From NCBI GenBank assembly GCA_947625305.1, contig CANQNW010000004.1, positions 62,001-126,000 on the forward strand: a stretch of DNA of 64,000 nucleotides, written 5' to 3'. The notes under the pieces are model-generated. The model had not been told where the DNA came from. It saw only the letters and a list, made by a program, of their open reading frames with translations, and did no database searches. This stretch comes from Candidatus Gastranaerophilales bacterium. GTDB taxonomy: Bacteria > Cyanobacteriota > Vampirovibrionia > Gastranaerophilales > Gastranaerophilaceae. Positions 1 to 64,000 of this stretch are shown here, piece by piece (within the stretch, counting starts at the first letter, position 1; each line of letters starts with the position of its first letter). The position numbers and the translations under genes are program-made.

Positions 1-605
1 ATGACCCCTGTAATTACAGCGCAAACTGTACCTGCAACAGCGCCTTCCACTGTTTTTTTAGGGCTGATTACAGGAGATAGCTGATGTTTACCGTATCTTA
101 CACCAAAAAAGTATGCGGCAATATCCGTCACCATAATAACAAAAAACAGCATTAAAAGGAAATAAAGTCCCTGCGAGAATTTTAATCCGAATAAAGAAAC
201 TTCAGGTCCGATATGTCTTATTGTATAAACATGGCAAGGCAGCCAAGCAATTAAAAAACCTAATATCGTAGTAGCGACATTTGCAATGTAGGGCTGCCGC
301 CCCCGAAATAATACCGCCAGAAATGACCCTATTGTACCTGCTATAAGCACAAGCGGTATCAATTTATCATACCCGCTGGCTGTTACAAGTATCATAATTA
401 CTGATGTTATAAATATAACTTTAAAAAAGGGCAAAAACCCCTTATGTCTCAATATATCGGTATATTCCTTGCTTGCGGTGATTATAAAAATAAGCAATAA
501 AGCCAGCAAAAACTTTCCGCCCGCAAGAATACACCCAAAAACCAAGGAGGCTACAATAAATCCCGTAATTAATCTGTTTTTTAATAAATTATTAAGTACA
601 GCCAC
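1..605 (-). CDS. cdsA: Phosphatidate cytidylyltransferase, 3' end cut by window edge
   Basis: Makes CDP-diacylglycerol from phosphatidate and CTP at the inner membrane, the branch point of phospholipid synthesis. I translated the minus strand from a GTG at 605-603, which overlaps the frr stop (TAGTG). About 201 codons are open without a stop. The protein is strongly hydrophobic with several membrane segments, and near the cut end it carries the family signature SPKKTVEG around residues 184-191, preceded by the usual DIAAYFFG segment. The order pyrH-frr-cdsA is common in bacteria and supports the call. The last third of the protein lies outside the window. The GTG start is inferred from coupling to frr; a weak GAGG lies about 12 bases upstream. 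Confidence 0.9.
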   Translation of the reverse strand, partial: MAVLNNLLKNRLITGFIVASLVFGCILAGGKFLLALLLIFIITASKEYTDILRHKGFLPFFKVIFITSVIMILVTASGYDKLIPLVLIAGTIGSFLAVLFRGRQPYIANVATTILGFLIAWLPCHVYTIRHIGPEVSLFGLKFSQGLYFLLMLFFVIMVTDIAAYFFGVRYGKHQLSPVISPKKTVEGAVAGTVCAVITGV

Positions 606-1165
606 TATACGGTTAAGACCTCTTTTTCTTTTTCCGCAGAAACATCATCTGCTATTTTAATATATTTATCGGTTAATTTTTGGATTTTATCCTGATTATC
701 TTTTACCATATCTTCAGAAAGATTTTCCGATTTTTCAAGTTTTTTCAGTTCATCAGCCAAATCTCTTCTGATATTTCTTATAGCTACTTTAGAATCTTCA
801 CAAACTTTTTTAACGTCCTTGCAGATTTCTTTTCTTTTATCCGCTGTTAAAGGCGGAAAAGCAAGGCGGACAACAATACCGTCAGAATTCGGATTAATTC
901 CCAAATCTGCTTTAACAAGCGCTTTTTCAACATCTTTTAGTATTGTTTTATCATAAGGAGCAATAACAAGAGTTGTTCCATCCTGCACACTTACCTGTGA
1001 TAATTGTCTTAACGGGGTGGGCGCTCCGTAATATTCAACCAAAACTTTATCTAAAATCATAGGATTTGCTCTGCCCGTACGGATAGATGCAAATTCCTTT
1101 TTCATTTGCGCTATTGTTTTTTCCATTTTTTCTGTTCCCGAAGAAAACATTGAATCCAATGTCAT
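605..1165 (-). CDS. frr: Ribosome recycling factor
   Basis: Splits post-termination ribosomes together with EF-G. The 186-residue protein has the normal family length and the conserved block IRTGRANPMILDKV near residues 28-41, followed by the YYGAPTPL motif. The C-terminal half is the long charged helix typical of RRF. The ATG at 1165 is one base after the pyrH stop, and a strong AGGAGG lies within the last pyrH codons, so translation of the two genes is likely coupled. The stop codon overlaps the predicted GTG start of cdsA. Confidence 0.97.
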   Translation of the reverse strand: MTLDSMFSSGTEKMEKTIAQMKKEFASIRTGRANPMILDKVLVEYYGAPTPLRQLSQVSVQDGTTLVIAPYDKTILKDVEKALVKADLGINPNSDGIVVRLAFPPLTADKRKEICKDVKKVCEDSKVAIRNIRRDLADELKKLEKSENLSEDMVKDNQDKIQKLTDKYIKIADDVSAEKEKEVLTV

Positions 1166-1166
1166 A

Positions 1167-1892
1167 TTAACCTCCTACATATGTTCCTATATTTTTACCT
1201 TTTAATATTTTAATAATGCTGCCTTTTGCGGCAAAATCAAATACCACAATGGGTATAGAATTTTGTTTACATAGGGCGCAAGATGCAGTATCCATAACTT
1301 TTAACCCTTTTACAATGATATCATCGTATGTGATATTACTGTATTTTTTAGCATTCGGGTTAGTCCTCGGGTCATCGGAGTATACTCCGTCCACTCCGTT
1401 TTTAGCCATCAGCATAGCCTCAGCCCCTATTTCAGATGCTCTTAAGGCTGCGGCGGTATCTGTTGTAAAAAACGGATTTCCTGTTCCTGCCGCAAATATA
1501 ACTACTCTTTCTTTTTCCAAATGTCTTATTGCTTTAAATCTTATATACGGCTCTGCTATTTTATTCATATCTATTGCGCTTTGAACCCTGCAGGGGACAT
1601 CGATTTTTCTCAATGCGCTTTGAAGTGCTAAAGCATTCATAACGGTTGCAAGCATTCCTATATAATCGCCCGTAGCCTGATCCATTCCGTATTTAGCTGA
1701 ATTTTTTACACCTCTGAATATATTTCCCCCTCCGACAACAATAGCAATTTGAGCACCTGTTTTATATGCCTCTTTAACTTCATTAGCTATCATTTCCAAA
1801 GGACTTTGGTCTATTCCGAATTCCTGTTTCCCAAGTAATGCCTCACCGCTAAGTTTCAGCAGAATTCTTTTATATTTTAATTGCTCTCCCAT
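1167..1892 (-). CDS. pyrH: Uridylate kinase
   Basis: Phosphorylates UMP to UDP (amino-acid-kinase fold), feeding pyrimidine nucleotides to RNA and sugar metabolism. The protein is 241 residues, the normal family length. It begins with KRILLKLSGEAL at residues 8-19, has the glycine-rich VVGGGNIFRG loop near residue 52, and has the TGNPFFTTDTAAALRA block near residue 137. It is first in the pyrH-frr-cdsA operon and has a candidate promoter 37-67 bases upstream. Confidence 0.97.
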   Translation of the reverse strand: MGEQLKYKRILLKLSGEALLGKQEFGIDQSPLEMIANEVKEAYKTGAQIAIVVGGGNIFRGVKNSAKYGMDQATGDYIGMLATVMNALALQSALRKIDVPCRVQSAIDMNKIAEPYIRFKAIRHLEKERVVIFAAGTGNPFFTTDTAAALRASEIGAEAMLMAKNGVDGVYSDDPRTNPNAKKYSNITYDDIIVKGLKVMDTASCALCKQNSIPIVVFDFAAKGSIIKILKGKNIGTYVGG

Positions 1893-1928
1893 ATAAACCC
1901 TATTCGTAAATCTGATAAATATAAGTTT

Positions 1929-1959
1929 ATTATATCTTAAATTGCATATATTTGTTCAA
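1929..1959 (-). promoter_or_regulatory. Candidate sigma70-type promoter for pyrH-frr-cdsA
   Basis: On the minus strand, TTGAAC (1959-1954) and TATAAT (1934-1929) are separated by 19 bases, about 37 bases before the pyrH ATG. The -10 is a perfect consensus; the spacer is slightly long. This is by-eye motif matching in AT-rich DNA. Confidence 0.45.
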
Positions 1960-1960
1960 A

Positions 1961-1978
1961 AATTACAAAATTGTAATT
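1961..1978 (-). terminator. Possible weak intrinsic terminator after the MATE gene
   Basis: A perfect AT-rich palindrome (AATTACAA-AA-TTGTAATT) overlaps the stop of the MATE gene. On the minus strand it is followed by a short T run. The stem is only 8 bp and AT-rich, so termination strength is doubtful. It lies between the long serS operon and the pyrH promoter, where a terminator would be expected. Confidence 0.35.
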
Positions 1979-3317
1979 ATTTTTGACAAATTTTGTTATA
2001 TTTGTATCTTGCAACTGAGGCCTGAACCATTCCCATTACGCACAAGGAAACGGCAAGAGCAAACCAATACCCCCGAAGTGACATATGATATCTTCCGACA
2101 AGCACCAGAGCAACGGGAAAACCTGCCATCCAATATCCTATTAATACCGAATTAGATACAACTTTAGTTAATTTAAATCCTTTTAAAATACCGCCCGATA
2201 CAACCTGAAACCCGTCAAATACTTGATACATTGCAGCTATAGATATAATCGGCAGTGCAATTTTTATTACTTCCGTATTACTCGTAAACAGGCTTATTAT
2301 CTGTCTTGGGAAAAGCGCCAATATTATTCCTGCTAATGCCATAATACCCACACCCATTATCATGCCCGCAATCGAATAATTCTTTATTTCTAATTTATTG
2401 CAAGCTCCGTAATAATATCCTATTTTAACTGAGAGTGCGGTTGCTATTGATAATGGCAGCATAAATGTTGCTGAAGATATTGTTGTTATTATATTATGAG
2501 TTGCCGCAAGCAAGCCTGATTCTCTTCCGACAAAAATTGTTATAATATTGAATGCTAAAAATTCAAGTAAAAGCCCAAAGCCTATAGGTATACCGATTTT
2601 TATCATTTGTTTTATATAACCGTAATCCGTTTTAGCTTTTAAATTTAATATTTTAATAACATATAAAAGCATTACAAGCCCCATTATCATACGGACTAAA
2701 GTTGTTGCTATTGCAGCACCTTTTACACCCATAGAAGGGATAGGCCCAAACCCGAATACAAAAACCACATCAAAAATTAAATTTAATACAACAGAATACA
2801 ATAAAAGCATATTGGGAAATTTTACTATTTCATGTGCCTGAAGAAATTGTTTTATTCCCTCAAACATATACATTCCTATTATTGAAAATGAAACTATTGA
2901 AATATACTGTTTTATATAAGGCACAAGATGTTCTTCAAATCCGCCGAAATCAATTAAATATTTTGAAAAATAGCTCAAAGCCGTAAACACTATGGCAAGT
3001 ATAAATGCAAAAAATAAACTTGCAGGAAGATTTTGTTTTGTCGGTTTTCTCTCACCTCTCATATTTGCCAGAATAACGGATATTGAAAACAAAATACCGA
3101 GCCCGAAAATAAATATGGTAAAAAAAACAGAATTCGCAATAGTTATCGCTGCAAGTGCATTAATATCATATTTTGCAACAACTAAAATATCCGTCGCTCC
3201 TATTAAAGTATGTCCTAAATTCCCTATCAATATAGGAAATGCAAGAACAAGCAGTTCCGTAAAATAATGTTTATATCGGCTTAAAAGACTTTTTGTATCA
3301 GCAATTTGACTGTTCAT
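1977..3317 (-). CDS. MATE-family multidrug/sodium antiporter
   Basis: Predicted inner-membrane exporter of the MATE (NorM/DinF) family, which pumps organic cations or drugs in exchange for Na+ or H+. The 446-residue protein is almost entirely hydrophobic with about 12 membrane segments. It has the N-terminal LAFPILIGNLGHTLIGATDI segment near residues 31-50 and a matching second half, as expected from the duplicated MATE fold. Its ATG lies 20 bases inside the 3' end of the radical SAM gene in another frame, so it is translationally coupled as the last gene of the serS operon. The substrate cannot be told; export of a product made by the upstream radical SAM enzyme is only a guess. Confidence 0.9.
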   Translation of the reverse strand: MNSQIADTKSLLSRYKHYFTELLVLAFPILIGNLGHTLIGATDILVVAKYDINALAAITIANSVFFTIFIFGLGILFSISVILANMRGERKPTKQNLPASLFFAFILAIVFTALSYFSKYLIDFGGFEEHLVPYIKQYISIVSFSIIGMYMFEGIKQFLQAHEIVKFPNMLLLYSVVLNLIFDVVFVFGFGPIPSMGVKGAAIATTLVRMIMGLVMLLYVIKILNLKAKTDYGYIKQMIKIGIPIGFGLLLEFLAFNIITIFVGRESGLLAATHNIITTISSATFMLPLSIATALSVKIGYYYGACNKLEIKNYSIAGMIMGVGIMALAGIILALFPRQIISLFTSNTEVIKIALPIISIAAMYQVFDGFQVVSGGILKGFKLTKVVSNSVLIGYWMAGFPVALVLVGRYHMSLRGYWFALAVSLCVMGMVQASVARYKYNKICQK

Positions 3318-4347
3318 TTTCTCTTAATTTTTTATATTCTTCTTTATGAATACGCATGTCATTAGCCCTGTCATAGAACTCTACAAATTTCATATTGAGT
3401 TCCTTTGTTTTATTGTCGGCATACTCAAGCAATTCATAGATATAATCGGGGATTTTAAACTTGTTATTTATATACCACCCGCCTTCTACATCAAGAACGA
3501 CACTTTTTATTCCCGCTTTAACCGTTAAATCAAAGAATTTATCAATTTCTTCTTTATTATCATTATAAGGAGGATAAATAATATACTTAGTTTTCACTTT
3601 GTATTTATTTTCTGTTTGAGCCTGTGCATATTTCGCAAGATTTTCCCAAACTTTATTAAAATGATTTACTCTTTTAATATTTTCGTATGTTTCGGGAGTG
3701 CCCGAATCCACGGAAACAACAACAATAAGTTTTCCTTCACTTACCCCTCTTTCAATAGCTTGAGAATATTTAACTCCTGATGAATGAACACGGATATTAT
3801 CACATCCGCAGTCTAAAAGCATATTTACCATTGGTTCAAACTCGGGTAATAATGCAGGTTCTCCTCCTCCAAAGCCTATTTCGCCTCCGCCTCTGATTTT
3901 CCCCATATCAGCAAGTTTTTTTATAACGGGAAACATATTATAATTTTTTCTCGCATTAAAGAAATCAGACTGTTCATTTGTAAAACAGTATTTACACTTG
4001 CAGTTACACTGTGTCCAATGATTAAAAACCATATAATTTATATAATCTTCATCATCCCATTCTCTTTCCTTAAGGAAAAAACAGCCTTTGCATCTGTCCA
4101 GAATTATTCCTTTTTTATTAAGTTCACGCATTTTGCGCTTTTCTTTAAAAAACTTATCCCAATTAATCATCTCACCTTTATAATTATCAATTAAAATCTG
4201 CCTGCCTCCGCCTTCATGGCAGTTAAAACAGCACATTTTAATGTCTTCATAATCAACATTAAATCCGTGCTGAATATACTCACAGCTTACATATCTGTTT
4301 GATAAATTTTCATTCTTTTTAAAAAGTGATTTGATTTTTTCAAACAT
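3298..4347 (-). CDS. Radical SAM protein with an N-terminal SPASM-like cysteine region
   Basis: Radical S-adenosylmethionine enzyme of unknown substrate, 349 residues. The 4Fe-4S motif CX3CX2C is Cys114, Cys118 and Cys121, followed by a glycine-rich GFGGGEP segment that normally contacts SAM. Before this core, the first 90 residues carry Cys22, Cys39, Cys40, Cys43, Cys86 and Cys89, with a Y-K-G-E-M-I-x-W-D stretch between them. That pattern resembles an auxiliary-cluster (SPASM-type) domain, which usually sits after the core. The gene is separated by 10 bases from dapL and overlaps the MATE exporter. Anaerobic peptide or small-molecule modification is possible, but nothing here identifies a substrate. 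Confidence 0.85.
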   Translation of the reverse strand: MFEKIKSLFKKNENLSNRYVSCEYIQHGFNVDYEDIKMCCFNCHEGGGRQILIDNYKGEMINWDKFFKEKRKMRELNKKGIILDRCKGCFFLKEREWDDEDYINYMVFNHWTQCNCKCKYCFTNEQSDFFNARKNYNMFPVIKKLADMGKIRGGGEIGFGGGEPALLPEFEPMVNMLLDCGCDNIRVHSSGVKYSQAIERGVSEGKLIVVVSVDSGTPETYENIKRVNHFNKVWENLAKYAQAQTENKYKVKTKYIIYPPYNDNKEEIDKFFDLTVKAGIKSVVLDVEGGWYINNKFKIPDYIYELLEYADNKTKELNMKFVEFYDRANDMRIHKEEYKKLRENEQSNC

Positions 4348-4357
4348 AAATTGCCTC

Positions 4358-5605
4358 TTAATTATTAAAATAGAATTTATCTTCTTTTAATCTTCTTATA
4401 ACTTCATGCATTTGAGTTTCTTCCGCAACAATAGACATCCTAAACCAGCCCTCGCCGTTGTTGCCGAAACCGTTTCCGGGGACAAGAACTATACCTGAAG
4501 TTTTTAATACGTCATCCGTAAATTCTTTAGATGATTTATATCTTGGCGGAACTGGCAGCCATAAATAGAAGGTAGCCTTTGGCGGATTTATTTTATCCAT
4601 TGGCCAGCCGAGTTCTTTAAACCCGTCTACTATAATTTTTTGCTTTCTTTCAAATCTTTTATTGGCTTCCACTATATATTCATCGCCTTCTTGAGAATTT
4701 AATATATCCGATGCGGCTTTTTGTATAGGTTTATATATGCCTGTATCAATTGTAGATTTAAGTTTACCAAGTATTCCGACGGCATCAGAATTACCGCAAA
4801 CCCAGCCTATTCTCCATCCTGTCATTGAATATGGTTTTGAAAAACTGTAAAATTCAACTGCAACATCTTTTGCACCTTCAATTTCAAATACACTGTGTGC
4901 TTTTGGTGCGCCTTCAAAAGTTAAATCTATATATGCCGCATCCGAAATTAAAAGAATATGATGTTTTCTGCAAAAATTAACGGCTTTTTGAAGATATTCT
5001 TTTGTACATATTGCACCTAACGGGTTATTAGGATAATTTATAACCAAAGCCTTAACTTTATTTTTATTAAACCCGTCTTTTTCCAAATTATTCATTGCTT
5101 CATCAAAGTCAGGCATGTAGTTATTCTCGGGAGTTAAAGGAATTCCGTAACCAAACCCGCCTGAAACTTTTACCATTTCTTTATATGACGCATACCCTGG
5201 GTCAGGGATTAAGACTATATCTTTATTTTTAATATCGGTTGAAGGATTTATCAAGGCTCTAATCATATTGGCAATACCTTCTTTTGAACCGATTAAAGCG
5301 CAAATTTCAGATTTTGAATCAAAATCAATGCCCGTACGTTTTTTCATATTTTTTGCTATTTCTTCAAGCAGATAAGTTTCACCTTTAACCAGAGTATATG
5401 TGTGCATACCTTCTGTTTGAGCATATTCTATAATTTTATTCGTAACCAGCTCTGGCGGTCTTTCAACAGGCGCACCCATTGCAAGTGAAATCGGAGCTCT
5501 TCCTTTTGCGGTTAATTCAGGCGCCAGCTTTGCCGTATCCATTTTTATTTGAATCATTATATATGTTTCTAAAGATTGTACATAATCGTTAAATATTTCT
5601 TTCAT
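4358..5605 (-). CDS. dapL: Class I/II aminotransferase, probably LL-diaminopimelate aminotransferase
   Basis: Predicted PLP enzyme converting tetrahydrodipicolinate to LL-diaminopimelate, a short route to lysine and peptidoglycan DAP. It contains GSKEGIA at residues 106-112, PDPGYASY, the YPNNPLGA segment, the SDAAY PLP-ring contact and the PLP lysine in SFSKPYSMTGWRIGW (Lys257). The GSKEGIA and PDPGY blocks are typical of DapL rather than of aspartate aminotransferase. I place the start at the ATG at 5605, which has a GGAG seven bases upstream; the longer frame reaching 5650 runs into folE2. The window also has lysA (50791-52119), consistent with DAP/lysine synthesis. An alanine or aromatic aminotransferase cannot be excluded. 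Confidence 0.8.
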   Translation of the reverse strand: MKEIFNDYVQSLETYIMIQIKMDTAKLAPELTAKGRAPISLAMGAPVERPPELVTNKIIEYAQTEGMHTYTLVKGETYLLEEIAKNMKKRTGIDFDSKSEICALIGSKEGIANMIRALINPSTDIKNKDIVLIPDPGYASYKEMVKVSGGFGYGIPLTPENNYMPDFDEAMNNLEKDGFNKNKVKALVINYPNNPLGAICTKEYLQKAVNFCRKHHILLISDAAYIDLTFEGAPKAHSVFEIEGAKDVAVEFYSFSKPYSMTGWRIGWVCGNSDAVGILGKLKSTIDTGIYKPIQKAASDILNSQEGDEYIVEANKRFERKQKIIVDGFKELGWPMDKINPPKATFYLWLPVPPRYKSSKEFTDDVLKTSGIVLVPGNGFGNNGEGWFRMSIVAEETQMHEVIRRLKEDKFYFNN

Positions 5606-5618
5606 ATCTGTCTCCAAT

Positions 5619-6410
5619 TTACTTATGTTCCGACTGCCAAGCCCACGCATTATGATTATGAATGCTTTCTTGGGCTTCTACTTCAGCTTCATAGAATTTT
5701 ACTTTATCGTCATTTCTTAAAAAGCTTATCACATCTCTTAATACATCCTCCACAAATTTAGGATTTTCGTATGCGGATTCGGTTACATACTTTTCATCAC
5801 ACCTTTTTAATATTGAGTATACAGGGCTTGACCCGCATTTTTCAATTTTTTCCACTAAATCTTCAATCCAAATAATATCATTTTCATCATAACTGACTTT
5901 AACTTTAACCATTGTCCTTTGATTATGCGCAGAATACTTGGATATTTCTTTTGAGCAGGGGCAAAGTGTTGTAACGGGAACTTTTACACCTAATATAAAT
6001 TTATAATCCTCCCCCGTTAAATCCCCTTGAAACGAGCAGTCATACCCTACAGGAAATTCCATCTCGCTAACCGGTGCTTTTTTATTAATGAAATACTTAA
6101 ATTCAAACTTAACATGCGCACTTTGCGAATTTAACTTTTCTTTAACATCTATTAAAAGTCCCTTTATATCAACTCCCAAGAGATTTCTGTTTGAATAATC
6201 ACTTAATATTTCAATAAAACGTGACATATGAGTGCCTCTATAATCATGAGGCAAGGTAACACTTAATCTGGCTTTAGCAGATACAACCTGACTTTGAGCA
6301 TTTTTACGTTCAATAATAAGAGGAACTTCAACACCGTTTACTCCGACTTTTTGAATATCTATCCCTCTTATATCACTTTGATTTTGTATATCTTTTAATT
6401 CGCTATTCAT
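5619..6410 (-). CDS. folE2: GTP cyclohydrolase FolE2 (type IB)
   Basis: Catalyses GTP to 7,8-dihydroneopterin triphosphate, the first step of folate and queuosine-type pathways, with metal flexibility compared with FolE. The 263-residue protein has the FolE2 hallmarks PHDYRGTHMSRF near residue 58 and the CPCSKEIS metal-ligand segment near residue 150, followed by HNQR. The start is the ATG at 6410, which overlaps the end of the upstream 113-aa gene by 8 bases; an upstream in-frame ATG would run deep into that gene. FolE2 is often used under zinc limitation, but no Zur site is evident. Confidence 0.93.
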   Translation of the reverse strand: MNSELKDIQNQSDIRGIDIQKVGVNGVEVPLIIERKNAQSQVVSAKARLSVTLPHDYRGTHMSRFIEILSDYSNRNLLGVDIKGLLIDVKEKLNSQSAHVKFEFKYFINKKAPVSEMEFPVGYDCSFQGDLTGEDYKFILGVKVPVTTLCPCSKEISKYSAHNQRTMVKVKVSYDENDIIWIEDLVEKIEKCGSSPVYSILKRCDEKYVTESAYENPKFVEDVLRDVISFLRNDDKVKFYEAEVEAQESIHNHNAWAWQSEHK

Positions 6411-6744
6411 GCTCTTCTTGTTCCAAAGACTCCATATCATTGCTTTCCATTGCAAGAAGAAGTTTTAGCGCTGCAATTCTTTGTGTTTTAGGTGATGAAG
6501 CCCTTAACAGTTCAATAGCCCTAAGCATAACAGGATCAGAATCGTACCAGCGGTTTCCTTTTCCGCTGAATTTTTTTGTTATTTCATAAATTCTTTCAAT
6601 TACATCCTGTGCTACTTGTTCCTGCAAAGAAATTATAAAATCAGCAGCGGCTGTTTTTGTATCATCCGTCTGCAATTTTAATAATTCAAGCGCTTCTTTT
6701 AGTATGGGGTCGTTATCGTACCATCTTCTAAAACCTTCAGGCAT
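6403..6744 (-). CDS. Small protein with two internal repeats, unknown function
   Basis: I do not recognise the family. The 113-residue protein is a duplication: RRWYDNDPILKEALELLK at residues 6-23 and NRWYDSDPVMLRAIELLR at residues 64-81 align well, and each is followed by a helical segment rich in Ala and Thr. No signal peptide, membrane segment or metal motif is visible. It begins directly after the tmk stop (TAAATG) and its end overlaps folE2, so it is firmly embedded in the operon and almost certainly translated. Similarity to helical repeat proteins such as HEAT or TPR is possible but not demonstrable by eye. Confidence 0.8.
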   Translation of the reverse strand: MPEGFRRWYDNDPILKEALELLKLQTDDTKTAAADFIISLQEQVAQDVIERIYEITKKFSGKGNRWYDSDPVMLRAIELLRASSPKTQRIAALKLLLAMESNDMESLEQEEHE

Positions 6745-7374
6745 TTATTCTCCTAACTTTTCTTGTATTAATTTTATTATAATATTTTTTGAGTCATCAA
6801 ATACTTTTTCTATGGAATTATTTGCATTTATTAATTTTATCCTTTCGGGATTTTCCTTTTGAAGTTCAAGGTAACCGTTTCTAACCTTTTTATGAAACTC
6901 AATTCCTGCTGATTCCATTCTGTCTTTTTCGTTTCCTACACGATTTTGTGCAGTTTCAGTCGAAACATCATAAAGAAGTGTCAAATCAGGCTCAAGTCCA
7001 TTTACCGCAATTTTATTTAAATCCTTTAACAGCTTTATATCCTGACCTCTGCCATAACCTTGATATGCAACTGTAGAATCCGTATGACGGTCGCATAATA
7101 CTATTTTACCTTCTTTTATTTCAGGTTTAATAAATGTTTCAACGTGCTGCGCTCTATCTGCCAAAAATAAGAACATTTCGCATTTATCAGCAACCTTTCC
7201 TTCATAGTGAAGAAGTATTTCTCTTATTTTTCGCCCTAGTTCAAGCGCCCCCGGTTCTCTTGTTACAACAACATCATAACCTTTTTCTTCCAAAAATGTT
7301 TTAATCAGGTTCAACTGAGTAGTTTTTCCCGAGCCGTCTGCACCTTCAAAAGTTATAAATAAACCCTTTTGCAT
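6745..7374 (-). CDS. tmk: Thymidylate kinase
   Basis: Phosphorylates dTMP to dTDP. The 209-residue protein has the P-loop GADGSGKTTQ at residues 10-19, the TREPG motif near residue 39 and the DRHTDSTVAYQGYGRG substrate/LID region near residues 94-109. Length and motif order are standard. It lies one base downstream of serS and immediately upstream of the 113-aa repeat protein in the same operon. Confidence 0.97.
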   Translation of the reverse strand: MQKGLFITFEGADGSGKTTQLNLIKTFLEEKGYDVVVTREPGALELGRKIREILLHYEGKVADKCEMFLFLADRAQHVETFIKPEIKEGKIVLCDRHTDSTVAYQGYGRGQDIKLLKDLNKIAVNGLEPDLTLLYDVSTETAQNRVGNEKDRMESAGIEFHKKVRNGYLELQKENPERIKLINANNSIEKVFDDSKNIIIKLIQEKLGE

Positions 7375-7375
7375 A

Positions 7376-8641
7376 TTATAAGATATCCCAGCCCGTGTAT
7401 TTTCTTAAAACTTTCGGAATTGTAACCGAACCGTCTTCATTTTGGAAGTTTTCCAAAATGGCTGCAAATGTTCTTCCGACCGCCAAGCCTGACCCGTTTA
7501 ATGTATGAACAAAAACAGGTTTGCCTGTTTCTTTTGAACGGTATCTTATATTTGCTCTTCTTGCTTGGAAATCACCGAAGTTTGAACAGCTTGATATTTC
7601 TTTATAGGTACCATAAGAAGGGAGCCAAACTTCTAAGTCGTAACATTTCCTTGCTGAAAATCCTATATCGCCCGTGGAAAGAGCAACTCTTCTATATGGA
7701 AGTTCCAATAATTCAAGTATTCTTTCCGCATTTCTTGTAAGTTTTTCGTGTTCTTCAACACTTGTTTCAGGTGTAGTAAGTTTAACAAGTTCAACTTTAT
7801 TAAACTGATGCTGGCGGATTAACCCTCTTGTATCTTTACCTGCCGAGCCAGCTTCTCTTCTAAAGCATGGGGTATATGCAGTCATATACTTAGGAAGGTC
7901 ATCTTCATTTAGTATTTCGCCCGAATATATATTTGTAACAGGCACCTCAGCCGTTGGAATTAAATATAAATCTTCATTTTCGCACTTATACATATCCTGA
8001 GCAAATTTAGGCAATTGTCCCGTTCCTGTCATTGCTGCGGCATTTACCATAACAGGCGGTAAAATTTCTTCATACCCGTGTTCTTGTGTATGTGTATCAA
8101 GGAAAAAATTTATAATTGCTCTTTCTAATTGAGCGCCTTTCCCTCTGTATAGTGAGAACCTTGACTGAGAGAGTTTTACACCCCTTTCAAAGTCTACAAT
8201 ATCTTTATCGGTACAAATATCCCAGTGAGCCTTTTGCTCAAAGTTTACTTTTCTTGGTTCTCCTACTCTTTTTATTTCAACATTATCCGCATCCGATGAG
8301 CCTATTGGGGTTGTTTCATCAGGTATGTTAGGAGTTGAAAGCAATAAATTTCTTTGTTCGATGTCAAGCTGCTGCTCTTGTTCTTCGAGCGACTTAATTT
8401 CCTCGCCCATTTCTTTAACTTGAGCCTGTATTTCATCGGTATTTTGCCCTTGTTTTTTCAACATACCGATTTCCTGTGACATGTTCTTTCTCTTTGCCCT
8501 TAGTTCATCAGCTTGAGTTTGTACTTTTCTTCTTTTAACATCTATTTCAAGTATTCCGTCAATTGACAGTTCCGGATTTCTTCTTTTTAAAAGTTCATTA
8601 ACCTTTTCGGGATTTTCCCTGATAATTCTTATATCAAGCAT
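7376..8641 (-). CDS. serS: Seryl-tRNA synthetase
   Basis: Class II aminoacyl-tRNA synthetase charging tRNA-Ser (and tRNA-Sec where present). The 421-residue protein starts with [14 protein letters not shown], followed by the long coiled-coil tRNA-binding arm (about residues 28-110). The catalytic core has motif 2 ([21 protein letters not shown]) and a C-terminal motif 3 near GSGLAVGRT. The ATG has a good GAGAGG upstream. It is the first gene of the minus-strand operon extending to the MATE exporter and is divergent from the formyltransferase operon across a 92-base gap. Confidence 0.97.
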
Positions 8642-8733
8642 TATTTTTACCTCTCAATTCACTATTATTTTATTAAAAACAAATATAAAATAAAAGCAGT
8701 TTTTTGTTATATAATAGTTAAGAGGAATTAAGT

Positions 8734-9678
8734 GTGAATAAAACCTACACAAAAAGAATTTTATTTATAGGCATGCCTGATATGGCATTAGTATGCCTGC
8801 ATAAACTTAAATCAAAAGGAATAAATATTACAGGTATTATTCCACCCGCTAAAAATGACCCGGCAAATAAATTAATGGTTAATACCGCACAAATGTACGG
8901 ATTAAACATTATTCAATATGAAAATAATTTAAATGACAGTGATTTTTTGCAAAAAGTTAAAGAATTAAAAGCCGATTTAGCCGTTGTCGCATCTTATAAT
9001 AAAAAATTTCCAAAGGAACTTTTATCACTTACAAAAGACGGCTTTATCAATCTTCACCCTTCTAAATTGCCTGATTACAGAGGTGCAAACCCTTATTCAC
9101 ATGTAATAATCAACGGAGAAAAGGAATCTGCTATTACTCTTCATTTTATGGATGAAAACTTTGATACGGGAGATATAGTCTCTCAATATCGTTTTAAAAT
9201 TGACGAAAATGAAACAATGGGAACATTATTCATAAGAACTAATGAAATGTGCGCCACTATGCTTTATGAAGCACTGGATTACTATGAAACACATGAACTG
9301 CCTAGAACTCCCCAAAAAGAAAAACAAAATTGCAAAACAGCACCTGCCTTATCATTTGAAAAAAGAAACACTTTTATCGATTGGAGTAAATCAGCTGAAG
9401 AAACAGAACGGTTTATAAGAGGCTTAAATCCCTTTATCGGTGCGGTCACGAAATATAAAAACAATATTTTAAGAATAAATTCGGCAAGGGTTATTAATAA
9501 ATCTCACAAAATGGAGCCGGGCAGTATATTTGACTGCAAAAATACTTTAAAAATAGCATGCGGAGAAGGAATTCTTGAAATTGAATCACTTCAATACGGC
9601 GCATATTTTATATCTACGGGTGAAGATTTTTCAGAAAGAATTTGTGTAAAAAAAGGGGAAATGCTAAAAAGTGAATAA
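8734..9678 (+). CDS. Formyltransferase related to methionyl-tRNA formyltransferase
   Basis: Formyl transfer from 10-formyltetrahydrofolate is predicted. The catalytic residues line up with Fmt: Asn106, His108 (NLHPSKLPDYRG) and Asp144 (MDENFDTGD). An Fmt/ArnA-type C-terminal domain occupies about residues 200-314. The start is a GTG with AGAGGA seven bases upstream. It may be the genuine fmt (start-tRNA formylation) or a paralogue that formylates another amine. The absence of a neighbouring def and the partner genes (endonuclease IV-like protein, phosphopantetheinyl transferase) leave this open, so I give no symbol. Confidence 0.85.
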   Translation: MNKTYTKRILFIGMPDMALVCLHKLKSKGINITGIIPPAKNDPANKLMVNTAQMYGLNIIQYENNLNDSDFLQKVKELKADLAVVASYNKKFPKELLSLTKDGFINLHPSKLPDYRGANPYSHVIINGEKESAITLHFMDENFDTGDIVSQYRFKIDENETMGTLFIRTNEMCATMLYEALDYYETHELPRTPQKEKQNCKTAPALSFEKRNTFIDWSKSAEETERFIRGLNPFIGAVTKYKNNILRINSARVINKSHKMEPGSIFDCKNTLKIACGEGILEIESLQYGAYFISTGEDFSERICVKKGEMLKSE

Positions 9679-10501
9679 ACTTAATTTCTTAACACCGGGG
9701 CTTCCTATGGCCTCCGAGGGAAAAGGTTATAATGAAGGTCTTAAAATAATTAAAGAAATGGATTTAGACGGCATGGAAGTTGAATTTGTCCACGGTGTAA
9801 AGATGAACGAACAAACCCAAAAATTTGTAAAAGAATTTACACAAACAAACAATTTAACAATAACTTGTCATGGGCCTTTTTACATCAATCTTAACTCACT
9901 TGAAGAAGATAAAATCGAAGCAAGCATTCAAAGGATACTTGAAACGGCAAGAGTAGGTAAAAATATCGGGGCATACAGTATTACCTTCCATGCGGCTTTT
10001 TATATGAAAAAAAATCCCGAGGAGGTATATAAAACCGTCTATAAATCAATGGAGCAAATATGTTCTATCTTAGAAAATGAAGGTAATAGCGTTTGGATAA
10101 GACCCGAAACTACAGGTAAAGGCACTCAATGGGGGACTTTTGAAGAAATTGTAAAATTATCAAAAGAATTTAAATATGTCCTGCCATGTATAGATTTTTC
10201 GCATATTCACGCAAGATATAACGGCATTTATAACACCTACGATGAATTTTCAAATATTCTTGAATATATGGGCAGGGAACTGGGTAATGATGTTTTTGAA
10301 AATTTCCATGCTCACCTTGCAGGTATTGAATACGGAGCTAAGGGCGAAAAAAATCACCTTATTTTTGAAGAAAGTGATATGAATTATAAGGACTTACTTA
10401 AAGCATTTAAAAAATTTGATGTAAAAGGCGCTCTTGTGTGCGAAAGCCCTAATATTGAAACAGATACAAAACTTCTAAAAGATTATTATATGAGTTTATA
10501 A
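9671..10501 (+). CDS. Endonuclease IV-like / xylose-isomerase-like TIM-barrel protein
   Basis: TIM-barrel metalloprotein of the AP-endonuclease 2 superfamily, 276 residues. From memory of E. coli Nfo, metal ligands appear as His67 (CHGPFYINL), His107 (FHAAFYM), Glu146 (RPETTGKGTQWG), Asp175 and His178 (CIDFSHIH), His213 and Glu258 (CESPN). The Asp of the Nfo D-R-H motif appears as Lys227 before His229, so one ligand seems changed. It could be a divergent deoxyribonuclease IV acting on abasic sites, or a sugar isomerase/epimerase-like enzyme. The GTG start overlaps the formyltransferase end by 8 bases, and the next gene begins one base after its stop. Confidence 0.8.
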   Translation: MNKLNFLTPGLPMASEGKGYNEGLKIIKEMDLDGMEVEFVHGVKMNEQTQKFVKEFTQTNNLTITCHGPFYINLNSLEEDKIEASIQRILETARVGKNIGAYSITFHAAFYMKKNPEEVYKTVYKSMEQICSILENEGNSVWIRPETTGKGTQWGTFEEIVKLSKEFKYVLPCIDFSHIHARYNGIYNTYDEFSNILEYMGRELGNDVFENFHAHLAGIEYGAKGEKNHLIFEESDMNYKDLLKAFKKFDVKGALVCESPNIETDTKLLKDYYMSL

Positions 10502-10502
10502 A

Positions 10503-11006
10503 ATGGATTTATTTTATTATTACTTTTCCGATATTGAAGGACAAACCCCCAGAGAAAATGAACATAATGCGGGCAGGTTTATTATAGAGCATGCCGGAAA
10601 AAACTTTTATAATATTAAAAATACCGAAATTGAAATAATAAACGGGAAACCGAAATATAAATATTCAAATACACAATTCAGCATTTCTCATAAAGGAAAT
10701 ATTGCGGTTGTTTTGTTTGATAAAAATCCCGTCGGAGTTGATATTGAAAAACTCCAAAACAGAGATTTTGAAGCTATAGCAAAAAGAATGAATTTTAAAT
10801 TAAAAAATCATACACCTGAAGAATTTTATACTTGCTGGACATTATATGAAGCGGAATATAAACTCCAAACAACGGCAAAAAGCAGATATACATTTAATTT
10901 TGACAAAGAATACATAATCTCCGCCGTTACAAGCGAACAAGCGGAGATTGAAAAAATTTTAAAAATTTATGAAATAAAGCAAGACGGCATTATTTCTTTG
11001 AAATAA
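10503..11006 (+). CDS. 4'-phosphopantetheinyl transferase (Sfp/AcpT type)
   Basis: Transfers the phosphopantetheine arm from CoA to a carrier protein serine. The 167-residue protein has SISHKG at residues 60-65, the magnesium-binding GVDIE at 78-82 and WTLYEAEYKL at 112-121. In most family members the last motif reads WxxKEA; here the lysine is tyrosine (Tyr115). The protein is short, like AcpT/HetI-type enzymes. It is the last gene of a three-gene plus-strand cluster and overlaps the convergent parvulin gene by 17 bases. No carrier protein, polyketide or NRPS gene lies in the window, so it may serve fatty-acid ACP. Confidence 0.83.
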   Translation: MDLFYYYFSDIEGQTPRENEHNAGRFIIEHAGKNFYNIKNTEIEIINGKPKYKYSNTQFSISHKGNIAVVLFDKNPVGVDIEKLQNRDFEAIAKRMNFKLKNHTPEEFYTCWTLYEAEYKLQTTAKSRYTFNFDKEYIISAVTSEQAEIEKILKIYEIKQDGIISLK

Positions 11007-11391
11007 CATAAATTAAATGCCAGCCGAACTGTGTTTTAACGGGTTCTGATACAACACCCGAAGGAAGATTAAAAGCCGCATTTTCAAATTCAGGAACCAT
11101 ATCTCCCCTTGAAAACCAGCCTAATATACCGCCTGATTTACCAGAAGGACATTTTGAATATTTTTTAGCAGCTTCCATAAATCTGTTAAAGGTTTCATCA
11201 GGATTTCCCGTCATAACTTCTTCTCTTATTTTAACTGCCTCATCTTCTGTCGGAACAAGAATATGTGCAGCCTGAACTTGTCTTATTGCCGCCTCTGCTC
11301 TTGATAATACGGGATTGAATGTATTTTCATTCATAAAAGCGAAACAGAAAAATGCCGCAACAAACATTAATAACGAAAATAATTTTTTCAT
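10990..11391 (-). CDS. Secreted parvulin-type peptidyl-prolyl isomerase
   Basis: Short periplasmic foldase of 133 residues. Residues 1-20 form a hydrophobic signal or anchor segment. A single rotamase (PpiC/PrsA/SurA-type) domain follows from about residue 38, with AAHILVPTEDEA, KKYSKCPSGKSGGILGWFSRG and the C-terminal VKTQFGWHLIYV. The domain is complete, but there is no separate chaperone domain as in SurA or PrsA. It probably assists envelope protein folding. Transcribed alone on the minus strand, convergent with the phosphopantetheinyl transferase gene. Confidence 0.92.
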   Translation of the reverse strand: MKKLFSLLMFVAAFFCFAFMNENTFNPVLSRAEAAIRQVQAAHILVPTEDEAVKIREEVMTGNPDETFNRFMEAAKKYSKCPSGKSGGILGWFSRGDMVPEFENAAFNLPSGVVSEPVKTQFGWHLIYVISKK

Positions 11392-11457
11392 AAATAACTC
11401 CTTTTTATTACAAAAAAAATTATAATCATAAAATTAAAATAAATCTATTACCCGATT

Positions 11458-11961
11458 TTATTTATGTAAATTTATAAATTGATTTTCTCTTGTAATAGCC
11501 ACCATGCCCGAACGTACGATTTCTTTTATGCCGATAGGACGGAGCAGAGATATTAAAGCCATTACCTGCCTGTTATCGCCCGAATATTCAAGTGTATAGA
11601 TATCAGGTGTTACATCAATAATTTTAGCACCGAATATTTCAGCTATTCTTAAAATTTCACTTCTGGCATCATCTTTTGCACTGACCTTGCATAGGATTAA
11701 TTCCCTATCAATACACTTATCTGCAGATTTAGGGAGTTCCACTACTTTAATTGTATTTATTAACCTGTTTAACTGCTTACAGATTTGTTCTATTACAACA
11801 TCATCACCGTTCGTAACTATTGTAATTCTTGAAAATACGGAATCTATAGTGGAGGCTACCGTTAAACTTTCAATATTATAACCTCTTGAAGAAAATAAAT
11901 CGCAGACGGAGGATAAAATACCCGCTTCATTTTTAACCAGTACGGAAATTGTATGTTTCAT
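11458..11961 (-). CDS. ilvN: Acetolactate synthase small (regulatory) subunit
   Basis: Regulatory partner of IlvB, normally giving valine feedback control. The 167-residue protein starts with HTISVLVKNEAGILSSVCDLFSSRGYNIESLTV, an ACT domain (residues 2-75), followed by a second ACT-like C-terminal half (80-160). The length is standard for the family (IlvH/IlvN). The start has a good GGAGGAA upstream, and the gene lies three bases after the ilvB stop. Confidence 0.96.
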   Translation of the reverse strand: MKHTISVLVKNEAGILSSVCDLFSSRGYNIESLTVASTIDSVFSRITIVTNGDDVVIEQICKQLNRLINTIKVVELPKSADKCIDRELILCKVSAKDDARSEILRIAEIFGAKIIDVTPDIYTLEYSGDNRQVMALISLLRPIGIKEIVRSGMVAITRENQFINLHK

Positions 11962-11964
11962 AAT

Positions 11965-13704
11965 TTATTCCTCCGCTCCGTTTTCCTTGTTGGATAAAAT
12001 AACTTCATTTAACGGTTTACCCGCTAATACCCAGGGATAAACCATTTCGAAAGGTTCTACAATAAAGTCGATAATAACGGGTCCGTCAAAAGCAATCGCT
12101 TTATCAAGCGCACTATCAATATCTTCTTCTTTTGTAACTCTTAAACCTAAAACTCCGTATGCTTCAGCCAATTTGACATAATCAGGCGACGAAATATGAG
12201 TTTGAGAATAGTGCTTGTCAAACAGTTTTTCCTGCCACTGCCTTACCATGCCGAGATATCCGTTATTAATAACCGCAATTTTTACGGGGATTTTATAATC
12301 AACGCAGGTCATAAACTCTTGAATATTCATCTGAATACTACCGTCGCCTGCAATATTAAATACGAGTTTATCGGGCGCACCTATTTGGGCGCCGATTGCA
12401 GCGGGAAAACCAAACCCCATAGTTCCCAATCCGCCTGATGTTATTAATTGGCGGGGATGGTTAAATTTATACAGCTGTGCCGTCCACATTTGATGCTGTC
12501 CGACTTCCGTTGCTATTATTGCATCTTTATCTTTTGTTTTTTCGTATATGTGTTCAATTACTGTTTGAGGGCTCATTATGCCGTTTTCTACAGCCCGTAT
12601 TGCCCGTTTTTCTTTCCATGAATCTATTTGTTTTACCCACAATCTTCTCATATCAACATCATATTGATATTTACCTGTATCAAATTCATTAAGCATTACA
12701 TTTAATACATTTTTGGCATCCCCGACTATAGGAATATCAACACTTACATTTTTACTTATCGAGCAAGGGTCAATATCAACATGGATAACCTTAGCATCCT
12801 TGCAAAATCTTTTTAAACAGCCTGTTATACGGTCATTAAACCTTGTACCGACTGCAAACAAAACATCACAGTTACTGACGGCTAAATTTGCCCAGTAATT
12901 TCCGTGCATACCAAGCATGCCCAATGAAAGTTCATCACCCTGCGGATAAGTGCCTATTCCCATAAGTGTTGTTGCTACGGGGATATTAAGTTTTTTAGCG
13001 AGTTCCCGTATTTCTTTATATGAATCAGAATGAATAACCCCGCCGCCCGAAATAATAACAGGTCTTTGCGCCTCGCATAAAAGCTTTAATGCCCTTCTGC
13101 ATTGGATAGGATGACCTTCATATGTAGGGTTATACCCGGGGAGATTAACTTTTTCGGGATACTCAAAATCCGTTTTCATTGTAAGAACATCTTTAGGAAG
13201 AGAAACTACAACAGGCCCCGGACGTCCCGTTTTTGCAATATGAAAAGCTTCTTTTATAACTCTCGGCAGGTCGCTTATATTTTTAACAAGATAATTATGC
13301 TTGCAGCATGTTCTTGTCATGCCCACAATATCAGCCTCTTGAAATGCATCATTACCGATTAATTTTGAATCCACCTGACCTGCAAAAACAACAAGCGGAT
13401 AGCTGTCATAATAAGCATTTGCAATCCCCGTTACGGTATTACAAGCCCCGGGGCCTGATGTTACAAGAACAACACCCGGTTTCCCCGTAATCCTTGCATA
13501 ACCTTCCGCTGCATGTACCGCTGCCTGCTCATGCCTTACAAGATAATGTTTTATATAGTCGCAGTTATACAGTTCATCATAAATATGAAGAATGACCCCG
13601 CCGGGGTAGCCGAATATTTTATCCACACCCTCTTTTCTCAAGCATTCAAGAAACATTCTTGCACCGTTCATTTTTTCGGTTTTATTTATTTGCTCGGATG
13701 TCAT
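11965..13704 (-). CDS. ilvB: Acetolactate synthase large (catalytic) subunit
   Basis: Thiamine-diphosphate enzyme condensing pyruvate with pyruvate or 2-oxobutyrate, the first step of valine/leucine/isoleucine synthesis. The 579-residue protein has the ThDP-activating glutamate in VRHEQAAVHAAEGYAR near residue 58, the central FAD/ThDP domains, and the ThDP motif GDGSIQMNIQEF with NNGYLGMV in the last third. I choose the ATG at 13704 because GGAG lies seven bases upstream; a GTG at 13710 is too close to it. It forms an operon with ilvN and is divergent from ilvC across 142 bases. Confidence 0.97.
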   Translation of the reverse strand: MTSEQINKTEKMNGARMFLECLRKEGVDKIFGYPGGVILHIYDELYNCDYIKHYLVRHEQAAVHAAEGYARITGKPGVVLVTSGPGACNTVTGIANAYYDSYPLVVFAGQVDSKLIGNDAFQEADIVGMTRTCCKHNYLVKNISDLPRVIKEAFHIAKTGRPGPVVVSLPKDVLTMKTDFEYPEKVNLPGYNPTYEGHPIQCRRALKLLCEAQRPVIISGGGVIHSDSYKEIRELAKKLNIPVATTLMGIGTYPQGDELSLGMLGMHGNYWANLAVSNCDVLFAVGTRFNDRITGCLKRFCKDAKVIHVDIDPCSISKNVSVDIPIVGDAKNVLNVMLNEFDTGKYQYDVDMRRLWVKQIDSWKEKRAIRAVENGIMSPQTVIEHIYEKTKDKDAIIATEVGQHQMWTAQLYKFNHPRQLITSGGLGTMGFGFPAAIGAQIGAPDKLVFNIAGDGSIQMNIQEFMTCVDYKIPVKIAVINNGYLGMVRQWQEKLFDKHYSQTHISSPDYVKLAEAYGVLGLRVTKEEDIDSALDKAIAFDGPVIIDFIVEPFEMVYPWVLAGKPLNEVILSNKENGAEE

Positions 13705-13784
13705 TTCCACTCTCCACTTATTTCAGCTGTAAACAAAAAGATTTTACCACAAAGTTTTTATATTTTCGACTTAATATACCAAGG

Positions 13785-13813
13785 TTGACTATTATATTTT
13801 TAAGTTCTAAACT
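13785..13813 (+). promoter_or_regulatory. Candidate promoter for ilvC
   Basis: TTGACT (13785-13790) and TAAACT (13808-13813) are separated by 17 bases and end 33 bases before the ilvC ATG, which also has a GAGG ribosome site. The ilvB promoter presumably lies in the same 142-base divergent region. I see no T-box or leader peptide. Confidence 0.45.
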
Positions 13814-13828
13814 TTTCTTAAACGGTAA

Positions 13829-14845
<1,017 letters not shown>

Positions 14846-14866
14846 CTTTAAAATAAAAAATTAAAA

Positions 14867-14893
14867 AGCCGAAGAGAAATCTTCGGTTTTTTT
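14867..14893 (+). terminator. Intrinsic terminator after ilvC
   Basis: CCGAAGA-GAAA-TCTTCGG forms a 7-bp stem with a stable GAAA loop. Two flanking AA/TT pairs extend the stem, and seven Ts follow. It isolates ilvC from the lexA-like promoter that begins six bases later. Confidence 0.92.
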
Positions 14894-14898
14894 ATTAC

Positions 14899-14927
14899 TT
14901 GACAATTTATAGACATTTGTCTATAAT
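14899..14927 (+). promoter_or_regulatory. Consensus promoter with palindromic operator for the lexA-like gene
   Basis: TTGACA (14899-14904), a 17-base spacer and TATAAT (14922-14927) form a perfect sigma70-type promoter. A perfect palindrome, TATAGACA-TT-TGTCTATA (14908-14925), fills the spacer and overlaps the -10. This placement is typical for a repressor operator, and the obvious candidate is autorepression by the LexA/UmuD-like product. The ATG starts seven bases after the -10, where transcription would begin, so the mRNA is probably leaderless. Confidence 0.85.
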
Positions 14928-14933
14928 ATAAAT

Positions 14934-15509
14934 ATGCTTACGGAAAAACAAAAAACATTCTTTGAAAAATTAAAAGAATTATATGAAAATGAAGCCCTTC
15001 CAAGTTTTGAAACTCTGGCTAAAGAATTCGGATTTAAACATAAAAATTCAATCTGGCAGTATTTTAATAAACTAAAGGAAGAAAACCTTATCACTGAAAA
15101 AAATAACCGATTTTATATTAATAAAGAACAGCTGGGTGCCGTATTATTTTCTTCCGCAGTAAAAGCAGGGTTTGCCTCGGTAGCGGATGATTATATAGAA
15201 AAGCGGGTTTCTCTTGATGAAAGCTTTAAAATAAACAGCCCTTCCACTTTTTTATTTACCGTTTCGGGCGATTCAATGATAGATTTAGGTATTTTTGAAG
15301 GCGATAAAGTTATTGTTCAAAAATCAAATACCGCAAAAGACGGTGATATAGTAATAGCTTTTATTGACGGAGGCTACACAATAAAAACCTACAGGTCAAA
15401 AAACGGAAAGGTTTGGCTGCAGCCGGCAAACAGCAATTACCCTGATTTACATCCTAAAGAACAACTCGTTATATTCGGTATAGCTCAAGGTATTGTAAGA
15501 AAATTTTAA
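14934..15509 (+). CDS. LexA/UmuD-like self-cleaving repressor
   Basis: Predicted SOS-type regulator of 191 residues. The N-terminal 65 residues look like a winged helix (LPSFETLAKEFGFKHKNSIWQYFNKL). The C-terminal part is an S24 peptidase domain very like UmuD: Ala78-Gly79 cleavage site in VKAGFASVADDYIE, catalytic Ser114 (SGDSMID) and catalytic Lys151 (GYTIKTY). In classical systems RecA filaments trigger self-cleavage. Here a DNA-binding domain and a UmuD-like domain are combined next to umuC, so one protein could both repress the operon and, after cleavage, act as UmuD'. Whether it is also the global LexA cannot be told. No Shine-Dalgarno is present. Confidence 0.88.
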   Translation: MLTEKQKTFFEKLKELYENEALPSFETLAKEFGFKHKNSIWQYFNKLKEENLITEKNNRFYINKEQLGAVLFSSAVKAGFASVADDYIEKRVSLDESFKINSPSTFLFTVSGDSMIDLGIFEGDKVIVQKSNTAKDGDIVIAFIDGGYTIKTYRSKNGKVWLQPANSNYPDLHPKEQLVIFGIAQGIVRKF

Positions 15510-15538
15510 AAGTATTCAAATATGTTTATTCTTCAAAC

Positions 15539-15580
15539 GGCGGGTCTTATTCCTCCCAATACACCCGCCAATATTTTTTT
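15539..15580 (+). promoter_or_regulatory. Terminator-like hairpin between the lexA-like gene and umuC
   Basis: GGCGGGT (15539-15545) pairs with ACCCGCC (15563-15569) across a 17-base loop and is followed by AATATTTTTTT. The umuC ribosome site AAGGA begins directly after the T run. This could reduce read-through into the mutagenic polymerase gene. It is a GC-rich stem in AT-rich DNA, so chance formation is unlikely, but its function is inferred. Confidence 0.55.
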
Positions 15581-15590
15581 AAGGATTGGT

Positions 15591-16805
15591 ATGAAACAAA
15601 AAATAATTGTACACGTTGACGGAAATAACTTCTTTGCGGGATGTGAAATTTTAATGAATCCCTCATTAAAAGGCAAACCCGTTTGCGTATTAAGCAATAA
15701 TGACGGATGTGTTATTGCCCGCTCTAATGAGGCAAAAAAGCTGGGTATTCCCATGGGAATACCTCATTTTATGGCAAAAAAGCAATTTCGGGGAGTAACT
15801 TACCTCAGTTCCGATTTTACTCTATACCACGAAATCTCTCAAAGAATGATGCAATTACTTCAAAGATACTCCGACATTGTTGAAGTATATTCTATTGATG
15901 AAGCTTTTCTTGATATTACGGGGATGAAAAAAATGTTTAATCTTGAATATCAAGATTTAGCAAAAAAGATAAAATACGATATAGAAAATGAAATAGGAAT
16001 AACCGTTTCTGTCGGAATTGCACCATCTAAAATGCTGGCAAAACTTGCAACACATAAGGCTAAAGCATTAAATGGAATTTATGTTATTGAAAAGGAGTCC
16101 GCTCCTTATGAACTTGAAAATATTAAAACCGAAGATATTTGGGGCATAGGCAGAAATATATCAAAAAGTCTGCGCAGGTACGGGATTTTTTATGCGCATG
16201 AAATTTTACTTAAAGATGACAATTTTTACAAAAAAAACTACGGCAAAAAAGGTTTGGAATTAAAATACGAATTGAGCGGAATTAGTGTAATCCCCGTCAC
16301 GGCAGGAGTTCAAAAACCTAAATCCATTCAAAGAACAAGAGCATTCCCCGAATTTTCAAAAGATAAAAGCTATATAAAAACAGAGCTTACAATGCATCTT
16401 CATAATGTCTGTAAAAAGCTGAGAGAAAACTCTCTGTGTGCCTCTTATATCTCTGTTATGCTTAGAACTAAAGATTTTAAAGTCTTTTATCTTGATAAAA
16501 AGCTTGAAAATAAAACTTTTTCGGAAGTTTTATTAATCAAAGAAGTTGAAAATCTTTTCAACAAAATTTATAAAGAGGGAATAATTTACCGCTCAAGCGG
16601 GGTAATGGCATTCGGGCTTGAGGATACATCTAAAACGCAATTATCGTTATTTAACGAAAACAAAAATGAGAAATATAAAAAGATATCGTATCTGATTGAC
16701 AAAATAGAAGATAAATTCGGCTCAGGGGTGCTTTGTGCGGGTGATACGGGGATAAAATCATTAAGAGAAAAACACAAAAGGGAAATGCGATTTCGGAGTT
16801 TTTAA
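15591..16805 (+). CDS. umuC: Y-family DNA polymerase V catalytic subunit (UmuC-like)
   Basis: Error-prone translesion polymerase. The 404-residue protein starts with KIIVHVDGNNFFAGCE (first catalytic Asp), followed by NNDGCVIARSNEAKKLGI and the catalytic SIDEAFLDITG near residue 101. A helix-hairpin-helix segment (DIWGIGRNISKSLRRYGI) and the little-finger domain follow. I use the ATG at 15591 with AAGGA five bases upstream; the longer frame from 15522 would include the GC hairpin and lacks a ribosome site. It pairs with the LexA/UmuD-like gene in the manner of umuDC. Confidence 0.93.
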   Translation: MKQKIIVHVDGNNFFAGCEILMNPSLKGKPVCVLSNNDGCVIARSNEAKKLGIPMGIPHFMAKKQFRGVTYLSSDFTLYHEISQRMMQLLQRYSDIVEVYSIDEAFLDITGMKKMFNLEYQDLAKKIKYDIENEIGITVSVGIAPSKMLAKLATHKAKALNGIYVIEKESAPYELENIKTEDIWGIGRNISKSLRRYGIFYAHEILLKDDNFYKKNYGKKGLELKYELSGISVIPVTAGVQKPKSIQRTRAFPEFSKDKSYIKTELTMHLHNVCKKLRENSLCASYISVMLRTKDFKVFYLDKKLENKTFSEVLLIKEVENLFNKIYKEGIIYRSSGVMAFGLEDTSKTQLSLFNENKNEKYKKISYLIDKIEDKFGSGVLCAGDTGIKSLREKHKREMRFRSF

Positions 16806-16878
16806 GATATTTAAACTTCAAGATAATTAAAATGGAAAGGGACAAATTTATGTGGTATAAAGTTAAAAGAGGGCAGGT

Positions 16879-17724
16879 ATGAAAAGCAAAATTTTAAAAA
16901 AATTTTCTTTTATTTTAATGACAATCTGTATTTTATTACAGATGGATTTTGCTTATGCCGAAGTAATCAGACTTGAACCTACCGAAAAAAATCAATTAAA
17001 ACTTGAACATAATAATACAGTGCAGAATAAAAATCTTGTAATACAAGATAAAACAGTCGTTGAAGACTTAATTCAAACTCAAAAAGAGGATGAAATCAAG
17101 GATATAGAACTTTTATGGCGGGCAACGATTGATAATAACACTCTCATTAAATTTACAATGAATAAATTAAATACACCTGAATCCCAAAGAAGACTGCATT
17201 CTTCCATAATGGCAAAAAGTTTATCTTCATTAATATACGGAGCAAGCTTTATCCCGATGTTTACGGGGTCTAATGCAATGATGCAGACTGCTTCATTTTC
17301 AGCCGGAAGATTGGCAAATAACTTTTTAAATAAAGAAGCGGCAGCAGGGCAGGCTCCGCCGATAACAGATACTGAATTAATCCAGCTTGCAGGCACTATT
17401 GAAGAACTTCAGGAAAAAATTATTTCAAGCTACTACCAATACAAAGGCGCATTAAATAAATTAAAAGATACCCGTTCAAGAATTATTCTTTACAATAAAA
17501 ATTATTCCAATGCCTTAAAAAACAACTCCTTAACGGAATTAGTCGTATCCTCTGCTTTATATGAAGAAATGCAATTGCAGGAATATAAGCAGGAGCAGGA
17601 GGCAAAAAAATATTATCTTTCACTTGAAAGATTAGCGGGGAAAAAAGCTGTAGACAGCCTTATCCTGTCGCAATATGCCTTAAAAAATCAGTTAATAAAT
17701 ACGGAAAAAATAAATAAAAAATGA
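16879..17724 (+). CDS. Secreted helical protein, first of a paralogous pair
   Basis: I do not recognise a named family. The 281-residue protein has a signal peptide (hydrophobic residues 10-24, AYA before the likely cut). A helical region with I-E-L-L-W-R-A follows near residue 73, then a glycine/alanine-rich patch (110-145) and two long amphipathic helices (165-260). It aligns along most of its length with the next gene. The helical C-terminal half, with regularly spaced L/A and a Y-N-x-x-Y-x-x-A-L-K pattern, recalls TolC-type outer-membrane efflux proteins, but the protein is too short for a full TolC. Its stop overlaps the next start by 4 bases. Confidence 0.8.
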   Translation: MKSKILKKFSFILMTICILLQMDFAYAEVIRLEPTEKNQLKLEHNNTVQNKNLVIQDKTVVEDLIQTQKEDEIKDIELLWRATIDNNTLIKFTMNKLNTPESQRRLHSSIMAKSLSSLIYGASFIPMFTGSNAMMQTASFSAGRLANNFLNKEAAAGQAPPITDTELIQLAGTIEELQEKIISSYYQYKGALNKLKDTRSRIILYNKNYSNALKNNSLTELVVSSALYEEMQLQEYKQEQEAKKYYLSLERLAGKKAVDSLILSQYALKNQLINTEKINKK

Positions 17725-18590
17725 AAAAATTACTATTTATAATATCTATAATATTAATTACAACGCAGACGGTAAATGCAGAAAATTTAACTGATTTAAC
17801 CCTCCCTAAAAATCCCGCCTACAGACTGGGGGTTACTTATGACTTGGAAAAAGAATATAAAGTAACAGATATAACAGCAAGACAAACAGAAAAAACCGCA
17901 TCATACAAAAAAGAATATATAAAAAACTCGACTTATGCAGATAGTTCATTAAAAGATTTATCCAATGAAATTTCAAAACTTCTGACGGTAGAAAAAGAAG
18001 ATATGCTTGAACACGTGCAGATTTTATGGGCAGGGGCGGCATTAAAAAGCGAAACAATAAAATTTGCCTTATATAAACTTTCAAATCCCGATGCGGATAA
18101 ACCTGATGAAACAATAGTAAAGAAAATTATAAGGCCTCTATCAACAGCCTCATCTATTGCAGGTGCGGGGTTAGGCGACCCTTTTAGTGCAACGGCTGCT
18201 CTTGTCAGCGGGCATTTATTAAATGCTCTTTCTTATAATGATAAGGATTTAAACTACAAATACACAAAAGTAACCGATGCGGATATGATTGTCCTTATAA
18301 CAAAAGTCGATAATATGCAAAAAAAAGTTGTGGATATGTATTTTGATTATATGACCAGCTACAATCTGCTTAAAATGACGGAAGAACACTTAAAGACAAG
18401 ACAGGAAAGGTATAATTCGGGATTATATAAGACGGAAGAACAGCTTCTTGTTGCTGATGCGTATTACCGCAGTGCTCTTGATAACAAAGCAAAATTGGAA
18501 TTGGAATTTCTTGAAAATCGTGCCGCTCTTGAACAGTTAGTAGGGATTGAAGCTTTAAGCGAATTTGAAAAATTACTCTTTAAAAAATAA
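17721..18590 (+). CDS. Secreted helical protein, second of a paralogous pair
   Basis: Paralogue of the preceding gene, 289 residues. It has a signal peptide (about residues 1-20, ending VNA), then ILWAGAALKSETIKFALYKL near residue 95, matching the first protein's LLWRATIDNNTLIKFTMNKL. A small-residue patch and a C-terminal helical hairpin with QERYNSGLYKTEEQLLVADAYY follow. The phrase R-Y-x-x-G-x-x-x-x-x-x-x-L is common in TolC-family helices, so an envelope or outer-membrane factor-like role is possible. It overlaps its partner by 4 bases and ends 3 bases from the convergent relA stop. Confidence 0.8.
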   Translation: MKKLLFIISIILITTQTVNAENLTDLTLPKNPAYRLGVTYDLEKEYKVTDITARQTEKTASYKKEYIKNSTYADSSLKDLSNEISKLLTVEKEDMLEHVQILWAGAALKSETIKFALYKLSNPDADKPDETIVKKIIRPLSTASSIAGAGLGDPFSATAALVSGHLLNALSYNDKDLNYKYTKVTDADMIVLITKVDNMQKKVVDMYFDYMTSYNLLKMTEEHLKTRQERYNSGLYKTEEQLLVADAYYRSALDNKAKLELEFLENRAALEQLVGIEALSEFEKLLFKK

Positions 18591-18593
18591 AAA

Positions 18594-20792
18594 TTATTTT
18601 TTGTTTTTTGCTTTTTTGGGGGCTTTAAGTTCTTTATCTGTTTTAATTTTTGAATTCATTTGTATTCTTTTTACGGAATGAACATCAGGAAGAGATTGAA
18701 AAGCATTAATTACTGCATTTAAGTTTTCAATACCGTTAACTTCAACACCAAGTTCTATAATACCCATTTTTTTTGCATAGTTAGTTTTAACATTGGCATA
18801 AGTAATATTAGTACCGCAATCAGCAGCTTTTATAAGAATATCTTTTAACATACCGAGTTTATCTACACAGTTAATTCTGATAGATGTAACATAAGTTTTA
18901 TTAGGCATTTCAGCATTTTTCCAGCTGATTTTCATTAATCTTTCTTCAGGTACGGTATCTAAAGAAGGACAGTCAATTCTGTGGATTGAAACACCTTTAC
19001 CTCTTGTTACAACACCTACAATATGTTCTCCGGGTACAGGGGTACAGCATTTTGCAAAGCTGTAGAGCATTCCTTCAAGCCCTTCAATTTCGTCTTTATA
19101 ATGACTTTTCTTCTTTGTAGAAACAAATTTATCGGAGTCTTCTTCTTTTGGCTTTTTAATTCTGCTCGTTACTTTATTTAAAGTTGTTTCGCCGTTACCT
19201 AATGCTGCAAACAAGTCATCTACCGAGATATAGTTTAAAGCTTTTGCAATTTCATTTAACTGGCCGTTTTTAATATTTTCATCAACAACAGCTTTTGAAA
19301 TTTCAGCTTCGAGCATATTACGACCCGTAACAATATATTCATCTCTGTTATGTTTCTTAAACCATTGTCTGATTTTAGTTTGCGCTTGTTTTGTTACACA
19401 GAACTTTAACCAGTGAAGTTTTGGTGTACCTGTTTTTGATGTAAAGAGTTCTACTATATCACCGTTTTTTAATTTTGCATCAAGCTGTGCTATTCTTCCG
19501 TTAATTAAAGCACCTGTTGTTTTATAGCCGACTTCGGAGTGAATTCTGAAAGCAAAATCAACCGGTGTAGCATTTAAAGGTAAATCAATAATATCGCCCA
19601 TCGGAGTAAAGCAAAATACCTGATTTCCGAATAAATCCAATTTTACCTTTTCCACAAACTCATTTGCATTTGAAGCTTCTTTTTCAAGTTCAATCATCTG
19701 ATGCATCCACGAGAACTTGATATCATCATCAGATACAGCCTTTATAGAGCCAGCCTCTTTATATTTCCAATGCGCAGCAACACCGTATTCAGCAATTTTA
19801 TGCATCTCTGCTGTTCTTATCTGAACCTCCAAGGGTTTTTGTTTCGGCCCTATAACCGAAGTATGAAGGGATTTATATCCGTTGCCCTTAGGCATTGCTA
19901 TATAATCTTTAAATCTTCCGGGGATTGGTTTAAATAATGAATGGATTATACCCAATACTTCATAGCACTGCCGTTCGGTATCCACTATTACTCTTACTGC
20001 CGTAATATCGTATAAATCGTTAAATGCGGCATTCAGCCTCTGCATCTTTTTATAAATGCTGTAGTAGTGCTTGGCTCTGCCTGTTATTTCCGCTTTAATT
20101 TCATTTTTTTTAAGGCTTTCCGAGATTTCATCTATTAAAAGTTTAACGGTATTTTCTCTATCCGCTCTTTTTTGAGCAACTAATTGGGCTATTTCAAAAT
20201 ATTTTTCGGGATTTAAATACCTTAAAGATAAATCCTCAAGTTCAGCTTTTATTTTTCCGATACCTAATCGGTTTGCCAAAGGAGCAAATATATCTAATGT
20301 TTCCTGGGCTATTCTTATTTGTTTTGCGGGCGCCATATAGTTTAATGTACGCATATTATGAAGTCTGTCGGCAAGCTTTAAAAATATAACTCTGACATCT
20401 TTTGCCATTGCAATAAACATCCGCCTGAAGCTTTCTGCCTGCCGTTCTTCTTTAGACTTAAACTGGTATTTATCCAGTTTTGTTACACCTAATACCAAGT
20501 TTAATACATCTTCTCCGAACTCCTGCCCGAGTTGTTCAGCGGTTAATCCAGTATCTTCTATCGTATCATGCAGGATTGCAGCCATTAATGTATGTTTATC
20601 AACCTTTAAAGTGGCAAGTATTTTAGCAACTTCAACAGGATGAATTATATACGGCTCCTCACTTACACGGTATTGCCCCTCGTGCAGTTTCTCCGCAAAT
20701 TTATATGCCTTATATATTTCTTGGATATCTTCTTCAGACCTGTTTTGCTCCCGAAGAATTTTCTCCAATCCGCTGAATATGTTTTCCTGCAT
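18594..20792 (-). CDS. Bifunctional (p)ppGpp synthetase/hydrolase (RelA/SpoT homologue)
   Basis: Stringent-response enzyme of 732 residues. The HD hydrolase domain (about residues 30-180) is intact: HPVEVAKIL and HDTIEDTG. The synthetase domain (about 230-350) has the expected R-F-K-D-Y-I and N-G-Y-K-S-L-H-T segments. TGS (about 385-450) and a C-terminal ACT domain (about 645-715) follow, with a basic tail. Intact HD and synthetase motifs indicate the bifunctional Rel type that can make and degrade (p)ppGpp. It is monocistronic, with an AGGA ribosome site, and convergent with the secreted pair. Confidence 0.95.
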   Translation of the reverse strand: MQENIFSGLEKILREQNRSEEDIQEIYKAYKFAEKLHEGQYRVSEEPYIIHPVEVAKILATLKVDKHTLMAAILHDTIEDTGLTAEQLGQEFGEDVLNLVLGVTKLDKYQFKSKEERQAESFRRMFIAMAKDVRVIFLKLADRLHNMRTLNYMAPAKQIRIAQETLDIFAPLANRLGIGKIKAELEDLSLRYLNPEKYFEIAQLVAQKRADRENTVKLLIDEISESLKKNEIKAEITGRAKHYYSIYKKMQRLNAAFNDLYDITAVRVIVDTERQCYEVLGIIHSLFKPIPGRFKDYIAMPKGNGYKSLHTSVIGPKQKPLEVQIRTAEMHKIAEYGVAAHWKYKEAGSIKAVSDDDIKFSWMHQMIELEKEASNANEFVEKVKLDLFGNQVFCFTPMGDIIDLPLNATPVDFAFRIHSEVGYKTTGALINGRIAQLDAKLKNGDIVELFTSKTGTPKLHWLKFCVTKQAQTKIRQWFKKHNRDEYIVTGRNMLEAEISKAVVDENIKNGQLNEIAKALNYISVDDLFAALGNGETTLNKVTSRIKKPKEEDSDKFVSTKKKSHYKDEIEGLEGMLYSFAKCCTPVPGEHIVGVVTRGKGVSIHRIDCPSLDTVPEERLMKISWKNAEMPNKTYVTSIRINCVDKLGMLKDILIKAADCGTNITYANVKTNYAKKMGIIELGVEVNGIENLNAVINAFQSLPDVHSVKRIQMNSKIKTDKELKAPKKAKNKK

Positions 20793-20873
20793 TTTTATTC
20801 CTGTTTACCCATTAATTTTACACTTTATTTTTTAAAATTTCCACATTTTTTAAACTACTTACTGCAATTGATG

Positions 20874-20879
20874 TATAAT
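20874..20879 (+). promoter_or_regulatory. Candidate -10 box for the DUF167 gene
   Basis: A consensus TATAAT ends seven bases before the ATG at 20886, with no ribosome-binding site in between. A clear -35 is not visible. The layout again predicts a leaderless transcript. Confidence 0.45.
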
Positions 20880-20885
20880 AACTCT

Positions 20886-21212
20886 ATGGAAAATATCTTT
20901 GGATTTATATCTGAAACAAAGGAAGGAACGGTTATAAACATTAAACTTGTTCCTAATTCCTCCGTTAACAAAATTGTTGACTATACTGATGAATTTATCA
21001 GGATAAAGATTTCTGCTCCGCCAATTGAAAATAAAGCAAATAAAGAACTTGTTTCTTTTGCCTCTGAAATATTAAAAATAAACAAATCTAAAATTAAAAT
21101 TATATCCGGAGAAAAATCAAAATTAAAAAAATTACTTATTATTGACAGCAATTTAACGGAAATTACACAAAAAATTTTGTTTATGTTAAACTCAATTCAT
21201 AAAGAAAAATAA
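20886..21212 (+). CDS. DUF167 (YggU-like) protein
   Basis: Conserved small protein family of uncertain role. The 108-residue protein reads VINIKLVPNSSVNKIVDY, then IKISAPPIENKANKELVSFASEIL and IKIISGEKSKLKKLLI, the usual order for DUF167. I use the ATG at 20886; the open frame reaches back to 20640, but that part lies antisense inside relA and is not protein-like. It is followed by secG after 10 bases, so the two are likely co-transcribed. Confidence 0.88.
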   Translation: MENIFGFISETKEGTVINIKLVPNSSVNKIVDYTDEFIRIKISAPPIENKANKELVSFASEILKINKSKIKIISGEKSKLKKLLIIDSNLTEITQKILFMLNSIHKEK

Positions 21213-21222
21213 GGGATAAAAA

Positions 21223-21447
21223 ATGTTAACAACAGTTTGGATAATACAAATAATTTCAGCAGTTTTATTAATATTATTGGTACTTTTGCACTCGCCAAAA
21301 GGCGACGGGCTCGGCGCAATAGGCGGAGCTGCTAATTTATTTACATCACAAAAAAGTGCCGAAAAAGGTTTAAACCATGTAACCTATGTACTTTCGGCAA
21401 TCTTTTTATTATGTTCATTTATAACAGGTTATCACTTATTCCATTAA
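21223..21447 (+). CDS. secG: Protein translocase subunit SecG
   Basis: Accessory membrane subunit of SecYEG. The 74-residue protein has two membrane segments (about residues 3-22 and 52-72) separated by the glycine-rich LLHSPKGDGLGAIGGAANLF loop that identifies SecG. The ribosome site AAGGGAT precedes the ATG. Its 3' end overlaps the convergent dut stop by 4 bases. Confidence 0.95.
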   Translation: MLTTVWIIQIISAVLLILLVLLHSPKGDGLGAIGGAANLFTSQKSAEKGLNHVTYVLSAIFLLCSFITGYHLFH

Positions 21448-21878
21448 AAACCTGTAGAACCGAAACCGCCTTCGCCTCTTGATGATTCGGCAAGTTCGGT
21501 TGTAACTTCAATATCGGCTTTTTCTACTTTTGCTATAACCATTTGCGCTATTCTGTCATCGGGCTTTATTGTGTATTCTTCGTTTGATAAATTAACAAGT
21601 CCGACACATACTTCACCTCTATAATCCGCATCAACGGTACCGACTGCATTTATTAAAGTAATTCCGTGCTTTACGGAAAGCCCTGAGCGAGCTCTTATTT
21701 GAGCCTCATATTCAAGAGGGATTTCTATTTTTATACCTGTCGGAACTAACACTCTTTCAAGCGGTTTTAAAGTTATTTCTTTATCTATTGCCGCATATAA
21801 GTCCATTCCGGATGAACCTTCGGTTTTATATTCTGGTAAAAACCTGTTATGAGGCATTCTTATAATTTTCATTTTCAT
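21444..21878 (-). CDS. dut: dUTP diphosphatase
   Basis: Hydrolyses dUTP to dUMP, keeping uracil out of DNA and feeding dTMP synthesis. The 144-residue trimeric-type protein has all five motifs in order: GSSGMDLYA, RSGLSVKHGI, NAVGTVDADYRGE, RIAQMV and the C-terminal RGEGGFGSTG. A good AAAGGAGA precedes the ATG. It is last in the pxpA-like-yvcK-panB-panC operon, two bases after an unknown membrane-protein gene. Confidence 0.97.
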   Translation of the reverse strand: MKMKIIRMPHNRFLPEYKTEGSSGMDLYAAIDKEITLKPLERVLVPTGIKIEIPLEYEAQIRARSGLSVKHGITLINAVGTVDADYRGEVCVGLVNLSNEEYTIKPDDRIAQMVIAKVEKADIEVTTELAESSRGEGGFGSTGF

Positions 21879-21880
21879 TT

Positions 21881-22858
21881 TTATTCTCCTTTTATTGTTT
21901 TATCGATTAAAGTATATAACGGCTGTCTGTTTGATATTGAAAGATTTTTTGACAGATTATATTCTCCTTTTAAATCTAATTGATATTTTTTAACAGATTT
22001 ATTATCATAAGTAACTTTAAATCTGTTAGTTACTATAAATTCATTTACAAAGTTTAAAGCAAGTGTTGTATCCATACAATCCAATTCTTTTTCCAACGTT
22101 TTCATATCCGTTATTGCACTTAATACATAACAGTATGATATAGATACTCCGTATTTTCTAAATTCTAAAGCTAAAGATTCCAACGTCGGTTTTATATAAT
22201 AAATAAAATCATCTACATAATTAAAATCACTGTATACAAGGAATAAATTTTTTCTGTAATAGCCTTTTTGCAAGGGATTTGAATAATTAATATTTTCAAT
22301 TAATTTTTTGTTTACTCGCTGTTTCCATATTTCAACTTCTTGGAAAGTAAGTTCAATATCATCTTTCTTTCTTTTAATTTTTTTAATATTAGGAAGAATT
22401 AAAAATATGAGTTTTGAATTTTCAAAAGGAGTTTCCGCTTTTATTGCTTGAGTATTATATGAAGCAACAGGTTTTACTGTTTTTCTTTTCTGCCTTAATA
22501 ATTTACGTTTTTCTATTTTTCTTTCTTCTTCTTCTTGAAGATCAGATATTTTTTGGTAAAGAATATTAATAAAAAACTCAAAGCAGAATCCAATTAACAA
22601 GCAGGCTCCGCCCACAATTGCAAGTGAGAAATCCGCAGAAAGTCCTTGAGGTGTATAAAATTGTGAAACAAGCCAATACGGGCCTGCAAAAAGCCAGTTA
22701 AATAAATACAGCCATTCTACTTCAAAACAGTTAAGAAACCAAAATATAAATGAAAGTGCAGAATAAGTATAAAAAATGAAACGGGAAAATTTCACACCAA
22801 TTAATATTAATGTGAAAAGTTGTATTTGTTTTAAAGTTTCATCTTCTCTATAAGCCAT
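21881..22858 (-). CDS. Membrane protein of unknown function with a cytoplasmic domain
   Basis: I do not recognise the family. The 325-residue protein has three hydrophobic segments in the first 115 residues, one of them continuing a W/F-rich stretch (IFWFLNCFEVEWLYLFNWLF). A charged coiled linker follows (QEEEERKIEKRKLLRQKRK, about 121-139), then an alpha/beta C-terminal domain (150-325). The C-terminal pattern LFLVYSDFNYVDDFIYYIK, followed by SYCYVLSAITDM and a helix, faintly recalls class III nucleotide cyclase-like folds, but no catalytic aspartates are identifiable. The start directly follows the panC stop, so it is co-transcribed with pantothenate genes. Confidence 0.75.
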   Translation of the reverse strand: MAYREDETLKQIQLFTLILIGVKFSRFIFYTYSALSFIFWFLNCFEVEWLYLFNWLFAGPYWLVSQFYTPQGLSADFSLAIVGGACLLIGFCFEFFINILYQKISDLQEEEERKIEKRKLLRQKRKTVKPVASYNTQAIKAETPFENSKLIFLILPNIKKIKRKKDDIELTFQEVEIWKQRVNKKLIENINYSNPLQKGYYRKNLFLVYSDFNYVDDFIYYIKPTLESLALEFRKYGVSISYCYVLSAITDMKTLEKELDCMDTTLALNFVNEFIVTNRFKVTYDNKSVKKYQLDLKGEYNLSKNLSISNRQPLYTLIDKTIKGE

Positions 22859-23722
22859 TTATCTTAGAATTATGTTATCAATTAACCTCGTTTTCCCTAT
22901 TTTTACGGCAATCGCCGTAAGTGTATTTTTTGATATTTCATCTACTTTTTGAAAAGTATCAAAATTTCTGAACTCTAAATATTCAAGTTCTATTTTTTTA
23001 TCTAAATGCGCAATTGCGCTGTCAAACAGAATTGATGTATCAGTAACTCCGTTTTTATAAAGTTTTTCTATTTCAAACAATGCTTTAGATATAGAAAGTG
23101 CGCTTTTTCTTTCATCTAAAGAAAGATATGAATTTCTTGAACTTAGTGCAAGTCCGTCTGTTTCCCTTACAATCGGGCAGGGAATTATTTCTAAGTTCAT
23201 ATTTAAATCTTTTACCATTTTTTTTATGATAAATAACTGCTGAGCATCCTTTTGTCCGAAAAATGCGAAATCAGGCTGAACAATATTAAATAATTTTGTT
23301 ACGACTGTCGCAACTCCGTCAAAATGCCCGGGGCGGGATTTTCCGCACATACAATCAATATAATTATACGGGGGACACACAAATGTTAAATCCGTATTTG
23401 ATAATTTTACATTTTCCCCGTACATTTCCTTAGCTGACGGGGCAAAAACAATATCAGCACCGAGTTCATCACACAGATGTTTATCTTTTTCTATTGTTCT
23501 CGGGTATTTATCGTAATCTTCATTAGGTCCGAATTGAACCGGATTTACAAAAACACTCACAACTACCCTATCACACATGGATTTTGCTTTTTTTATTAAA
23601 GAGGCATGCCCTGAATGCAATGCTCCCATTGTAGGAACAAGCCCTATTTTTAAATTATCGTTTTTCCACTGTTTTATATCAGATTTGACTTCATCAATAT
23701 GATTTAATAAGATTGCACTCAA
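22859..23722 (-). CDS. panC: Pantothenate synthetase
   Basis: Joins pantoate and beta-alanine using ATP, the last step to pantothenate. It has VPTMGALHSGHASLI (HIGH-type ATP motif), FVNPVQFGPNEDYDKYPR, GKSRPGHFDGVATVV, FGQKDAQQL and the C-terminal LSSRNSYLS. I place the start at TTG 23722, which has AGGAGG about 12-17 bases upstream and gives 287 residues, the usual length. The frame extends to 23794, but that part lies inside panB. It overlaps panB by 29 bases. Confidence 0.93.
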   Translation of the reverse strand: MSAILLNHIDEVKSDIKQWKNDNLKIGLVPTMGALHSGHASLIKKAKSMCDRVVVSVFVNPVQFGPNEDYDKYPRTIEKDKHLCDELGADIVFAPSAKEMYGENVKLSNTDLTFVCPPYNYIDCMCGKSRPGHFDGVATVVTKLFNIVQPDFAFFGQKDAQQLFIIKKMVKDLNMNLEIIPCPIVRETDGLALSSRNSYLSLDERKSALSISKALFEIEKLYKNGVTDTSILFDSAIAHLDKKIELEYLEFRNFDTFQKVDEISKNTLTAIAVKIGKTRLIDNIILR

Positions 23723-24557
23723 GTTTTTCTCTCTCCTCCTCGGGTAAATAGAAAGTATGAAGTTCATCGGGGAAAATTCCCTGTTTAACTTCATTATTAT
23801 AGTTTTTTGCAGTTTCTTTTATAATATCTTTAATATTTGCGAACTGTTTAACAAATTTAGGGGTATTGCCGGGGTACTTGCCTAAAATATCATCAATAAC
23901 AAGCACCTGCCCGTCGCAGTATTTTCCTGCTCCTATTCCTATTGTAGGAATAGAAATATTTTCCGTTATATATTTTGCGGATTCTTCGGGAACCATTTCC
24001 AAAATTACGCAAAAGGCTCCGTTTTCTTCAAGTTTTTTAGCACTTTCCAGAAGTTTAAGAGTATTTTCATAAGATTTACCCTGAATATAATATCCTCCTA
24101 TCGTATTTATATATTGAGGAGTAAACCCTAAATGCCCTGCAACACTAATTCCCGATTTTGTTAAATGATTTATTTCCTCCAAAATAAAATCATTTGCACC
24201 CTCAAGTTTTACCGCATTAGCACCGGCTTGAATTAATTTCCCTGCATTTAAAATTGTTTGCTCTTTAGATACGTGGTATGAAAGAAACGGCATATCTGCC
24301 AGAACCAATGCTCTTTTTACACCATTAGCTACAGCTTTTGTAAATGTCAGCATATCTTCTATCGTAACTTTTACGGTTGTATCATAACCTAATACCGTCA
24401 TACCAACGGAATCACCAACCAAAATTGAATCAACCCCTGCCTCATCAATATATTTTGCCGTAGAAAAATCGTATGCTGTAAGCATTGATATTTTTTCTTT
24501 ATTTTCTTTCATTTTGCCGAAAGTTTTGACACTAACGGGTTTTAGATTTTCCGTCAT
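23694..24557 (-). CDS. panB: 3-methyl-2-oxobutanoate hydroxymethyltransferase
   Basis: Makes ketopantoate from 2-oxoisovalerate (an IlvD product) and methylene-THF, the first committed step to pantothenate and CoA. The 287-residue protein has MLTAYDFSTAKYIDEAGVDSILVGDS, ADMPFLSY, NAGKLIQAGANAVKLEG and IPTIGIGAG. The start at ATG 24557 shares its A with the yvcK stop (TAATG), indicating coupling. The operon joins CoA precursor synthesis to the ilv pathway seen elsewhere in the window. Confidence 0.96.
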   Translation of the reverse strand: MTENLKPVSVKTFGKMKENKEKISMLTAYDFSTAKYIDEAGVDSILVGDSVGMTVLGYDTTVKVTIEDMLTFTKAVANGVKRALVLADMPFLSYHVSKEQTILNAGKLIQAGANAVKLEGANDFILEEINHLTKSGISVAGHLGFTPQYINTIGGYYIQGKSYENTLKLLESAKKLEENGAFCVILEMVPEESAKYITENISIPTIGIGAGKYCDGQVLVIDDILGKYPGNTPKFVKQFANIKDIIKETAKNYNNEVKQGIFPDELHTFYLPEEEREKLECNLIKSY

Positions 24558-25885
24558 TAATTTTTTTCCTTTTCCTTTTTGCGGTACCAATAATAAATTA
24601 TCCTTGCCAGCCTGCCGGGCGAATGTCTTACAAATGAAGAATGCCCGTCTTCAAATCTTTTATCTTCAATAAGATTTTTCTGAACAATTTCTATTCCCAT
24701 TCTGTTAATTTCATCATAGTCAACCTCAACGGGAACAGAGCCTGCATCTTTATATGGAGCAATTAATTCTTCAGGCAGTTTTGTATTTACAAGAACCGCA
24801 TCTGTTATTTTTTCATACTTTGCGTGTGATATTAAAGTTTTTAAGTGATCTGAAACTTTAAACCCATCTGTTTCTCCGGGTTGGGTCATAATATTGCAGA
24901 CATATATTTTCTTTGCCTTAGATTCACTTACGGCTTTTGATATATCATTAATTAAAAGGTTAGGAATAACACTTGTATAAAGACTTCCGGGGCCTAATAT
25001 TATTAAATCTGCATCGTGTATTGCATGGATAGCATCTTCAAGCGGTTTACAATTATCAGGTTCAGTAAATAATCTTTTAATTTTTTTACCGGATTCAGGT
25101 ATATTTGATTCACCTTTAATAATAGAACCGTCTTCCATCTCTGCAACTAATCTCATATCATCCAAGGTAGAAGGAAGCACTCTTCCTCTTATGGATAATA
25201 CTTTAGAAGATTCTTGTACAGCCTTAACCATATTTCCCGTAATTGCGCACATTGCAGTAATAAATAAATTACCGAAACTGTGGCCTGAAAGCCCTGCACA
25301 ATCTTTAAATCTGTATTGAAACAATTTTGTAACCAAATCTTCATCATCAGCAAGTGCGGATAGACAACTTCTTATATCCCCCGGAGGCAATACCCCCAGT
25401 TCTTCTCTTAACTTGCCCGAACTTCCGCCGTCATCACCTACGGTTACTATTGCGGTTATATTATTTGTAATTTTCTTAATTCCCTTAAGCATTGTAGATA
25501 AGCCTGTTCCACCGCCGATTGCTACAATTTTAGGGCCTCTGTTTAATTTTCTTCTTCTGTATAAATCTTCAAGAACTATATGTCTGTTTCTTTCGTTATG
25601 TACATCAAGAATGGAATAATTAGTTTTTAACCAGCCGATTATAAATACCAAAGCTCCGCTTATTATTAAAAACCAGCCTATGATTTCCGGCGGAAGCATT
25701 TGGGTTAAGTTCATTATCATTTTTATTAAAGAATATACAGGTCTTAAGTTTGTAATTATACATAAGCCTATAGCAGCCATCAAAGCGCCTGTGATGATTA
25801 ATATAAACCATCTTTTAACTTCCAGCCCCGGAAGCAGCCATCCTGCATCTTTTGGTATTTTTAAAGAAAATTTACTCAGTTTCAT
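24557..25885 (-). CDS. yvcK: YvcK/CofD-like gluconeogenesis factor with N-terminal membrane segments
   Basis: UDP-GlcNAc-binding protein family that affects cell shape and carbon use in Firmicutes. The core starts near residue 117 with KIVAIGGGTGLSTMLKGIK, followed by VTVGDDGGSSGKLREELGVLPPGD, and ends with the family's C-terminal region. Before it, residues 27-47 and 67-85 are hydrophobic, so this version is probably membrane-anchored. From memory, cyanobacterial homologues share this extension. Co-transcribed with panB through a TAATG junction. Confidence 0.92.
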   Translation of the reverse strand: MKLSKFSLKIPKDAGWLLPGLEVKRWFILIITGALMAAIGLCIITNLRPVYSLIKMIMNLTQMLPPEIIGWFLIISGALVFIIGWLKTNYSILDVHNERNRHIVLEDLYRRRKLNRGPKIVAIGGGTGLSTMLKGIKKITNNITAIVTVGDDGGSSGKLREELGVLPPGDIRSCLSALADDEDLVTKLFQYRFKDCAGLSGHSFGNLFITAMCAITGNMVKAVQESSKVLSIRGRVLPSTLDDMRLVAEMEDGSIIKGESNIPESGKKIKRLFTEPDNCKPLEDAIHAIHDADLIILGPGSLYTSVIPNLLINDISKAVSESKAKKIYVCNIMTQPGETDGFKVSDHLKTLISHAKYEKITDAVLVNTKLPEELIAPYKDAGSVPVEVDYDEINRMGIEIVQKNLIEDKRFEDGHSSFVRHSPGRLARIIYYWYRKKEKEKN

Positions 25886-25897
25886 AATTATACCCTG

Positions 25898-26668
25898 TTA
25901 AACCCACCCTGAAAGCTCTGCTTTGTTATAGTTAAACGGAGTAGGAGTTACTATTTCATTCGCCTTTTTCAGTAATTCCAATACATTTTGATTTTTTGTA
26001 TCAAAGTGAATTGTATTGCAATTTACGGGCATAAATAATCCGTTACCTAATTTTATCTGTGATGAAAACATAATAGTTCTTATTCTGTTTAAAGCATCCT
26101 CATCATTTATGGTATTTTTATTTTCCCAATCGGGCTTAAATTCTTGCGTATAGTATTTATCAATAAATACTTCTCTGTTAACTACAATATCGGCTTCGGT
26201 TTCTACCTTATCAAGAACTTCATTATCAAGACAGGTATAAGCAAGCCACTTATCAATTTTTTTAATTGCTTTAGCAATAGATAGTGAAAACTCAAAATTT
26301 TCGCTTGCCATTTTATACATTGCGCCATGCGGTCTTACATGGTCAATTACCAAACCATATGATTTCGCAAATGCCATCAAAGCTCCGACTTGATATAAAA
26401 CTATTGCCTCTATTTCATCTGATGTTAAATCCATCGGTCTGTAACCGAGCCCTGATATATCGTTAAAACCAATATGAGCACCTATCGTAAGATTTTTTTC
26501 TTTGCATTTCAATAAATACTCTTTAATCAAGAGCGGATCACCTGCATGAAATCCGCAAGATATATTAACGGAACTGACATAATCGAGAAGCTGCGTTTCT
26601 ATATTATTCTTATATACTCCAAAGCCTTGGGCTGCATCTATGTTAAAATCGATGTGTTTTGCCGACAT
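25898..26668 (-). CDS. LamB/YcsF (PxpA)-family protein, divergent
   Basis: Related to 5-oxoprolinase subunit A. The 256-residue protein has VSSVNISCGFHAGDP near residue 32, TIGAHIGFND and HVRPHGAMYKMA, all typical of PxpA. Several normally conserved segments differ: the N-terminal DLNxDLGEG appears as DFNIDAAQG, and the late HGD segment appears as IHFDT. No pxpB or pxpC lies nearby, whereas true 5-oxoprolinase needs them. It heads the operon with yvcK, 12 bases downstream, and has an AAAGGGGA ribosome site. Confidence 0.82.
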   Translation of the reverse strand: MSAKHIDFNIDAAQGFGVYKNNIETQLLDYVSSVNISCGFHAGDPLLIKEYLLKCKEKNLTIGAHIGFNDISGLGYRPMDLTSDEIEAIVLYQVGALMAFAKSYGLVIDHVRPHGAMYKMASENFEFSLSIAKAIKKIDKWLAYTCLDNEVLDKVETEADIVVNREVFIDKYYTQEFKPDWENKNTINDEDALNRIRTIMFSSQIKLGNGLFMPVNCNTIHFDTKNQNVLELLKKANEIVTPTPFNYNKAELSGWV

Positions 26669-26854
26669 AAAATCCCCTTTACCATAACTGTTTTTATTTA
26701 TAAATCACCAACTTTATTATATACCAATATCCTATATAGTCCAAATTATTTTTGACTTTTTAAAAATAAACATTAAAAATTCATATAAATAGAGGTGCTG
26801 TAAAATTTAAAAAAATATCATAATCTTAAATGTATACGTATAGATAAGTAAATT

Positions 26855-27316
26855 ATGCCGTTCAGATACAGATTACAAAAAATGCTGGACTTCAGAATAC
26901 GAAAGAAAGAAGAACAGCTTCAGGAAGTAATAAAAGCTAAAAATGAGGTAGACAGAATTCAAGGATTAATTGATGCAAATAATCAGGAAATAGCAGGTGT
27001 AATTTACACAATGAGAAACACCTCTGACTATAGACAAATGGATTTGTACGATAAATACTTAAAACATTTATATGTAAAAGGCGAAGAACTTGAAAAACAA
27101 AAACAAGAAGCTCTGCAGGCACTTGAAGTAGAAAAACAAAAGCTCGTTGAAAGAGAAAAAGAAGTAAAAGTCCTTGAAAAACATAAAGAAAGAGCATTAG
27201 AAACTTATAAAGAAGAAGAAAAACAAAAAGAAATAAAAGAATTATCTGAAGTAGCGGTTCAAAAATATTTTCAAAAAACAAAAGAAAAAAAAGAAGACGA
27301 AGGCGAAGATATTTAA
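26855..27316 (+). CDS. fliJ: Flagellar export protein FliJ
   Basis: Cytoplasmic coiled-coil stalk of the flagellar type III export ATPase. The 153-residue protein begins FRYRLQKMLDFRIRKKEEQL, matching FliJ, and is almost entirely charged coiled coil (about residues 15-145). No convincing Shine-Dalgarno is present. It is first in a three-gene flagellar group, 11 bases before the FliK-like gene. No other flagellar gene lies in the window. Confidence 0.85.
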   Translation: MPFRYRLQKMLDFRIRKKEEQLQEVIKAKNEVDRIQGLIDANNQEIAGVIYTMRNTSDYRQMDLYDKYLKHLYVKGEELEKQKQEALQALEVEKQKLVEREKEVKVLEKHKERALETYKEEEKQKEIKELSEVAVQKYFQKTKEKKEDEGEDI

Positions 27317-27327
27317 AAGGATACGAA

Positions 27328-27951
27328 ATGAAAGTAGAAACACAAATAAAACAAAAGATAGAAAAACAAGAAACTACAATTCCTCAAAGGGATGAAGAAA
27401 ATCAAATTTTAACCAATCTTAATGCTTTGCCGTTTTCTGATATTTTAAATCAAGAATTAAACGGAAATACGGAGATTTCAGACGATTCAAATTTTTTAAA
27501 TTCCGATTTTAATTATGATACTCTGCTAATGGATTTAAAAGATGCTTTATTTTTCATAAATCTGGCAAATGAAGGTCAATTTTCGGTTGAGCATGCGCAA
27601 AACGGTGAATTTAAAAGCCTCCTGCAGTTAGAAGTTGCACAAACCGAAGTAACACAAAAAACAGTTTCGGTTACAAATCAATTGACAGAACTAATAGAGA
27701 AAGCACAAAATACACAAAAGCCTGTCAGGATTACATTTGATAACAATGTTTCCGTGATTTTAAAAATAGATAAACACGGTAAACTTACGGCAGAGTTTAT
27801 TCCCGGTAATATTGAGGCGGAGAACTATTTAAAAAATAATATTGCCTCGTTAAAACAAAGATTTGACGAACAAAACCTGCCTTATAACGATTTATTATAC
27901 AGACAGAATAACAGACAAAACAGAAATAAAAACAAAAGAGGAGAACAATAA
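27328..27951 (+). CDS. Short FliK-like hook-length control protein
   Basis: The last 75 residues resemble the FliK C-terminal domain: KPVRITFDNNVSVILKIDKHGKLTAEFIP, then a helical LKNNIASLKQRFDEQNL and a basic tail. The N-terminal 120 residues are acidic and poorly structured in appearance. At 207 residues it is much shorter than typical FliK (often 400 or more), so the ruler region would be small. Position between fliJ and a hook/rod gene supports the call. Its stop overlaps the next start (TAATG). Confidence 0.7.
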   Translation: MKVETQIKQKIEKQETTIPQRDEENQILTNLNALPFSDILNQELNGNTEISDDSNFLNSDFNYDTLLMDLKDALFFINLANEGQFSVEHAQNGEFKSLLQLEVAQTEVTQKTVSVTNQLTELIEKAQNTQKPVRITFDNNVSVILKIDKHGKLTAEFIPGNIEAENYLKNNIASLKQRFDEQNLPYNDLLYRQNNRQNRNKNKRGEQ

Positions 27952-28787
27952 TGCGTGACGGTTTTATTACGGCTTTAAACACTCAAAAGACAACAAGGCT
28001 GTGGATAAACGACATAACAGAAAACCTTGTAAATGTTTATACCCCCGGCTACAGGGAAAAACAATTTACATTTAAAACTTTTCTTGACGGTTCAATGGCT
28101 AACGGTGAATTAAGAAATATAAGCCAGGGTAAATCATCACCCGGCACATCGGATGAAAATATATTTCTTGAAGGAAACGGCTATTTTGTACTAAGAAACG
28201 ACAAAGGAAGAATTGTTTATACTCGTCTGGGGGAGTTCAAATTTGACGGAGAAGGTGTATACAGAAGTCCTGACGGGCAAGCCGTTCAAGGTTATATATT
28301 AAATGATAAAGGTGAAATTATGAACGGGGCGAAGCCTGTTGATGCGGAATCTTTTGTAGATACAGCATTTGACGGAGGTGCCGCATCCGTTCCCACTACT
28401 AATATTAAATTATGGATTGACCCGTCTAACGGAAAATATCTCGGAAAATATGAAGAATTTGAATTTAAAGATGACGGTATATTATACGGAAAAGCAGATG
28501 GCGGAAAGGTTATGACGCCTTTATATAAGGTCGCTATCATAAATTTCCATAACCCTCAAAAACTGTTTCAGGTCGCTGACGGACAATTTATAGAAACGGA
28601 AGAATCCGGTAAACCCGTTGTCGGCAGAGGCGAAGTAAGAAGCGGATTAATTGAATTATCTAATGTTGATTTTGATGCAAATAGCGCATATTATAACCAA
28701 GCACAAATGCAATTAACTCTTGCTGATCAAATGGTTAAATCACATAAAACTCTATTACAAAATGCTATAGAGTTAATGAGCAACTAA
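27951..28787 (+). CDS. Flagellar hook/basal-body rod protein (FlgE/FlgF/FlgG family)
   Basis: Extracellular rod or hook subunit. The 278-residue protein begins with the helix of axial proteins (ALNTQKTTRLWINDITENLVNVYTPGYR), has the ENIFLEGNGYFVLRN and YTRLGEFKFDGEGVYRSPDGQAVQGY blocks near residues 66-110, and ends with SNVDFDANSAYYNQAQ plus an amphipathic C-terminal helix. The N-terminal consensus normally reads with N-x-A-N-x-x-T-x-G-F/Y; here it is ENLVNVYTPGY, a modest change. The size fits FlgF/FlgG more than most FlgE. Followed by a strong terminator. Confidence 0.85.
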   Translation: MRDGFITALNTQKTTRLWINDITENLVNVYTPGYREKQFTFKTFLDGSMANGELRNISQGKSSPGTSDENIFLEGNGYFVLRNDKGRIVYTRLGEFKFDGEGVYRSPDGQAVQGYILNDKGEIMNGAKPVDAESFVDTAFDGGAASVPTTNIKLWIDPSNGKYLGKYEEFEFKDDGILYGKADGGKVMTPLYKVAIINFHNPQKLFQVADGQFIETEESGKPVVGRGEVRSGLIELSNVDFDANSAYYNQAQMQLTLADQMVKSHKTLLQNAIELMSN

Positions 28788-28827
28788 TTTTTATGACATA
28801 AATTCGGAAAAAAGTAACAATGTCATG

Positions 28828-28858
28828 AGCTTTACAATGTTTTTTGTAAAGCTTTTTT
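28828..28858 (+). terminator. Intrinsic terminator after the flagellar group
   Basis: AGCTTTACAA and TTGTAAAGCT form a 10-bp perfect stem with a 6-base loop, followed by a run of six Ts. It closes the fliJ-fliK-like-flgE/G unit. Confidence 0.85.
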
Positions 28859-28912
28859 CTTTTATAACAAAATTTTTTATTTTTTGTTTTCTATAAACAG
28901 GAAGTCAATAAA

Positions 28913-29620
28913 ATGAAAATATCACCTATAAATTATTACATGCCTAATTTTAAGGCAGAAAAAATAAAGAAAGAAAAGCCTCAAACTTCAAATAATTCTC
29001 TGCAAACAATAAAGGAATTTCCTCAAGCCGTCAGTATAATGCCTGATTTCGGGATTGAAAGGTGCAGAAAAATTAAAACCGTTTTCCTTATTGATAAAAC
29101 TAACGGAGATATTATTTATGCAGACTTATTAAAGCATAAAAATTACCCTAAATATGAAGTCAGAGTAAAAGGAAAACTCGCAGGTTATATGAATATGAGT
29201 GATAACGGATACCTGCCCGAGTGTGATAATATCCCTGAAAATCTTAAAGAAGTTGGAATTCCCAAAATTACGGGACTAAGAACAATACTGGGTGATAAAT
29301 ACTCAGGTATAGGTTCAGCCCTTATAAATGAAGCAATTGAACACAGTAAAAAAATCAAGAAAAAAGGAGTAATTTGGCTGATGGCATCAGATGGTTACGA
29401 TAATTATGCTTCACAATACATGGCTAATGTAAATCCTGTTCCGTTTTATAAAAAATGCGGATTTATCTGCATAAAAAAAGATACAGAGAAAAAAGTAAAT
29501 TCAGCTTTAAAAAATAATATGCCCTTCTTACTTCCTGAAACTGTTAACATGCTGTTAACAGCTGAAAATGCCGAGAAATTTCAGGATAAGTACAATAAAA
29601 AATATTGCAAAGAATTTTAA
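28913..29620 (+). CDS. GNAT-type N-acetyltransferase-like protein with an F-K-A N-terminal tag
   Basis: The 235-residue protein has the acetyl-CoA loop DKYSGIGSALINEAIEHS near residues 127-144 and a late PVPFYKKCGF segment, both typical of GNAT enzymes. The substrate is unknown. The N-terminus reads MKISPINYYMPNFKAEKI, followed by a lysine-rich stretch, and is not a signal peptide. A similar start is found in the giant protein at 31045. It has an AGGAAG ribosome site and a 3' overlap of 4 bases with the convergent LUD gene. Confidence 0.72.
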   Translation: MKISPINYYMPNFKAEKIKKEKPQTSNNSLQTIKEFPQAVSIMPDFGIERCRKIKTVFLIDKTNGDIIYADLLKHKNYPKYEVRVKGKLAGYMNMSDNGYLPECDNIPENLKEVGIPKITGLRTILGDKYSGIGSALINEAIEHSKKIKKKGVIWLMASDGYDNYASQYMANVNPVPFYKKCGFICIKKDTEKKVNSALKNNMPFLLPETVNMLLTAENAEKFQDKYNKKYCKEF

Positions 29621-30273
29621 AATCCCAAGTTTTCGCCTGTTAAAAGAATTTTAATTCTTCTGGCAGGATTACAAAGTCTTGTTATTACAATATGAGAGCA
29701 TATTGAATCTTTAGAAGTACAATCAAAACAACTTCCCGAACTGTAACAAGGAGTTTGCCTTAAACCGTTGCCCGCTACTCTTTGCATATTAGTCGGTGCT
29801 GCAAAATTTCTTGCTCTTTTTACGGCACTGTCTAATGTGGGCATTACTTTATTCATGCCTGCAATAATAATAACCTGCTCGGGGCCGAACATAAGTGATG
29901 CGGTTCTGTTGCCCATACAGTCAATATTTACGAGTTCCCCTTGCTCACTAATTGCATTTGTTCCCATTAAATATGTATGACAGGTTAATGCCTGTTTTAA
30001 GAGCATATCTTTTTCTTCAAGGCTTTGAGCATTATCTCTGTTTATAACTTTATAATCATTTTTTAATATATGATCCAAAAGCCCGCATTCTATAATAGAC
30101 ATAGAACCGCCCCAAGCTATTGTTTTATCATGAGGAATAAACTCAATTGCTTTTTCGAGCGCTTCTTTCGCACTGTCAAAATAATAAGCTTCAAAATATC
30201 TTTTTTTCAGTTCATTAACAACCCGTTCCCCGAGTTTTCTGTTTCTTTGTTTCTGATACATATTATCCGGCAT
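29617..30273 (-). CDS. LUD-domain (DUF162, LutC-like) protein
   Basis: The 218-residue protein belongs to the LUD family, whose best known members LutB/LutC help oxidise L-lactate. Visible are TIAWGGSMSIIECGLLDHI near residue 52, a TYLMGTNAISEQGELVNIDCMGNR segment and the C-terminal half with FGPEQVIIIAGMNKV. Near the end there are clustered cysteines (C-Y-S-S-G-S-C-F-D-C and a later C) that could bind a metal or iron-sulfur cluster. No lutA/lutB is present, so the function is uncertain. Single gene on the minus strand. Confidence 0.85.
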   Translation of the reverse strand: MPDNMYQKQRNRKLGERVVNELKKRYFEAYYFDSAKEALEKAIEFIPHDKTIAWGGSMSIIECGLLDHILKNDYKVINRDNAQSLEEKDMLLKQALTCHTYLMGTNAISEQGELVNIDCMGNRTASLMFGPEQVIIIAGMNKVMPTLDSAVKRARNFAAPTNMQRVAGNGLRQTPCYSSGSCFDCTSKDSICSHIVITRLCNPARRIKILLTGENLGF

Positions 30274-30359
30274 TTTTTAATACTCCCGTTTTATTTATTA
30301 TAGAAAATTTGCACAAAAAAGATAAACCTTTTACAATTTTTAATAGAAAGGATATTAAT

Positions 30360-30962
30360 ATGAATATTAAAGTACCCGATAACATTCCGTCAAATGCGAA
30401 AAAAGAACTGATAAAACTTTTAAAAGGTAATTTAAATTTTGTAAATTCCACTCCGACTGCTAAAAATATGTGTCTGGAAACATTAAGAAAATATGCTTTT
30501 CATCAAGAGCCTTATGCTGTTATATTAAGCTGTTCTGATTCAAGAGTAGTACCTGAAATTATTTTTGACTGCGGAATCGGGGAGCTTTTTGTTGTTAGAG
30601 TTGCAGGAATAACAGCAGGTGATAATGTTATTGAAAGTATTGAATATGCCGTTAAAAAATTAAATGTACCCCTGCTTATTTTGCTCGGGCATGATGACTG
30701 CGGTGTTATGAAGTATGCAAGAGAACACTATCCCGAAAAAACCGAAGATTTTAAATCAATAATGGAGTGTGTTTATCCCGTTTTAGACAGAGATGAAGAT
30801 ATAACATGCCATAACTTTTTTGCCCGTCAGCATACAATTTGGGTTGAAGAAACTTTAATGAAAAAATCACAGATTATAAAAAATGCGGTAGAAAGTAAAA
30901 AATTATATATTGCAAAATGCCACTTTGACCATACAACGGGTTTAGTCGAGTTAATAAGTTAA
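30360..30962 (+). CDS. Beta-class carbonic anhydrase
   Basis: Interconverts CO2 and bicarbonate, supplying bicarbonate to carboxylases. The 200-residue protein has the zinc ligands Cys58, His111 and Cys114 and the Asp60-Arg62 dyad (SCSDSRVVPE, GHDDCGVM). I choose the ATG at 30360, with GAAAGGA eight bases upstream, over an in-frame ATG at 30309 that has no ribosome site. No signal peptide is present, so it is cytoplasmic. Confidence 0.95.
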   Translation: MNIKVPDNIPSNAKKELIKLLKGNLNFVNSTPTAKNMCLETLRKYAFHQEPYAVILSCSDSRVVPEIIFDCGIGELFVVRVAGITAGDNVIESIEYAVKKLNVPLLILLGHDDCGVMKYAREHYPEKTEDFKSIMECVYPVLDRDEDITCHNFFARQHTIWVEETLMKKSQIIKNAVESKKLYIAKCHFDHTTGLVELIS

Positions 30963-31044
30963 TAATTGTTAATATAATTAAATTCCCGTAACAAAAAAAA
31001 TTATTCTCATAATTAATATCTACAGGATATGATAAGGATATACA

Positions 31045-34000
31045 ATGAGAATAACAAGAATTAATCAAATACCCTGTAATTATACATTTAAAGGGGTTAG
31101 GCAGGATATTAACACAATAAAAGAACTTAAAAACGGAACTTCTCCCATTGGCGAAAACCAAAAATTAAATATATATACAGCACTTCAAAATATTGCATTA
31201 ACTCCTACCGAAACAAGTATTAAAGCATTATTAGATACTGCAAGGAACAGAGCATACGGCATTGACTGTTTCTCCGAATATTCAAAAAGTTTGAGCAATG
31301 ACAACATAATTGAAAGAAGAGAAAAACAAAATACAGATTGGGAAACTATATTAAATCAAACTTTAATAAGCGCAAATCAAGCACTTGAAAAAAATAACGG
31401 CGATAAAGATTTAATTGAGGAAGTTAATAAATATTTATCCACTCCCGTATATAAAGAATTAACCTCCGTCCAACGGGAAATATTGGAACTAAGAACAAAA
31501 TTAATTAATGCATTAAAAAGAGAATATAATAAAGAATTTCCTAATAAAACGACAGAAGAAAAAAAAGCCGAATTAAATGATTTAAATGACAGTTTTACCT
31601 ATTTTCTTTCTTCCTCTGAAACCACTTATGAAAGCAAAAAAGAATGCTTAAAAAAATTCCTCTATCTGTTAAGCGGTAAGTATAAAATAAATTCTGATTT
31701 AGAGGACAAAAAAATACAAATAATAAAAGAAATGCTGGCTGATATCTTAGTTAAGACACCTAAAAGTAAAGTCTTAACAACAAAAGGAATTGACCAAAGA
31801 CAATCAGGAATATGCGCAGCAATATCAATCTGCCGAAAACTTCTTGCTTATGAAGATAAAGAACGATATATGGATGTTGTACTGGATGAATTAAGCCAAA
31901 ATCCTTATATGGAGGTCTATGATATAACGGAACTCGACAGCGGGAAAAAAGTACAGTTAGAAAAACCTTTTATTGATTATAAAGAAGCTATTTCAAGAGG
32001 ATACAGAATTTTAGATGCTTCTGCACATATTTGGATGCAAAATGCACACGCAAGCGGAAACGGTACTTTGCAAACAGAGTGGTATAACGCATTTGACAGT
32101 ATTAATGACGGAATATTTGATGATACAAGCTGGTTTGGATATATTCCCGACAGATATGCCGAAAAAGACTTCTTAAAAGCAATAATACAGGAAAGTGCTT
32201 TCTTGGAAAAAGCTGAAAAGACTAACAGAAGAAAAAAAGAATTAAGAAATAAGCTATATCAAAACAACAAAAGTTTTCCTTTGAGAGATAAAACAAGCAC
32301 GGAATTACTAAACATTTTAAGACAAGTATTTCCTTCGTTTTCATCTTCTCAAATAAATGCACTTGAGAAAAATATAATTAAATATTATAACGGATACACT
32401 GAAAATAACGAAGAACAAGTACCTAAAAAACTGCCTAAAGAAGTACAAGAAAAACGGCTTAAAAATTATATTCAATCACAAGGCAGAGCAAATTCGCAAA
32501 TTCTTGATAATCAAATTGAAAAAATATTTGCATACACAAAAATGCTTTCGGATATTGAACAACAAGTTAAAGAGGCAAGAAGTTATAATACTCCTTCAGG
32601 TAAATTCAGATATTATCAAACTTTATTTAAAACCGCAAAAGCACATAGAAATGCAATAGAATCAGATATGGCAATTCCAAGCTATAAATTAAGATACGAA
32701 AAATTATTGGAATTACCTCCCATGGATATAAGACTTTCCGATTATTTAAATGACCTTACAAGTCAGATTGACGAAAATCATTCAGAAGAACTGAAAGAAG
32801 ATATTGAATTTATTAATAATATGCCCTCAACGATTGACTTCTTCTTAGATTTATTGTTCGGTGAGGATTTAAAAAGTTTATTGATATTAACTTATTCAAT
32901 GGCGGCTAATTCAATAAAAGAAGGAGATATTAATACACAAGATACAATAGCAAATATTGCACTTATTGATAATACGGAAGAAAACGTAATTGCGCATATT
33001 AATAACACTATTAAACAACTTGAAGAATCAGATTCTTCAGACACTGAACTGTTATGTGAAGCGGCAAGAACTTTAGGTTATTCTTCTCTTCTAAACTGTT
33101 TTAATGACACAATAAGTTCTTTCTACGAGGCAATGCAGCAAAATAACGGAATTAATGCCGAAACATATAACAAATTAATGACTGCATATGAAACCGAAGA
33201 CCTAAGTGAAATAATTAAAAATCTAAATGAAGATATCAATTATTTATCGGATAAATATAACGAAATTATATCAAAATGGTATTTTCCTTCTTCTATTTCA
33301 CTGATGTTAAAATTACAGGAGGAGGATAATGAAATCCTGACAAACTACGACCTTAATTATCTGTATGACGGGATAAAATCTAAAAAAGAAACCATACTGG
33401 AAAAAACAAAAGATATTAAAAATCCAAAAGAAAAACAAAAAGAAACAAATAAATTAATAACCTTTACCCCGAGAGAAGAAGAATTGTATTCAAAAATCGA
33501 ATCACAATTAACTCACATGAGAAAATATGCGAAACGAAATTATAAATTAATGAACAGCATATTAAAAGACGAAATGGAAGAGCAATACTCATATATAGGT
33601 AAATTAAACGGACAATATTGGGTAAGAGAAGAAGGTTCTACAGGGCTTTTAAGCAACGAGCAGTTAAGAATAATAGAACAAATGACGGGAAAATCCTACC
33701 ACATAGAAACGGATTTGGATAAAGCCTTAAAACAAATAAAAGAAGGAAAAGGCAGCGGAATATTAAGTTCCAGTATGGATGACACCGATTATGCCTTTCA
33801 TGCTCAATATATAACAGATGTCAGCCCCATAAAAATAAAAAATCCAAAAACCGGAGAAACGGAAGAAAAAGACATTTTATGGACGGATAACAGCTGGGGT
33901 GAAGCTGAAAAAGAATACTGGTGGAACAATGAAGATACGGGATTAGATTATACCGACTACGGTAGCGGATACGGCTGGCAAGATGGGTTTATTGTCGATG

Positions 34001-36849
34001 ACAGTTTTAAAATAGGATTGAGCGCATCTGATTTAAAATATGCAAAAGGAGTTGCAAAAAAATATAATGAATCCTTCGGACTTGTAAACGATATTATTTT
34101 ACCCGGCGTTCCGATAAACTCGCATGTTAAACTTATAGAAATGCTTAATGATATATTCGCAATTGAAAGACATACCCATGCCGGATATTTAGAGGCTTTG
34201 GATAAAGCAATAAGCGAGCACAATGAAAACGTTTCCCCTGATTTTCTTGAACAGATTGATAAACTTGTTTACCAAAAATCTGAAACAATTTTAAAGCGGA
34301 TAAAAAACGAAATAAAATCTCAAGAAGATTTCGATAAACTGCCCGAAAACGACCCTATAAAACTTATCTTAAAAAAATTATCCGTTTCAATAGGTGTATC
34401 AAATAATAAAGCCTGGGAACAGGAGGTCTATAACGCACAAACTAATGAAGATTTAGAAAATATAAAAAAAGATGTATTTAAAGGATACTCAAACCTTTTA
34501 AAACTTATAATAAATAAATCGGATATAATTATTGACCAAATTTTCAGGGTTATATCCGATGATATAGATAAAATTTGTGAAGATATTGAAAAGAATTATC
34601 AACTTAAATTATCAGAGGAACAAACAGATAAATTAAACAAAATAATTTTTGAACAAGAGGATGCCCAATCCAAATGGGACGGCTCATATGACGGTTTAAA
34701 GAAATATTTATTCAATATGGTGGATGAAACCTCTAAAGATGAAGTATTTAAAAATAATCCCTCTGCTGCAAAATACTATAATGAAGAAATGAAAAAGCTT
34801 ATAAATAAAAATCTTGAAGAAGAAGTTAAAATTAATACCTTCTCAAGCCCCGGATTTAGCGAATCGGAGTTTAAACATATTTTAGTTAATTTAATAGACA
34901 GATTTTACAATACTGAAAGTGATAATGAAGTACTTGAAAAAATCAAAGAACTTCAAAATTCTGACGGTAAATCAGTCCAAACCTTTTTAAATTCAATAAC
35001 GGAAGAAGATTTAGGACTTAAATATCCTTCTCCTTATGATTGCATAAGATTGTTAAAAGCTGAAAATAATTTTGTCGAAAGAAGATTAGATAAAATTATA
35101 ACAAGTGACATAATTTTGCAAAATATAAAAGTATCGGGTGAGGATGAACCCTCCACCGCTGATGAACTTTATAGATCCTTATATATAGCACTGGCTGATA
35201 TGGATATTCAAAGACACGTTAGGAACTTTAAAGCTGAAGCATTGCAAAAATATAAATTGCGTCAGGCATTCCCGAAACCTGCAGTCTTACAAGACGAAAA
35301 AATAAAATCCAATATTGAAACATTCCTAAATTTAGTAGATATGGATATAGAAAGTATTAGAATAAACAAAGACTTAAATAAACTGCTTGCCGCATATAAA
35401 AAATATAAAGATGATTTAGCCGATAACAGCATATATAATGCTTGGCTGGAAGGCAAAGATATTGCCTATGATGAAAACAGCGAAGATGAAATTAATGAAA
35501 TACTTGATTTTATGGAAGAAATCAACGCAATCATTAAAAATAACGAAACACAGCTTAAAAGATATATTAACCCCGATACTATAAAAGAATTTATGGATGT
35601 AATATACAGCCAAGGAGAAGAACCTGACACAAAAGCAATACAGGAAGCTCTTTTAAAAGTCGTTATTCCTTTTGAAAACTACCTGGAAACAGGCAGTATA
35701 GATTCATCCGCAGAAGGAGCAAAAGAAACTTTAACATCTTTAAAAGAAAATATGGCATCATATATAAACGGTTCCATTGAACTCAAATACAGAAACGGAG
35801 CATATCAGAGGTTAAAAAATTATATAAGAGAATATATGAAAGACTCTGAAAGTGAAAAAACAAAACAAGCGGAAGAAATCTTTACGAATTTTGCGATTTA
35901 CAGGCATATTACAAAAAATCCCGTATGCCTGCTTAATGAAGTTATAAAAGATATTAAATCGGGCGCAAATAAAAACCAGCAAAATGCGTTTAATTTAAAG
36001 AAACAATACCTTTTAATGGCTTTAAATACAGCAGAACAAACAAAAATACAGTACGACCTTGTTGAAAATCAGCATAACGGAATAAGTTCTAAATTTAAAG
36101 TTGTACTGCCTTACCATAATCTTTTAATGAAAGACGGGACACAAAAAAATCTATTAAGCCCCGAAGGTTTATCTTATTTAATTTACCAGCTTTCAAATGA
36201 AGCAGATAACTATGAAACTTTAAAGTTATTTCTTGACCAAACAGGATTATCCGAGGAGGCAATTAAATCATTGACGGAAGGTTTTGACCTGAATAAATCG
36301 ATAAAATATTTTGATAAAGCTTTAACTCAAATAGTAAAAGACTATAACGATATTGATTTTCTTTCTGAAAAAGTTGATAAATTTATAAATCAGGATGATC
36401 CTAATTATAGTTCAATTAATTCTGCTCTTAAAGCTTTTGTTGAATATATTATTAATGTCACCGAGCCAAGAAAAAATTCTAAAATTATAAAAAAATACCT
36501 AAAGACTATAAAAGATGCAAAAGTAGTAAAAGAAACTAATATTACGGATAACGATTTTATATTAAAACATGCTCTGTTACCTTTAACTGCACAGGCACTA
36601 AGCAGTCTGCAAAATGAAGTTAACCAAAGTTTTTACCGACTAAGGAGCAACATGGAAGTTATTGATAATCAGGCAAATTTAGCATCTGAAATCACGATAC
36701 CGGAACAAAGTAAAGCATTTAAAGATAAAGAAGAATATTTTAACAAGTATTTTAAATTCAAACAATATACAACGGCAAAATTTAATCAGTTTACAGCTGA
36801 AAAAATTAATTCAACTAATGAAAATAATTCTAACGAAGAAGAAAACTAA
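31045..36849 (+). CDS. Giant 1934-residue protein with a split papain-type (C1-like) triad
   Basis: No full-length family recognised. Residues 250-260 read DQRQSGICAAI, matching the papain and bleomycin-hydrolase nucleophile region: Gln251 (oxyanion hole) and Cys257 keep the papain Q-x5-C spacing. The other catalytic residues appear much later: His919 in YAFHAQYITDV and Asn949 in ILWTDNSWGEAEKEYW, the classic NSWG motif. Between them lie about 660 residues, mostly charged helices; another 985 residues of similar make-up follow. I infer a cysteine peptidase-like enzyme with a very large insertion and helical scaffold. There is no signal peptide or membrane segment. The N-terminus (MRITRINQIPCNYTFKG) resembles that of the GNAT protein at 28913. 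AAGGA precedes the ATG. Confidence 0.82.
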   Translation: MRITRINQIPCNYTFKGVRQDINTIKELKNGTSPIGENQKLNIYTALQNIALTPTETSIKALLDTARNRAYGIDCFSEYSKSLSNDNIIERREKQNTDWETILNQTLISANQALEKNNGDKDLIEEVNKYLSTPVYKELTSVQREILELRTKLINALKREYNKEFPNKTTEEKKAELNDLNDSFTYFLSSSETTYESKKECLKKFLYLLSGKYKINSDLEDKKIQIIKEMLADILVKTPKSKVLTTKGIDQRQSGICAAISICRKLLAYEDKERYMDVVLDELSQNPYMEVYDITELDSGKKVQLEKPFIDYKEAISRGYRILDASAHIWMQNAHASGNGTLQTEWYNAFDSINDGIFDDTSWFGYIPDRYAEKDFLKAIIQESAFLEKAEKTNRRKKELRNKLYQNNKSFPLRDKTSTELLNILRQVFPSFSSSQINALEKNIIKYYNGYTENNEEQVPKKLPKEVQEKRLKNYIQSQGRANSQILDNQIEKIFAYTKMLSDIEQQVKEARSYNTPSGKFRYYQTLFKTAKAHRNAIESDMAIPSYKLRYEKLLELPPMDIRLSDYLNDLTSQIDENHSEELKEDIEFINNMPSTIDFFLDLLFGEDLKSLLILTYSMAANSIKEGDINTQDTIANIALIDNTEENVIAHINNTIKQLEESDSSDTELLCEAARTLGYSSLLNCFNDTISSFYEAMQQNNGINAETYNKLMTAYETEDLSEIIKNLNEDINYLSDKYNEIISKWYFPSSISLMLKLQEEDNEILTNYDLNYLYDGIKSKKETILEKTKDIKNPKEKQKETNKLITFTPREEELYSKIESQLTHMRKYAKRNYKLMNSILKDEMEEQYSYIGKLNGQYWVREEGSTGLLSNEQLRIIEQMTGKSYHIETDLDKALKQIKEGKGSGILSSSMDDTDYAFHAQYITDVSPIKIKNPKTGETEEKDILWTDNSWGEAEKEYWWNNEDTGLDYTDYGSGYGWQDGFIVDDSFKIGLSASDLKYAKGVAKKYNESFGLVNDIILPGVPINSHVKLIEMLNDIFAIERHTHAGYLEALDKAISEHNENVSPDFLEQIDKLVYQKSETILKRIKNEIKSQEDFDKLPENDPIKLILKKLSVSIGVSNNKAWEQEVYNAQTNEDLENIKKDVFKGYSNLLKLIINKSDIIIDQIFRVISDDIDKICEDIEKNYQLKLSEEQTDKLNKIIFEQEDAQSKWDGSYDGLKKYLFNMVDETSKDEVFKNNPSAAKYYNEEMKKLINKNLEEEVKINTFSSPGFSESEFKHILVNLIDRFYNTESDNEVLEKIKELQNSDGKSVQTFLNSITEEDLGLKYPSPYDCIRLLKAENNFVERRLDKIITSDIILQNIKVSGEDEPSTADELYRSLYIALADMDIQRHVRNFKAEALQKYKLRQAFPKPAVLQDEKIKSNIETFLNLVDMDIESIRINKDLNKLLAAYKKYKDDLADNSIYNAWLEGKDIAYDENSEDEINEILDFMEEINAIIKNNETQLKRYINPDTIKEFMDVIYSQGEEPDTKAIQEALLKVVIPFENYLETGSIDSSAEGAKETLTSLKENMASYINGSIELKYRNGAYQRLKNYIREYMKDSESEKTKQAEEIFTNFAIYRHITKNPVCLLNEVIKDIKSGANKNQQNAFNLKKQYLLMALNTAEQTKIQYDLVENQHNGISSKFKVVLPYHNLLMKDGTQKNLLSPEGLSYLIYQLSNEADNYETLKLFLDQTGLSEEAIKSLTEGFDLNKSIKYFDKALTQIVKDYNDIDFLSEKVDKFINQDDPNYSSINSALKAFVEYIINVTEPRKNSKIIKKYLKTIKDAKVVKETNITDNDFILKHALLPLTAQALSSLQNEVNQSFYRLRSNMEVIDNQANLASEITIPEQSKAFKDKEEYFNKYFKFKQYTTAKFNQFTAEKINSTNENNSNEEEN

Positions 36850-36910
36850 TTTTACTTATTTAAAAAAAATATAGTAAAATGTATAGTGAAGGGAGGGAGG
36901 GAAAAAAATT

Positions 36911-37186
36911 ATGAAAAAGAAATTATCAATATTTTTCATATTAATTTTTTTATCAGGTGCAATACCGCCATGCTTTGCACTCAATGTAGGCACTTATAAG
37001 ACAGAAACGGAATACGGGCTATTAGACGGATTTAAAATTAATTGGAAAAGGAAGGATAAATCCCAGCCTTTTATAGAGCCCAGAGAATCAACTCCTCAAA
37101 AATATCAGGAAATTGAAATGCGCCAGTACCATGAAGACGAGTACGAGCGAACAAAATATATGTATGAAGGTAAAGCAATAATTTAA
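36911..37186 (+). CDS. Small secreted protein of unknown function
   Basis: A 91-residue protein with a clear signal peptide (KKK, hydrophobic 5-18, likely cut near CFA-L at residue 24). The remaining 67 residues are charged and tyrosine-rich (YHEDEYERTKYMYEG) without cysteine pairs or known motifs. It has a strong GGGAGGGAGGG ribosome region. It lies 61 bases after the giant protein and is followed by its own terminator. Possibly co-expressed with the giant gene, but there is no direct evidence of a link. Confidence 0.72.
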   Translation: MKKKLSIFFILIFLSGAIPPCFALNVGTYKTETEYGLLDGFKINWKRKDKSQPFIEPRESTPQKYQEIEMRQYHEDEYERTKYMYEGKAII

Positions 37187-37197
37187 ATAAAAATGGT

Positions 37198-37227
37198 GTA
37201 CAGACGAGTATATCTGTGCAGTTTTTT
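37198..37227 (+). terminator. Intrinsic terminator after the small secreted protein
   Basis: GTACAGA pairs with TCTGTGC (one G-T wobble) across an 8-base loop, followed by AG and six Ts. The stem is short, but position and T run are right. Confidence 0.65.
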
Positions 37228-37241
37228 ATATTTTAATTATA

Positions 37242-37278
37242 ACAAAAGAGTGGAAACAAATTGTTTCCACTCTTTTGT
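37242..37278. terminator. Perfect 18-bp palindrome between convergent genes
   Basis: ACAAAAGAGTGGAAACAA is followed by one base and then its exact reverse complement. It lies between the small secreted protein (plus) and tpsB (minus), 19 bases after the tpsB stop. Probably a bidirectional terminator, with the A/T arm ends acting as the U tract on either strand. The palindrome is unusually long and exact. Confidence 0.75.
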
Positions 37279-37297
37279 ATATTTGTTTATACCACTA

Positions 37298-39079
37298 TTA
37301 CAGTATGTTTGAAGTAATTGTAAAGTGGAATCTTGCAGTATCTCTGTCCGTGTTGTTAGCATAGTCAGGATATCTTCTGCCGATTGGGAAACCCCAATAC
37401 ATGTTAGCAGAAATATATTTAGTAAGTTTAACAATAATACCGGGACCGAAACTCATTAAGTATTGAGTATGGCTTGAGTCAACATCAGACCATTGAAATC
37501 TGTTACCAATCCAGCCGATATCATAGAAACCTGCAAGCTGTATACTGTCACTGATAAATTTATATTTTTCAGGTAATATAGCTCTGAATCCGGGGATTGG
37601 GAATCTGTATTCAAAGCTTGCATTCATACCGTAGTCACCAATGAAGAAACCTTCATCATAACCTCTAACCGATGCAATACCACCGATTTGCATAGCTTCT
37701 GAAGCCCAAAGATGTCTGTTTGCGTATTGACCGTTAACTTGTAATAACATCAACTGATTTTTAGGTAATACCTGCAATCTTGCAGCACTTGCATTAACTT
37801 TAACAAAGTTATTGCTTGACATGTTTCTTGCCTTATTATAATCGGATGCATCAATAGGAATACCGCCTGATACCGCTCCGTTAAATAACCATCTGCCGTA
37901 GAAGTCATCTTTAATATCAGTCAAACTGCCTCTTAAAACTCTTGATCTGTAATCACTTAAATAAGGTTGTAAGGCTACATATTCAAGACTTTTGGTAAAT
38001 GTTTCCGTGTTACGTAAATCTAAAGTGATATCGCCGTATAATCTGTAATCATCGCCTTTAGCTAATCTTCTTGATACACCAAGGAATACATCATGTGATT
38101 CGCCTCTTATGCCCAAAGTCTTTAATGCTTTACCAAGTCTTACATAAGAATAAGAATAACCGATATTTAATCTTGTATCATTTTTAGCTATCGGAACAGA
38201 ATAAATACCGCCAGCGCCAAATGATCTTTCAGATAATGCAACAGTACCCATTAAAGTATCACCGTGTCCTGTAACATCATGCAACCCTGCGTATAAAACA
38301 CCTCTTTGAGTACCGATTGATTCTCTTCCCTGATTATCGTATCTTAAGTCGAAGTTAAGAGGAAATCTGTCTTTAACATCCAAAGTAACATCTGAAAATT
38401 CTTCTGATTCTTCGTTATCTGCAAAAGATACGGAACCTTTCATATATTCTTCCGTTGTCATTTCCGTCAAGGCATTTCTTACATCTTTAACATTTAAAAC
38501 TTTATTAGGCTGAATATTATTATCATCTAAGTAATGTTTATTAAGGTAAGAAGATTTTTCCCATTTACCGGGGTTAATTTGAACGTTACCGTATTTACCT
38601 TCTAAAATTTTAATTTCAATTTCGCCGTTTTCTACTTTTTGAGGAGGAAGGTAAGCTATTGTTGAAACATAACCTTTTCCCTGATAGTAGTCGGTAATTT
38701 CGTTAGCTGACATAATAAGGTCATTAATAGTAACCTCCTGACCGATTTTAAAGTCAACTAATCTCATTAATACATAAGTCGGGAATACGGTATTACCCGT
38801 AATATTAATTTTCTTTAATTTAAATGCAACTTGTTCGGTATTAAGCAAATCCATTTTCTTTTGGATATCCGCTTCTATAACAGCCGGATCAGTTTCTTTT
38901 ATAGCTTTTTCTTTAGCTTCATATTCTCTTTGCTGAATGAAGTTACTGTTATCAATCAAACCGGGATCATATCCGCCGATAGTAGATTGGTTTACATTTA
39001 CGGGAATATCGGCAAAAGCACTTATTCCCAACATTAAAGCTGCACATAACAGTGATGTTTTAAATAATGTTTTTTTCAT
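37298..39079 (-). CDS. TpsB-family outer-membrane transporter (ShlB/FhaC/HecB)
   Basis: Outer-membrane beta-barrel that exports a TpsA partner in two-partner secretion. A signal peptide is present (KKTLFKTSLLCAALMLG...SAFA). The POTRA region spans about residues 85-240 (FKLKKINITGNTVFPTYVL; YYQGKGYVSTIAYLPPQ). The barrel follows, with the plug/loop motif VRGYDEGF near residue 480 and alternating beta strands to the end. I use the ATG at 39079 with a GCGGA ribosome site rather than an upstream ATG at 39100. The probable substrate gene, tpsA, lies divergently 470 bases away. Confidence 0.93.
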   Translation of the reverse strand: MKKTLFKTSLLCAALMLGISAFADIPVNVNQSTIGGYDPGLIDNSNFIQQREYEAKEKAIKETDPAVIEADIQKKMDLLNTEQVAFKLKKINITGNTVFPTYVLMRLVDFKIGQEVTINDLIMSANEITDYYQGKGYVSTIAYLPPQKVENGEIEIKILEGKYGNVQINPGKWEKSSYLNKHYLDDNNIQPNKVLNVKDVRNALTEMTTEEYMKGSVSFADNEESEEFSDVTLDVKDRFPLNFDLRYDNQGRESIGTQRGVLYAGLHDVTGHGDTLMGTVALSERSFGAGGIYSVPIAKNDTRLNIGYSYSYVRLGKALKTLGIRGESHDVFLGVSRRLAKGDDYRLYGDITLDLRNTETFTKSLEYVALQPYLSDYRSRVLRGSLTDIKDDFYGRWLFNGAVSGGIPIDASDYNKARNMSSNNFVKVNASAARLQVLPKNQLMLLQVNGQYANRHLWASEAMQIGGIASVRGYDEGFFIGDYGMNASFEYRFPIPGFRAILPEKYKFISDSIQLAGFYDIGWIGNRFQWSDVDSSHTQYLMSFGPGIIVKLTKYISANMYWGFPIGRRYPDYANNTDRDTARFHFTITSNIL

Positions 39080-39549
39080 TGTTCCGCTCTCTATATACAT
39101 TGTACTTATAATTATATTTTATATGATACTATAGAAAAAATAAAATATTATATTAACTTATTTAATATTATACTATCTTTCCTAAGGAAAACATAATTCA
39201 AACATATGAAAAATAAACATAATATAATTTGCGGGTATAACAAGTAATTCATAACATATCTTTACAATTATGTTTTTATTTAAAATTTTTATTAAAATTG
39301 ATATAAAACAGTATTAAATAAGTATATATCAAATTGTAACGAATTCTTAACAAAAACGGTTAAAAAAGTAAATTTCCAACATTTAAAATTTTTATATAGT
39401 ATATATAGAATGTATTTATTTTAACGAGGAAATAAAATTCAAAACAATTCGTAACAAAGATTATTAAAAATAGCAATTTTTTTTTTCAGGATATTTAGAA
39501 TTAATACAAACTATAAAAAAGATTATTATTTAACATAAAGGAAGAAAAT
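39080..39549. other. AT-rich divergent intergenic region between tpsB and tpsA
   Basis: This 470-base gap contains no plausible gene on either strand. It is very AT-rich, with long A and T tracts. On the tpsB side a TATAAT sits on the minus strand at 39116-39111. On the tpsA side the ATG has an AAAGGAAG ribosome site. The sequence GTAACGAATT near 39336 recurs imperfectly inverted as AATTCGTAAC near 39445, possibly a regulator site. I see no hairpin with GC content. Confidence 0.5.
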
Positions 39550-41514
39550 ATGAAAAAATTATTAAGTTCAACAATCGCAATCGGTATTTTAGCAGTCACT
39601 TCAGCTGCTCCGGCATTTGCGGCTATTGATGCAAACACAATGCCTCAATTTAATCATGGTACAAACATGGATGTTACTACCAACGGAACAAATATGAATG
39701 TTAAAAACACAACAAATGCAACAGGCGGAGTTGCAGAAGGTTATTGGAACAGTTTCAATGTTGGTTCTAACGGGCATGTTAATTTTGAATTTACAGGTTA
39801 CAACCAAACAACTCTAAACCATGTAGGTCAAGCAGGCGGCATGTCTCAAATATATGGAAGTATTACAAAATCCTCCAGCTGTGCAGATTGCAATTTTGCA
39901 GGAACAGGTAAAGTATTTTTACTTAACCCAAACGGTGTATTATTCGGAGACGGTGCAAATGTTAACTTAAATTCATTAACAGTTGCAGCATCAGAAGGAA
40001 AATGGGATGCCGCTAAAAACCAATTAGTACTTGATAAACCTTCCGGTAATATTTATGTATTAGATGGTGCTAAAATTTATGGCGACCAGGCAATTAACTT
40101 ATTTGCAAAAAATGTTGATTTATATAAAGGTTCTCAACTTTCTACAAACATCGGTAAAAACTTTAATGATCCAAACGGTAACAATGCAGATGCAATGGGT
40201 AAAGTTAAAATTGTTACAGGCGACGGTGTTACATTCAGTTTCTATGATCAAGGTGCTGTAAATGATATTGCAGCTCATACATCATCAAACGATAAAATGC
40301 ATATCGGCATCAACGGTGAAATCACTTCAGGTAACATTGATGTAAGAAATTATTCAAAACATGAAGACAGTGTTTTATCAGTTAACGGAGCAACATTAAA
40401 AGCAGTAAAAGCTGAACACGGTAATGACGGTAACATTTGGTTAACAGCTTCAAATAAAGTTGTTGTTGACAAGTCAAATTTAACAACCGAAAGAGCTAAT
40501 GGTGCTAAAGCAGAAGATGCAAATATCAGAATTTTAGCAGGCAAAAAAGTTTCAGTAGGAACTTCTGATTTAAAAGCAGCAGGTGATGTAAAAATCACTT
40601 CACAAAAAGATGATATCGTTGTTGACGGTTCTAAACTTACTGCAGGTAACGATGTTTCTATAGAAGCAGCAGGAAAAGCTAATATTCAACAACAATACAG
40701 AGGTAAATCTACTGTTACGGCAGGCAAAAATGTTAATATAAAAGGCGGAGATGTATTATTCTCAGGTGCAACAGTTAAAGCATCAGGCGACATCAACGCA
40801 GAAGCCACATCAGGTGATGTAGTTGCTCAAAACTCTTCATCAATGGAAACAAACGGTAAAATTACTTTAAAAGCAGCAAAGAATGTTACAGGTACTCTTG
40901 ATGTTAAAAACTCTCAAACAAACATTTATGCAGGAAATGATATTAATGTTAACTTAGCAAATGTAGGAGTTAGAGAAAAGGGCTTAGTTGCTGAAGCTGA
41001 CAAAAATGTAACAATCACTACAGACGGAACATTATCAGTATCAAGATTAGTTGCTAAAAATGGTGATATGACAATCAACGCAGACAAAGTTATCGCAGGT
41101 CTTCCTTATACACAAGAAGCTAAAATCCCCGGTGATGACAGCGAAAGATCTTACATCTATGTAGCTAACGGTAAATTTACTTCAAATACAAAATCTGACA
41201 GCTATGAAGTTACAGCATCCGATACTCCTATCAACGATGGCAGAGATAACTTAAGACATCACATCCAATATGGTAACGGTCAAGAAAAAATCTTATTAAT
41301 CAACCCAAGACCGGCTCAAACAACACCTTCTATCGATCCGGCTCAAACAAGAGTAAGTGTTAATGATGACCAAGCTGCAATGTTAAACAAAATGCCAAGA
41401 CAACCTGAATCAATCAAAGTTAACAACAACATTACAAATAACAAAACAGCTTTAGTAGATGTATTCGCAGCAGCTAGTCAAATCGAAATCGTTGAAGATG
41501 ACGAAGAAGAATAA
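39550..41514 (+). CDS. TpsA-type secreted exoprotein (filamentous haemagglutinin N-terminal domain)
   Basis: Predicted cargo of the adjacent TpsB. A signal peptide (residues 1-24, APAFA) is followed by the TPS secretion domain, with a gly/asn-rich region and VFLLNPNGVLFGDGA (NPNG at 126-129). From about residue 250 to 540 it carries repeated beta-helix-like segments (A-G-x-D-V-x-I-x-S/A). The C-terminus is a short disordered tail ending in EDDEEE. At 654 residues it is small for a TpsA. A Cys111-x-x-Cys114 pair sits just before the NPNG strand. Probably a surface-exposed or released adhesin-like fibre. Confidence 0.92.
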   Translation: MKKLLSSTIAIGILAVTSAAPAFAAIDANTMPQFNHGTNMDVTTNGTNMNVKNTTNATGGVAEGYWNSFNVGSNGHVNFEFTGYNQTTLNHVGQAGGMSQIYGSITKSSSCADCNFAGTGKVFLLNPNGVLFGDGANVNLNSLTVAASEGKWDAAKNQLVLDKPSGNIYVLDGAKIYGDQAINLFAKNVDLYKGSQLSTNIGKNFNDPNGNNADAMGKVKIVTGDGVTFSFYDQGAVNDIAAHTSSNDKMHIGINGEITSGNIDVRNYSKHEDSVLSVNGATLKAVKAEHGNDGNIWLTASNKVVVDKSNLTTERANGAKAEDANIRILAGKKVSVGTSDLKAAGDVKITSQKDDIVVDGSKLTAGNDVSIEAAGKANIQQQYRGKSTVTAGKNVNIKGGDVLFSGATVKASGDINAEATSGDVVAQNSSSMETNGKITLKAAKNVTGTLDVKNSQTNIYAGNDINVNLANVGVREKGLVAEADKNVTITTDGTLSVSRLVAKNGDMTINADKVIAGLPYTQEAKIPGDDSERSYIYVANGKFTSNTKSDSYEVTASDTPINDGRDNLRHHIQYGNGQEKILLINPRPAQTTPSIDPAQTRVSVNDDQAAMLNKMPRQPESIKVNNNITNNKTALVDVFAAASQIEIVEDDEEE

Positions 41515-41530
41515 ATAATCTAAACAATAT

Positions 41531-41562
41531 AAAAAGAGGAACTCAATTGAGTTCCTCTTTTT
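41531..41562 (+). terminator. Intrinsic terminator after tpsA
   Basis: AAAAAGAGGAACTCAA is directly followed by its exact reverse complement, a perfect 32-base palindrome ending in five Ts. It lies 16 bases after the tpsA stop. Confidence 0.85.
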
Positions 41563-41564
41563 GT

Positions 41565-41593
41565 TTGACTTAATTCCCTTTTAACTTTAACAT
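41565..41593 (+). promoter_or_regulatory. Candidate promoter for the TPR gene
   Basis: TTGACT (41565-41570), 17 bases, TAACAT (41588-41593), directly after the tpsA terminator and 26 bases before the chosen ATG. The -35 is one base off consensus and the -10 weaker. Confidence 0.45.
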
Positions 41594-41618
41594 GTTTTTA
41601 TGGGGATAAGTGAGTATC

Positions 41619-43370
41619 ATGAAAACTAAATTATTACTTTTAACTTTTATATATTCTCTTGGGTGCAATACATTTGCAGATTCAATAATTCAACCTTCAA
41701 ATACTTCAGGTAAATCGGCAATACAATCCTCAAATGTAATTTTTACAAATACTAAAACAAATGAGGAGGATAATATAACCGCATATTCCTCTGCAATAAA
41801 GGAACTCCAAAATAAAATATCTCAATCTCCTGATAACTATGAATTTTATGTTCCTTTAATTGACTTATATCTAAAATCTAAACAATATGATAATACCTAC
41901 GAAGAATTAACCTTCTTAAATAATTTAGCAAAAAGAAATAAATTAAATGAAAATATTTTAAAAGAATTATCAGAAACGGAAAAATCTGCCGAAAAATTTT
42001 CAAAATATAATAAAAATGCTGATTTAAACATAAACTTGGCATTAATTAATTTAATTCTTAAAAACAATAAAAAAGCTCAAGAATATCTTACACTATCTTC
42101 ATCAAGCACTAAATTTATTGAAACTTTTAAGGAAGTATTTGATACAACAGAAAATTACAATGATGCAATAATTTTTGCAGACAGAATTTTAAATGTTAAT
42201 CCTCAAAAGACGGAACTAAGGAAATTAAAAGCTTTATATTTGCTTCAATTAAATCAAAAAGATAATGCACAAAAAGAACTTGCTATATTAGTGCAAAATC
42301 AACCTGATGATGAAGAAGCTAAATACCTGCTTTATAATTTGCTTTCTGAAACAAATTTAAGCGAAAAGGATATTTTAAAAAAACTTTATCCCGAAAATAT
42401 CGGTAAAGATGAAATATCATATAAAAAGCTGGCTAATCTGCTTTTAAAAAATAACAATACTCAAGGGGCAAAAATATATGCACAAAAATTAGTTAAACAA
42501 TTCCCCGAAAATGCTGACGGGTATATTATCTTATCCGAAATATACATGAAAGAAGGAAATTTACAAGACTGCTATGATGTTCTAAAAACAGTTCGAGATA
42601 AAGCTGATGATAATGAAAGTATTGCAAAATACAATGTAATGCTTGCAAAACTGTCAGATGAACCCGTTAAAGAAGCAGATGCGTTAATGAATAATAATCT
42701 TTATGCACAGGCGCTTAATGTGCTTGAAGATGCAAATCAGGAAAATTTATACGTTATTCTCGGAATGGCTCGAGCTGATTATTTTTTAGGTAACAAGCAA
42801 AAATCATTTGAATTATTAAATAAAGCAATGTCATTATATCCTGATAATCCTGATGTATTTTATTATTTCGCTTTTATATTCTATAAAGAAAATGATATCG
42901 AAAGCGCCAGGAAATATATTTCAAAAGCACTTAAGATAAATCCTGAACACGTTTATTCTTTAAAATTATTGGATAGTGTTAATAAAAATGATGCGGATAA
43001 ATACTTAAATAAAATTAACTCTGCAATGGAAACGCAGAATTTTAATGAAGCAATGAGGCTTGTAAATGAAGCTATATCAATTGACGGTAAAAACTCTGCT
43101 TTATTTTTCAATAAAGGATTAATATATATAGCAATGAATAATTATGCAGCTTCAACGGCGCCATTTTATAAGGCAATTGAACTCGATAAAAATAATATTC
43201 AAGCTTATTATTATCTTGGTGTTGCTTTTGATAATCTATCAGAAGGGCAAAATGCACTTGAATACTATAAAAAATTTGTTGAAAATTTACCCGAAGATGA
43301 TTACGGCGAAAGTGAAAAACTTAATAATGCAAAAGTAAGGATTGAAAAACTCAGCCGTCAAATTAATTAA
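41619..43370 (+). CDS. Secreted TPR-repeat protein
   Basis: A 583-residue protein with an N-terminal signal peptide (KTKLLLLTFIYSLGCNTFA; the cysteine lies in a weak lipobox, so a lipoprotein is possible). About ten tetratricopeptide-like helical pairs follow. They are clearest at the C-terminus, for example ALFFNKGLIYIAMNNYAASTAPFYKAIELDKNN and AYYYLGVAFDNLSEGQNALEYYKKF. TPRs bind other proteins, so an envelope assembly scaffold is plausible. I prefer the ATG at 41619, with GGGGAT at 41602-41607, over a GTG at 41610 that is too close to that site. It lies downstream of tpsA but behind a terminator. Confidence 0.88.
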   Translation: MKTKLLLLTFIYSLGCNTFADSIIQPSNTSGKSAIQSSNVIFTNTKTNEEDNITAYSSAIKELQNKISQSPDNYEFYVPLIDLYLKSKQYDNTYEELTFLNNLAKRNKLNENILKELSETEKSAEKFSKYNKNADLNINLALINLILKNNKKAQEYLTLSSSSTKFIETFKEVFDTTENYNDAIIFADRILNVNPQKTELRKLKALYLLQLNQKDNAQKELAILVQNQPDDEEAKYLLYNLLSETNLSEKDILKKLYPENIGKDEISYKKLANLLLKNNNTQGAKIYAQKLVKQFPENADGYIILSEIYMKEGNLQDCYDVLKTVRDKADDNESIAKYNVMLAKLSDEPVKEADALMNNNLYAQALNVLEDANQENLYVILGMARADYFLGNKQKSFELLNKAMSLYPDNPDVFYYFAFIFYKENDIESARKYISKALKINPEHVYSLKLLDSVNKNDADKYLNKINSAMETQNFNEAMRLVNEAISIDGKNSALFFNKGLIYIAMNNYAASTAPFYKAIELDKNNIQAYYYLGVAFDNLSEGQNALEYYKKFVENLPEDDYGESEKLNNAKVRIEKLSRQIN

Positions 43371-43412
43371 CAATCCCTACAAAAATTACCCCCGTTTTGA
43401 TATCATATAGAA

Positions 43413-43673
43413 ATGGATATTATAAAAACATTTGAATTATTTTTATCTGTGCCAATGAGCATTATTCATAAACGGAACATAAAAATAATGCATATTGAAA
43501 CAAATATTTTTGCTCCGCATTTGCCTGTTCAATTGTCATTTGACGATGATATACAATTAACGGTTTATAATAATAAAAAAGTTTATAATTTATTATCCAG
43601 TGTAATTTATAAAAGAAAACAAAGAGATGAAAATAACAAAAGCAAAATTTCTGATAAGCGCACCCTCACTTAA
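43413..43673 (+). CDS. Possible small protein of unknown function
   Basis: An 86-codon frame between the TPR gene and engB; its last 47 bases overlap engB. Without it there would be a 256-base gap. The sequence is plausible globular protein (hydrophobic/charged mix ending in lysine/arginine), but I recognise no family. No Shine-Dalgarno; a TATCAT sits six bases before the ATG, the same spacing as other leaderless candidates here. It could also be untranslated leader for engB. Confidence 0.38.
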   Translation: MDIIKTFELFLSVPMSIIHKRNIKIMHIETNIFAPHLPVQLSFDDDIQLTVYNNKKVYNLLSSVIYKRKQRDENNKSKISDKRTLT

Positions 43674-44223
43674 TGAATGCCCGATTATAGATTTGCCCGA
43701 ATTTGCATTAATCGGCCGTTCTAATGTGGGTAAATCTTCTTTTATAAATTCACTGGTAAATATAAAAGGACTTGCAAAAACAAGTAATACCCCCGGAAAA
43801 ACAAAACTGATTAACCTTTTTAATATTAATGAAAGTTTTATTTTTGCTGATTTACCCGGGTACGGATTTGCTAAAGTTTCAGGTAAAACTCAAAATCAAT
43901 GGCAGAAAAATATAGAAAATTATCTTTTAAAAAGAAAAAATATATCAAGCTTAATTCATTTTATAGATTCAAGACATGAAGTTCAACAAAATGATAAACA
44001 AATGTCCGAATGGATTAAATTTAATAATTTACCTTGTTTTGTTATAGCAACCAAAGTTGATCAAATTTCAAAATCGCAAATATTCAATGTCTGCAAAAAT
44101 ATAGAAAAAGAATTTAATTTGGAGGTTTTCCCGTTCTCAAAAGAAAATAAATATTACAATGAAAAGATTACGGATAAACTTGAATTGTTGATATCATCTT
44201 ATTCTGGTATTTTCAAGGAATAA
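43627..44223 (+). CDS. engB: Ribosome biogenesis GTPase YsxC/EngB
   Basis: GTPase needed for large ribosomal subunit assembly. The 198-residue protein has G1 GRSNVGKSS near residue 30, G2 SNTPGKT, G3 DLPGYGFAKV and G4 TKVD. The G5 position reads FSKE instead of the usual S-A/S-S, a small deviation. Length is standard. The 3' end overlaps a minus-strand membrane-protein gene by 30 bases. Confidence 0.95.
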   Translation: MKITKAKFLISAPSLNECPIIDLPEFALIGRSNVGKSSFINSLVNIKGLAKTSNTPGKTKLINLFNINESFIFADLPGYGFAKVSGKTQNQWQKNIENYLLKRKNISSLIHFIDSRHEVQQNDKQMSEWIKFNNLPCFVIATKVDQISKSQIFNVCKNIEKEFNLEVFPFSKENKYYNEKITDKLELLISSYSGIFKE

Positions 44224-44655
44224 TCTTATACATTTTTTCAAATTTGAAGGAGTTGCAAAGTTTTTATTGGAAACTTTAACTTTAGAATCAAATATTTCAT
44301 CAACTATTGAGTTATTACTTTTGTTTTCGTTTGATGTTTTTTCTTTTGCACGGGAAATTAATTTTTTAATAATCAATACCGCAAGTATCAATAGAATTAT
44401 GCCCGCTGATATCAAAGAAATATTCATCATATTGTTATGAGATGATATATCTTTATCGGTAACGGAAGTTTCAGATGTCATATCAGGGAGCGCAGGTAAA
44501 GTTTCTTGCGGGGGTGGAGGATTTTGAATATATCCGCCTTCTTGATTTTGCGCTGATTCATCGGCCGGAGGATTCTGCTGAATTTCAGGGACTTGAACAC
44601 CCTGTTCAAGTCCCGTCATATCAAAATCATTATTAACTAAATAAATTCTATACAT
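44194..44655 (-). CDS. Single-pass membrane protein with proline-rich N-terminal part
   Basis: A 153-residue protein of unknown function. Residues 20-60 are rich in Pro, Gln and Glu (NPPADESAQ, NPPPPQETLPALP), residues 77-94 form one membrane segment, and the remaining tail is basic and hydrophilic. The start overlaps the end of the RNase G/E gene by 8 bases (shared ATG region), so coupling is likely. The 3' end overlaps engB by 30 bases. Topology is probably N-out. Not a known family to me. Confidence 0.65.
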   Translation of the reverse strand: MYRIYLVNNDFDMTGLEQGVQVPEIQQNPPADESAQNQEGGYIQNPPPPQETLPALPDMTSETSVTDKDISSHNNMMNISLISAGIILLILAVLIIKKLISRAKEKTSNENKSNNSIVDEIFDSKVKVSNKNFATPSNLKKCIRLFLENTRIR

Positions 44656-46393
44656 TTACTGTTTCTTCACTTTTTTCAGCTTGAACTTTTTTAGTTTTGG
44701 AGGGTTTTCTTCCTGCACGTTTTTTTGTTTCTTTTTTAATTTCTTCATCAGAAGTTTTATCACTATCTGTGTTTATTGAACTTTCTTGTTTCTTGGAATT
44801 TTTACGTGCAGAAGATTTCTTTTGTTTCTTTTCTTTTTCTTGAGACTGCTCAACAGATGGAGTTTCAACAACCGAAGTATTTTCAGATTGCTGAGGGATT
44901 TCTGCGGGTTTTTCTTCCAAAATATTTGATATTTCATCTAAAAGCTGTTCTTTTGTTTCAATATCTTCTAACTTATTGTTATTATTTTTAAACCCGTGTT
45001 TTTTATTGAACTTATTATTAAAGTTTTGTTTTTGATTATTTTGTTCATTATCATTCAAAGGATTATTATTAGGGTTATTAAATACCTTATTTTGTTTAAA
45101 GTTAGGAGTTTTATTCTTAAGCTGTTGAACGGGTATTTTTAATTTAGCGGCTTTTGCTTTTATTTCGCCTTCCGCTACGGGAGATGAGAATGTAAGTTCA
45201 TCTGCAATATAGCCTGTACCTTGACAATGAGGACATTTTTTACTGAATATTTCAGCCAAACTTTGACCTTGTCTGTGTCTTGTCAATTCAACTAAGCCCA
45301 AATCAGATAATTGACCTACCTGAGGTTTAGCTTTATCTTTTTCAAGTGCTATTTCAAGTTCCTCCATTACGGCAAGTTTATCTCTTCTGTTTGTCATATC
45401 AATGAAGTCAACAATAACCATACCGCCGATATTTCTTAATCTCAGCTGTCTTGCTATTTCATGAACCGCTTCAAGATTGGTTTTGACTATTGTTTCATCT
45501 TGAGTATTAGAACTTACAAACTTTCCGCTGTTAACATCGACAACCGTTAAGGCTTCCGTTGTTTGAATAAACAGATATCCTCCGCTTGGCAGATTAACTT
45601 TAGTTTGAAGTGCTTCTTTTATTTCTTTAACAATCCCCGATGCAACAAGGAGTGTTTCTGAACCTTTATAAACATTTACATCGATATTTTTATTCATATT
45701 CCAGTTTTGAAGAATTTGCTGAGTTCTGTGCATACCGTAAGAAGTATCAAGAATAATTTCATCAACATCTTCACTGCAAGCCTCACGCATAACTCTGTAC
45801 AATAAATCCTGATCACGGTATAAAAGGCTCGGAGCAGGTCTTGTTTCCGCAGCGGTAACAATAGTATTCCATTTCTCAAGAAGAATTTCCATATCCTCCT
45901 GAATATCAGCATCAGACTGCCCTTCAGCTTCTGTTCTGACTATTACACCAACTCCTACAGGTTTTAAAAGGCTTATTATAGATTTTAATCTTGCTCTTTC
46001 TTTTTGAGAAACAATTTTTCTTGAAACATTAATACCAGTTTCTTGCGGCATTAAAACAAGAAAACGGCCGGGAAGGCTTAACAGAGTTGATACTCTCGGC
46101 CCTTTATGACCTACGGGTTCTTTTACAACCTGTACTATAATTTTTTGTTTGGGTGAAAGTTTTTCTTTTAAAGTACCCTTTCCTATTGCATCATCGGCAT
46201 GTAAAAATCCCATTTTATCGGAACCCACATTTACAAATGCCGCATCAATACTTGGCAATATATTATCAACTGTTGCAAGATAAACATCATTTAAAAGTAC
46301 ATCCCCTCTTTGTACATAAAATTCGCAAATTTTTCCGTCTTCTATAACTGCCGCTATATTATCTCTTTCAGCTACTACTATTGCTTTTGACAT
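44648..46393 (-). CDS. Ribonuclease G/E
   Basis: Endoribonuclease for mRNA turnover and rRNA processing. The 581-residue protein has an N-terminal S1 domain (about 35-120), an RNase-H-like and DNase-I-like catalytic core with VVDVNSGKF and VIVDFIDM (catalytic aspartates), and the zinc-link CPHCQGTG near residue 390. After about 420 residues it becomes low-complexity: Asn-rich, then Lys/Ser/Glu-rich, probably a disordered protein-binding tail. This is longer than RNase G but shorter than E. coli RNase E. The same layout is seen in cyanobacterial enzymes. Confidence 0.94.
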   Translation of the reverse strand: MSKAIVVAERDNIAAVIEDGKICEFYVQRGDVLLNDVYLATVDNILPSIDAAFVNVGSDKMGFLHADDAIGKGTLKEKLSPKQKIIVQVVKEPVGHKGPRVSTLLSLPGRFLVLMPQETGINVSRKIVSQKERARLKSIISLLKPVGVGVIVRTEAEGQSDADIQEDMEILLEKWNTIVTAAETRPAPSLLYRDQDLLYRVMREACSEDVDEIILDTSYGMHRTQQILQNWNMNKNIDVNVYKGSETLLVASGIVKEIKEALQTKVNLPSGGYLFIQTTEALTVVDVNSGKFVSSNTQDETIVKTNLEAVHEIARQLRLRNIGGMVIVDFIDMTNRRDKLAVMEELEIALEKDKAKPQVGQLSDLGLVELTRHRQGQSLAEIFSKKCPHCQGTGYIADELTFSSPVAEGEIKAKAAKLKIPVQQLKNKTPNFKQNKVFNNPNNNPLNDNEQNNQKQNFNNKFNKKHGFKNNNNKLEDIETKEQLLDEISNILEEKPAEIPQQSENTSVVETPSVEQSQEKEKKQKKSSARKNSKKQESSINTDSDKTSDEEIKKETKKRAGRKPSKTKKVQAEKSEETVNV

Positions 46394-46580
46394 GTTTTTT
46401 TCCTTCTATAAAATTTTCATAACATTTCATTTAAAACAGATTTTCTCTGTCTGAAATTTATTTTTTAATAATGGTTTTAAACTTGTTTTATTATCTCTTT
46501 TATGAATTTTTCATAAATTAAGATATTACATATTTAATATACAACAAATTTTTTAATTTTAAAATACCTCTTTCAATTAA

Positions 46581-46916
46581 TTATGCCAAATCTTCAGGCA
46601 CATATCTTTCTATATCTATTATTTTTCCGCTTGATTGATTATTTTTAAACCCGTTTAAAAAATCCAATAAAACCTCAAACGGGACTTTATACTTATAAAG
46701 CGCAGGTGTAATTCCGTTGTTTTTCACAACCGTAACTATGTAAAAGCATCTTTTTGCAAATTCTATAAGAGTTTCTTCCTTAAAAGAATTGCCGTTTTCA
46801 TCTTTTGTTATTTTAATATATTCAATATCTTTGAATATACTGTTACTCAGATTTTCTTCAATTTTCAAAGATTTTTTTGAAAAATCAATTACTTTATCAT
46901 TCAATTCTTTATCCAT
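46581..46916 (-). CDS. Small cytoplasmic protein of unknown function
   Basis: A 111-residue protein without a recognised family. It is rich in Lys, Glu and Asn and probably alpha/beta; it contains IKITKDENGNSFKEETLIEFAKRCFYIVTVV near the middle. No signal peptide or membrane segment is present. Divergent from the FkbM gene across 63 bases. No good Shine-Dalgarno is visible. Codon use looks normal for the window. The 187 bases between it and the RNase G/E start contain only AT-rich sequence with one short hairpin (ACAGA...TCTGT). Confidence 0.6.
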   Translation of the reverse strand: MDKELNDKVIDFSKKSLKIEENLSNSIFKDIEYIKITKDENGNSFKEETLIEFAKRCFYIVTVVKNNGITPALYKYKVPFEVLLDFLNGFKNNQSSGKIIDIERYVPEDLA

Positions 46917-46944
46917 AATATTATTAAATAAAATTTGTTAAAAA

Positions 46945-46973
46945 TTGGCAAATTGTAAATTATAATATATAAT
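46945..46973 (+). promoter_or_regulatory. Promoter giving a leaderless FkbM mRNA
   Basis: TTGGCA (46945-46950), a 17-base spacer and TATAAT (46968-46973). The ATG at 46980 follows six bases after the -10, so transcription is expected to start at the start codon. No Shine-Dalgarno could fit. Confidence 0.65.
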
Positions 46974-46979
46974 TTAAAA

Positions 46980-47822
46980 ATGAAAAAAATTATATCTATA
47001 TTTTTTATTTTACTTATATTTATTTTTGTTATAAAAATTTCGGCAAATTCTCAAGATTTACATTCGGCGGATTTACCGGATTTCCAATATGACGGGTACA
47101 TTAATCAATTAAATAAAGCGGGATTTAATGTATACATAGATAATAAAAAAACTATTCACATTAACGGAAACGGTATAAAAATAGAAGGAAAGGAAGAAAA
47201 TACATTTTGGACTGCACTAACCGTTTTTTATAATGAAGAATATAATTTTTATCCCGATAAAAACTATGTAATGTTTGATATAGGGTTTAATTTAGGGATG
47301 ACATCGTTATGGTTTGCACGAAATGAAAAGATTACAAAAATCTATGCTTTTGAACCTTTTCTGCCAACTTGTAAATTAGGAGAAAGAAATTTAGCAATAA
47401 ATCCCAAATTAAGCAAAAAAATAAAATTATATAAAATCGGCTTAAGCGATAAAAATGAACAAATAGTAAGGCATTATAATCCCAAATTATCAGGATCTAT
47501 GAGTAGTGCATCAGACAGATTTAAAACCGGCAATCTCGAAAAAATAACCCTTAAATCAGCCGGTGAAGTTTTAAAGCCTTTATTTGACAAGCACCCCAAT
47601 GAAGGAATTTTTCTTAAAATTGACTGTGAAGGGGCAGAAAGGTACATTCTTCCGGATTTAGACAGAAAAGGATTATTAAAAAGAGTTGATGTCATTATTA
47701 TGGAATATCATGACGGACCGCCGGATGAACTTATAAAAATACTTGCTGACAATAATTTTAATATATATTGCAATCAAAGCGATTATAAACATCAAGGTAT
47801 GATTGTTGCATTTAAAAAATAA
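46980..47822 (+). CDS. FkbM-family methyltransferase with an N-terminal membrane anchor
   Basis: SAM-dependent methyltransferase, 280 residues. Residues 3-19 are strongly hydrophobic (signal anchor or signal peptide). The core begins near residue 95 with YVMFDIGFNLGMTSLWFAR (SAM loop), IYAFEPFLPTC, a KIGLSDKNEQ segment and FLKIDCEGAERYILPDL, all typical of FkbM. FkbM enzymes often methylate sugars. Here the membrane anchor is unusual and would place the domain either on the membrane's inner face or outside. The stop is immediately next to the convergent gcvPB stop. Confidence 0.88.
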   Translation: MKKIISIFFILLIFIFVIKISANSQDLHSADLPDFQYDGYINQLNKAGFNVYIDNKKTIHINGNGIKIEGKEENTFWTALTVFYNEEYNFYPDKNYVMFDIGFNLGMTSLWFARNEKITKIYAFEPFLPTCKLGERNLAINPKLSKKIKLYKIGLSDKNEQIVRHYNPKLSGSMSSASDRFKTGNLEKITLKSAGEVLKPLFDKHPNEGIFLKIDCEGAERYILPDLDRKGLLKRVDVIIMEYHDGPPDELIKILADNNFNIYCNQSDYKHQGMIVAFKK

Positions 47823-49259
47823 TTAAACATTATTTTTAAAAGCCAAGTCGGGTTTTCTTGCAGCAAGTGTTTCATCAACCTTTTTCACGGGAGTGTTAAC
47901 GGGATGATTAAGTACTGTTTCAGGGCTTATTTTAACCTCTTGTGCTATTTCTATCATTGCATTTATAAATTCATCAAGTTTTTCTTTTGTTTCTGATTCC
48001 GTGGGTTCAATCATTATTGCTTCATGAACAATTAACGGGAAATATACGGTTGGCGGATGGAAGTTTGAATCCATAAGCCGTTTTGCAATAGCGAGTGTAT
48101 TAACACCTTTTTCTTTTTGCCATTCGCCCGATAAAACAAATTCATGCATACATTTTCTGTCATATGGCAGTAAATAGTGTTCTTTTAATTTATTCATCAT
48201 ATAGTTAGCATTTAAAACTGCATTTTCACTTACATTTTTTAATGAGTTGCCAGTTAAAAGAATATAGGCATATGCCCTTACAAGCACCGAAAAATTACCG
48301 TAAAAGGCTTTCATCTTACCTATGGAGTGCTTTACATTGTAATTTCTAAAATATTTTTTTCCGTCATAATCGATTACAGGGACAGGAAGAAAATCTTTTA
48401 ATTTTTCGACAACTCCAACTGGGCCCGCCCCGGGGCCTCCTCCGCCGTGCGGAGTTGAAAATGTTTTATGCAGATTGATGTGCATAATATCAAACCCCAT
48501 TAATTTAGGATTTGTATGTCCCATTATTGCATTCATATTAGCGCCGTCATAGTACAACAGACCGCCTGCATTATGAACAAGCTCTGATATTTGAAGAATA
48601 TTCTCTTCAAACAATCCCAAAGTATTAGGGTTTGTAAGCATTATAGCTGCAGTATTTTTATCAAGTACGGATTTTAAAGCTTCAATATCAACAAGCCCTT
48701 TTTCGTCAGATTTAAGTTCAATAATATTAAAACCGCACATTGCAGCGCTCGCAGGGTTTGTTCCGTGAGCGGAATCGGGGATTATAACATTTTTTCTTTT
48801 TTCGCCGATTGTTTCAAAGTATTTTTTAACAATCATCATCCCGCACAATTCACCGTGTGCACCGGCTGCAGGTTGGAGAGTAAAAGAATCCATGCCTGTT
48901 ATTTCTTTTAATGAATTTTGCAGGTTATACATTAATTTTAAAGCGCCTTGAGAATCTTCATCCTCCTGCTTAGGATGAAGTTCAGTAAATCCTTCAAGGG
49001 CAGACAGAAGTTCATTTACTTTAGGGTTATATTTCATTGTACAAGAGCCTAAAGGATAAAATCCCTTTTCAATACAGAAATTTTTATCGGAAAGCTCCTT
49101 ATAATGCCTCATAACTTCAAGTTCCGTTATTTCGGGCAATATAGTTGAATTATCGGAATTTAAATATTTTCCGTTAATAAAATCAAAATTAACTTTTTCG
49201 TCGGTAAGTTTAATACCTTCCGTACCTTTTTTTGATTTTTCAAATATTAATTTAGTCAT
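47823..49259 (-). CDS. gcvPB: Glycine dehydrogenase (decarboxylating) subunit 2
   Basis: P-protein half of the glycine cleavage system, split as in many anaerobes. The 478-residue protein has FYPLGSCTMKYNPK near residue 67, LQPAAGAHGE, SAHGTNPASAAMCG and the PLP lysine segment HINLHKTFSTPHGGGGPGAGPVG. The partner gcvPA, gcvT and gcvH are not in the window. It has a GCAGGGA ribosome site and is last in the lysA-cdaA-KDPG aldolase operon. Confidence 0.95.
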   Translation of the reverse strand: MTKLIFEKSKKGTEGIKLTDEKVNFDFINGKYLNSDNSTILPEITELEVMRHYKELSDKNFCIEKGFYPLGSCTMKYNPKVNELLSALEGFTELHPKQEDEDSQGALKLMYNLQNSLKEITGMDSFTLQPAAGAHGELCGMMIVKKYFETIGEKRKNVIIPDSAHGTNPASAAMCGFNIIELKSDEKGLVDIEALKSVLDKNTAAIMLTNPNTLGLFEENILQISELVHNAGGLLYYDGANMNAIMGHTNPKLMGFDIMHINLHKTFSTPHGGGGPGAGPVGVVEKLKDFLPVPVIDYDGKKYFRNYNVKHSIGKMKAFYGNFSVLVRAYAYILLTGNSLKNVSENAVLNANYMMNKLKEHYLLPYDRKCMHEFVLSGEWQKEKGVNTLAIAKRLMDSNFHPPTVYFPLIVHEAIMIEPTESETKEKLDEFINAMIEIAQEVKISPETVLNHPVNTPVKKVDETLAARKPDLAFKNNV

Positions 49260-49277
49260 TATATCCCTGCTTTTTAG

Positions 49278-49886
49278 TTATATTATTTGTTCTTTTGCCT
49301 GCAATGTTCTTTTTGTAATTTCTTTATAATCCGCATTTTTATATAAGGCTCTGCCAAGTCCTACGGCCTTAGCGCCTGCTTTTAAATATGAAGAAATATC
49401 ATCTATTTTAATACTTCCGGCTGCAATAATATTTAAGAATTTCATAGGTCTTAGTAAATCCTCGATATATTCTGCGCCTCCCATCGGATTTGCGGGAGAA
49501 ATCTTAATTAATTCCGTATTGGCTTTCCAAGCCGAATAAGCTTCATTCGGAGTTGTTGCGGTCATAATTAACGGTGTTTTTTCGCTCTTGCAAAGACGCA
49601 CCAAATTCATTTGAAATACAGGTGAAACTATAACATCTGCGCCCGCATCAATTACAATTTGTGCTTGTCTTTGAGTAATAATTCCCCCTGCCATTATAAG
49701 CGGACGATTATTTTGCTTGGTTATTTTTTCAAGAACTTTAACCATTTCAGGGGTCTCAATTACGATTTCTATTATATTAATTCCGCCGTCCGTTATTGCT
49801 TTTATTATATTTTCCGTTTCACTCGGGTTTTGATTTCTTAATACTGCAAATACTTTTTCATCTGCAATTTTTTCAATGGGTATCAT
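49278..49886 (-). CDS. KDPG/KHG aldolase family protein
   Basis: Class I aldolase that cleaves 2-keto-3-deoxy-6-phosphogluconate (Entner-Doudoroff) or similar acids. The 202-residue protein has Glu40 (INIIEIVIET) and the Schiff-base lysine Lys128 (LIKISPANPMGG); the MAGGII segment corresponds to the usual G-A-G-T-I. Substrate range cannot be read from sequence, and no edd or kdgK is nearby. Start overlaps the cdaA stop by one base. Confidence 0.87.
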   Translation of the reverse strand: MIPIEKIADEKVFAVLRNQNPSETENIIKAITDGGINIIEIVIETPEMVKVLEKITKQNNRPLIMAGGIITQRQAQIVIDAGADVIVSPVFQMNLVRLCKSEKTPLIMTATTPNEAYSAWKANTELIKISPANPMGGAEYIEDLLRPMKFLNIIAAGSIKIDDISSYLKAGAKAVGLGRALYKNADYKEITKRTLQAKEQII

Positions 49887-50785
49887 TACTGTTTCTTTCT
49901 AAACTTCAACAATCCTGCGATAAACGCATTATCCATTTTCTCTGCCGTTTCAACGGAGAGAATTTTTTCCAAATCTTCCTTAAATTTTGATATATCATCA
50001 TATTTTCTTAATATTCCGTCAATAGCAATAGATATATCTCCCGTTTCTTCAGATACTATAATGCAGGCGGAGTCTGATATTTCACTTGCACCTATTGCGG
50101 CTCTGTGTCTTGTTCCGTATCGCCAGCTGAGTTTAGGGTCTTCCGTCAACGGAAGTAAAACACCTGCCGCCAGTATCTTATCATCACATATAACCATTGC
50201 CCCGTCATGCAAAGGAGTATTTGGGAAAAAGATTGTTAATATTAACTCTGCAGATATATTAGCATTAATTATTGTTCCGACTTCATTATAAAATGATTGG
50301 TCTTGGGTTTTTTGAATTACGATTAATGCGCCTCTTTTAACTCTGCTGCAATATTTTACGGCTTCAGTTAATTCTTTTACGACATTTGTTTTTTGTTCTT
50401 TTGGATTTTGTTTAAACCAAAAGAAATTTTTAGCCATAAAATTAGTCTGTCCCAAATGAACAAGCAGTCTTCTAAGTTCAGGCTGGAACACAATTACGAG
50501 TGAGAGCATAATACCTGTTAAAAGGTACTGCGCTATCTGCCCTAATATTTCAAAATGAAACCAAATCAGAACGGCACTGAATATCCAAGCTGCCATTATG
50601 AATAATAAAATTCCTCTGACAAGTTTTTCCGCCTGTGTATTTTTTATAAATCTCACATAAAAAAATACAAGGATAAAAATAACTATTAATACCTGCATAA
50701 TGTCTTTTAAAGTGAACGAAACGGGGCTGTTTATAAGCTCAGGATTATTAAAAATATTACTGTAAAATTTTAATATATTATCCAA
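49886..50785 (-). CDS. cdaA: Diadenylate cyclase (CdaA type)
   Basis: Makes cyclic di-AMP, a second messenger for potassium and osmotic balance. The 299-residue protein has three N-terminal membrane helices (about 30-46, 56-76, 83-101) and a DAC domain with the catalytic DGA at 194-196 and RHR at 226-228. The start is TTG at 50785, six bases from the lysA stop; the next ATG would be at residue 30, inside the first helix, so TTG is more likely. The usual partners cdaR/glmM are not adjacent; instead it is in an operon with lysA. Confidence 0.95.
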   Translation of the reverse strand: MDNILKFYSNIFNNPELINSPVSFTLKDIMQVLIVIFILVFFYVRFIKNTQAEKLVRGILLFIMAAWIFSAVLIWFHFEILGQIAQYLLTGIMLSLVIVFQPELRRLLVHLGQTNFMAKNFFWFKQNPKEQKTNVVKELTEAVKYCSRVKRGALIVIQKTQDQSFYNEVGTIINANISAELILTIFFPNTPLHDGAMVICDDKILAAGVLLPLTEDPKLSWRYGTRHRAAIGASEISDSACIIVSEETGDISIAIDGILRKYDDISKFKEDLEKILSVETAEKMDNAFIAGLLKFRKKQ

Positions 50786-50790
50786 ATTTA

Positions 50791-52119
50791 CTACCCGTTC
50801 AACCTGTCAGGAATAACATCAGACTCACATAATTGTTCATAAGTCTGCCTATTTATTATAATATCAGATTTTCCATTATTTACAAGTACTGCGGCAGGTT
50901 TTAACACTCTGTTATAATTAGTTGACATGGAATAGCCGTATGCTCCTGTATCATAGAAACAAATAACATCGCCTTCTTCAATTACGGGGAGCATAACATC
51001 TTTAGCAAGTATATCACCGGATTCACAGTGTTTGCCTGAAATTGTAACAAGTTCTTTTTCCGTTTCATCGGGTTTATTGGCGATTTCGACGGTGTATTCC
51101 GCTTGATAAAGACTGGGTCTGGGGTTATCTGACATCCCGCCGTCCACTGCCTGATATCTTCTTCCTTTTGGAACTTGTTTTGAACTGCCTGCAGTATATA
51201 ATGTCACTCCTGATGTACCTACGATACTTCTTCCGGGTTCAATATATACAATAGGTTTTTCTATTCCGTATTTTTCCGCATTAATATTAATTGAGTTTAT
51301 AATTGTTTCAGCTATTTCATATACGGAAACAGGCTTATCTTTTTCGGTATATTTAATGCCCAAGCCCCCGCCTAAATTAACCGTATTAAGAACAATTTCG
51401 AATTTATCTTTTATTCTTTTTATTTCTTTAAAAATAACTTCAACTTCGTCAAAATATACTTGTTTTTCAAAAATTTGAGAACCGATATGAGCATGAAGCC
51501 CTATTAATTTTAAATTTTTATATTCATCTTTTATAAGTTCAACTGCTTCATCTGTTTGAGTTAAATCGAACCCGAATTTTGAATCCAAATGCCCTGTCTG
51601 AATATATTCATGCGTATGACATTCAATTCCGGGGGTTATTCTTAAAAGAATGTTAATTTGCTTATCATTCGCTTGAGCAACATTATTTAAAAGTGCAAGT
51701 TCAAAGAAATTATCGCAAGAGATTGTATCTATACCAGATTTAACAGCCAGTTCCAGTTCTTCATAAGATTTATTATTTCCGTTAAATAAGGTTTTAGACA
51801 TATCAAAACCCGCACTGTATGCTGTATAAATTTCACCGCCCGAACATAAATCCAGCCCAAAGCCTTCTTGTGCCATTATTTTACAGATTGATTTTGTCAT
51901 AAATGCTTTAGCGGCAAACATCATTCTCATATTAGGGTAAGCTTTAAATGCGTCTTTATAACTTTTTGTCATGGAACGAATTGTTTCTTCATCAAATACA
52001 TATAGGGGAGTAGCATACTTATTAGCAAGCTCAATTAAATCACATCCGCCTATTTCTATATTTCCGTTATCATTAATCCTTGTTGTTACAGGTTTTATAT
52101 CTTGATTAGCTGTTTTCAT
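50791..52119 (-). CDS. lysA: Diaminopimelate decarboxylase
   Basis: PLP enzyme converting meso-diaminopimelate to L-lysine. The 442-residue protein has FAAKAFMTKSICK (PLP lysine, around residue 55), HIGSQIF, NLGGGLGIKYTE, EPGRSIVG and the C-terminal CESGDILA and GAYGYSM segments. The ATG at 52119 has AGAGGAGA directly upstream; the in-frame TTG at 52134 includes that ribosome site. First gene of the operon with cdaA. Confidence 0.96.
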   Translation of the reverse strand: MKTANQDIKPVTTRINDNGNIEIGGCDLIELANKYATPLYVFDEETIRSMTKSYKDAFKAYPNMRMMFAAKAFMTKSICKIMAQEGFGLDLCSGGEIYTAYSAGFDMSKTLFNGNNKSYEELELAVKSGIDTISCDNFFELALLNNVAQANDKQINILLRITPGIECHTHEYIQTGHLDSKFGFDLTQTDEAVELIKDEYKNLKLIGLHAHIGSQIFEKQVYFDEVEVIFKEIKRIKDKFEIVLNTVNLGGGLGIKYTEKDKPVSVYEIAETIINSININAEKYGIEKPIVYIEPGRSIVGTSGVTLYTAGSSKQVPKGRRYQAVDGGMSDNPRPSLYQAEYTVEIANKPDETEKELVTISGKHCESGDILAKDVMLPVIEEGDVICFYDTGAYGYSMSTNYNRVLKPAAVLVNNGKSDIIINRQTYEQLCESDVIPDRLNG

Positions 52120-52198
52120 ACTATCTCCTCTCAATATTCAATATTAACATAAAGATGATTTATCTTGATTAATCGGAAAAATGTATTAATATAAAATT

Positions 52199-52762
52199 AT
52201 GAAAAAGTTAATGCTGCCTATTTTAATTTGTCTTATATGTTTTGGCATAAGCGGGTTTGCCGACTCTGATTATGACTCTTTATATGACAATGCGGAAACT
52301 TTTAAATCAAAACTATATAATAATATAGACCCTTATCAGGATGAAGATACAATAAGATACGCATGGTCGCCGTATCCGCTCTTTAGAACTTCAGCCGATT
52401 TATTTTTTAAAGATATAACTATTCCCCCGGGATATTACCTTTTAACCCCCAGAAATTTAGGCGGGAAAGATTACATTTTATTTAAGCAGAACGGAAAAGT
52501 TGCATATATTATTCCTGCCGTAAAAAAGGAAGCGACCCCCCTAAACTTTTATGAGCCTAATACTCCTCAAATTAAAAAAACAGCATGGCAGAAATTTGCC
52601 TCGGGAGTAAGAAAAAAGTTTTATGATACGGCAAAAGATTCAGGAAGGTCAACTCCTCCAAAATCACTTATTAATGTTGAAGTTGAAATAAAATATATCA
52701 TCTTAACCCTTTATTACGGGGATGATAAATATACGGCGCTTTTCAAAAGAAGTCCTTACTGA
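52199..52762 (+). CDS. Secreted protein of unknown function
   Basis: A 187-residue protein with a signal peptide (KKLMLPILICLICFGISGFA, cut near residue 21). The mature part contains SPYPLFRTSADLFF, ITIPPGYYLLTPRNLGGKDYILFKQNGKVAYIIPAVK, then a basic stretch and a C-terminal beta-like region (INVEVEIKYIILTLYYG). I do not recognise it. The pattern G-Y-Y-L-L-T-P-R suggests a small beta-sandwich. No Shine-Dalgarno; a TATAAA lies within 10 bases of the ATG. Convergent with the zinc-ribbon gene (7-base overlap). Confidence 0.75.
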   Translation: MKKLMLPILICLICFGISGFADSDYDSLYDNAETFKSKLYNNIDPYQDEDTIRYAWSPYPLFRTSADLFFKDITIPPGYYLLTPRNLGGKDYILFKQNGKVAYIIPAVKKEATPLNFYEPNTPQIKKTAWQKFASGVRKKFYDTAKDSGRSTPPKSLINVEVEIKYIILTLYYGDDKYTALFKRSPY

Positions 52763-52971
52763 TTTTTCTTCTTCAGACGTTTTTTCCTGACAAGATAACC
52801 GCATTTACTGCATGCCAATATCTCACCCGTTGAATCTACGGGAAGAAAATTATGCTGACAGGTAACAACGTCTTCAAGCTCTGATTTATCAAGCCCGTCG
52901 GGTAATACGGGAGTATTATCCTTATTTGTAAGTTTTAAATATATTTTTACCAACTTTTCTATAATATACAT
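52756..52971 (-). CDS. Small zinc-ribbon protein
   Basis: A 71-residue protein with CQHNFLPVDSTGEILACSKCG near residues 38-58, giving Cys-x-His and Cys-x-x-Cys ligands of a zinc ribbon, and a basic tail (VRKKRLKKKNQ). The ATG shares bases with the upstream UbiA stop (TGATG), so it is coupled. Function unknown; RNA or DNA contact is plausible from the basic tail. Confidence 0.72.
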   Translation of the reverse strand: MYIIEKLVKIYLKLTNKDNTPVLPDGLDKSELEDVVTCQHNFLPVDSTGEILACSKCGYLVRKKRLKKKNQ

Positions 52972-53960
52972 CAGAATATATTATCCAAAACTATTGAAAC
53001 ACATAATACTATAGTAAACGAAACCAGAAGATTTTGCGCCGTTAAAAATTTAAAAAGGAAATTCCTTTGAATTTCAGGCATTTTTTCAGCTCTTTTTGCA
53101 CTTCCCATAAATATATTATACTTAATCGGTTCATCGGGATTTTTAATATGTGTATTCATAACATTTAAAAGCATAATGGCATTACATATAGTAATTAAAG
53201 GAAGTAAATACCATACCCCGAGTTTACCTGAAATTACCCAGAATAAAAGGTTAATATAGGGAATAAAAGAAAAAACACCGAGCAGGATTAAAGCATTTTT
53301 TTCGCTCCCCGACACTCTGCACAGAGTTATCTTTCTGTTTGTTGTGTCGTATTTATAATCAAGTAACATGTGATTATGTAAAATTCCCACAACTAATGCC
53401 CCTGTAGATATTGAAAGAATTAATATATCAAAAGAAAATCTGCCCGTCATAGCAAAAAACACACCCGAATACAATAAAGGCGAAAAAATAACGGCAACAA
53501 TTATCTCGCCAAGTCCAAGGCATCCCAAAATCGGATATAAAAGACATAAAATAACCGCAGGAATAATAACTAAGAGTATGTTAATACCCCACAAAAGATA
53601 AAAATAAAATCCTATAATAATTCCTATTAAAAATAATGTAAAACAAATCAAAATACACTGTTTTAAAGATAAATCGCCATTTATAAGAAAAGCACACTTA
53701 CCCTTTTGAAAATTAAAATCAGTTTTTAAACCTTTATCAATTTTTGATTTTTCTCTTACATAATCGGTAATATCGTCAAATAAGTTAGTCCCGAGATGAA
53801 CAATAACAATCCCGATAAGGGCAAGAATTCCTAAAAACACATTACCGCCAGATAAAAGTGCAAAAATAAAAGGGACTATCCACGACATAACAGATATCGG
53901 CACCGAATAACACCGAAGTGCCGCAGGTAAAACTGCAATAAATTTAGAAACATTCCCCAT
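52971..53960 (-). CDS. UbiA-family prenyltransferase (MenA-like)
   Basis: Membrane enzyme joining a polyprenyl chain to an aromatic or similar acceptor. The 329-residue protein has about nine membrane segments. The first Asp-rich motif is NLFDDITDYVRE near residues 59-70 and the second is LLDYKYDTTNRKITL near residues 198-212. Layout and length resemble MenA (menaquinone), but other quinone or lipid products are possible. No other menaquinone gene is visible here. Confidence 0.85.
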   Translation of the reverse strand: MGNVSKFIAVLPAALRCYSVPISVMSWIVPFIFALLSGGNVFLGILALIGIVIVHLGTNLFDDITDYVREKSKIDKGLKTDFNFQKGKCAFLINGDLSLKQCILICFTLFLIGIIIGFYFYLLWGINILLVIIPAVILCLLYPILGCLGLGEIIVAVIFSPLLYSGVFFAMTGRFSFDILILSISTGALVVGILHNHMLLDYKYDTTNRKITLCRVSGSEKNALILLGVFSFIPYINLLFWVISGKLGVWYLLPLITICNAIMLLNVMNTHIKNPDEPIKYNIFMGSAKRAEKMPEIQRNFLFKFLTAQNLLVSFTIVLCVSIVLDNIF

Positions 53961-54133
53961 AAATGCACAAACTCCACCAATATATTACAAGCATAACTCA
54001 AAAATATTCAAATTATATTAATTTTTGTTACAATTTATTTTAACATATAATTGAATTATAGATTTTATTAAAAAAACAATCATAAAACATGATAAAAAAA
54101 TTTTAAGAAAAAGTGTAAAAAGTACAAAAAACA

Positions 54134-54142
54134 TGATATAAT
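54134..54142 (+). promoter_or_regulatory. Extended -10 promoter upstream of the HEAT-repeat gene
   Basis: TGATATAAT is a perfect TGnTATAAT extended -10. A TGTAAA at 54114-54119 lies 17 bases upstream as a poor -35. It would start a transcript around 54149, about 250 bases before the HEAT gene. No other motif this good is seen in the 437-base gap 53961-54397. Confidence 0.6.
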
Positions 54143-54397
54143 GTTAAAACAAGGGACGAAAAAGTGTCCTAAGTACATTTAAAACCGAAACGGTCCCCCC
54201 CAACACACACAGAAAGCACACAATGCACAAAACAAAAAATGACAGACCATAGTATTATATACTTGGAAGGAAGTCAGAAATAAAAAAACAAAATGTTAAT
54301 ATTTTGTAAAAAACCAACAAAAAAAGTAAATTATTCGAAAAAAAAATTTTTTATATATTAGTGATAGTAAAGTAAGTAAATTTTTGTCGGAGGAAGA
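54143..54397 (+). other. Long untranslated leader or small RNA before the HEAT-repeat gene
   Basis: No gene on either strand. The region between the extended -10 promoter and the ATG contains short complementary elements: GGGAC near 54153 matches GTCCC near 54193, GGAC...GTCC hairpin at about 54154-54168, and ACCG-AAA-CGGT just before a C run (CCCCCCC) at about 54194. Further downstream AGTAT/ATACT can pair. This is consistent with a structured 5' UTR or an ncRNA, but no known class is recognised. A strong GGAGGAAG ribosome site precedes the ATG. Confidence 0.4.
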
Positions 54398-55246
54398 ATG
54401 ACAATAAGTGTGAACTCTAGAAAGAAACAAGCAAAGAAAACTTTTGACGAACTATTAAATGACTTAAGAACAAGCAATTCCGAAAAAGTTAGATATAATG
54501 CTGCAAGAGTACTCGGAGAAATGGGCGATGCAAACGCAGTAGAACCATTAATTGATGTACTTAAAAATGACAGAAACGGTTCTGTTCGTTTATATGCAGC
54601 ACGAGCTTTAGGTGAATTAGGCGAAGTCAGCGCAACAATTCCGTTAATTGAATCATTGCGTGAGGACAGAAACGTTGATGTTCGTGTTCGTGCGGCAAGA
54701 GCTTTAGGCCGTTTAGGCGGAAGAGAAGTTGTTGAACCGCTTGTTGAAGCTTTAAATGATGAAAATCCTCAAGTTTGTATTACGGCAACAGATGCGTTAA
54801 TTGAAATCGGCGATGTTGCAACTGATGCATTAATTGAATCATTAGACAGCGAAAAAGTAAATGTAAGATGCGATGCAACAAGAGCACTGGGCGAAATCGG
54901 AAATCCGAAAGCAGTTGATAACATTATTAAAATGCTTAAAGATGAATGGGTAAATGTTAGAATTTATGCTGTTACTTCTTTAGGTAAACTTAATGACACC
55001 AAAGCTGTTCCTTCATTAATTGAAGTTATGCAGAATGAAAAAGAAAACGATTTAGTAAGAGCAGGTGCAGCAGCTGCACTTGGTGTACTTCGTGACCAAA
55101 GAGCTTTACTTCCGTTAAGAGAATTAATTGTTAAAGCTGAAGAACTCGGTGAACTTGAAGATACAGCTCTTAAATCTTTCAAAAAGATTATGGCTGCTAA
55201 CTGGAAACCGGTTAATGAAGTTCAAGCAAAAAAAGTCGGTGTATAA
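54398..55246 (+). CDS. HEAT-repeat (PBS lyase-like) protein
   Basis: A 282-residue protein built of about seven HEAT repeats of about 31 residues, each with the pattern VR-A-ARALGELG...A-V-x-P-L-I-x-x-L-x (for example LYAARALGELGEVSATIPLIESL, VRAARALGRLGGREVVEPLVEAL). Such repeats are common in cyanobacterial phycobilisome lyases and also in general binding scaffolds; without phycobilisomes the latter is likely. No signal peptide. Strong ribosome site and an isolated transcription unit with its own terminator suggest good expression. Confidence 0.92.
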   Translation: MTISVNSRKKQAKKTFDELLNDLRTSNSEKVRYNAARVLGEMGDANAVEPLIDVLKNDRNGSVRLYAARALGELGEVSATIPLIESLREDRNVDVRVRAARALGRLGGREVVEPLVEALNDENPQVCITATDALIEIGDVATDALIESLDSEKVNVRCDATRALGEIGNPKAVDNIIKMLKDEWVNVRIYAVTSLGKLNDTKAVPSLIEVMQNEKENDLVRAGAAAALGVLRDQRALLPLRELIVKAEELGELEDTALKSFKKIMAANWKPVNEVQAKKVGV

Positions 55247-55261
55247 CGATTTTTAAAATTT

Positions 55262-55291
55262 AAAAAAAGAGCCTTCTCAGGCTCTTTTTTT
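55262..55291 (+). terminator. Intrinsic terminator after the HEAT-repeat gene
   Basis: GAGCC-TTCTCA-GGCTC, flanked by an A tract and seven Ts, so the stem can extend with A/T pairs. It lies 15 bases after the stop codon. Confidence 0.9.
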
Positions 55292-55350
55292 GTGTTAATA
55301 AATGTCCTTTTTTTGACATTAACCTTTGTTTTATTTAAAGTTATATTGTC

Positions 55351-55456
55351 CGAGTAAATTTTTACGATAAGCCGAAGGTTTGAGTAAAAATTTGCGAGTG
55401 GCATATTGAAAAGGTAAGCAACTTTACGGTTGCGAGGAGCAAGCGTAATGTTGCGA
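55351..55456. repeat. Cluster of inverted and direct repeats upstream of lptB
   Basis: AAATTTTTAC (55356-55365) pairs exactly with GTAAAAATTT (55384-55393). GCAAC-TTTACG-GTTGC forms a hairpin at 55418-55433. GTTGCGA occurs twice (55429-55435 and 55450-55456), and GCAA/TTGC pairs at 55439-55454. The stretch is richer in G and C than neighbouring intergenic DNA. It may be a dispersed palindromic repeat or a structured lptB leader. No second copy in this window was seen. Confidence 0.5.
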
Positions 55457-55488
55457 CACTAGATTAAATATGGATAAGGGTTAGTGTT

Positions 55489-56211
55489 ATGAAAATAAGA
55501 ACTGAAAATTTAGTAAAAATATATAATGACAGAACTGTTGTTAATAATATTTCTTTAGAAGTTAATAAAGGTGAAGTTGTAGGGCTGTTAGGACCGAATG
55601 GAGCGGGTAAAACAACTACTTTTTATATGGTTGTCGGGTTAATCAGACCCAATTCGGGTAAAATTTTTATAGATGATACAGATTTAACCTCAATGACAAT
55701 GGATAAAAGAGCAAAACAAGGAATAGGCTATCTTCCGCAGGAGGCTTCTATTTTCAGAAAACTCTCGGTTGAAGATAATATAAAACTCGTACTTGAATTA
55801 AATGATAAGCTTTCTAAAGACGAAAAAGCAAAAAAACTGGAAGAATTACTTGATGAATTCAGAATTAAAAAATTAAGAGATACAATGGCGGTATCACTTT
55901 CGGGAGGTGAAAGAAGAAGGGTAGAAATTGCAAGAGCCTTAGCTGCAAGTCCTGAATTTATCCTGCTGGATGAACCTTTTGCAGGTATTGACCCTATTGC
56001 TATCGGCGAGATTAAAGATAACATTAAACTTTTATCCGATAGAGGTCTTGGTGTTTTAATTACCGACCATAACCCTAAAGCTACTTTATCAATTACAGAT
56101 AGAGCCTATGTCATATTTGACGGCAAAATCCAAATAGAAGGTTCCCGTGATGAAATTGCAAATGATGAAGTTGCTAAACAATTTTATTTAGGAAAGGATT
56201 TCTCTTTATAA
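55489..56211 (+). CDS. lptB: LPS export ABC transporter ATP-binding protein
   Basis: Cytoplasmic ATPase of the LptB2FG machine that extracts lipopolysaccharide from the inner membrane. The 240-residue protein has Walker A GPNGAGKTTT near residue 35, YLPQEASIFRKLSVEDN (the LptB Q-loop region), ABC signature SLSGGERRRVEIARAL, Walker B FILLDEPFAGIDP and the switch HisDHNPKATL. The wording Y-L-P-Q-E-A-S-I-F is characteristic of LptB. The stop overlaps the lptF start. Confidence 0.95.
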   Translation: MKIRTENLVKIYNDRTVVNNISLEVNKGEVVGLLGPNGAGKTTTFYMVVGLIRPNSGKIFIDDTDLTSMTMDKRAKQGIGYLPQEASIFRKLSVEDNIKLVLELNDKLSKDEKAKKLEELLDEFRIKKLRDTMAVSLSGGERRRVEIARALAASPEFILLDEPFAGIDPIAIGEIKDNIKLLSDRGLGVLITDHNPKATLSITDRAYVIFDGKIQIEGSRDEIANDEVAKQFYLGKDFSL

Positions 56212-57314
56212 TGAAAATAAAATTACTGGATAAATATATTTGGTGGCAGATTTTCCTTTCTTGCTTTGCTTGTATATTTATTTTTATGATTGTATGGATA
56301 ATGCCTGAAATCCTCTTAAGAACTGTACAATTGGCAATAAGCGGAGTTATTTCATACAAAACAGCAGCTTATATAATACTGTGTGAACTTCCTAAAGTTT
56401 TAAATATTGCGTTGCCTGTAGGTATGCTCCTTGGCTCAATTATAACATTTGATAAAATGAGTAAAGATTTTGAAATCAGCATTATGCGAAGTACGGGAAT
56501 TTCATTTTTCAGGATTATATCTTCTGCCATTATTATCAGTTTAGTCGCAACATTATTTACTTTCATTGTAGAAGATAAATTATTACCTGTTTCATCCGTA
56601 AAAATAAAAAAAATCAAACAAGATAGAAGATCTTCACAATTTGTATTCCCCGTAAAAAATAAAGATGATTCAATGAATAAAATTATTATTGTATCTAAAT
56701 TTGATGAAAATAATATTAAAGATGTTATTGTTTTAAATTTCTATGACGAATATAACAAAGGCTCAAGTTTATTATCAAGTATAATAATTTCCGATTATGT
56801 AAAATATGACCATAAAACTTGGACTATTAACAGCGGAAAAAAATACCTTATTACAGAAGAAGGTATTTTTAACAAAATTGATGAAATTCAAAACCTTCCT
56901 GTTCTTGACGGATTAAGCGCTACTAATGCTTATAAAATAATGAAATATTCCATTTATAGAGACAGGGAACTTACAAATTCTCAAATATCCGAGTATATAA
57001 AACTCTTAAAACAGGAAAATATGGACGATGAATACAGATTTATGCTTAATAAATATATTCAAAGATATACTCATTCATTTATGTGTATAATATTTACAAT
57101 TCTGGGGTGTCTGCTTGGTTTTTCAAAACCTCGGGAACAAAAATTTATCGGAATGCTAATCGCTGTAGGTGTTATTTTTGGTTATTATATAACCATTCCT
57201 TTCTTTGACATGCTTGCGGAAAAAGCCGTTCTTTCACCATGGATTACCTCTATGATAGCACCTGTATTATCAGTAATATTGATTATTGGTCTTAAAAAAG
57301 CAAAGGATTTATAA
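56211..57314 (+). CDS. LptF/LptG-family permease
   Basis: Membrane permease (YjgP/YjgQ family) of the LPS exporter, 367 residues. Two N-terminal membrane segments, LLDKYIWWQIFLSCFA, then ALPVGMLLGSIITFDKMSKDFEI; a periplasmic beta-jellyroll (about 125-260); and three C-terminal segments starting near residue 285 with HSFMCIIFTILGCLLG. Only one such gene is present here, so it may form a homodimer with a single LptFG, as in cyanobacteria, or a partner lies elsewhere. Overlaps lptB (shared ATGA). Confidence 0.92.
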   Translation: MKIKLLDKYIWWQIFLSCFACIFIFMIVWIMPEILLRTVQLAISGVISYKTAAYIILCELPKVLNIALPVGMLLGSIITFDKMSKDFEISIMRSTGISFFRIISSAIIISLVATLFTFIVEDKLLPVSSVKIKKIKQDRRSSQFVFPVKNKDDSMNKIIIVSKFDENNIKDVIVLNFYDEYNKGSSLLSSIIISDYVKYDHKTWTINSGKKYLITEEGIFNKIDEIQNLPVLDGLSATNAYKIMKYSIYRDRELTNSQISEYIKLLKQENMDDEYRFMLNKYIQRYTHSFMCIIFTILGCLLGFSKPREQKFIGMLIAVGVIFGYYITIPFFDMLAEKAVLSPWITSMIAPVLSVILIIGLKKAKDL

Positions 57315-58135
57315 TGATTAAAAACTTTTTTAAACTCTTTTTTATTTTATTTGTTTATTTATTACTTATCAACATTCCGAATTATGCCTGGGCGAAAAAC
57401 AACCTTTACCGTATTGTTGAAGATCCTGAAGGTGTTTATATTGTTGAAATTAATACAACAAAAGCAAAAGACAGGCTGATGCCATACTACGTTGACGGTT
57501 TAAAAACCAATCTTGAAGTATATAAAGAGACTAATGCAATTCTAGCCGTTAATGCAGGGTTCTTTGACCCTAAAAATCAAAAAACGGTTTCTTATGTAAC
57601 TATTAATAATAATTTAGTCTTATCCCCTGAAAATAATGAAAATTTAATGAATAATAAAGCACTTTCTCCATACATGAGCAAAATTTTAAATCGCTCGGAA
57701 TTTAGAATTCTTGAAGACGCAAACGGCAGATTGATTTACGATATTGCACTTCATGATGATAAACCAAAAGAAGGTTATAAAATAAAACATGCTATTCAGG
57801 CAGGCCCTATGTTATTTCCTGATTTAAGACTTGAAGAAGAATTTTTTATCCTTATGAAAGACGGCAAAATAATAAGCGAATCTGCATCTTCTCTGCATAA
57901 ATATGCAAGAACTGCTATCGGAATAAAAGATAACAACGTATATTTATTTATTATTACAACAAAAACTCCCATGACTTTAAAAGAAGTAAGCGAACTTACA
58001 AGAAGATGGGGTATGGAAAAAGCAATGGCATTTGATGGCGGAGGTTCAACTTCTTTTAATTCAAAGGAATTAAATATTATATCAGAAAAAGACAATCAAG
58101 CCAGAAAACTAAAATCCTTCTTAATTTTAAAGTGA
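57314..58135 (+). CDS. Secreted phosphodiester glycosidase (NAGPA) domain protein
   Basis: Periplasmic or surface protein of 273 residues with an N-terminal hydrophobic signal or anchor (5-26). The NAGPA domain shows [40 protein letters not shown] and [11 protein letters not shown]. The family removes GlcNAc from phosphodiester-linked sugars in animals; bacterial versions are linked to envelope polysaccharides. Its coupling to lptBF suggests a role in LPS or surface glycan processing. Overlaps the aroQ 3' end by 9 bases. Confidence 0.9.
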
Positions 58136-58564
58136 TTTAAGATAATCAACCAAGGCAATTAAACCTAATTTATAACTGTTTGCCCCAAACCCCGTAATTT
58201 GCCCTAAGCATGCCGGTGCGGTTAAAGATATTTTTCTAAAATCTTCTCTTGTATGGATATTGGATAAATGTATTTCAACAGTGGGAACCATTACAGCTAA
58301 AAGCGCATCTCTTATCGCTACACTTGTATGAGTATATGCGGCAGGATTAATCACAATTCCGTCAAAATTGCCTTTAGCCTCTTGAATTTTACTTACAATT
58401 TCGCCTTCAATGTTGCTTTGATAAAAACCTATTTCAACATTTAATTTTTTAGTTTCTTGTAAAATAAATTCTTCAATATCCTTAAGAGTTTTAGTCCCGT
58501 ATTTATCGGGTTCTCTTGTCCCGAGCATATTTAAGTTTGGTCCGTTTATAACAAGTATTTTCAT
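58127..58564 (-). CDS. aroQ: 3-dehydroquinate dehydratase, type II
   Basis: Third step of the shikimate pathway. The 145-residue protein begins [21 protein letters not shown] (catalytic Tyr), then [35 protein letters not shown] (catalytic His and Asn), and [14 protein letters not shown]. Length is normal for the type II dodecamer. The start shares ATGA with the dxr stop. Confidence 0.96.
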
Positions 58565-59718
58565 ATCTGCCTCATATTATTAATTTTGTCCCGTGTAATT
58601 TTTCTTATCTTTTCATCTTCAAAAAGAATTTGCTCTAAAGAAGGATTTTGTATCGGTTGATAATTATCATAAACCGATTTTGTTATTTTATAAATATCAA
58701 GAAATTTAATTTTCTTTTCAAGAAAAGCAAAAACGGCTTCTTCGTTTGCTGCATTCAGGCAAGCTGTTGCGGTACCGCCTGTTTTGCCTGCTTTAATTGC
58801 AAGAGCCAGCGAGGGAAACTTTATTAAATCAGGCTCATAAAATTCAAGTTTTGAAGCTTTTATAAAATCAAAACTTTCTGTTTCAACCCCTAATGTTCTT
58901 TCAGGATATGTAAGCGCATATTGAATGGGAATATGCATACTTGGTATTCCTATCTGAGCAATTATACTCCCATCAACATATTCAACCGCACTATGAATGT
59001 AGCTTTGAGGGTGAACAACAACTTTTATATCATCATAATCAATATTAAATAGATGATGAGCCTCAATAACTTCAAGCCCCTTATTCATTAAAGTGGCGGA
59101 ATCAACAGTTATTTTTTTTCCCATTTTCCATCTTGGGTGAGCTAATGCCTCTGATAAATCCGCATTTTCCATCTCTTCAAGAGTTGAATTTCTAAACGGC
59201 CCGCCTGATGATGTAATAATTAAACGATTTACTTCACTTCTATGGGAAAGACATTGAAAAATTGCACTATGTTCGCTGTCAACGGGAAGAATTTTTACAT
59301 TATTTTCTTTAGCAAGCTTCATAACTATATCACCTGCAATAACAAGAGTTTCTTTATTTGCAAGTGCTATATCTTTTTTATTTTTTATTGCGGTTATTGT
59401 CGGTTTTAATCCGATTTTCCCCGATACAGCAACAAGCAACAAATCTATTTCTTTTAATGATGCGATTTCATTTAATCCCTCATCGCCAAAAGCAATATTT
59501 ATATTGCTAAAAGTATTTTTTAAAATTTGTGCAGACTCTTTTGATGCACTACAAACCCATTTTGGTGAATATTTTTTTATTTGTTCCGTCAATAAAGCGG
59601 TATTATTACCTGCAGATAATGCAATAACATTAAACTTATCACTCAGCTTATCTATAACCTGCAATGCCTGAGTACCTATTGAGCCTGTTGAACCTAAAAT
59701 TGCTATATTCTTTTTCAT
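58561..59718 (-). CDS. dxr: 1-deoxy-D-xylulose-5-phosphate reductoisomerase
   Basis: Second step of the MEP isoprenoid pathway, NADPH-dependent. The 385-residue protein has [48 protein letters not shown] and the [31 protein letters not shown] metal/substrate block. I choose the ATG at 59718 right after the manC stop; an in-frame ATG at 59733 would add five residues. In an operon between manC and aroQ, so isoprenoid, aromatic and mannose-nucleotide steps are co-transcribed. Confidence 0.95.
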
Positions 59719-59719
59719 T

Positions 59720-61150
59720 TTAAACTCTGCCATAAATATCTTGGAGCCTGATTATATCATTTTCCTCCAAAATATCACCCTGTTGAACTTCCAATATTTT
59801 TAATTGGTCACTGCCGTGATTTTGAAGAGAATGCACTTCTTTACAAGCTATATCAATACTATTACCCGCCTCAAGAGTATATGTATTATCCCCTTTAATA
59901 ACAGTTGCCTCACCTTCTAAGACAATCCAATGCTCGCTTCTATGGTGATGAAACTGTAAGCTTAATTTTGCACCCGGGTTAACTATTATACACTTTGTTA
60001 AAAATCCCTTTCCTTCCTCTAATACGGTATAACAGCCCCAAGGGCGGAATACCGTTTTATGAATTTCTTTTGCGGAAGTATTTTTCCCGTTTAATTTTTT
60101 ATATATTTTCTTTATTCCCGAAGTATCTTTTTTACTGCTTACAAGAACTGCATCTTCCGTTTCAACAACGATTGCATCCTTTAGACCTAACGTGGCAACA
60201 ATTTTAGACGTGGAATAAATAAGCGAATTTTTGGAATCAATATCAACAATCTTTCCCGTAATATAATTACCGTTTTCATCCTTATCTGATATTTCATAAA
60301 CGGCATCCCATGAACCTATATCTTTCCAATTTGTTTCAAATGGAATTGTAACAAGCTGTTTTGTTTTTTCCATCAGTGCATAATCAACGGAAATTTCAGG
60401 CATTTTAGAATAAACATTCATAGAAACGGAAGGAATTGTATTTGAAATTTCCTCATTTTCCAAAAGTTTACACATTTCGGGAATATATTTTTCCGCTTCA
60501 TTAAAATATGTTTTTGCCGAAAACATATATAATCCCGTATTAATGTATATTTTACCTTTTAAATTATTTTTTGTATTTGGTTTTTCAATAAAAGAATTTA
60601 CCTTCAGCGCCTCAGGTTCAATAGCAGATATTTTAGGATTTTTTCTTACTTTCATACAGCCGTAATTTTCATCCGCTTTGTCTGATTTTTGTGAGAAAGA
60701 AACAATATATCCCTCTTTAGCAAGCTTTATTCCTTTTTCAATCAGTTTGGCAAATTCAAGTCTATCGGGAATATAATGGTCTGAAGGTACTGCAAGAATA
60801 ATTGTATCCGAGCCGGAATACGAAATTTTTTCAATATATTTTGAAGCGAGCAATAAAGCGGGAGCGGTATTTTTAATTAAGGGTTCCGTTATTACTTTGT
60901 AATTCGATTTTCTGCAGAATTTTTCTTTTAATTCCTTTAACTGTTCATTTATAGCGGAAGAATGTTTAACATTTGTTGAGGTAATAATATTTTTATCGTC
61001 AATTAAAGAGGCAACTCTTAAAAAAGTCTTTTGAAAAAGAGTGTATTCATCATCCAATTTAAACATTTGCTTAGGATAAGTTTCACGGGACAAAGGCCAT
61101 AACCTGCTTCCCGCACCGCCTGCTAAAATAACCGAATAAATTGCCGTCAT
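59720..61150 (-). CDS. manC: Mannose-1-phosphate guanylyltransferase / mannose-6-phosphate isomerase
   Basis: Provides GDP-mannose for surface polysaccharides or LPS. The 476-residue bifunctional type-II protein has ILAGGAGSRLWPLSRETYPKQM (nucleotidyl transfer), VPSDHYI, FIEKP, NTGLYMF and, in the C-terminal cupin (about 360-470), RPWGCYTVLEEG, LSLQFHHHRSEHWIVLEGEA and the metal-ligand region. A GAGGAG ribosome site precedes the ATG. Divergent from anmK across 81 bases. Confidence 0.95.
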   Translation of the reverse strand: MTAIYSVILAGGAGSRLWPLSRETYPKQMFKLDDEYTLFQKTFLRVASLIDDKNIITSTNVKHSSAINEQLKELKEKFCRKSNYKVITEPLIKNTAPALLLASKYIEKISYSGSDTIILAVPSDHYIPDRLEFAKLIEKGIKLAKEGYIVSFSQKSDKADENYGCMKVRKNPKISAIEPEALKVNSFIEKPNTKNNLKGKIYINTGLYMFSAKTYFNEAEKYIPEMCKLLENEEISNTIPSVSMNVYSKMPEISVDYALMEKTKQLVTIPFETNWKDIGSWDAVYEISDKDENGNYITGKIVDIDSKNSLIYSTSKIVATLGLKDAIVVETEDAVLVSSKKDTSGIKKIYKKLNGKNTSAKEIHKTVFRPWGCYTVLEEGKGFLTKCIIVNPGAKLSLQFHHHRSEHWIVLEGEATVIKGDNTYTLEAGNSIDIACKEVHSLQNHGSDQLKILEVQQGDILEENDIIRLQDIYGRV

Positions 61151-61194
61151 AACTCTCCTCTAACGTAGTAATTATACAATAAATTATTAAATAG

Positions 61195-61224
61195 TTGAAC
61201 TTCTTTTCATATCTTAATTATAAT
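61195..61224 (+). promoter_or_regulatory. Promoter giving a leaderless anmK mRNA
   Basis: TTGAAC (61195-61200), an 18-base spacer and TATAAT (61219-61224); the ATG at 61232 follows seven bases later. No ribosome-binding site is present. Confidence 0.6.
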
Positions 61225-61231
61225 CTCTTAT

Positions 61232-62359
61232 ATGAGAAAATATAAAAATATAATTTCATTAATGTCAGGTACTTCTATAGATTCTATAGATGCTTGTTAT
61301 GTAAGGATTTTTGACGACTTAACATTTAAAGTTATAAGTAATTATTCTCTTTCATACCCTGAAGGAATAAGGGCAAAACTGTTAGAACTCGCAAACGGCA
61401 GGGGGACGGTAAAAGAAGTCTGCCTTATGAATTTTGCAGTGGGAGAGATGTTTGCAAAATGCGTAAATGAACTATTAAAAAAATTTAATATAAAAAAAGA
61501 AGAAATAGATTTTATATCCACGCACGGGCAGACTATATGCCACATGCCCGAGTTACAAGATATCGGAGAATATAAAACCAGGGGAACACTGCAGATAGGT
61601 GATATTTCCGTAATTTCGCAATTAACCGGGATAATGACAATAGGGGATTTCCGCCCAAAGGATATGGCATCAGGCGGACAAGGTGCGCCGTTAGTACCAT
61701 TTGCAGATAAAATATTATTTGGAACAGGTAAAAACAGGTTAATCCAAAACATAGGCGGAATATCAAACGTAACTGTTTTATCAAAAGACTGTGAAATTTT
61801 TGCTTTTGATAACGGTGCAGGAAATATGCTTATTGATTATTTTATGAATAAGTTATTTTCTCTCCCCTATGATAAAGACGGAATGACAGCATTAAAAGGA
61901 AAAGTTGATAAAGCTTGGCTTAATGAACTTTTAAAAGAGCCATATTATAAACTTCCCCCGCCAAAATCAACGGGCAGAGAACTTTTTAACTCTGAGTATG
62001 CCGAAAAAATTTATAAAACAGCGCCGAAAAATAATTTCGATTTAATAGCAACAATAACGAACCTTACGGCAAGAACAATAGCAGACTCTTATAAAAATTT
62101 TATTTTTCCTAAAACAAAAATTTCCGAAATCGTGCTGGGTGGAGGCGGTGCCTGCAATAAAGCGATTATACAATATTTAAAAGAATATATCCCCGAGTGC
62201 GAAATAAAAACTCACAAGGATTTCGGCATTGAAAACAAATTAAAAGAGGCAATAGCCTTTGCGTACCTTGGGTATTATACATTTAATAAACAGCCAAACA
62301 ACCTCCCCTCTTGCACAGGTGCAAAAGAAGAAGTTGTTATGGGTAAAATTTCATATTAA
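61232..62359 (+). CDS. anmK: Anhydro-N-acetylmuramic acid kinase
   Basis: Recycles 1,6-anhydro-MurNAc from peptidoglycan turnover to MurNAc-6-phosphate. The 375-residue protein has the family start [69 protein letters not shown] and [10 protein letters not shown], then LGGGGACN near the end. Length and motif order are normal. Convergent with ilvD with a 4-base overlap. Confidence 0.95.
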
Positions 62360-64000
62360 ATGCTTGTAACAGCGCCCTTATCGGAGGCTGAAACAACTGA
62401 AGCATACCTTTTAAGATATCCTTTTTTAACCTTAACGGGGAGCGGATTAAAGTTCTCCAATCTGTATTTAATTTCCGCATCGGTAAGTTTTAAAGTTAAT
62501 TCACGGTTAGGAATATTAATATAAATCTCATCGCCGTCTTTAATAATGCCGATAACACCGCCTGATGGTGCTTCAGGGCAGATATGCCCTATACAAAGTC
62601 CTCTTGTACCGCCTGAAAATCTTCCGTCAGTAATAAGAGCAACTTTACTTCCTAAACCTTTTCCGACAATTGCGGAAGTAGGCGAGAGCATTTCTCTCAT
62701 GCCGGGGCCTCCTTTAGGGCCTTCATAACGGATAACAACGACATCACCCGCTTGGATTTTATCCTCCATAATAGCTTTCATCGCATCTTCTTCGCTGTCA
62801 AAGGTTTTGGCATGCCCCGTAAATTCAAAGCATTCTTTTTCAACCCCCGAAATTTTAATAACAGCGCCGTTTGGAGAGATATTTCCGTATAAAACGGCAA
62901 GCCCTGGGTTTGATGTTATTGGGTCGGATACGGGTCTTATGACCTTATTGTCGCACCAAATATCGGATTTTGCGATTTCTGATACTTTAAGTCCGCTGAC
63001 ACCTTTAGTATCGGAAAATTCTTTAATATTACCGTATATAGTTTTAATAACCGCAGGTATTCCGCCCGCATTATCCAAATCCGTCATTGTCATATCGGCA
63101 GACGGGTCAAGTTTTATAATTTGAGGAACTTTAAAACTTAACTCTTCAAAATCTTTTAAAGTTATATCAACTCCCGCCTCGTTTGCAATAGCAAGCAAGT
63201 GAAGAATTGAATTGGTAGACCCGCCCAGTGCTAAATCGACTATTATTGCGTTCCTGATTGACTCACGAGTAATTATTGAAGAAGGACGAATATCCTTTTC
63301 TATAAGTTCATTTATCATTACACCCGAATCGAATGCAATTCTTTTTGTTCTGGCGCTGACTGCAGGCGAAGCTCCGCAATATGGAAGGCTCATACCCAGA
63401 ACTTCCGTCAAACATGCCATTGTATTAGCCGTATACAGTCCTTGGCAGGCACCTAGTGACGGGCATGATGTTATTTCCATTTCCTTTAAAGCTTTTTCAT
63501 CAATTTCTCCCGCCGAGAATTTCCCTACGGCTTCAAATGTACCTTTTATCATCGTAAGTGTTTTATTACGGCATTTTCCGTCAAGCATTGGACCTACGGT
63601 AACAACAATACAAGGAATATCAAGCCTTGCAGCAGCCATAATCATCCCCGGGGTAATCTTATCACAGTTTGTTAATAAAACAAGCCCGTCAAGTTTATGC
63701 GCTGTAGCAACGGATTCAATACAATCCGCAATTAAATCTCTTGAAGGAAGCGAATAATTCATTCCGCTATGCCCCATAGCAATTCCGTCACAAATTGCAG
63801 GTACTCCGAATATAAAAGCCTGACCTCCGCCCGTATGAATGCCTTTTTCTATCTGTCTTTCAATATCACGCATGCCGGCATGACCGGGAACTAAATCGGT
63901 AAAACTGCTTGCTATGCCGATAAATCGCTTATTCATTTGTTTTTCGCTGACACCTGTTGCATACAATAATGCTCTATGGGGAGTTCTTTCAAGACCTTGT
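62356..64000 (-). CDS. ilvD: Dihydroxy-acid dehydratase, 5' end cut by window edge
   Basis: Fe-S enzyme making the 2-oxo acids for valine/leucine/isoleucine and, through 2-oxoisovalerate, pantothenate. The frame continues to the right window edge: upstream of the internal TTG at 63966 it reads [16 protein letters not shown], which matches the IlvD N-terminus, so the gene is simply truncated here. Visible are [10 protein letters not shown] (Cys ligand), [57 protein letters not shown] and [12 protein letters not shown]. The first 20 or so residues lie outside. Confidence 0.96.

What the first reader, a model, noticed from the sequence alone, without database searches (positions are those of the whole stretch)
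31045..36849. Giant protein with a papain-like Cys-His-Asn triad split by about 660 residues
Seen: DQRQSGICAAI with Gln251 and Cys257 at the papain Q-x5-C spacing, then YAFHAQYI (His919) and ILWTDNSWG (Asn949). Known: papain and bleomycin-hydrolase families use Gln, Cys, His and Asn in this order, with the last in an N-S-W-G motif; the Cys-to-His gap is about 130 residues in papain and, as I recall, about 290 in bleomycin hydrolase. Inference: a C1B-like peptidase fold has received a huge helical insertion and a further 985-residue tail, making an unusual large enzyme or toxin-like machine without a signal peptide. I know no described family with this build.
Basis: partly seen in the sequence, partly recalled or inferred. 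Interest (0 to 1): 0.82.

Follow-up and report, generated by a model that had tools for sequence, protein, structure and literature searches.

The report
Giant split papain-like gut bacterial protease
Gut bacteria related to cyanobacteria carry one copy of a previously undescribed, nearly 2000-residue protein in which a papain-like protein-cutting enzyme is split in two by a large block of helices; it is probably a new family of proteases whose target and place of action are unknown.

Summary
The ORF at 31045-36849 (1934 aa, Candidatus Gastranaerophilales) has relatives in 142 of 383 genomes of its family, normally one gene per genome. In a 65-member alignment (down to about 23% identity) the only invariant Gln, Cys, His, Asn and Trp of the whole protein are Q251, C257, H919, N949 and W951. 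A confident AlphaFold model of residues 1-1150 (pLDDT 87.5, pTM 0.80) matches papain-fold cysteine proteases across the gap: calpain-1 core, Z 11.2, 215 residues, model 215-1021; papain-like CDI toxins, 130 residues at 2.6-2.7 A, model 242-1021. All 50 listed matches are papain-fold enzymes. So one catalytic domain (about 242-365 plus 870-1022) is interrupted between its lobes by about 480 helical residues, and followed by about 900 helical residues without recognisable fold. No sequence profile (Pfam, NCBIfam, PDB) recognises any part; a bleomycin-hydrolase (C1B) assignment is not supported. Best reading: a new family of papain-fold proteases, vertically inherited within the Gastranaerophilaceae. 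Substrate, location and the toxin idea are untested. The N-terminus carries an F-K-G/S motif resembling that of other proteins in this genome, possibly a sorting signal.

The parts
31045..36849 (+). ORF of the giant papain-fold protein, 1934 aa
   Evidence: open in nearly all relatives
31045..31128 (+). N-terminal tail with the conserved F-[KGT]-[GS]-x-R-x-D motif (F15, R19, D21); residues 1-15 disordered in the model
31096..31749 (+). N-terminal helical region, residues about 18-235
   Evidence: AlphaFold model
31768..32139 (+). papain-fold L-lobe, residues about 242-365 (boundaries approximate)
31795..31797 (+). Q251, predicted oxyanion-hole glutamine
   Evidence: only invariant Gln
31813..31815 (+). 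C257, predicted nucleophile
   Evidence: only invariant Cys; falls on the papain Cys in a weak profile-profile alignment
32161..33609 (+). all-helical insertion between the two lobes, residues about 373-855; the stretch 372-865 is 308-309 residues in the shortest relatives and 470-596 in the others
33652..34110 (+). papain-fold R-lobe (beta-rich), residues about 870-1022
33799..33801 (+). H919, predicted general base
   Evidence: only invariant His
33889..33891 (+). N949 of D-N-[ST]-W-G, predicted His-orienting residue; W951 follows
   Evidence: only invariant Asn; falls on NSWG/NPW of C1 and C2 profiles
34120..36828 (+). C-terminal all-helical region, residues about 1026-1928, no recognised fold

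Best explanation
The gene encodes a papain-fold cysteine protease of a new family. Cys257 (nucleophile), His919 (base), Asn949 (His-orienting) and Gln251 (oxyanion hole) form one active site at the cleft between an L-lobe (about 242-365) and an R-lobe (about 870-1022). A helical domain of about 480 residues is inserted between the lobes, and helical regions of about 220 and 900 residues flank the enzyme. Shown: sequence, conservation, predicted fold. Inferred: that it hydrolyses peptide bonds, that the insert and tail select or hold a specific protein substrate (or shut the cleft until triggered), and that it works as a soluble protein, either in the cytosol or exported without a Sec signal.
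For: The sole invariant Q, C, H, N and W in 65 relatives are the predicted catalytic set. Confident model (pLDDT 87.5, pTM 0.80). Foldseek top match falcipain-2, prob 0.99. VIA-align: calpain-1 core 1kxr Z 11.2, rmsd 4.1, 215 aligned, model 215-1021; staphopain 1cv8 Z 10.6, rmsd 3.5, 149 of 173; 9l5u Z 9.2, rmsd 2.6, 130 of 138; every listed row is a papain-fold enzyme. Weak profile-profile local alignments place C257 on the papain Cys and N949 on the NSWG/NPW motifs. The gene is kept in 142 of 383 genomes, one per genome, with a genus-concordant tree, so it is under selection. The insert varies in length while the catalytic residues never change.
Against: No sequence profile of C1, C1B or C2 peptidases is significant for either half. 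The Trp that usually follows the papain Cys is Ala here. Foldseek E-values for the 1150-residue model are weak (0.06) although the probability is high. Activity is untested.
Confidence: 0.77

Rival explanations
1. Papain-fold enzyme that is not a general peptidase: an isopeptidase, deamidase, transglutaminase or other acyl-transfer enzyme using the same Cys-His-Asn site.
For: Papain-fold relatives with such chemistry are among the structural matches: UfSP and ZUFSP isopeptidases, phytochelatin synthase Alr0975, papain-like CDI toxins. Papain-like bacterial deubiquitinases with helical insertions are described (PMC7690952, search hit only).
Against: The Gln-Cys-His-Asn set with N-[ST]-W-G is that of C1-type peptidases (established knowledge); no conserved feature here points to another substrate.
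Confidence: 0.2
2. An exported effector: the N-terminal F-K-G/S motif directs the giant protein out of the cell, possibly through the filament-less flagellar export apparatus, to act on a host or neighbour. (This concerns location and is compatible with the best explanation.)
For: F15 and R19 are invariant in the 59-member alignment; a similar N-terminal motif is over-represented in other proteins of the genome in an independent sample (7 of 397 against 0.31 expected). FlhA is found in 382 of 383 family genomes; G000 has FlhA, FliI, FliH and FliF but no flagellin. FliJ, FliK and FlgE-like genes lie 2-4 kb upstream.
Against: The link between motif and export is only a guess; a motif-bearing GH77 glucanotransferase (L080) looks cytosolic. 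The flagellar genes are not next to the giant gene in other genera. Filament loss in a related genome has been explained as genome reduction (PMC3787301).
Confidence: 0.25
3. Degenerate papain fold, enzymatically dead, kept as a binding scaffold.
For: Sequence has diverged beyond profile recognition.
Against: Catalytic positions are the most strictly conserved of the protein; dead relatives normally lose them.
Confidence: 0.05
4. Chance resemblance of motifs in an unrelated helical protein.
For: No profile hit.
Confidence: 0.02

Closest known systems
Calpain protease core (peptidase family C2)
   Same: Best-scoring fold match (Z 11.2, 215 residues, spanning the insertion); order Gln, Cys, His, Asn.
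   Different: Asn-Ser/Thr-Trp-Gly instead of Asn-Pro-Trp; no PF00648 match; about 480 helical residues between lobes; no calpain accessory domains recognised.
Papain family C1A (staphopain, falcipain, cathepsins)
   Same: Fold (staphopain Z 10.6, tied with calpain; falcipain Foldseek prob 0.99); Gln-x5-Cys, His, Asn-Ser-Trp-Gly.
   Different: Cys followed by Ala, not Trp; no PF00112 match; C-H gap 478-765 instead of about 130.
Bleomycin hydrolase family C1B (PF03051)
   Same: D-Q-x-x-S-G-x-C and D/E-N-S-W-G-E look alike by eye.
   Different: No PF03051 match in this genome; profile-profile alignment places only the NSWG motif.
Papain-like CDI toxin domains (8ssm, 9l5u)
   Same: Compact papain-like core, 130 residues at 2.6-2.7 A.
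   Different: Those are small C-terminal toxin domains of CdiA-type proteins; this one is internal, split, and no CdiA parts were recognised in it.
Giant effectors with a papain-like domain (Efa1/LifA type, recalled)
   Same: Very large protein with a cysteine protease domain in a host-associated bacterium (from memory, not tested).
   Different: No other enzymatic domain or sequence match was seen here.

Membership tests
Papain-like fold (clan CA) | Two-lobed papain fold | tested here: met
   confident model; all listed structural rows are papain-fold enzymes, Z up to 11.2
Papain-like fold (clan CA) | Gln, Cys, His, Asn in this order, conserved | tested here: met
   100% in 65 relatives
Papain-like fold (clan CA) | Triad atoms within hydrogen-bond distance | not testable with these tools
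   model coordinates not available; only implied by alignment over 130 of 138 residues at 2.6 A
Peptidase C1A (PF00112) | Sequence profile match above cut-off | tested here: not met
   none for any of 50 members, both halves; none in G000
Peptidase C1A (PF00112) | Trp directly after the catalytic Cys | tested here: not met
   A258; Ala in 92% of members
Peptidase C1B (PF03051) | Sequence profile match above cut-off | tested here: not met
   no PF03051 match in G000
Peptidase C1B (PF03051) | C-terminal arm reaching the active site, hexameric ring | not testable with these tools
   the chain continues for about 900 residues after the R-lobe; assembly unknown
Peptidase C2 calpain (PF00648) | Sequence profile match above cut-off | tested here: not met
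   none in G000
Peptidase C2 calpain (PF00648) | Calpain core fold | tested here: inconclusive
   best Z 11.2 but tied with staphopain 10.6
Toxin or injected effector | Export and effect on a target cell | not tested

The most novel reading that the evidence does not exclude
A new family of giant proteases that gut Melainabacteria export by a Sec-independent route marked by an N-terminal F-K-G/S signal, using a flagellar export apparatus that has lost its filament, to process a host or microbial protein; the split papain domain with its inserted helical gate would be a new way of building a regulated protease.
Probability: 0.15. Interest if true: 0.88.

Novelty: new variant of a known kind. 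Interest (0 to 1): 0.62.

Why it matters
It adds an apparently undescribed, lineage-restricted family to the papain-fold proteases, with an unusual build: two lobes of one active site separated by a helical domain as large as a typical enzyme. It is a very large, single-copy gene of a common but barely cultured group of animal gut bacteria, so its target could reveal how these bacteria interact with their surroundings. The catalytic residues are now precise enough for a direct C257A test.

Tried and rejected
Sequence searches of the whole protein and of both catalytic halves against Pfam, NCBIfam, PHROGs, PADLOC and PDB gave nothing meaningful. A whole-profile PDB search returned only calmodulin and designed helical bundles, judged a composition effect of the helical insert. 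Profile-profile comparison with C1A, C1B and C2 alignments built here was not significant: E 0.02-0.2 against 0.04-0.8 for column shuffles, although the best local pieces fell on the catalytic motifs in four of six comparisons. A mobile origin was rejected: no match in viral contigs, phages or plasmids, and a genus-concordant tree. A conserved partner gene or operon was not found across genera. The C-terminal half has no convincing fold match (best Z 8.3 on a helical stretch, within the range expected for helical bundles). The viral structure library gave only weak long-helix matches. Tandem repeats do not explain the length. Correlation with flagellar genes could not be used, since FlhA is in nearly all genomes.

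Full report
What is there. The ORF at 31045-36849 (+) encodes 1934 residues. The window lies in a 1.97-Mb draft genome; related records are named Candidatus Gastranaerophilales.

Is it a real family? A protein search over 383 genomes of the same family found the gene in 142, in 22 of 41 genera, including 41 genomes of its own genus, normally one locus per genome. A profile search over 335 genomes of the class found it outside the family only once, in a sister family of the same order. It was not found in viral contigs, phages or plasmids. The gene tree follows the genera: each genus with several members is one clade, apart from g26 with g31 nested. This is vertical inheritance with losses. The neighbourhood is conserved only within the own genus and its nearest genera.

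Conservation. In 65 aligned relatives 35 of 1934 positions are invariant. Among 83 Gln, 10 Cys, 18 His, 162 Asn and 14 Trp, exactly one of each is invariant: Q251, C257, H919, N949 and W951. Cys-His spacing ranges from 478 to 765 while His-Asn spacing stays between 20 and 33. Three relatives of 1369-1388 residues have an insert of only 308-309 residues, so the insert is modular.

Structure. AlphaFold2 with 59 family sequences gives residues 1-1150 at mean pLDDT 87.5 and pTM 0.80. Helices fill 18-235; a mixed region 242-365 includes the helix that starts at C257; helices fill 373-855; a beta-rich region covers 870-1022 and carries H919 and N949. Foldseek against the PDB places falcipain-2 first with probability 0.99. 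The second look by VIA-align lists only papain-fold enzymes: calpain-1 core (1kxr, Z 11.2, rmsd 4.1, 215 residues), staphopain (1cv8, Z 10.6, 149 of 173), papain-like CDI toxins (9l5u, Z 9.2, rmsd 2.6, 130 of 138), cathepsins, C39 and phytochelatin synthase. The aligned ranges run from about 215-242 to about 1021, so the two sides of the insert form one domain. Coordinates could not be read out, so the triad geometry is implied and not measured.

What it belongs to. The fold and residues put it with papain-fold cysteine peptidases. No curated profile, PDB sequence or profile-profile comparison makes it a member of C1A, C1B or C2. Calpain and staphopain are tied structurally. I therefore treat it as a new family of the papain-like fold and not as a C1B enzyme.

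How it probably works. Shown: predicted fold and conserved site. Inferred from established papain chemistry: C257 attacks a carbonyl, Q251 stabilises the oxyanion, H919 is the base, N949 orients it. Inferred from position: the insert leaves the catalytic domain between its two lobes, where additions to the papain fold can limit substrate access (PMC10380794 says this of insertions in the papain family). Together with the 900-residue helical tail this suggests a selective or gated protease for a particular protein. The C-terminal model (pLDDT 84.6, pTM 0.73) is all but wholly helical with no convincing match.

Where it works. There is no signal-peptide-like or membrane segment (maximum 19-residue hydropathy 1.3). 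The N-terminus is disordered and carries F-[KGT]-[GS]-x-R-x-D in nearly all members. Similar N-termini (M-[KRNQ]-[IV]...[NSTV]-F-[KGSQR]-[GASKMR]) are over-represented in this genome: 7 of 459 ORFs against 0.45 expected in the sample where I noticed it, and 7 of 397 against 0.31 in an independent sample, of which at least one is a plain false positive. The genome also has a flagellar export apparatus without flagellin; loss of the filament in a related genome was reported as genome reduction (PMC3787301). Linking motif and apparatus is a guess.

Literature. Full-text searches found no paper that describes this protein or an effector system in Gastranaerophilales; the library holds only open-licence papers.

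Verdict. The finding is real, the papain reading is well supported by structure prediction and conservation, the subfamily claim is not, and the biological role is open.

Noticed in passing
window 31045-31128 and 28913-28975; L080:6188-8005, L082:17387-17818, L086:6672-7688, L127:2309-2983, L128:4127-5278, L212:10843-13653: A short N-terminal motif, M-[KRNQ]-[IV]...[NST]-F-[KGS]-[GASMR], recurs on otherwise unrelated proteins of this genome (GNAT, GH77, several unknowns) well above expectation; possible sorting signal, not found described.
   Followed up: partly
L081:15212-19450, L207:1-5490, window 26855-28787: Flagellar export and basal-body genes (FlhA, FliI, FliH, FliF, FlgE/G-like, FliJ, FliK) without flagellin; FlhA is in 382 of 383 family genomes, which suggests it may be kept for something other than swimming in many of them.
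   Followed up: partly
L093:6621-8084: A 487-aa protein matching only the second half of FlhA (profile 321-652), apparently its cytoplasmic domain without the membrane part; more than one FlhA match occurs in most family genomes.
   Followed up: no
L162, L163, L164, L165: Other Gastranaerophilaceae genomes carry more ordinary calpain-like (PF00648) proteins with Q-x4-D-C-[WF] and N-P-W, distinct from the giant.
   Followed up: no
window 36911-37186: Small 91-aa protein with a signal-peptide-like start just downstream of the giant gene, kept in 7 sampled loci of the own and neighbouring genera.
   Followed up: no
window 37298-41514: Two-partner secretion pair (TpsB/ShlB-type transporter and TPS-domain protein) next to the giant gene in the own genus; TpsB also lies near it in L038 and L039, not in most other genera.
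   Followed up: partly
L055, L056, L057: Short forms of the giant (1369-1388 aa) with a smaller insert and shorter tail, useful for structure work.
   Followed up: partly
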